Assembly: GCA_014802105.1 (NCBI GenBank)
Contig: JAAVCX010000013.1
Span: 1 to 32,090 of the forward strand
Origin: Bacteroides sp.
Lineage (GTDB): Bacteria > Bacteroidota > Bacteroidia > Bacteroidales > Muribaculaceae
Direction of reading: 5' to 3'
Length of the DNA: 32,090 bases
The first letter of the stretch is position 1, and every line of letters begins with the position of its first letter. The translations under genes were made by a program, and so were the position numbers. Shown in pieces: positions 1 to 32,090 of this stretch. The notes under the pieces were generated by a model. It was given only the letters and a program-made list of their open reading frames with translations, ran no database searches and had not been told where the DNA came from.

Positions 1-132
1 ATGCCCGGCGACCACGTTGAGATCAATGTTGAGCTCATCAACCCCGTAGCTTGCGACGCAGGTCTTCGCTTCGCTATCCGTGAGGGCGGTCGTACCGTAG
101 GTTCCGGTCAGATCACCGAGATCCTCGAATAA
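1..132 (+). CDS. tuf: Elongation factor Tu, C-terminal end (partial)
   Basis: This is the last 43 codons of EF-Tu, the GTPase that delivers aminoacyl-tRNA to the ribosome. The reading frame is open from base 1 and stops at TAA 130-132. The visible piece is the end of beta-barrel domain 3, with the near-invariant stretch [19 protein letters not shown] followed by a short tail ending in ILE. The true start lies upstream of the window; the ATG at base 1 is an internal Met (the conserved MPGD). It is followed by tRNA-Trp, secE and nusG, the usual tuf-trnW-secE-nusG order. Confidence 0.95.
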
Positions 133-186
133 TACGGCAATCATTTTTTGACTGAAGTCTTCCGAGACTGAAGTCAGCTACCAAAT

Positions 187-246
187 AAGAAACCGGTTGA
201 GCCGCGAGGCTTGCCATAATTGACTCCAGGCGAGACCGGTTTCTTT
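187..246 (+). terminator. Inverted repeat after tuf, possible weak terminator or processing hairpin
   Basis: AAGAAACCGGT (187-197) is complementary to ACCGGTTTCTT (235-245), giving an 11-base-pair stem with a long 37-base loop. Only a short T-rich run follows, and tRNA-Trp begins seven bases later. It may terminate part of the tuf transcripts or mark an RNA processing site before the tRNA. The pairing is seen directly; the function is inferred. Confidence 0.4.
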
Positions 247-252
247 ACTCCT

Positions 253-325
253 ACGGGACTAGCTCAGTTGGTAGAGCACCGGTCTCCAAAACCGGGTGTC
301 GGGAGTTCGAGTCTCTCGTCCCGTG
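253..325 (+). tRNA. tRNA-Trp (CCA anticodon)
   Basis: A 73-base cloverleaf. The acceptor stem ACGGGAC pairs with GTCCCGT, the D-arm contains AGCTCAGTTGGTAGAGC, the anticodon stem CCGGT/ACCGG carries loop CTCCAAA with anticodon CCA, and the T-arm contains GTTCGAGTC. The discriminator base is G325. The 3' CCA is not encoded (CTA follows), so it must be added after transcription. It sits between tuf and secE. Confidence 0.96.
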
Positions 326-341
326 CTAAAAACAAACGCAA

Positions 342-542
342 ATGAGTAAACTTAAACTGCTTACGGATATTGAGGAGTCCTATACCGAATTGAGGTATAA
401 GACTTCTTGGCCTACAAAGACTCAGCTGATCAAGAGCGCGGTGATCGTGCTTGTCGCTTCCATCATCATAGCAGCGATCATCTTTGTGATGGATCAGGTA
501 GTCGACACAATCATGCACTTTATTTATTCACTCGGACGTTAA
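342..542 (+). CDS. secE: Preprotein translocase subunit SecE
   Basis: A 66-residue protein with one membrane segment, the short form of SecE found in most bacteria. SecE clamps SecY in the SecYEG channel of the inner membrane. The N-terminal amphipathic part holds the family motif around SWPTKTQL (residues 23-30), and the hydrophobic helix runs from about residue 33 to 52. ATG 342 is the only sensible start, 16 bases after the tRNA-Trp. It lies 24 bases upstream of nusG, the classic pairing, so co-transcription is likely. Confidence 0.95.
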   Translation: MSKLKLLTDIEESYTELRYKTSWPTKTQLIKSAVIVLVASIIIAAIIFVMDQVVDTIMHFIYSLGR

Positions 543-566
543 ACCACCATCTGGTAAATCACGGCA

Positions 567-1118
567 ATGGCTGAAGAATTGAAAAAAGCTTGGTATGTGC
601 TTCGTGCCATATCGGGTAAAGAAGCTAAGGTAAAGGAAGTGCTTGACGGAGCGATCCGCAACACCGGCCTCGGCGACTATGTCTTTCAGGTGCTGATACC
701 TACCGAGAAGGTTGTGGCAGTGAAAAATGGCAAGAAGGTAGTCAAGGAGAAAAATCTCTATTCGGGCTATGTTTTTGTTGAGTGTATTCTCACCGGCGAG
801 GTGCTTTATGAACTTCGCAATACCACTAATGTTATTGATTTCCTGCGCGGACGTGGCAAGGATGCTGCGCCCGAGTCGTTACGTGAGTCGGAGGTTCGCC
901 GCATGCTCGGTGCTGCCGATGAGCTCACTGACGCTATTGCCGAGGGTAATGACTATATGGTAGGTGAGGCAGTGAAAGTGACCGACGGCCCCTTCAGCGG
1001 ATTTGACGGAATCATCGAGGAAGTCAACCGCGAGAAGAAGAAGCTTAAGGTCATGGTCAAGATCTTTGGACGTAAAACACCGCTTGAACTCGAAAATTCG
1101 CAGGTAGTGCGTGAATAA
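567..1118 (+). CDS. nusG: Transcription termination/antitermination factor NusG
   Basis: A 183-residue NusG of near-standard length. The N-terminal NGN domain (about 6-115) shows the typical WYVLRAISGKE opening and LYSGYVFVE; this domain binds the RNA polymerase clamp. The C-terminal KOW domain (about 128-178) has VGEAVKVTDGPFSGFDGIIEE and contacts Rho or ribosomal protein S10. The family regulates pausing and couples transcription to translation. It is followed not directly by rplK but by a 345-base non-coding leader, so the ribosomal protein genes may be controlled separately. Confidence 0.97.
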   Translation: MAEELKKAWYVLRAISGKEAKVKEVLDGAIRNTGLGDYVFQVLIPTEKVVAVKNGKKVVKEKNLYSGYVFVECILTGEVLYELRNTTNVIDFLRGRGKDAAPESLRESEVRRMLGAADELTDAIAEGNDYMVGEAVKVTDGPFSGFDGIIEEVNREKKKLKVMVKIFGRKTPLELENSQVVRE

Positions 1119-1463
1119 GACTCGCGCGGAGCGATTGCTTCCCTAAGGCTCCCGTCAGAGACACTGATTTTCATGCCCCTTCCCCAGCCCCGTCAACCGG
1201 AGTCTGATCTTTTGCAAGTGACGATCGTTACAACGTCATAGCAAAGGCTTCGTAGAGACAACGACCGACGGATCAACTATCATGGGTCGGAGCTTGAATT
1301 TTGTGTGTTAAAGACTTGGAAACCTGAAGGACTCAAAAGCTTCACGGGAGATGCCGAGAAGGCGCTCTGATGGTCGGGACTGGTTACGAAGTCTCTCGGC
1401 CGACGACTGACTCATGAACGGCATCGTTTTTTACCGAATCATTAACAAAATCTTAGATTTATC
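1119..1463 (+). promoter_or_regulatory. Structured leader upstream of rplK (probable ribosomal-protein leader RNA)
   Basis: This 345-base non-coding stretch between nusG and rplK is rich in helices. Hairpin A: TTGC 1212-1215 with GCAA 1241-1244 enclosing TGACG 1219-1223 with CGTCA 1234-1238. Hairpin B: CCGAC 1265-1269 with GTCGG 1286-1290. Helix C: GCCGAGA 1353-1359 with TCTCGGC 1394-1400. Helix D: GATGCCG 1350-1356 with CGGCATC 1419-1425, followed by six T. Helices C and D share bases 1353-1356 and cannot form together. In many bacteria L1 or L10 binds such leaders to control L11-operon expression; which ligand acts here cannot be told. I found no exact TAnnTTTG promoter box in it. Confidence 0.6.
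1350..1432 (+). terminator. Terminator arm of the proposed rplK attenuator
   Basis: GATGCCG (1350-1356) can pair with CGGCATC (1419-1425), and TTTTTT follows at 1427-1432, which has the form of an intrinsic terminator 31 bases before the rplK start codon. The competing helix GCCGAGA/TCTCGGC (1353-1359/1394-1400) would act as antiterminator. The helices are visible in the sequence; the regulatory role is inferred. Confidence 0.5.
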
Positions 1464-1907
1464 ATGGCAAAAGAAATTGCTGGACAGATCAAGCTGCAGA
1501 TCAAGGGAGGTGCCGCAAACCCCTCTCCTCCAGTAGGTCCTGCTCTCGGTTCGAAGGGCATCAACATCATGGAGTTCTGCAAGCAGTTCAACGCCCGCAC
1601 TCAGGACAAGGCCGGTAAGGTGCTCCCCGTAGTAATTACTTATTACACTGACAAGAGCTTTGACTTCGTAGTCAAGACCCCTCCCGTAGCCATCCAGCTC
1701 CTTGAGGTAAGCAAGATCAAGAGCGGTTCAGCTCAGCCCAACCGTAACAAGGTCGCCGAGATCACCTGGGATCAGGTTAAGGCTATCGCCGAAGACAAGA
1801 TGCCTGACCTCAACTGCTTCACAGTAGAGTCGGCTATGCGCATGGTTGCAGGTACTGCCCGCAGCATGGGTATCACAGTTAAGGGTGCTTTTCCCGAAAA
1901 TCTTTAA
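1464..1907 (+). CDS. rplK: 50S ribosomal protein L11
   Basis: A 147-residue L11, the large-subunit protein that binds the GTPase-associated region of 23S rRNA and supports factor binding and RelA activation. The N-terminal domain contains the signature [20 protein letters not shown] (about 14-33), and the C-terminal rRNA-binding domain ends in [12 protein letters not shown] 1464 agrees with the conserved N-terminus ([13 protein letters not shown]). rplA begins 12 bases after the stop, so the two are co-transcribed. Confidence 0.97.
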
Positions 1908-1919
1908 TCTTCAACAGAC

Positions 1920-2615
1920 ATGACTAAACTGACCAAAAATCAAAAGATTGCCCAGGAGAAGGTTGAAGCAGGTAAGGCATACTCGCTCGCTGAGGCTGTT
2001 GACCTCGTTAAGGAAATCACCTTCACTAAATTTGACGCATCTCTCGATGTTGACGTTCGTCTTGGTGTTGACCCCCGTAAGGCTAACCAGATGGTACGTG
2101 GCGTCGTTACCCTTCCTCACGGTACAGGCAAGCAGGTAAGAGTTCTCGTGCTCTGTAATGCAGAGGCCGAGGCTGCCGCCAAGGCTGCCGGTGCCGACTA
2201 TGTAGGTCTCGATGAGTATATCGAGAAGATCAAGGGTGGCTGGACCGACATCGATGTGATCATCACTCAGCCCGCTATTATGGGTAAGATCGGTGCTCTG
2301 GGCCGTGTGCTCGGTCCCCGTGGCCTGATGCCTAACCCCAAGAGCGGTACTGTTACCGTTGACGTAGCCAAGGCTGTCGAGGAGGTTAAGAAGGGTAAGA
2401 TCGACTTTAAGGTCGACAAGAACGGTATCGTTCACTCTTCGGTTGGTAAGGTGTCGTTCGATGCCGCTGCCGCCCGCGACAACGTGAAGGAGTTCATCAA
2501 CACTCTGATCAAGCTCAAGCCCGCTACCGCCAAGGGCACCTACATCAAGAGCATTTATCTTTCGAGCACCATGAGCCCGGGCATCAAGATCGATCCCCGA
2601 TCGATTGATGAGTAA
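1920..2615 (+). CDS. rplA: 50S ribosomal protein L1
   Basis: A 231-residue L1, close to the usual 230-235. L1 forms the mobile L1 stalk next to the ribosomal E site and in many bacteria represses its own L11-L1 operon by binding the leader mRNA. The family signature is visible around [18 protein letters not shown] (about 128-145), followed by the C-terminal lobe with VGKVSFD. It lies 12 bases after rplK and 32 bases before rplJ. The structured leader upstream of rplK is a natural candidate for autogenous control by this protein, though no L1-site match was established. Confidence 0.97.
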
Positions 2616-2647
2616 TCTGTCCCAACCTCTTAAGCGCAATCTACAAA

Positions 2648-3178
2648 ATGAAAAAGGAAGATAAAATCATAGCTATCCAGAACATAGCAGAGACCATCGG
2701 ACAGTATGGCTGCTTCTATCTCGTGGAGACCGCCGGTCTTAACGCCGAGAAGACTTCAGCCCTGCGTCGCGCCTGCAACAAGGACGACATCAAGCTGATG
2801 GTAGTGAAGAATACTCTCCTTCACAAAGCTCTCGAGAGCCTCGAAGGTGACTATTCCGAGCTCTATGACGCCCTCCACGGCTCGACTTCTCTGATGCTCA
2901 GCAACACAGGCAACGCTCCTGCCAAGCTCATCAAGGAGATCCTCAAGGCCGACAAGGAGGCTAAGCTCCCCGCTCTCAAGGCTGCTTATGTCGAGGGTAC
3001 TGTCTACATGGGTGCCGACCAGCTCGACACTCTGTGTCAGATCAAGAGCAAGAACGAGCTTATCGCCGACGTTATCGCTCTTCTCCAGTCGCCCGCCAAG
3101 AATGTTGTCAGCGGCCTCCAGTCGGGTGCCAACAAACTTCACGGCATTCTCGAGACTCTTTCCAAGAAGGAAGACTAA
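2648..3178 (+). CDS. rplJ: 50S ribosomal protein L10
   Basis: A 176-residue L10 (P0 homologue), slightly longer than the E. coli protein. The N-terminal domain that anchors the stalk to 23S rRNA includes the region KLMVVKNTLLHKALE (about 50-64). The C-terminal helix, which carries L7/L12 dimers, follows VSGLQSGANKLHGIL. The start ATG 2648 opens MKKEDK. rplL follows after 71 bases, a spacing that leaves room for separate translation control of the more abundant L7/L12. Confidence 0.96.
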   Translation: MKKEDKIIAIQNIAETIGQYGCFYLVETAGLNAEKTSALRRACNKDDIKLMVVKNTLLHKALESLEGDYSELYDALHGSTSLMLSNTGNAPAKLIKEILKADKEAKLPALKAAYVEGTVYMGADQLDTLCQIKSKNELIADVIALLQSPAKNVVSGLQSGANKLHGILETLSKKED

Positions 3179-3249
3179 TCACTTTTCCCTCATCTCCTCA
3201 ATCGTTTTTTTACCTTTTATAATTCAAACCCCATTTCATCTATACAATC

Positions 3250-3627
3250 ATGGCAGATCTCAAAGCATTTGCAGAACAGCTTGTTAACCTCACCGTTAAG
3301 GAAGTAAACGAACTCGCTCAGATCCTCAAGGACGAGTATGGTATCGAACCCGCAGCTGCTGCTGTAGCCGTTGCAGCCGGTCCCGCTGCCGGTGGTGCAG
3401 CCGCCGAGGAGGAGAAGTCCTCTTTTGACGTAGTCCTCAAGAGCGCCGGCGCAAGCAAGCTCGCCGTTGTTAAGCTCGTGAAGGAGCTCACCGGTCTCGG
3501 CCTCAAGGAGGCTAAGGAGATGGTAGACGGTGCTCCCTCTGTAGTTAAGGAAGGCCTTGCCAAGGCTGACGCCGAGGGTCTCAAGAAGCAGCTCGAAGAG
3601 GCTGGTGCTGAGGTAGAGCTGAAGTAA
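3250..3627 (+). CDS. rplL: 50S ribosomal protein L7/L12
   Basis: A 125-residue L7/L12, the multi-copy acidic stalk protein that recruits translation factors. Three parts are clear: an N-terminal dimerisation helix (about 1-30), an Ala/Gly-rich flexible hinge (about 36-55), and the globular C-terminal domain with [20 protein letters not shown] and [11 protein letters not shown]. The start ATG 3250 begins MADLKAF. A 334-base spacer with hairpins separates it from rpoB. Confidence 0.97.
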
Positions 3628-3961
3628 TAATACTTCGCTACGACACCGTGCCTGATCTTTCAGGCCTGTCTGCATTTAGTTTTCAGACAATAAAACTCCG
3701 ACACTCCGGGTGCGGGAGGCAACAGCCCTCCCGCGGGGGTGGCCGGACGACACAGATAAGGTTAAGAAACGCCCCGTGCGTCTCTTAACCTATTTGCGTC
3801 TAAAATACCTCCCTCCGTTTAAAAAATCATAAATAATTATATTTATCAATAAAAGTTAACGCCGTCAATCCATCTCTGGAGCCGTGAAATTAATATCGGG
3901 CGTGACGGTGGGTCAGAAAGACGGAGTTAATAGAGTTAAATATAGTTAAACTACAATATAG
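3628..3961 (+). promoter_or_regulatory. rplL-rpoB spacer with two hairpins (possible attenuator or processing site)
   Basis: A 334-base non-coding gap. Hairpin 1 is nested: TCCGG 3705-3709 with CCGGA 3743-3747, enclosing GCGGGAGG 3712-3719 with CCTCCCGC 3727-3734. Hairpin 2: AGGTTAAGA 3759-3767 with TCTTAACCT 3783-3791. Neither is followed by a good T run. Just before rpoB, AGTTAA occurs three times (3925, 3934, 3944). In E. coli the same junction holds a partial terminator and an RNase III site; a similar role here is inference. No convincing promoter was seen. Confidence 0.5.
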
Positions 3962-7777
<3,816 letters not shown>

Positions 7778-7807
7778 TTTTGCACACATCCACCATATTT
7801 CTATATA

Positions 7808-12142
<4,335 letters not shown>

Positions 12143-12173
12143 TTGTCGTTTCACTGACATAACATCATAATTT

Positions 12174-12234
12174 GAGCCGCATGGCAGCGTTCCCTCAGGC
12201 GTGAGGGGACGTCACCATGCGGCTCTTTTTCTTT
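12174..12234 (+). terminator. Intrinsic terminator after rpoC
   Basis: GAGCCGCATGG (12174-12184) pairs perfectly with CCATGCGGCTC (12215-12225), with an inner stem CCCTCA/TGAGGG, followed by TTTTTCTTT. It is a strong terminator closing the rpoBC unit. It ends only 23 bases before the start codon of the sugar kinase. Confidence 0.9.
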
Positions 12235-12257
12235 AATCAACCTCCAGTTTCAAATTT

Positions 12258-13136
12258 ATGGACGACTTAGTAGTAGGTATGGGCGAAGTGTTGTGGGACG
12301 TACTCCCCGACGGTAGGAAGATCGGCGGCGCGCCGGCCAACTTTGCCTACCATGTGTCACAGTTTGGTCTGCCGGGCTGTGTGGTTAGTGCTGTCGGCAA
12401 CGATCCTCTCGGCCGGGAAATCATAGATTATTTCACATCCAAAGATCTCAGATTTCTCCTCTCGGAGGTACCTTATCCCACGGGCACAGTGCAGGTCGAG
12501 ATCGATGGAGCCGGCATCCCTCGTTATGAGATCTGTGAGAACGTGGCCTGGGATAATATCCCGTTCACTCCCGAGCTCGAGGAGCTGGCCCGTCACACAC
12601 GAGCGGTGTGTTTCGGTTCGCTCGCCCAGCGCAGCGCAGTCTCGCGACAGACTGTCAACCGTTTTCTCGACTCCATGCCCCAACGGCCTGACTCACTCGT
12701 AGTCTTTGATATAAACTTGCGTCAGGCCTTCTATGACCTTGAGACCGTCAGCAATTCCATGAAGCGATGCAACGTCTTAAAGATCAATGACGAGGAACTC
12801 GAAACAGTAAGCCTCATGTTTGGGCTCGACGAGCCCGACGTCGAAGAACGTTGCCGACGTCTCCTTGCCGACTTTGAATTATCGATGCTGATACTGACAT
12901 GTGGAGTTGACGGCAGTTATGTGTTCACCCCCGGCGAAGTTTCCTACCAGCCCACCCCCTCGGTGGAAGTAGCCGACACGGTAGGGGCCGGCGACTCTTT
13001 CACCGCAGCCTTCATCTCGGGAATACTCAAAGGCAAGACAGTTGCCGAGGCCCACAGGCTCGCCGCCCTGACATCGGCTTATGTGTGTACATGTCATGGA
13101 GCCATGCCACTCCTGCCAGACGACTACACTGCCTGA
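12258..13136 (+). CDS. PfkB-family carbohydrate kinase, probable fructokinase
   Basis: A 292-residue ribokinase/PfkB-family kinase that would phosphorylate a sugar with ATP in the cytoplasm. The substrate side shows GGAPANFAYH (23-32) and GNDPLG (48-53). DINLRQ (151-156) matches the fructokinase form of the conserved DxNxR motif. The nucleotide/anion-hole signature DTVGAGDSFTAAF (240-252) contains the catalytic base Asp246. Fructose as substrate is inferred from the resemblance to fructokinases; other hexoses are possible. It starts 23 bases after the rpoC terminator, so its promoter is unclear, and there are no sugar-pathway neighbours. Confidence 0.85.
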   Translation: MDDLVVGMGEVLWDVLPDGRKIGGAPANFAYHVSQFGLPGCVVSAVGNDPLGREIIDYFTSKDLRFLLSEVPYPTGTVQVEIDGAGIPRYEICENVAWDNIPFTPELEELARHTRAVCFGSLAQRSAVSRQTVNRFLDSMPQRPDSLVVFDINLRQAFYDLETVSNSMKRCNVLKINDEELETVSLMFGLDEPDVEERCRRLLADFELSMLILTCGVDGSYVFTPGEVSYQPTPSVEVADTVGAGDSFTAAFISGILKGKTVAEAHRLAALTSAYVCTCHGAMPLLPDDYTA

Positions 13137-13444
13137 CCTGAGCGGCCTCCACTTCGGGAAGTCTCTCTCTCCGTCCTTCCCGTGAGATATTGAACTGATA
13201 TAAACTTATTACAAGTTTACAACTCGGGTCTGAATGGATATAATCTATCGGTTTTATCAGCCATCCTGAAGATCCATGGTGACTGATAAAACCGATTAAT
13301 TTACCTCAAAACAAGCCGGAATAGGTTAATCACGTTATTATTTTAGTCCGGTTTTTACTTTCTGCGTCTAACTTAAAATCAGTTCACTGATTGTCAGACT
13401 TTGACCTTTACTATTGGATTTTATTTAGGTGAGGTGGGTATAAT
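13137..13444. other. Non-coding gap with hairpins between sugar kinase and tRNA-Ala
   Basis: No credible gene is visible here. Two inverted repeats stand out: CGGGAAG 13155-13161 with CTTCCCG 13176-13182, and a longer one, TCGGTTTTATCAG 13248-13260 with CTGATAAAACCGA 13283-13295 (13 base pairs). The longer hairpin lacks a T run on either strand, so it is a weak terminator candidate for the kinase. The rest is AT-rich spacer. Confidence 0.5.
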
Positions 13445-13475
13445 AAAAAAGCGAACCGATTTAGTCGATTCGCTT
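13445..13475 (-). terminator. Terminator downstream of tRNA-Ala
   Basis: Read on the minus strand, AAGCGAA and TTCGCTT (plus-strand 13469-13475 and 13449-13455) form a stem directly followed by a run of six T (plus-strand A at 13445-13450). It begins a few bases after the tRNA 3' end. Confidence 0.85.
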
Positions 13476-13479
13476 CTGT

Positions 13480-13556
13480 TGGTGGAGTATAGCGGACTCG
13501 AACCGCTCACCTCGACACTGCCAGTGTCGCGCTCTAGCCAGATGAGCTAATACCCC
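13480..13556 (-). tRNA. tRNA-Ala (GGC anticodon)
   Basis: On the minus strand the acceptor stem GGGGTAT pairs with ATACTCC and contains the G3-U70 pair that alanyl-tRNA synthetase recognises. The anticodon stem CGACA/TGTCG carries loop CTGGCAG with anticodon GGC, and the T-arm holds GGTTCGAGTCC. The discriminator is A, and the 3' CCA is encoded (plus-strand TGG 13480-13482), unlike the two other tRNAs in the window. It has its own promoter and terminator, so it is a single-gene unit. Confidence 0.96.
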
Positions 13557-13573
13557 GTTTCTGTTTTGCGATG

Positions 13574-13604
13574 CAAAGTTAAGAGTTCTTTTTTGATTAT
13601 GCAA
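13574..13604 (-). promoter_or_regulatory. Promoter of tRNA-Ala (Bacteroidetes type)
   Basis: On the minus strand a TTG (plus-strand CAA 13602-13604) lies exactly 20 bases from TAACTTTG (plus-strand 13574-13581). This matches the Bacteroidetes -33/-7 form TTG-N20-TAnnTTTG. The -7 box ends 17 bases before the tRNA 5' end. Confidence 0.85.
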
Positions 13605-13626
13605 GAGCTTTTGCAAAAAAAAGTTG

Positions 13627-14586
13627 CTATTTCTGAAATATTTTGGTGATCGCGAGCTTCAGATCCGCAAGCATGGCTGTGGCAGGGGTGATAAACGGCT
13701 TGACCTCGGGGTCGCTCAAGGGAGCGAACACGCTCAGCCGGCCCGGATGGCAGGCTATGCGCAGGGTGTCGTCGAGCTCCAGAGGCTCGCCGTCGAGGTG
13801 GGCCACGCCTGGAGCCGTGCGTTCGATAGTGAGATTATGGGTGCGGAAGGTCTGCACCAGCATATTGTGTTCGATATTACCCATGAGCATATCAAAACCT
13901 ACCAGGGCGGTCGAGGGTGTGTTGCCGGCATGGACTATGGTGACGTCAAGCAGGCCGTCATCAATGGTGGCGCTTGGAGCGATATAGGCGTTGTTGCCAT
14001 ATTGGGAGGCGTTGCACACGGCTACGAGAAAAGCTCGCTCGGTGACTCTCTGTCCGTTGGCGGTGATGGTATAGAGCTCGGGACGATATTTGGCGTAGGT
14101 CTGGAAAGTGCTTTGCAGATAGGTGAGGGGGCCGCGTCGTTTCTTTTCGGCAAAGGCGGCCGAGACGGCGGCATCGAAACCTACGCCGCAGGTGCAGAAA
14201 AACTTGCGGCCATTGACCGTGGCATAGTCGATGGGGCGGCACGGACAGGTCGAGATGATGCGAAGCCCCTCGCGTATATCGATCGGTATCGACAGGTGGC
14301 GGGCCAGCCCGTTGCCCGAGCCACAGGGTATGATGCCGAGGGTCAGGGGGGTGTCACAGAGGGCGGCGGCTGTCTCGTTGACAGTGCCGTCGCCGCCGGC
14401 TGCCAGGACGGCCTCATAGCCTCGGTCGGCAGCCTCGGCAGCCAGTCGGGTGGCATCGCCGTGAGCGCGTGTATAAGTGGTCTCTATCTCCCAGCCGAGG
14501 GGCGAGAGTGTGTCTATCACCAGTCGGTCGAGCCCGTCTTTATTGGTGGTGCCCGAGATGGGATTGATGATGAGGCGTGCTTTCAT
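13627..14586 (-). CDS. Diacylglycerol/lipid kinase family protein (YegS/DgkB-like)
   Basis: A 319-residue member of the diacylglycerol-kinase catalytic-domain family, which phosphorylates lipids such as diacylglycerol for recycling into phospholipid. Conserved elements are the N-terminal LIINPISGT (5-13), the nucleotide-binding motif GGDGTVNE (64-71) and PCGSGNGLARHL (87-98). The C-terminal beta-sandwich half includes DGEPLELDD. No membrane segment is evident, as in soluble DgkB/YegS proteins. The exact lipid cannot be read from sequence. ATG 14586 is supported by the hydrophobic first strand. The gene lies 58 bases downstream of the small T9SS-tail gene and may be transcribed with it. Confidence 0.88.
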   Translation of the reverse strand: MKARLIINPISGTTNKDGLDRLVIDTLSPLGWEIETTYTRAHGDATRLAAEAADRGYEAVLAAGGDGTVNETAAALCDTPLTLGIIPCGSGNGLARHLSIPIDIREGLRIISTCPCRPIDYATVNGRKFFCTCGVGFDAAVSAAFAEKKRRGPLTYLQSTFQTYAKYRPELYTITANGQRVTERAFLVAVCNASQYGNNAYIAPSATIDDGLLDVTIVHAGNTPSTALVGFDMLMGNIEHNMLVQTFRTHNLTIERTAPGVAHLDGEPLELDDTLRIACHPGRLSVFAPLSDPEVKPFITPATAMLADLKLAITKIFQK

Positions 14587-14644
14587 TTATATGCGTGAGC
14601 TGTGAGGGGGATATAGGGCTTGAGTGAGATTGAGAAGATGACGG

Positions 14645-14983
14645 TCAGATAGTGACACGCAGAGTGGCCGATCCGAGCTTGAGCAGGTAGATGCCTCGCG
14701 CACTGATGCGCAACCGATGGGTGCCGGCCGGCAGAGTGTCCTGGCTGATGAGCTGTCCCAATATAGTGAACACCTTGACCTGGACGGCCGACGATGCCGT
14801 TATATATATGTATCCGTCATGAACCGCATGGGCTACCTGGACTGTCGGAGACTGGGCCTGGGCTCTGATTGACTCAGCCACCTGGGCGGGCACAGCTTCG
14901 GCTGTCTCCCAGCGGGGGGAAGCCGCCGAGAGAGTGAAAGCTGTCGCCAGGATCAGCGTCAGTATGAATAGCAGACGTCTCAC
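14645..14983 (-). CDS. Small secreted protein with T9SS type A sorting-domain-like C-terminus
   Basis: A predicted 112-residue protein. I place the start at GTG 14983, giving MRRLLFILTLILATAFTLSA, a good signal peptide. The frame also opens at a TTG at 15016, but that codon lies in the promoter -7 box (15014-15021), upstream of the expected transcription start. The C-terminal 45 residues (VKVFTILGQLISQDTLPAGT, then ARGIYLLKLGSATLRV) resemble the T9SS C-terminal sorting domain: a turn after a Gly-rich strand, a PAGTH loop and an RGIYLL strand. After signal cleavage only about 45 residues precede the domain, so there is no evident cargo. Function is unknown; it could be a remnant or a small surface protein. 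Confidence 0.7.
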   Translation of the reverse strand: MRRLLFILTLILATAFTLSAASPRWETAEAVPAQVAESIRAQAQSPTVQVAHAVHDGYIYITASSAVQVKVFTILGQLISQDTLPAGTHRLRISARGIYLLKLGSATLRVTI

Positions 14984-15013
14984 AATTGGAAGTAGCTTGA
15001 TGGATACTCGTGG

Positions 15014-15044
15014 CAAAATTACAAATTTTTTTGCAGGGATGCAA
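15014..15044 (-). promoter_or_regulatory. Promoter of the small T9SS-tail gene
   Basis: On the minus strand TTG (plus-strand CAA 15042-15044), exactly 20 bases, then TAATTTTG (plus-strand CAAAATTA 15014-15021), a full match to the Bacteroidetes form. It overlaps the oppositely directed tRNA-Pro promoter and argues for the GTG start at 14983. Confidence 0.75.
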
Positions 15045-15061
15045 AATTGTGCGTATCTTTG
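15031..15061 (+). promoter_or_regulatory. Promoter of tRNA-Pro
   Basis: TTG at 15031-15033, a 20-base spacer, then TATCTTTG at 15054-15061, a full match to TTG-N20-TAnnTTTG. The tRNA begins 14 bases after the -7 box. It interleaves with the minus-strand promoter at 15014-15044. Confidence 0.85.
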
Positions 15062-15074
15062 CCCCCGATAAGAT

Positions 15075-15148
15075 CGGGGCGTAGCGCAGTCCGGTAGCGC
15101 ACCTGGTTTGGGACCAGGTGGTCGCAGGTTCGAATCCTGTCACCCCGA
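15075..15148 (+). tRNA. tRNA-Pro (TGG anticodon)
   Basis: A 74-base cloverleaf: acceptor CGGGGCG with CACCCCG, D-arm GCGCAGTCCGGTAGCGC, anticodon stem CCTGG/CCAGG with loop TTTGGGA (anticodon TGG), and T-arm GCAGG-TTCGAAT-CCTGT. The 3' CCA is not encoded. One oddity: the sixth acceptor pair is C with A rather than C with G (A at 15142). It has its own promoter and is followed by a strong terminator. Confidence 0.95.
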
Positions 15149-15154
15149 CTCAAT

Positions 15155-15204
15155 GATAAAGCCTGTATGTCACGTGAAGACATACAGGCTTTATCTGTTT
15201 TTTT
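15155..15204 (+). terminator. Terminator of tRNA-Pro
   Basis: GATAAAGCCTGTATGTC (15155-15171) pairs perfectly with GACATACAGGCTTTATC (15179-15195), a 17-base-pair stem with a 7-base loop, followed by TG and seven T (15198-15204). It starts seven bases after the tRNA. Confidence 0.93.
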
Positions 15205-15257
15205 ACACCATGCGTGAACTCGGTGTCATCGTAAAAAGAACATTATATAGCTTCAGT

Positions 15258-15788
15258 TCAGGGATGTGAGGTGGCTCGGGAAAATGAGTAGTTGCAGATA
15301 CCGCCGTCAGAAGTATCGGCATAATACTCAATTCTATACTCATATCGGCCCTTTTTTATCTTAGGTTGATCGGGAAGCAGGATTCTGAATGTTTTTGTAG
15401 TGCCGTTACGACACACTATTTCTTCGGGGTTAATGCGCCCGTTGACAATTGTTGTCAATGGCAGATTATCCTTGGCTCTTTCCTCGATGGTCTCAGGCTC
15501 GGGATAGTAATTGATTCCATCAACGATAACTGATAGACGGTGTACCAGGAAGGTGTCGCCGCCGTTTTTTGGCGAAACTGTGCCTGTGAGCTCCGAGGCA
15601 ACATAATCGAGAGAGACATTCCTGTAGTTTTGTATCATTCCGAGCGATTCTATTTTTCCTGATGACTCGAGGATGGAATCAGCATTTGCAACGGTGGGCG
15701 AAGTCTCCCCCTCGGCACAGCCTTCAGCCTTGGCGTAGCTGAAGACAGATATTATAATGATAGCAAAGATGAATGAAAACCGTTTCAT
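15258..15788 (-). CDS. Hypothetical secreted protein
   Basis: A 176-residue protein I do not recognise. The N-terminus MKRFSFIFAIIIISVFSYAK is a clear signal peptide, with likely cleavage after AKA (about residue 21), so it should be exported to the periplasm or beyond. A Cys follows at residue 24, but the preceding AEG is a poor lipobox, so a lipoprotein is less likely. The mature part is mostly predicted strand, with a terminal region (GRYEYRIEYYAD) that could form a beta sandwich; a few Cys residues might pair. It is alone on its strand, with tRNA-Pro downstream in opposite orientation and AT-rich DNA upstream. Confidence 0.7.
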   Translation of the reverse strand: MKRFSFIFAIIIISVFSYAKAEGCAEGETSPTVANADSILESSGKIESLGMIQNYRNVSLDYVASELTGTVSPKNGGDTFLVHRLSVIVDGINYYPEPETIEERAKDNLPLTTIVNGRINPEEIVCRNGTTKTFRILLPDQPKIKKGRYEYRIEYYADTSDGGICNYSFSRATSHP

Positions 15789-16151
15789 AAAACTCAGTAT
15801 TTTTTATAAGTTACTCTTAAGAATTAAACGTCAATATGTTTTTTATCAGTAACATTAAAGTGATTTCACAAAAATAATGATAATATTTAATGGAAGTGTC
15901 ATTTATGGTTGAAAAATACACTTGAGATAGGCGATTATTTTTCAATTGATATGATTAAAGTGGGGGATTATATTCTCCGGAGTTAAAAAGATAGATCAAA
16001 AAATACATAGTTCGGAAAATATAAATACCGGGAATGTTATAAATTTTTCGCTAAGATCTAACGATATGGGCCCTCCACAGAGCCGGATAGATTTTTGATG
16101 GCGGGAGAGTAGGGGACGGGGCGAGAGGAGTGGCCAAAATACGGGACGGTG
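15789..16151. other. AT-rich non-coding gap upstream of the secreted-protein gene and guaA
   Basis: No gene is visible. Most of it is AT-rich, unlike the GC-rich genes around. A minus-strand TATTTTTG (plus-strand CAAAAATA 15869-15876) matches the -7 consensus and could serve the secreted-protein gene, but I see no TTG at the right distance. The guaA promoter begins right after this stretch. Confidence 0.5.
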
Positions 16152-16182
16152 TTGCGTGGAGTCGTAAAAATTAGTAACTTTG
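16152..16182 (+). promoter_or_regulatory. Promoter of guaA
   Basis: TTG at 16152-16154, a 20-base spacer, then TAACTTTG at 16175-16182, a full match to the Bacteroidetes promoter form. The start codon of guaA is 25 bases after the -7 box, so the 5' leader is very short and holds no guanine riboswitch. Confidence 0.85.
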
Positions 16183-16207
16183 CCCCATACGTATCAAGAA
16201 AATATTT

Positions 16208-17731
16208 ATGCAGGAAAAAATCATCATTCTCGACTTTGGCTCCCAGACCACACAGCTCATCGGACGCCGTGTGCGTGAACTTGGCGAGTATTGCGAGATC
16301 GTTCCCTACAACAAGTTTCCCTACGATGATCCCTCGGTCATCGGCGTGATTCTCTCGGGCTCCCCTTTCTCGGTCTATGACGAGAAAGCGTTCCGGGCCG
16401 AGCTCTCGCGTCTGCGCGGCCATCTGCCCGTGCTCGGTATCTGCTATGGAGCCCAGTTCATAGCCTATACCTCGGGTGGCAGTGTTGAGCCGGCCCCCTC
16501 GCGAGAGTATGGACGTGCCCACCTCTCGACCATCGACTCGGCCGATCCCCTGATGAAGGAGATCCCCGTAGGGTCGCAGGTGTGGATGAGCCACGGCGAC
16601 ACTATCACCTCGATCCCCGAGAATTTCCACACAATCGCCTCGACCGACAAGGTTGCCATCGCCGCCTATAAGGTCGACGGAGAGCCTACCTGGGGAGTGC
16701 AGTTCCACCCCGAGGTCTACCACTCGGAGTGTGGCACACAGTTGCTCCGCAACTTCGTGGTAGACATCTGTGGCGGCAAGCGCGACTGGACAGCCGAGTC
16801 GTTTATCGAGTCGACAGTCAAGGCTCTGCGCGAGCAGCTTGGCGACGACAAGGTCGTGCTCGGCCTCAGCGGTGGCGTCGACTCCTCGGTAGCCGCCGTG
16901 CTTCTCAACCGCGCCATCGGCAAGAATCTCACCTGTATCTTTGTCGACCACGGCATGTTGCGCAAGGATGAGTTCCGCAATGTGCTCCACGACTACGAGT
17001 GTCTCGGCCTCAATGTGATCGGAGTCGATGCCTCCGAGAAGTTCTTCAGCGAACTTGCCGGAGTCACCGAGCCCGAGCGCAAACGCAAGATCATCGGCAA
17101 AGGCTTCATCGATGTCTTCGACGAAGAAGCCCACAAGATCAAGGATGTCAAATGGCTCGCCCAGGGCACTATCTACCCCGACTGCATAGAGTCGCTCTCT
17201 ATCACCGGCACCACCATCAAGAGCCACCACAATGTGGGCGGTCTCCCCGAGAAGATGAACCTCAAGCTCTGCGAGCCTCTGCGTCTGCTCTTCAAGGACG
17301 AAGTGCGTTCGGTGGGTCGTCAGCTCGGCATGCCTGAACACCTGATCAAGCGCCACCCCTTCCCCGGCCCCGGACTGGCTGTGCGCATCCTCGGCGACAT
17401 CACCCCCGAGAAAGTGCGCATCCTTCAGGAAGCCGACGACATCTTCATACAGGGTCTGCGCGACTGGGATCTCTATGACAAAGTCTGGCAGGCCGGCGCC
17501 ATTCTGCTCCCCGTTCAGAGCGTAGGCGTGATGGGCGACGAGCGCACCTACGAGCGAGCCATCGCCCTGCGTGCAGTCACCTCTACCGACGCCATGACAG
17601 CCGACTGGGCCCATCTCCCCTACGACTTCATGGCCAAGGTGAGCAACGACATCATCAACAAGGTCAGAGGCGTCAACCGCGTCTGCTACGACATCTCCTC
17701 CAAGCCACCGGCAACAATCGAGTGGGAGTGA
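16208..17731 (+). CDS. guaA: GMP synthase (glutamine-hydrolysing)
   Basis: A 507-residue two-domain enzyme converting XMP, glutamine and ATP to GMP in de novo purine synthesis. The N-terminal class I amidotransferase domain (about 4-185) has the nucleophile Cys79 in GICYGAQ and the His167/Glu169 pair in FHPEVYHSE. The ATP pyrophosphatase domain carries the P-loop SGGVDSSVA (221-229), and the C-terminal dimerisation domain ends in KPPATIEWE, the normal terminus. Length and motifs are complete. It has its own promoter. The hairpin after its stop is oriented better for the opposite strand, so its own terminator is unclear. Confidence 0.98.
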
Positions 17732-17762
17732 CGTAAAGAGTGCTCAATACATTCGATTAACT

Positions 17763-17811
17763 ATAAAAACAGTCGTTTAAATTCATAATAACAGGAATTT
17801 AAACGACTGTT
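17763..17811 (-). terminator. 17-base-pair hairpin before the R-M genes, minus-strand terminator form
   Basis: AACAGTCGTTTAAATTC (17768-17784) pairs perfectly with GAATTTAAACGACTGTT (17795-17811). On the plus strand no T run follows, but on the minus strand the stem is followed by five T (plus-strand A 17765-17769, partly inside the stem). It could act in both directions: weakly for guaA, and better for a minus-strand transcript coming out of the restriction gene. Confidence 0.55.
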
Positions 17812-17888
17812 ATTAATCTACCTCTCATTGGCTGTGTCAAATTGATTACCTTCTGATTTTCCCAATTTTATATTGCAAATCTAAGTAT

Positions 17889-18722
17889 ATGGCGAAAAAG
17901 AATCAGTCTAAAAGACTTACAAGACAACATAAAGACTCTCATGGAGTCATCGGTATATTTGGGAAAGAGGCAAAACAGCACGACATCACAGTCGGACAGG
18001 TGTCTCAATCAGTTCTTACTCAACTGACAATTGATTTTCCTACATTATCATTCAGATATAGAGACAGCATACGCAAGGAAGAAATAAATCTGGCACTGCA
18101 GAAGGTTGATAAAGAGTTAGGGCAAACACTATTTGTGCCTAATTCCAGTATAATTCCCGATGGAGGCATAATAGAGGTAAAGGATGACTATGATGAATGG
18201 CGCGTTGTACTCGTTTCAGAAGCAAAACATCAAGGTAAAGATATTGAAAACATACTGGCAGGAAAATTGGTCGGAAAAAATAATGACCAGGATTTGATGG
18301 CTGCTGGTAATGCTATTGAGAGATCTCACAAAAACATTTCGGAAATAGCTAATTTTATGTTGGGAGAGTCACACTTCCCGTATGTTCTTTTTCTTGAGGG
18401 CTCTAATTTCCTGACGGAGACAATCAGCATTACCCGTCCCGACGGGCGAGTGGTTGTCCTTGAATATAATTCCGGAATGCTCAATAGATTAGATCGACTG
18501 ACGGCCGCTAATTATGGATTGCCTATAAATACAAATTTATGCAAAAATAGATTTGTTCGACATCGAGATAAGACCATAATGCTGCAAGCAGCCTCTATTT
18601 ATACGCAAGGAAAGGGAGAGCGATGGTCGTCGGAACACATGTTTAGTATTATGATGGAAATTGCCAGAACATCGATGCAGGTTTTATTTAGCGATTTGTT
18701 TTATCAGCTTCAGAATAAGTAA
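17889..18722 (+). CDS. ecoRIR: Type II restriction endonuclease, EcoRI homologue (expected site GAATTC)
   Basis: A 277-residue protein with the same length and register as EcoRI. Recalled EcoRI landmarks fall at identical numbers: the catalytic residues Asp91 (in PDGGIIEVKDD), Glu111 and Lys113 (in SEAKHQGKDI), and the recognition residues Glu144, Arg145 (in GNAIERSHKN) and Arg200. Other shared blocks include GVIGIFG (19-25) and LSFRYRDSI (53-61). The enzyme should act as a homodimer cutting G^AATTC in unmodified DNA. The start ATG 17889 (MAKKNQSKRLTRQH) matches the EcoRI N-terminus. The gene is visibly AT-richer than its flanks, which suggests horizontal gain. The methyltransferase follows 10 bases later. 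A weak TTATATTG box at 17868-17875 may be its promoter. Confidence 0.96.
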   Translation: MAKKNQSKRLTRQHKDSHGVIGIFGKEAKQHDITVGQVSQSVLTQLTIDFPTLSFRYRDSIRKEEINLALQKVDKELGQTLFVPNSSIIPDGGIIEVKDDYDEWRVVLVSEAKHQGKDIENILAGKLVGKNNDQDLMAAGNAIERSHKNISEIANFMLGESHFPYVLFLEGSNFLTETISITRPDGRVVVLEYNSGMLNRLDRLTAANYGLPINTNLCKNRFVRHRDKTIMLQAASIYTQGKGERWSSEHMFSIMMEIARTSMQVLFSDLFYQLQNK

Positions 18723-18732
18723 GGATACTTTT

Positions 18733-19740
18733 ATGGCACGTAAGGCAACAAATATGACTTTGCACAAGGCGAAGAGTTCCAAAAGTGATGAGTTCTACAC
18801 ATTGCTTGAAGATATTGAGCGTGAGCTGGAGTTCTATAAGGATTGTTTTCGCGATAAAACAGTTTATTGCAACTGCGATAATCCAATGGAGAGTAATTTT
18901 TTCAAATATTTCTTCAATAATTTCGAGTCGTTAGGATTAAAGAAACTTATCTCTTCCTACTATGTTCCCAATGCACAGACACTTTTTGACGAGTCTGTGT
19001 CTGAGCATGGTGGTTATGTTGAATGTACTTCAGACGATCTCAACACCGATATTGCTGATTTGCCATGCAGGCCGTTCAGTGGTGACGGTGATTTCAGAAG
19101 TCAGGAATGTGTCACATTGTTGAAGCAGGCCGATATAATTGTAACCAATCCGCCTTTCTCGCTTTTTAGGGAACATATCTCACAGATAGCCCGCTACAAT
19201 AAAGACTTTCTGATTATCGGAAATATTAATGCTATTACATATCAGGAGGTTTTTCATTTGATTCAATCAAACAAGGCATGGCTGGGTGTACATCTCGGGA
19301 GAGGTATTTCAGGCTTTAAGGTACCCGATCATTATGAGATGTATGGAACAGAAACATATATAGCCGATAATGGAGATCGGATTATTTCTCCGAATAATTG
19401 TCTCTGGCTAACAAATCTTGATGTTAAATCTCGACATAATCTATTGAAACTTACAAAAGTCTATAATGGCAATGAGGGCCTTTATCCCAAGTTTGACAAT
19501 TTTAATGGAATTAATGTCAATAAGACTCAGGATATTCCGATGGATTATGACGGAGTCATAGGTGTGCCTATAACTTTTCTGCATAAATACAATCCATCAC
19601 AGTTTGAGATCATTAGATTTAGAAAAGGTGATGATGGCAAAGATCTCTCGATCAATGGCAAATGCCCTTATTTCAGGATTTTGATAAAGAATAAACAGCC
19701 GATCAAAGATTCTGCTATCAGTTCGTCGTTATTCGCGTGA
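18733..19740 (+). CDS. ecoRIM: Adenine-specific DNA methyltransferase, M.EcoRI homologue
   Basis: A 335-residue N6-adenine methyltransferase that would protect GAATTC by methylating the inner adenine, using S-adenosylmethionine. The catalytic motif NPPF sits at residues 139-142 in DIIVTNPPFSLFRE. Further matches to M.EcoRI as I recall it are the N-terminal LHKAKSSKSDEFYT, SNFFKYF (54-60), SGDGDFRS (116-123), DIPMDYDGVIGVPITF and the end CPYFRILIKNK. About ten extra residues follow the usual end. The frame is open back to 18661 inside the endonuclease gene, but ATG 18733 gives the family N-terminus (MARKATN) and is chosen. It is AT-rich like its partner and lies 10 bases downstream, so they are likely co-transcribed. 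Confidence 0.95.
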   Translation: MARKATNMTLHKAKSSKSDEFYTLLEDIERELEFYKDCFRDKTVYCNCDNPMESNFFKYFFNNFESLGLKKLISSYYVPNAQTLFDESVSEHGGYVECTSDDLNTDIADLPCRPFSGDGDFRSQECVTLLKQADIIVTNPPFSLFREHISQIARYNKDFLIIGNINAITYQEVFHLIQSNKAWLGVHLGRGISGFKVPDHYEMYGTETYIADNGDRIISPNNCLWLTNLDVKSRHNLLKLTKVYNGNEGLYPKFDNFNGINVNKTQDIPMDYDGVIGVPITFLHKYNPSQFEIIRFRKGDDGKDLSINGKCPYFRILIKNKQPIKDSAISSSLFA

Positions 19741-19870
19741 TGCTTTAGTCTGTCATGTTGAGAGGGAGGGCAAACATCTCTCGCGGTGGGGTGTTATACC
19801 CTTTGGAGGACTTGCCTTTTGTTGAGGTCTTGTTTCTGCCTTACAGATATATATAACTAAACTATAATAT

Positions 19871-21607
19871 ATGATAGAATTAAACGAACTACACTCTCCG
19901 GCCGATATCAAGGGGCTGGATAACCGGGAGCTTGAGCAGCTCAGCGATAAACTCAGGGAGGCGCTCCTGAAGAAACTTTCGGCCCACGGCGGTCATGTCG
20001 GCCCTAATCTGGGTGTCGTCGAGGCTACGGTGGCTCTCCACTATGTGTTTAACGCCCCCGAAGATCAGATGGTGTTTGATGTCTCCCATCAGAGCTATGT
20101 CCACAAGATGCTCACCGGCCGCATCGGGGCCTTTATCGATCCCGCGCGCTATGATGAGGTGACAGGCTATACATCGCCCGGCGAGAGCGATTATGACCTC
20201 TTTGAGATAGGCCACACCTCCACTTCGATCTCTCTTGCCACAGGTCTGGCCAAGGCCCGCGACATGAAGGGGGGCCATCAGAATGTCATAGCTTTTATCG
20301 GCGACGCCTCGCTCGGCGGAGGCATGGCGCTCGAGGGTCTCGACTATGCTCCCACTCTCGGATCCAATATAATTATTGTGGTCAATGATAACCAGATGTC
20401 GATAGCCGAAAATCACGGAGCGCTCTACGGTCACCTCGCACGTTTGCGCGAGACCGACGGCCAGGCGCCCGACAATATCTTCAAGGCTCTCGGCTATGAG
20501 TATGTCTACGTCAAGGAGGGCAACGACATAGAGCGGTTGATCGACGCTTTCAGCAAAGTCAAGGATGCCGACCACGCCGTGGTGGTACACATCAACACCA
20601 TGAAAGGTCAGGGCCTCCCGGTGGCCGAGGTCAACAAGGAGAACTTCCACTTCGCGGGCCCGTTTGACCTCAAGACCGGTGCGCCCCTTCATGGAGGAAG
20701 TTCCGAGAGCTATACCGATATGTTTGCCGAGCGCATGCTTGCCCATATCGAAGATAACAGCGAGGTAGCTGTGCTGACCGCCGGCACTCCCGGCGCCTTC
20801 GGCTTCAGCGAGTCGCGTCGTCTCAGAGCCGGTAAACAATTCATCGATGTCGGCATCGCCGAGCAGGACTGTGTCACCATGGCCGCCGGTCTTGCCAAGG
20901 GAGGCACACGTCCCGTGATGGGTGTCGTGGCAACCTTCTTCCAGCGAGCCTACGATCAGCTCAGCCACGATGTCGGTATCAACAATCTGCCGGCGGTGTT
21001 TGTGGAGTTCTATCCCGGCATGTTCGGCATGAACGATGTCACTCATCTTGGCTTCTTCGATGTGGCCATGGTCTCCAATATCCCCAATATCGTGATGCTC
21101 TCGGCCACCAACGCCGAGGAGTATCAGGCCATGATAGATATGGCCGTCGCCCAGACCTCCCATCCTATTGTCATCAGGACTCCCGGCGGGGCAGTGCGTC
21201 ACAGCGACCGTCCCGTCGACACTGACTTCTTCCGCTACGAGGTGGTCGAGCGCGGCGAGGAGATCGCTGTCATAGCCGAGGGCGCGATGTTTGCACGTGC
21301 CTCCGAGGCTGTCGACTTGCTCAGGAAACAGGGCCTGAAGCCTACGTTGATCAATCCGCGCATACTCTCGTCGGTCGACAAGAAGTGTCTTGACTCGCTG
21401 GCCGGTTACCGCCATGTAGTGACTGTCGAGGATGGTATCGTCGACGGCGGTTTCGGACAGAAGGTCGCCGCCTATCTCTCTCCCCGCGGTGTCAAAGTCA
21501 CCTGTCTGGGACTTGCCAAAGAGTTTATCGACCGTTTCGATGTCAAGGAGCTCATGGAGGCAAACGGCCTGACGCCCGAGGCAATCGCCGCGACCGCCTG
21601 CAAGTAA
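19871..21607 (+). CDS. Dxs-like transketolase-family enzyme (1-deoxyxylulose-5-phosphate synthase paralogue)
   Basis: A 578-residue thiamine-diphosphate enzyme with the Dxs domain order, shorter than typical Dxs (about 620-640). Retained: GGH (40-42), the cofactor region GDASLGGGMALEGLDYA ending in VVNDNQMS (144-177, with GDA in place of the usual GDG), His115, the catalytic glutamate Glu331 in VGIAEQD, and His392 in VTHLG. Changed: by my alignment to E. coli Dxs, the two arginines that hold the glyceraldehyde-phosphate phosphate (R420, R478) are Tyr381 and Gly439. It may therefore use another acceptor and not be the isoprenoid enzyme. It has no metabolic neighbours and is closed by its own terminator. 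Confidence 0.8.
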   Translation: MIELNELHSPADIKGLDNRELEQLSDKLREALLKKLSAHGGHVGPNLGVVEATVALHYVFNAPEDQMVFDVSHQSYVHKMLTGRIGAFIDPARYDEVTGYTSPGESDYDLFEIGHTSTSISLATGLAKARDMKGGHQNVIAFIGDASLGGGMALEGLDYAPTLGSNIIIVVNDNQMSIAENHGALYGHLARLRETDGQAPDNIFKALGYEYVYVKEGNDIERLIDAFSKVKDADHAVVVHINTMKGQGLPVAEVNKENFHFAGPFDLKTGAPLHGGSSESYTDMFAERMLAHIEDNSEVAVLTAGTPGAFGFSESRRLRAGKQFIDVGIAEQDCVTMAAGLAKGGTRPVMGVVATFFQRAYDQLSHDVGINNLPAVFVEFYPGMFGMNDVTHLGFFDVAMVSNIPNIVMLSATNAEEYQAMIDMAVAQTSHPIVIRTPGGAVRHSDRPVDTDFFRYEVVERGEEIAVIAEGAMFARASEAVDLLRKQGLKPTLINPRILSSVDKKCLDSLAGYRHVVTVEDGIVDGGFGQKVAAYLSPRGVKVTCLGLAKEFIDRFDVKELMEANGLTPEAIAATACK

Positions 21608-21633
21608 ACGGTTGTCTAAAACCGAGAATAGAT

Positions 21634-21690
21634 AAAAGAACGTGTGTTGATGCCCGTCGGGTGATCAACACACGTTCTTTTGTTTGTCTT
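21634..21690 (+). terminator. Terminator after the Dxs-like gene
   Basis: AAAAGAACGTGTGTTGAT (21634-21651) pairs perfectly with ATCAACACACGTTCTTTT (21664-21681), an 18-base-pair stem with a 12-base loop. The T run overlaps the stem base and continues into TGTTTGTCTT. Confidence 0.9.
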
Positions 21691-21739
21691 GTTGTTGTGG
21701 AATATTATCCTTGTTGCTATTAACTAAAATTAACAATCG

Positions 21740-21772
21740 GAGGGGGTAATTGTGAAAAAATATTTACCTTTG
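21740..21772 (+). promoter_or_regulatory. Promoter of the outer-membrane protein/lipoprotein pair
   Basis: TACCTTTG (21765-21772) is a full -7 match. A TTG lies at 21740-21742, giving a 22-base spacer, slightly longer than the 20 seen at other promoters here. The start codon is 57 bases downstream. Confidence 0.65.
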
Positions 21773-21829
21773 TGGCGCTAAGAAATTCAATAACTATTTA
21801 ATTCCTTTAATCTCTAAATCATTACATCT

Positions 21830-22396
21830 ATGAAAAAGTTATTCGCATGTCTTTGCGGACTGGCACTGTCACTCTCAGCGTTTGCACAGAAAGGTGAGTC
21901 GGCCGTAGGTCTGAGTCTCGGAGCAGCCCCCGTCATGGAGAGCGGCGTCAAAGCTACCAACTTCGGTCTGTCGGCTCGCTATCAGTATGGTATCACTGAT
22001 GCTCTGCGCGGTGAGGCTATCCTGGGCTATGATTTCAAGGACAAGGGTAAAAGCCTTTTTACTGTCGGTGTCAATGCTCACTATCTTTTCAGCGTAGGCG
22101 AGAAACTCAAGGTTTATCCTATCGTAGGTATAGGTTTTGCAAAGTTGAAAGGTGTCGCCAATCCTAATGTAGACTTTGATGAGGTGGAGCATGATAAAGC
22201 TCCTGACCATTATCATGGTGATGAATGTTATGATATGGTTTCATCAGGTTCTTCCGGCAAATTTTATTATAATGTAGGTGCGGGTGTGCAGTATCCTCTG
22301 ACCGACCGTCTGGCAGCCAATCTCGAGGTTAAGTATCAGGGTATCGATCACTTCAACCGTCTCCCCATCTCGATAGGTGTAACCTACAAGTTCTAA
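21830..22396 (+). CDS. Outer-membrane beta-barrel family protein
   Basis: A 188-residue protein with the signal peptide MKKLFACLCGLALSLSAFAQ (cleavage after AFA) and alternating strands typical of a small eight-stranded barrel such as the OmpA/OmpW/porin-like families: GLSARYQYGI, GEAILGYDF, VGVNAHYLF, FYYNVGAGVQYPL, ISIGVTYKF. The terminal Phe is the normal signal for barrel assembly. An acidic and His-rich loop (about 117-131, with HDKAPDHYHGDE) could bind metal or simply be a surface loop. Its specific role is unknown. A lipoprotein gene starts 4 bases after the stop, so they are very likely co-expressed. Confidence 0.82.
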   Translation: MKKLFACLCGLALSLSAFAQKGESAVGLSLGAAPVMESGVKATNFGLSARYQYGITDALRGEAILGYDFKDKGKSLFTVGVNAHYLFSVGEKLKVYPIVGIGFAKLKGVANPNVDFDEVEHDKAPDHYHGDECYDMVSSGSSGKFYYNVGAGVQYPLTDRLAANLEVKYQGIDHFNRLPISIGVTYKF

Positions 22397-22400
22397 AAAG

Positions 22401-22907
22401 ATGCTTAAGAAACTCTCGATCTTCGCTTTCCTCTTCGCCACTCTGATCGGTTTCAGCAGCTGTGGTGGCGATGATGATGATACTCTTTCGGGTTCATCCG
22501 GCGGTACATCCTCTTTTACTATAAATGGGAAGAAGACAGGTGAAATTCTTTATACCTTGTGTGAAAAAGGTCTTTATAATTCTGTAATTTTAGAGGCTCA
22601 TTTCAGTTATGATGACGACATGATGTCGTTTAATCTTTCCCTGCCTTTTAACTCCATCTCGGCTCTACAAAAGGATCTGGATATAACCGATGATATAAAT
22701 ATAACACGTTTTTATCCCAAGAATGGTGCTTTTATAGGTCATAAGTCTTACGAGTATATTGATGGATCGGCTGTTGTAAAGTCGGTATCATCAAAAGAGG
22801 TAGTTGTAAAATATAGTAATTTTAGATTCCTCCGCGAGTTAGGGGATGAAGAAGATACTTTTACGATTAACGGTACTATTTCCTATACGATCAATGAAGT
22901 TGACTAA
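22401..22907 (+). CDS. Lipoprotein with surface-export signal, unknown function
   Basis: A 168-residue protein with a signal peptide (MLKKLSIFAFLFATLIG) and a lipobox ending in FSSC, so Cys21 would be lipidated. The acidic run GGDDDD right after the Cys fits the lipoprotein export signal that sends Bacteroidetes lipoproteins to the cell surface. The rest is predicted beta-rich and shows no family I recognise. The coding start lies 4 bases after the barrel-protein gene, suggesting the two act together in the outer membrane. It is closed by a hairpin terminator shared with the convergent GH3 gene. Confidence 0.8.
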   Translation: MLKKLSIFAFLFATLIGFSSCGGDDDDTLSGSSGGTSSFTINGKKTGEILYTLCEKGLYNSVILEAHFSYDDDMMSFNLSLPFNSISALQKDLDITDDINITRFYPKNGAFIGHKSYEYIDGSAVVKSVSSKEVVVKYSNFRFLRELGDEEDTFTINGTISYTINEVD

Positions 22908-22931
22908 TTGTTAACTAATCGGAGTTATGAT

Positions 22932-22974
22932 AAACTGCGCCATAATCAAGAGGATTATGGCGCAGTTTCTTTAG
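22932..22974. terminator. Bidirectional terminator between lipoprotein and GH3 genes
   Basis: AAACTGCGCCATAATC (22932-22947) pairs perfectly with GATTATGGCGCAGTTT (22953-22968), a 16-base-pair stem with a 5-base loop, followed by CTTTAG on the plus strand. It lies between convergent genes; the plus-strand T content is moderate and the minus side is weaker. Confidence 0.85.
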
Positions 22975-23003
22975 TATTGTAAAGGGATGAATCCTGAGAG
23001 CAG

Positions 23004-25223
23004 TCAGTATTTGAAGTCTATGCCGCTGCGGAGGTCGGTGGAGGAGGAGCCGATGAGGAGGCGGTATTTGCCGGGGTCGGCGCGCCAGGCAGAGGTGTCG
23101 GGGTCGTAGTAGCGGAGCATGTCGGGGGTGACTGTGAAGTGTACTACTTTGGTCTGGCCGGGTGCAAGAGAGATTTTTTCAAAGGCTTTGAGCTCTTTGG
23201 CGGGGCGTGTCAGGCGCGGAGAAAGCTCGCTGACGTAGAGCTGCACTGTCTCCTTGCCGGCTTGTTTACCCACGTTTGATACGGGGATGCTGAGGGTTAG
23301 CGATCCGTCGGGGCTGAGGGTGGGGGAGGAGAGGGTGGGTTTGCCATAGTCAAAGGTGGTGTAGCTCAGACCGTGACCGAAGGGGTAGAGGGCAGGAATC
23401 TTCTTGGTGTCGTGCCAGCGGTAGCCCACGAGGATGTCTTCGAGATACTCCTGACGTATCGAGTCGCCCGGATAGGAGATGGTGCCGAAGTGATGGGCTC
23501 CGTTGTCCTCGAGTTTCACAGGGATAGAGAAGGGGAGTTTGCCCGAGGGATTGACCTTGCCCGAGATCACCGAGGCGATGGATTTGCCCGCCATGGAGCC
23601 GAGATACCATCCCTGCACGATAGCGGGAACCTTTGAAGCCCAGGGCATCTCGACGGCGTTGCCGCTCAGCAGCACTACCACAAGATTGGGGTTGACCTCG
23701 GCCAGGTCGTCGATGAGGCGGGGCTGACCAAAGGGGAGGGCATACTCCTCGCGGTCGCCGTTCTCGCAGTCCTGTCCGTGGTTTTTGTTGAGTCCGCCGA
23801 CAAATATCACCAGGTCGGCCTCGCGGGCCATCTCCACAGCCCGCCGGCGCAGCGAGTCGGTCACGGCCGCACGTATTTTTTCTACTTTGCCATACATCGG
23901 TTTGCCCGATTTATAGCCCGGGGTATACTCTATCTTGTCGCCATAGAGGGCGCGCAGACCATCCAGAGGGGTGACTATGTCTTTGGGCTTAAGGTCTGAG
24001 GAACCGCCCCCCTCCATCAGGTTGCGTGTGGCGTTCTCGCCGACCACCAGAATACGGTCATACTTGGCGGCGTCGATGGGGAGCAGAGGGGTGGCTCCCT
24101 TCTTTTTCTTGCCCGGAGCATCGTTTTTGAGCAACACGACCGCCTCGTCGCCGATCGCCTCGGCTATCGCGTAATGTTCGGGCGAGGCTATCGATCCGTA
24201 GGGCTTGAGGCGACGGGCGGCTGTGCGGAAATTGAGGCGCAGCAGGCGTCTCACTTTGTCGTCGAGGCCCTCCATGGGCAGATCTCCTTTGAGCAGAAGC
24301 TCCTTGTAGGGGTTGGCGAGATAATATTGATCGGTGGTAAAGGCCGACTCGCTTGTCAGACCGTTGGTGTAGGTGCCCATCTCGAGATCAAGTCCGCAGA
24401 GGGCGGCCTCGCGGGTGTCGTGGGCGCCTCCCCAGTCGGTGATGACCACTCCGTCAAATCCCCATTCGTCTTTGAGTATCTTGTTTAGCAGCAGGTCGTT
24501 GTGGCAGGCATGCTGACCGCGCACCTTGTTATAGGAGCCCATGATCGACCACGCTCCACCCTCCTTGACGGCTTTCTCGAAGGCCGGGAGATAGATCTCG
24601 CGCAGGGCCCGGTCGCTGAGCTGCACGTCGATGTGGCCGCGCCAGACTTCCTGATTGTTGAGGGCATAGTGTTTCACACAGGCAGCCACGCCGTTGCGCT
24701 GCATGCCTCTGATATAGGGCACCACCATCTCGCCTGCCAGACAGGGATCCTCACCCATATACTCGAAGTTGCGTCCGTTGAGGGGTGTGCGATAGATATT
24801 GACACCCGGGCCGAGCATCACATCTTTCTCGCGGTAGAGGGCCTCCTCGGCCAGTGCCTGGCCATAGAGCTCGGAGAGGTCGCGGTTCCAGGTTGCTGCC
24901 AGGGCGGTGAGGGCGGGAAATGCGGCGATGGAGTCGTTGGTGCGCTTGGAGTAGCCCCAGTCGTTCCAGTTGATCTCGGCTCTGACGCCGTGAGGGCCGT
25001 CGCTCATCCAGAGGTCGGGTATGCCGAGGCGCGGCACACCGGCCGAGGCAAATTTACCCTCGGCGTGAAGCATGGCCACCTTCTCGTCGAGGGTCATGCG
25101 CGAGAGAGCGTCTTCGACCCGCTCCTCGAGGGGGCGCGATTCGTCTTGATAGATGGGTGTCTGGCCATGCAAGGCTGCGGCCGTCAGAACTATCGTGGCT
25201 GACAGCAGGATAGATCGGTTCAT
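23004..25223 (-). CDS. Glycoside hydrolase family 3 protein, probable beta-glucosidase
   Basis: A 739-residue exported enzyme with the signal peptide MNRSILLSATIVLTAAALHG. The GH3 N-terminal barrel (about 35-340) has SDGPHGVR, RNFEYMGEDP (151-160), the Lys-His pair VKHYALNNQE (183-192) and the nucleophile Asp263 in GVVITDWGG. The alpha/beta sandwich follows from about 355 (EAVVLLKND), with the likely acid/base Glu487 in CENGDREEYALP. A C-terminal fibronectin III-like domain spans about 650-735. It would release terminal beta-linked glucose from oligosaccharides, probably in the periplasm. It lies 69 bases downstream of the GH31 gene on the same strand; the two likely degrade the same glycan. 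Confidence 0.93.
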   Translation of the reverse strand: MNRSILLSATIVLTAAALHGQTPIYQDESRPLEERVEDALSRMTLDEKVAMLHAEGKFASAGVPRLGIPDLWMSDGPHGVRAEINWNDWGYSKRTNDSIAAFPALTALAATWNRDLSELYGQALAEEALYREKDVMLGPGVNIYRTPLNGRNFEYMGEDPCLAGEMVVPYIRGMQRNGVAACVKHYALNNQEVWRGHIDVQLSDRALREIYLPAFEKAVKEGGAWSIMGSYNKVRGQHACHNDLLLNKILKDEWGFDGVVITDWGGAHDTREAALCGLDLEMGTYTNGLTSESAFTTDQYYLANPYKELLLKGDLPMEGLDDKVRRLLRLNFRTAARRLKPYGSIASPEHYAIAEAIGDEAVVLLKNDAPGKKKKGATPLLPIDAAKYDRILVVGENATRNLMEGGGSSDLKPKDIVTPLDGLRALYGDKIEYTPGYKSGKPMYGKVEKIRAAVTDSLRRRAVEMAREADLVIFVGGLNKNHGQDCENGDREEYALPFGQPRLIDDLAEVNPNLVVVLLSGNAVEMPWASKVPAIVQGWYLGSMAGKSIASVISGKVNPSGKLPFSIPVKLEDNGAHHFGTISYPGDSIRQEYLEDILVGYRWHDTKKIPALYPFGHGLSYTTFDYGKPTLSSPTLSPDGSLTLSIPVSNVGKQAGKETVQLYVSELSPRLTRPAKELKAFEKISLAPGQTKVVHFTVTPDMLRYYDPDTSAWRADPGKYRLLIGSSSTDLRSGIDFKY

Positions 25224-25292
25224 TGGTCGGTTGAATGGGAAATGTGAGAGTGGTTTATGTGTGGTATAATATAGTAGGTCGGAGATCGGGAC

Positions 25293-28181
25293 TCAGAGCT
25301 TCACTTTTCTGGACGAGCCGTCATAGTCGACCATGACACCCTGTTGTCCGGGAGTGTAACCGCGGGGAGTGTCGCGCGAGACCTTGATGATGTTGAAGCG
25401 GCGCTTGGCCAGCATCCCCTGATACTCGCCACGGCGCTTGCCGATGGTCAGGGTGGAGGTTTTCTCGTCCCAACTGAGGGGGATGGTCGAGTAGAGGCCG
25501 CGCTCGTAGTTGTAGTTGGTCTCCTCGTCCTCATAGAGCGTGAAGCTGCCGTCGGCTCCGGCATAGACATAGAGGTCTATGAGCTCAGGCTGTTTCTCGG
25601 AGCTCCATTGCATCTCGGGCCCCATGGGCAGGATCGCACCCGAGCGGGCATAGAGAGGTATACGCTCGTAAGGCGCATCGACCTCGAGCGTGGCTCCGCC
25701 CCCGACGGCAGCGCCGGTATAGAAATCATACCACACCGCCCCCTCGGGGAAATAGACCTCTCGCGAAGTGGCTCCATATCTGTAGACGGGAGCTACCAGC
25801 AGGGCCGGGCCAAACATATACTCGTCGCCGATGTCGCGCGTGGCCTTGTCGGCGGTGAAGTCCATGACTATCGGGCGCATGATGGTGTAATCGTCGAAAT
25901 GCACCATTGCGGCGAGCGAATAGAGATAGGGCATCATGGCATAGCGCAACCGGGTGTAGTAGACCACCGAACGGTAGGCGGGATGCTCTTCGGGTGCTAT
26001 ATTGAATATCTCGCGATAGGGCCACTGGCCGTGGGCGCGATACAGAGGCGAGAAAGCGCCAAACTGATACCAGCGCGTGTTGAGCTCTCTCCATTCCTTC
26101 ATGTCGGGGGTCTCCTCGCCGGTCTTGGCAGCCTTCTTGGCGGCGGCGACATAGCGGTCTTCGACACAGAAACCGCCGATGTCCTGACTCCAGTAGGGCA
26201 CGCCCGAGGCCGCGAAGTTCAGTCCGGCCGAGATCTGGGCTTTCATGTCCTCCCAGCGCGTGGCTATGTCGCCGCTCCAGGTGGCGGTGGAGTAGCGTTG
26301 CTGACCGGCGAAGCCCGAGCGGGTCAGCAGAAACACTCGCTTGTTGTCGCCGGTGGCGCGCTGGCCGTCATAGATGGCCTCGGCGTTCATCAGGCCATAG
26401 GCATTGAAATATTTGGTCGAGGGGCCCAGGGCGGTGGGCGTGATGAGGTCTTTGCGATACTGTATGTCGGTGCAGTCGCGTATATTTGGCTCGGAGGCAT
26501 CCATCCACCAGGCGTCGATGCCCAGAGGATAGTAATGGTCTTGCATCTGATGCCAGAAGAGTTTGCGGGCCTCGGGATGATAGGCGTCATAGAACGAGCC
26601 CAGATAGCCGGGGCCTACCCAGTCGCGTATGCTGTCCTGCACGGGCAGGCGATACATCCACCCGTTGCGGTCAAACTCCTTGTAGTGGTCGGTGGTGACA
26701 TAAAACTTGGGCCACACCGAGATCATCACCCGTCCGTTGAGGGCATGGATCGAGTCGACCATCCCCTTGGGGTCGGGGAAGCGCTTGCGGTCAAACTCGT
26801 GGCTGCCCCATGAGTCCTGCTCCCAGTGGAGCCAGTCGATCACGATATTGTCGATCGGTATTTCGCGGCGCCGAAACTCGGCCAGGGTCGAGAGCACTTC
26901 TTTCTGAGTGTTGTATTTCTCGCGGCTCTGCCAGAAGCCCATCACCCATTTGGCCATAATCGGGGCTTTGCCGGTGAGTGTGCGGTAGCCGCTGATGACA
27001 TCGTCCATGTCGGAGCCATAGATGAAGTAATAGTCGATCTCGCTCTGCATCTCGCCCCACCAGCTCAGGTTCATCTCCTCCCGGTGAGAGCGGGGAGAGT
27101 AGGCCCTGAGGCCACAGTAGGCCACTGAGCCGTTGGGCACCCAGTCGATGCTCAGAGGCACTCGCTCGCCGGCTTTGAGCTCTACGGAAAATTTGTAGGC
27201 GTTGGGGTTCCAGGAGGTTCTCCAGCGTTGAGGCACCACCTCCTTGCCGCCGATATTGACGGTGATATAGCCCGAGTAATAGAGTATGAATTTATAAGTG
27301 CCCGTCTCAGGGGCTTCGATCTCACCCTCGTAGGCCACATGGCTGCCCGAGTAGTTGAACTCGCGCGGCAGATTGACCACATGGCTCAGATCGCCGCGTA
27401 TGAGGTGCTCGAAATAGATACTGTCTTCCCTCTGCACTATCTGAGGCTCTGAAGCCCCCTTGGGGGTGTAGCTGCCGGTGAGAGCTCCCTTCTTGCCCTC
27501 CTTGTCATAGAGACGGAACACTTTGCCCAGCTGGCTGTAGGGTTTGGGATTGCCCCAGCGACACAGCGAGTAGCTGTCCCAGAGGATGCCGTAGTTGCCG
27601 GTCGACACCACGAAGGGCACCGACACCTTGGTGTTGTACTGAAAGAGTTCTTCGTCCTTACCTTTATAGTTGAACTCGTCGCTCTGATGCTGACCGAGTC
27701 CATAAATCCCCTCCTCATCGTCTGGCGACTCGAAGACCTGGCGCACTGTGTAGCCTTTGGTTCCCTCTACCTCGATAGGGGTGAACTCGCGTCCCCCCTC
27801 GGCCTCCGAGAGCACGGGGCGCCCCTTGGAGTCGTAGAACTTCACGTCGCCCGTGGTCAGCGACACTGTGGCTCTGATCTGAGAAGTGACCACCGACACT
27901 GTCGAGTCGGTCTTCTCGGTCTTGAACTTGGGGGTGGCCTCCTGTTTCACTGTCACGAGGCTCTGCTCCTCAGGCCACTCCCGGTCGGGGGTAGCCTCCA
28001 CCCTGATGATTTTGTCGGTCACTACCGTCAGTCTCACTTGCCTGACTTCGCCGGGCTCCGGGTGCTCGAGGGTCACTGTGACCGAGCGGCCGCTGCGGCT
28101 GACGGCGGCTGAGACAGCCGGTGACGACATCAGGACGACAGCGAGTGTCAGCAACGAGGCTATGATATGAGGTGTTTTCAT
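25293..28181 (-). CDS. Glycoside hydrolase family 31 protein with PA14 insert, probable alpha-xylosidase
   Basis: A 962-residue exported enzyme. I choose ATG 28181 (MKTPHIIASLLTLAVVLMSS, a signal peptide) over an in-frame ATG at 28217, because a -7 promoter box lies at 28207-28214. Order: an N-terminal beta-sandwich (about 28-235); a PA14-like insert (about 240-365, with ETGTYKFILYYSGYITVNIGG); and the GH31 barrel with MGFWQSREKY, NIVIDWLHW (445-453), the nucleophile Asp561 in AWWMDASEP, and the likely acid/base Asp638 in TATWSGD. A PA14 insert and the WPKFY/GPGY barrel style recall xyloglucan alpha-xylosidases such as BoGH31A; alpha-glucosidase remains possible. The GH3 gene follows in the same direction. 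Confidence 0.92.
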   Translation of the reverse strand: MKTPHIIASLLTLAVVLMSSPAVSAAVSRSGRSVTVTLEHPEPGEVRQVRLTVVTDKIIRVEATPDREWPEEQSLVTVKQEATPKFKTEKTDSTVSVVTSQIRATVSLTTGDVKFYDSKGRPVLSEAEGGREFTPIEVEGTKGYTVRQVFESPDDEEGIYGLGQHQSDEFNYKGKDEELFQYNTKVSVPFVVSTGNYGILWDSYSLCRWGNPKPYSQLGKVFRLYDKEGKKGALTGSYTPKGASEPQIVQREDSIYFEHLIRGDLSHVVNLPREFNYSGSHVAYEGEIEAPETGTYKFILYYSGYITVNIGGKEVVPQRWRTSWNPNAYKFSVELKAGERVPLSIDWVPNGSVAYCGLRAYSPRSHREEMNLSWWGEMQSEIDYYFIYGSDMDDVISGYRTLTGKAPIMAKWVMGFWQSREKYNTQKEVLSTLAEFRRREIPIDNIVIDWLHWEQDSWGSHEFDRKRFPDPKGMVDSIHALNGRVMISVWPKFYVTTDHYKEFDRNGWMYRLPVQDSIRDWVGPGYLGSFYDAYHPEARKLFWHQMQDHYYPLGIDAWWMDASEPNIRDCTDIQYRKDLITPTALGPSTKYFNAYGLMNAEAIYDGQRATGDNKRVFLLTRSGFAGQQRYSTATWSGDIATRWEDMKAQISAGLNFAASGVPYWSQDIGGFCVEDRYVAAAKKAAKTGEETPDMKEWRELNTRWYQFGAFSPLYRAHGQWPYREIFNIAPEEHPAYRSVVYYTRLRYAMMPYLYSLAAMVHFDDYTIMRPIVMDFTADKATRDIGDEYMFGPALLVAPVYRYGATSREVYFPEGAVWYDFYTGAAVGGGATLEVDAPYERIPLYARSGAILPMGPEMQWSSEKQPELIDLYVYAGADGSFTLYEDEETNYNYERGLYSTIPLSWDEKTSTLTIGKRRGEYQGMLAKRRFNIIKVSRDTPRGYTPGQQGVMVDYDGSSRKVKL

Positions 28182-28206
28182 GGATAGGATAAAGGTTGGT
28201 TTCCTA

Positions 28207-28214
28207 CAAAAGTA
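28207..28214 (-). promoter_or_regulatory. -7 box of a GH31-GH3 promoter
   Basis: On the minus strand TACTTTTG (plus-strand CAAAAGTA) matches TAnnTTTG fully and lies 25 bases before the chosen GH31 start. No TTG is at the expected distance, which would fit a promoter needing an activator such as the neighbouring AraC protein (inference). Confidence 0.55.
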
Positions 28215-28280
28215 CAAATTATTCGGCTAACTGCATAGCACCACTGACGAGCTTAGGCCGAGAAGTAACATCTATCAGAC

Positions 28281-28871
28281 CTAACCGCCTCGTTCCGACG
28301 GGTCAGGGAGGGAATTGCGGTAGTCTGACGGCACCACTCCATACTCCTCCCTGAAATAGCGGCTGAAGATACGTGGAGAGTTGAACCCCACTTTCGAGGC
28401 CACTTCGCCGATGCCGAGCTCTCCCTGCGAGAGCAGTTCGGCCCCCTGTCTGAGTCTCAACACTCTGATAAACTCTATCGGGGTGCGCCCGGTGGCCGAG
28501 CTGATTTTCTTGTAGAGATACACCCGGCTAATGCCCAGGTGGGAGCTCAGTTGCTCCACCGAGAGGTCTGCGCGCCCCAGGTTGTCGCAGATATACGCGG
28601 TGGCCCGCTCCAGAAGCTGACGGTCGGGCCCCGGGAGAGCGGCGGGATCAGAGCCAAGATCTCCACATCGGGGAGCCGGCGTAGCCTCGTCCTTTTCGGG
28701 GAGCTCCCCGCCGGTGCTGATCTCGGCTTCAGGCGGTAGTGGATGAGTCTCGGCCGGCGTGGCGGGTCGTCTCAGACGCTTGACCCACCGTCCCGGCGCG
28801 TCGCCCAGCCGGATCCCGAGGACGACTCCGGCGACAAACGCTATGATTATCGGTAATATTATCTCAGTCAT
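28281..28871 (-). CDS. Membrane-anchored AraC-family transcriptional regulator
   Basis: A 196-residue protein starting at ATG 28871. One N-terminal membrane segment (about 3-20, IILPIIIAFVAGVVLGI) is followed by a basic stretch, a Pro/Glu-rich linker (about 36-82), and an AraC-type double helix-turn-helix domain (about 88-186, with LSVEQLSSHLGISRVYLYKK and GIGEVASKVGFNSPRIFSRY). The AraC domain resembles the C-terminal output domain of Bacteroides hybrid two-component systems, but here no sensor, kinase or receiver is present. The frame is open further upstream to 29207, but that extension runs through a terminator hairpin and lacks protein character. It sits directly upstream of GH31-GH3 and probably regulates them. 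Confidence 0.85.
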   Translation of the reverse strand: MTEIILPIIIAFVAGVVLGIRLGDAPGRWVKRLRRPATPAETHPLPPEAEISTGGELPEKDEATPAPRCGDLGSDPAALPGPDRQLLERATAYICDNLGRADLSVEQLSSHLGISRVYLYKKISSATGRTPIEFIRVLRLRQGAELLSQGELGIGEVASKVGFNSPRIFSRYFREEYGVVPSDYRNSLPDPSERGG

Positions 28872-28907
28872 AGAGAGTGCAAAATAAACAAAAAAGCAGC
28901 CTATATG

Positions 28908-28915
28908 CAAAAATA
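28908..28915 (-). promoter_or_regulatory. Possible -7 box for the AraC regulator
   Basis: On the minus strand TATTTTTG (plus-strand CAAAAATA) matches TAnnTTTG, 36 bases before the AraC start codon and just after the minus-strand terminator. A TTG lies only 15 bases upstream, so the spacing is poor. Confidence 0.35.
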
Positions 28916-28931
28916 GTCGGCATATAGACGC

Positions 28932-28971
28932 AAAAAAAGGCCCGGCGGGACGCTGATACCACTGCCGGGCC
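28932..28971 (-). terminator. Minus-strand terminator upstream of the AraC gene
   Basis: On the minus strand GGCCCGGC (plus-strand 28964-28971) pairs with GCCGGGCC (plus-strand 28939-28946), an eight-base-pair GC stem, followed by seven T (plus-strand A 28932-28938). It would stop transcripts coming from the structured region before the AraC gene. Confidence 0.85.
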
Positions 28972-29340
28972 ATAGGGTGTGTGTAGATGGAATAGGCAAC
29001 TTTTTGCCTTTCCGAGGTCTTTACGGCTAAAGACCTTAACTTATTCCGCCGTTCGGCGCTCTTCCGATCGTGTCGCCTCCACGCGGGGGAGGGGAGACAC
29101 TTCCGGCGTCGCGGCACTTCGCGAGGCGGGACGCGGCGGAGTCTCCGGTGGTGAACGGGGAGTTGCTCCGCATAGCCCTTGGAGACTCTGCTCACGTGGG
29201 CTACCATGTTTTGAAAGCCTACGGGGAACGTTCACCGGCTCTCACTCTTGAGAGCCCCGCTCCTTTCGTGCTTTCATCTATACTAACGCGCTCCCCCCTC
29301 GGATGGTTCCCGGCCGTGGCGTTAAAATCAGTTAACCCAT
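28932..29340 (-). ncRNA. Unidentified structured RNA candidate
   Basis: About 400 GC-rich bases without a credible protein, ending on the minus strand in a terminator (28932-28971). Paired elements (plus-strand positions): GGAATA 28989-28994 with TATTCC 29042-29047 enclosing two hairpins (28995-29008 and 29015-29036), a three-way junction; GGTGAACG 29150-29157 with CGTTCACC 29229-29236 enclosing TAGCCC 29173-29178 with GGGCTA 29198-29203; GGCTCTCA 29237-29244 with TGAGAGCC 29249-29256; GTTAA 29321-29325 with TTAAC 29332-29336. I checked by eye for RNase P RNA, tmRNA, SRP RNA and hammerhead core motifs and found none. The strand is inferred from the terminator; the 5' end is uncertain and no clear promoter was found. 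Confidence 0.5.
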
Positions 29341-29722
29341 TTCACACCTATATTATATAGCGCTCCATAGCAGCGGATGTCTCATATTCGGTATTTGTGT
29401 TTAGTATCCTTGTCAGGTTTGTCCATAAGGTGTGTGGTTAATGTTTGATGGTATTTATTGATTAATAGTGAATGTGTATAAGTAAAATTGTGCAATTTGA
29501 TTTTAAATATAATAATATATGGAGCTTTAGCGTTATAGGTTCACCCCCTTTTCAGGTGCGATCTCTGTCGATAGAAGTATTGCCGGCCCCCGAATGTGTA
29601 ATAAATACACCTTACATGGTAGCAAAATGTCAAATTTTTGCTCATTATTTGACTTCGGTTGCATATTTCTGTGACATTTGTGTTAAAATTGGAGGAAAAT
29701 CCAATTATTTTGTTTTTGTTTT
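29341..29722. other. AT-rich spacer upstream of the SusC-family gene
   Basis: I see no credible gene, repeat or RNA here. The base composition shifts sharply from the GC-rich structured region on its left to AT-rich sequence. Promoters for the structured RNA (minus) should lie in its left part if that RNA is real, but no TAnnTTTG match was found. Confidence 0.5.
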
Positions 29723-29753
29723 TTGTTTTTTACATTTATTATCATTTACTTTG
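29723..29753 (+). promoter_or_regulatory. Promoter of the SusC-family gene
   Basis: TTG at 29723-29725, a 20-base spacer, then TTACTTTG at 29746-29753, seven of eight matches to TAnnTTTG. The predicted transcript start near 29760 gives a leader of about 100 bases to the chosen start codon. Confidence 0.7.
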
Positions 29754-29862
29754 CAAAAGTTTCTTTGAAACTACATCTATGACTGATCTTGAAAAGAGTG
29801 AGGCCGTCATTTTCAATGACTTTTTAGTAACTACATATTTTAACCAATCAAAACCTGAAAAC

Positions 29863-32090
29863 ATGAGAAAAAAAGCACTGCGTATGCTGACGCTTCTTTT
29901 CGTCGCGCTGCTCACCATGAGCGCCGAGCCCGCCCTCGCACAGGGCAGAGGTAAGGCTCCCAACAATGCGGCTGCTACGACCAGAAGCATATATCGCGGC
30001 ACAGTGGTCGACGATCAGAATGAACCCCTGCCGGGTGTCACCGTCCTCCTTGACGGCTCAAAAACTGTCGGCACCACTACCAACGAGAACGGTAAGTTCC
30101 AGATTGCTCTCGACAATCCCAAGGCCACTTTCCAGTTCTCTTACGTGGGTATGAAGACCAAGGTGGTCAAGCTCAACCCCGGCAAGGAGAACACCGTGAT
30201 GCTCGAAAACGACTCCCAGACTCTCCAGGAGACTGTGGTCAACGGTATCTATACCCGTAATATCGAGTCGTTCACCGGTCAGGTCTCGACCTTCAGCGGC
30301 GATCAGCTCAAGGCCATCGCTCCCCAGGGTATCCTTAAGAGCCTCGCGATACTCGATCCCTCGGTGATCCTCACCGACAATATGGAGTTTGGTTCCGACC
30401 CCAACCGTCTGGCCGACATCTCCATCAACGGTAAGATGAACGTTCAGGCCCTCTCCCAGGAGTATGAGACCGACCCCAACCAGCCGCTCTTCATTCTCGA
30501 CGGTTTCGAGAGCGACCTGCGCACAATCACCGACCTCAATATGGACCGCGTGGAGTCTATCTCAGTCCTCAAGGATGCCTCGGCAACCGCTATCTATGGT
30601 TCGAAGGCTGCCAACGGTGTGATCGTAGTCGAGACCGTTAAGCCCAAAGCCGGTAAGCTCCGCCTCAGCTACAACGGTTCGCTCCAGATCGGCTGGGCCG
30701 ACCTCAGCGACTTCAATATGATGAACGCTGCCGAGAAACTCGAGTATGAGCTTCTCTCCGGTGTATACGGACTGCTCGATTCCAACGGTATGCCTATCAA
30801 TGAGATTAAGCGTCGTGACTATATGAACAAAATGCGCCTTGTCAAAGAGGGGCACGACACCTACTGGCTCAATGAGCCCCTGCGCACCGCCATCACCCAG
30901 AACCACAACCTCTATATGGACGGTGGTGACCAGGCATTCCGCTATGGTGCCGGTCTCTCCTACGGCAAGACCGAGGGTGTCATGAAGGGCTCCGACCGCG
31001 AGGTGATCAACGGTAATATCCAGCTCAACTATCGTGTCGACAACTTCAACTTCTCCAACCAGACCTCCATCAACTACTCCGACTATCAGAATGAGGTAGT
31101 CCCCTTCAGCCGCTACTCACAGATGAACCCCTTCTATGACAAGCGCACTGAGGATGGTGAGGTACCCAAGTACGTATATCAGGTAGATGGTGGTGCAACC
31201 ATCTGGAACCCGCTCTGGGATTCCGTACAGAACTCTTACAGCAAGGGTAACTCCGTAGGTATCACCGACAACTTCCAGTTTGAGTGGCGCATCCTCCAGA
31301 ACCTGCGCCTGCGCGGTAGCGCCCAGTACTCCATGACCAAGACCTCGACCGAGGCATTCACCTCGCCCAATGCAACCACTGAGGCTTCCAAGGCAGAAGA
31401 CAAGCGCGGTTCCTGGAACAAGACCGAGAATACCAACACCCGCTGGAGCGGCCGACTCAATGCCACTTACGGTGTATCTTTCGGTGTCCATACCATCAAT
31501 GCCGTGGCAGGTGCCCAGGTGAGCCAGACCACCAACCGCACCGACGGTTACGGTGTGATCGGTTATCTCTCCGACCAGTTCTCCAATCCCAACTTCTCGG
31601 TAGGTTATCCCGAAGGCGGTAAGCCCAACAGCGTGGACAACAAGACCCGCAACGCCAGCTTCTACGGCAACTTTAACTACGCATACGCTATGCGTTACCT
31701 CCTCGACTTCAACCTCACCTCATCGGGTGCCTCTCAGTTTGGTATCGACAACCCCTTCACCACCACCTGGTCGGTCGGTGTGGGCTGGAATGTCAGCAAC
31801 GAGTCATGGTTCAAGAACAAGGTCGTGTCCTACTTGAAGATCAATGCTTCCTATGGTAACCCCGGTAACCAGAACTACGACGCCAAGCTCGCTTCTTCGA
31901 TCTATAAGTACATCACCGACCACACCAACCCCTTTGGTCTCGCAGCTGTAATCGATAAGTGGGGTAACCGTGGCCTCGAGTGGCAGAAGACCAAGACTTA
32001 CAACGTTGGTACCACGATGACCCTCTTCGGTAACCGCTGGAACCTCTCAGGCAACTATCAGGTACGTCGCACCGAGCCTCAGCTCGTGTC
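29863..32090 (+). CDS. SusC/RagA-family TonB-dependent outer-membrane transporter (partial)
   Basis: 742 codons are visible and the frame runs off the window; the family is usually about 1000 residues. The chosen start ATG 29863 gives the signal peptide MRKKALRMLTLLFVALLTMS, cleaved near ALA-Q27. An in-frame ATG at 29779 would add 28 residues and bury the signal. Next come a carboxypeptidase-regulatory-like domain (about 44-115, with GTVVDDQNEPLPGVTV) and the TonB plug (about 120-260), ending in the SusC signature VLKDASATAIYGSKAANGVI (235-254); barrel strands follow. SusC proteins import oligosaccharides with a SusD lipoprotein, which I expect just downstream. The divergent GH31/GH3/AraC genes suggest one polysaccharide utilisation locus. 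Confidence 0.94.
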   Translation, partial: MRKKALRMLTLLFVALLTMSAEPALAQGRGKAPNNAAATTRSIYRGTVVDDQNEPLPGVTVLLDGSKTVGTTTNENGKFQIALDNPKATFQFSYVGMKTKVVKLNPGKENTVMLENDSQTLQETVVNGIYTRNIESFTGQVSTFSGDQLKAIAPQGILKSLAILDPSVILTDNMEFGSDPNRLADISINGKMNVQALSQEYETDPNQPLFILDGFESDLRTITDLNMDRVESISVLKDASATAIYGSKAANGVIVVETVKPKAGKLRLSYNGSLQIGWADLSDFNMMNAAEKLEYELLSGVYGLLDSNGMPINEIKRRDYMNKMRLVKEGHDTYWLNEPLRTAITQNHNLYMDGGDQAFRYGAGLSYGKTEGVMKGSDREVINGNIQLNYRVDNFNFSNQTSINYSDYQNEVVPFSRYSQMNPFYDKRTEDGEVPKYVYQVDGGATIWNPLWDSVQNSYSKGNSVGITDNFQFEWRILQNLRLRGSAQYSMTKTSTEAFTSPNATTEASKAEDKRGSWNKTENTNTRWSGRLNATYGVSFGVHTINAVAGAQVSQTTNRTDGYGVIGYLSDQFSNPNFSVGYPEGGKPNSVDNKTRNASFYGNFNYAYAMRYLLDFNLTSSGASQFGIDNPFTTTWSVGVGWNVSNESWFKNKVVSYLKINASYGNPGNQNYDAKLASSIYKYITDHTNPFGLAAVIDKWGNRGLEWQKTKTYNVGTTMTLFGNRWNLSGNYQVRRTEPQLV

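Follow-up and report, generated by a model that had tools for sequence, protein, structure and literature searches.

An EcoRI-type restriction-modification pair beside guaA in a Muribaculaceae chromosome, probably acquired at the guaA attachment site

Results

The window encodes an EcoRI-type endonuclease and methylase after guaA

In the window, by which we mean the whole 32,090-nucleotide stretch of DNA analysed, guaA (GMP synthase; 16208..17731, plus strand like all features given here; NCBIfam NF000848) is followed by an EcoRI-type restriction endonuclease of 277 aa (17889..18722), identified by phmmer, PF02963 and residue register, and after a gap of 10 bp by an EcoRI-type adenine methyltransferase of 335 aa (18733..19740; PF13651 E = 2.9e-124; PADLOC MTase_II). 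A DXS-like gene (19871..21607; NF008968) forms the chromosomal flank. The placement of the endonuclease between guaA and a Dxs-like gene of a Bacteroidales chromosome agrees with an earlier sequence-only reading of this DNA, whose finding did not include the methylase beside it. The GC content of the restriction-modification (R-M) pair is ~0.38 and that of its flanks ~0.58.

Searched against PDB chains with phmmer, the endonuclease ORF matched 1ckq (E = 1.1e-131) and, without gaps over residues 1-277, 2oxv (E = 1.7e-131), and the Pfam profile PF02963 (EcoRI) aligned over its whole domain (profile 1-257 of 257; E = 3.8e-144). Identity to the EcoRI of the E. coli plasmid is 206/277 (74%). With Met as residue 1, D91, E111 and K113 are in register with that enzyme, as are N141, A142, E144, R145, R200 and R203, which we take to be the EcoRI recognition residues. 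Among 106 EcoRI-like locus sequences, some of them repeat fetches of one genome, D91, K113, N141, E144, R145, R200 and R203 were invariant, and E111 and A142 were each kept in 105. The earlier reading had described a full-length homologue of the same length as EcoRI, with catalytic D91, E111 and K113 and recognition residues E144, R145 and R200 at EcoRI positions, and had proposed alignment with EcoRI as a check; in that alignment all of these residues line up. Its strong prediction of GAATTC as the target is supported by the EcoRI-family identity and the conserved residues. The window methylase is 65% identical to that of the E. coli plasmid. Together, these results indicate a complete EcoRI-like R-M system for which the predicted GAATTC specificity is well supported. 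The pair is presumably active, and endonuclease and methylase would then effect ordinary restriction of unmodified GAATTC DNA.

We consider it highly unlikely that the window protein is a relative of EcoRI that is inactive or has another specificity. A precedent exists in the more distant EcoRI-like system of Prevotella intermedia (methylase 51% identical to EcoRI's), which is without GAATTC methylation according to the excerpted text of PMC5608340. The window protein, by contrast, retains every catalytic and recognition residue that was tested, and both genes are open; moreover, LraI from Lactococcus, a proven isoschizomer in the EcoRI group, cuts G/AATTC (PMC5896346, excerpt), and the relative GAATTC count of the window's genome is the lowest among 27 genomes of the genus. 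This genome (77% complete) has 95 GAATTC sites compared with 195 for CTTAAG, 138 for GTTAAC and 228 for CAATTG, a ratio of 0.51 to the mean of the three controls. The three EcoRI-positive genus genomes rank 1, 4 and 5 by this ratio, and 11 of 2925 three-rank draws give so low a sum, a statistic that ignores the relatedness of the genomes. Avoidance of GAATTC is suggestive only, since genus members without an EcoRI-type match also show low ratios (G008, 0.58; G014, 0.74). The ratio in G016 is 1.48. The window itself contains no GAATTC, with 10.6 expected from dinucleotide shuffles, a weak observation alone because a maximal-order Markov model expects just 2.5.

The EcoRI homologue highlighted by the earlier reading is not a surprise in this chromosome, given the abundance of such genes. 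A genome contig scan found 135 stretches encoding EcoRI relatives, and about 59 of the 80 best among the 135 are Bacteroidota by record title; separate scans gave 19 plasmid records and 1 phage record. The authors of the LraI study counted 526 putative EcoRI-like proteins in REBASE (PMC5896346, excerpt). With EcoRI relatives so widespread, the window enzyme adds one more member to a known family and is ordinary as an enzyme; the new part is its location at guaA. As a separate observation, the Helicobacter phage Pt11509_1 (PQ159904.1) carries an EcoRI-like endonuclease at two positions; its top match has 57% query coverage and 70% identity.

EcoRI-type genes in the family are linked to the guaA 3′ end

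An EcoRI-type gene was found in 13 of 397 family genomes, many of which are incomplete. In 8 of the 13 (G000, G003, G016, G104, G146, G419, G399 and G403), the window's genome included, it lies directly after guaA on the same strand; in G035, G083, G103, G204 and G340, no guaA match was found within the 1.5 kb flanks of the gene. The genome contig scan added a ninth guaA-linked EcoRI locus, L002, where 743 bp separate the endonuclease gene from guaA. Several places carry both a locus and a genome label: L003 is G146, L004 is G419, L005 is G016, L006 is G003, L195 is G104, L270 is G399 and L218 is G212. Binomial and Fisher tests on guaA linkage and core repeats were set aside, as they assumed a number of places and counted a mismatched copy.

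Individual loci showed further features. Between guaA and the endonuclease of L002, a second guaA-end copy, with the last 20 nt identical, lies ~540-560 bp after the first; the short stretch between the two copies has no listed ORF and is possibly an emptied unit. In L006 the endonuclease gene is interrupted; its record (JAMPAP010000001.1) is titled Lachnoclostridium and has a guaA 89% identical to the window's, so it is probably a mislabelled bin. L193 (G035) has a HindIII-like endonuclease match ~2 kb after guaA (86% over 215 aa, with a further piece at 68%), and two small genes right after its guaA look to us like a pair of the MntA-HepT type. Weak C5-methylase-like matches of 125-128 aa lie close to guaA in L208 and L210 (G061, G103).

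The 3′ end of the window's guaA carries GAGTGGGA (17720..17727), the core also found in GIsul2. In the excerpted text of PMC9376610, GIsul2 targets the guaA 3′ end with its GAGTGGGA core and its integrase is shown to act there. In relatives of the window's host this gene end is an attachment site, and copies of the core mark the distal boundaries of elements and cassettes. The earlier statement that no transposase or integrase lies nearby held for the seven window proteins run through Pfam, to which the check was confined. The guaA/Dxs-like setting without an integrase suggests a non-mobile locus, but this picture is incomplete: in the family, integrase elements and several R-M cassettes without an integrase have integrated at the guaA 3′ end, and the window pair was probably inserted there too.

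On the other side of the pair, no right end and no second guaA core could be recognised between methylase and DXS-like gene (19741..19870), and in a search of the whole window the end profiles derived from integrase-carrying helper elements gave no match better than E = 0.58. The DXS-like gene was not next to guaA in other genus genomes, judged by the places listed. A further DXS-like match, likely the ordinary dxs, is on contig C28 of the window's genome. Read by eye and in alignments, a terminator-like inverted repeat follows guaA (17768..17811), and its counterparts in other guaA-linked EcoRI loci differ in sequence. This hairpin was dropped as a marker of the element because similar hairpins follow guaA in loci free of a cassette.

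Different R-M systems occupy the same site

The contents of 124 guaA flanks (113 of at least 1 kb) were surveyed regardless of load, comprising 26 flanks from the genus and 98 from the 275 family genomes listed with a guaA hit after those of the genus were subtracted, some rows and short contigs being skipped. Nine flanks start with an R-M pair within 300 bp of guaA, as judged by comparison with proteins already identified, so that other kinds would be missed: four are EcoRI-like (one broken), two are of the type found in L218, and one each is NgoBV-like, NotI-like and HindIII-like. One flank starts with a D12 methylase, and six contain an integrase. N6_N4 methylases gave 34 match rows in the 27 genus genomes, the nearest to guaA among the listed places being at 6.8 kb (G011).

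EcoRI cassettes in relatives share right ends with integrase elements

Right ends were recognised in four of the nine guaA-linked EcoRI loci (L005, L006, G104 and G399), where ~150 bp before the core is common to L005, L006, L195 (G104), L270 (G399) and also L218. In L005 and L006 the second guaA-end copy lies ~180-190 bp after the methylase. Behind the methylase, L006, L195 and L270 each have a core that departs from GAGTGGGA by one mismatch; of the four, L005 alone has an exact core there. L005, L006 and G399 have only the endonuclease (R) and methylase (M) genes between guaA and the distal core, with R broken in L006 and G399. The EcoRI cassette in some relatives measures ~2.2 kb and consists of endonuclease, methylase and two ends, with no integrase. 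In L195, the right end and one-mismatch core after the EcoRI methylase are followed by a gene for a 101-aa Xre-type HTH protein and then an exact core, a tandem arrangement that would fit the integration of another small unit at the back of the EcoRI one. L218 has an exact core and another R-M system, consisting of an N6_N4 methylase and a 375-aa protein without a Pfam match, which from its position is probably the endonuclease. For the EcoRI cassettes, comparison with empty sites gave no clean junction.

The same right end occurs in elements that carry an integrase. G141 encodes a 445-aa tyrosine recombinase 196 bp after the guaA stop (PF00589, PF13102 and the arm-binding PF17293) and has a guaA core copy at +8937, preceded by the end common with the EcoRI cassettes; GC is 0.29-0.41 in the listed inside ORFs and 0.58 in the next gene. 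A profile of this single G141 right end matched L218 (4e-23), L006 (1.6e-19), L005 (4e-19), L270 (2e-17) and L195 (1e-15); below E = 1 it otherwise matched just the left arms of integrase elements and one more, incomplete copy in L195, and reversed decoys gave nothing up to E = 30. G063 has an integrase 83% identical to that of G141, 200 bp after guaA, and a G141-type right end (3.6e-24), its core lying at +8139. When 129 guaA flanks were searched for GARTGGGARTRR, L161, L002, L005, L192, L195, L196 and L218 had it in the forward direction; the copy in L192 looks gene-internal, and that in L195 follows the tandem unit. Three reverse-strand matches fell in two loci. A helper-only left-end profile matched the right ends of L005 (2e-8), L218 (4e-6) and L006 (1.5e-4), and on the left ends of the EcoRI loci its E values were 0.46 or worse. 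The left arms, with their TTGTACCC repeats, were rejected as independent evidence because they are too weak.

Other recombinases were also seen at this position: in G144 (L216/L289) a third type of tyrosine recombinase lies right after guaA with a different left end, and G077 (L244/L290) begins like G144 on a contig that ends early.

A second end family carries other R-M systems

In G080, G147, G269 and G294, an integrase 36-39% identical to the first type lies ~1 kb after guaA. The left end of these four elements was found in L238 (2.6e-49), L161 (5.5e-44), L215 (1.4e-39) and L196 (1.3e-30), and also in L283 and L171 (6e-18 and 9e-18). A right-end profile made from L161, L196 and L238 matched G294, G269 and G147 (3e-18 to 7e-18), each time at a guaA core 11.8-15.7 kb after guaA; in G080, no second-family right end was found within 12.3 kb after guaA. 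L161 contains a C5 methylase and an NgoBV-like endonuclease, and L215 an N6_N4 methylase and a HindIII-like endonuclease, with the left end only, as its contig stops before the right end. L238 has the same R-M system as L218 (88-90% identity) with different ends, and hence one R-M type occurs with both end families. Some second-family loci are without a recognised R-M, among them L171, with an acetyltransferase-like gene, and L196, with a 0.5 kb insert and no listed ORF. In G029, which shares its genus code with G269, the sequence starting 71 bp behind guaA corresponds to the DNA beyond the G269 element (71% over 1.7 kb), and G029 is an empty site relative to this element. Among the 397 family genomes, the 9 with an integrase match and the 13 with an EcoRI-type gene do not overlap.

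These ends bear on two ways in which R-M genes could have reached guaA without an integrase. Exchange by homologous recombination, in which R-M cassettes are swapped between conserved flanks, would explain why different two-gene R-M systems occur at the same place beside a conserved gene, an arrangement for which the term minimal mobile element is used in Neisseria. We judge it very unlikely here, as most carriers have different genes on the far side of the cassette, and it is the cassette ends and the copies of the guaA core that are conserved and correspond to those of integrase elements. A mechanism proposed by Kobayashi and co-workers (PMC3031569, excerpt), in which R-M genes insert with a long target duplication, could account for the long perfect guaA-end repeat in L002; the other loci have instead a short repeat that is the same core, with conserved adjoining ends common with integrase elements, and this explanation is extremely unlikely.

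The R-M genes and guaA differ in their relationships

Compared with the window, L002 was 87.4% identical in R, 84.1% in M and 69.5% in guaA; the values for L005 were 83.6%, 77.9% and 93.9%. Over 36 pairs, the correlation of identities was 0.22 between R and guaA and 0.77 between R and M. The guaA-linked endonucleases formed one clade (support 91) in a tree that holds eight of the nine guaA-linked loci, G399's broken gene being left out, and whose sample was chosen by similarity to the window. The guaA data rejected a clade of window and L002 (p = 4e-39) and also the split seen in the R+M tree (L005, L006 and G403 versus the rest; p = 0.004), G403 being a long branch. R+M rejected the window and L005 as sisters (p = 5e-14), a fork that the guaA tree leaves open. 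In AU tests, R+M did not reject the host clade (p = 0.095), a clade of L002, L004 and G399 (p = 0.074) or the genus clade (p = 0.116).

One ancient EcoRI insertion after guaA, passed on by vertical descent while most lineages lost it and the right junction eroded, would agree with the single clade of guaA-linked endonucleases, with the compatibility of R+M with the host and genus clades, and with the window and several relatives having no visible right end. Against such descent, 384 of the 397 family genomes, many incomplete, are without an EcoRI-type match, distant hosts resemble each other more closely in R and M than in guaA, guaA rejects the R+M split, and four cassettes keep right ends common with integrase elements. 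We therefore regard vertical descent as unlikely and transfer of the EcoRI-type pair between hosts as likely.

Discussion

An EcoRI-type R-M pair is linked to guaA, four relatives have right ends in common, and integrases are present at the same gene. We propose that an EcoRI isoschizomer pair probably entered the chromosome at the guaA attachment site by way of a guaA-specific integrase acting in trans. The R-M pair would travel as a two-gene cassette with borrowed ends, and a tyrosine recombinase from a resident or incoming guaA element, supplied in trans, would join the cassette core with the GAGTGGGA of guaA and leave guaA intact; after insertion the ends would decay and the R-M genes would be kept for restriction. 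The arrival of the window copy as a cassette is something we infer, because its own ends are not recognisable, and for the same reason it may be an old, immobilised copy. The lack of an end, the unusual downstream neighbour and the GAATTC-poor genome are consistent with an old resident. G016 still has its right end and a GAATTC ratio of 1.48, and its copy may have arrived more recently.

Several observations weigh against the cassette model: right ends are present in just four of the nine guaA-linked EcoRI loci, with an exact core straight after the methylase in L005 alone of these four, and neither end in the window; the single endonuclease clade could come from one old insertion followed by descent and losses; R+M did not reject the host clade, the L002, L004 and G399 clade or the genus clade; no genome among the 397 has both an integrase and an EcoRI-type gene; and some integrase-less loci of the second end family have no recognised R-M. 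More broadly, we lean towards the view that the guaA 3′ end of Muribaculaceae is a socket for interchangeable two-gene R-M cassettes (EcoRI-like, NgoBV-like, HindIII-like and unnamed), which would be minimal non-autonomous mobile units with ends borrowed from two families of integrase elements and moved in trans.

How restriction systems spread between bacteria without mobility genes is an old question, and the occurrence of one R-M type with two sets of integrase-element ends (L218 and L238) bears on it. Because relatives carry matching integrases at this very target, mobilisation in trans lends itself directly to a test. EcoRI, a textbook enzyme, would probably also have a mobile form that resides in the chromosome, separate from the E. 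coli plasmids. The excerpted text of PMC5704250 mentions integrative mobilizable elements that contain type II R-M systems, as well as integrative mobilizable elements located at guaA; among titles and the beginnings of abstracts we found no description of guaA R-M cassettes, a search too narrow to establish their absence from the literature.

The window pair resembles the EcoRI system of the E. coli plasmid in that the endonuclease is full-length and agrees with EcoRI at all catalytic and recognition positions tested, and in the adjoining EcoRI-type methylase, with R preceding M; it differs in being chromosomal, beside guaA, with a GC of ~0.38 in a setting of ~0.58. With GIsul2 and other guaA integrative mobilizable elements, the cassettes have in common the gene end and the GAGTGGGA core (PMC9376610 and PMC5704250, excerpts), but those elements carry their own integrase and the R-M cassettes carry none. 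The cassettes also resemble CIMEs, as defined in the excerpt of PMC5704250, in having ends kept, integrase absent and tandem arrangements: integrase elements of relatives occupy the insertion site, the guaA 3′ end, a right end is present in L005, L006, G104 and G399, and no integrase accompanies the genes, with R and M alone in L005, L006 and G399 and an added Xre gene in G104. In the window, end profiles found no second core copy or right end. Unlike CIMEs, the cassettes carry in several cases a load of one R-M pair, several unrelated R-M systems share the pattern, the same R-M occurs with two different end families, and the window copy is without visible ends. Finally, insertions of the Kobayashi type likewise place R-M genes at a target with a direct repeat of it, whereas the repeat here is mostly the short integrase core with conserved adjoining ends.
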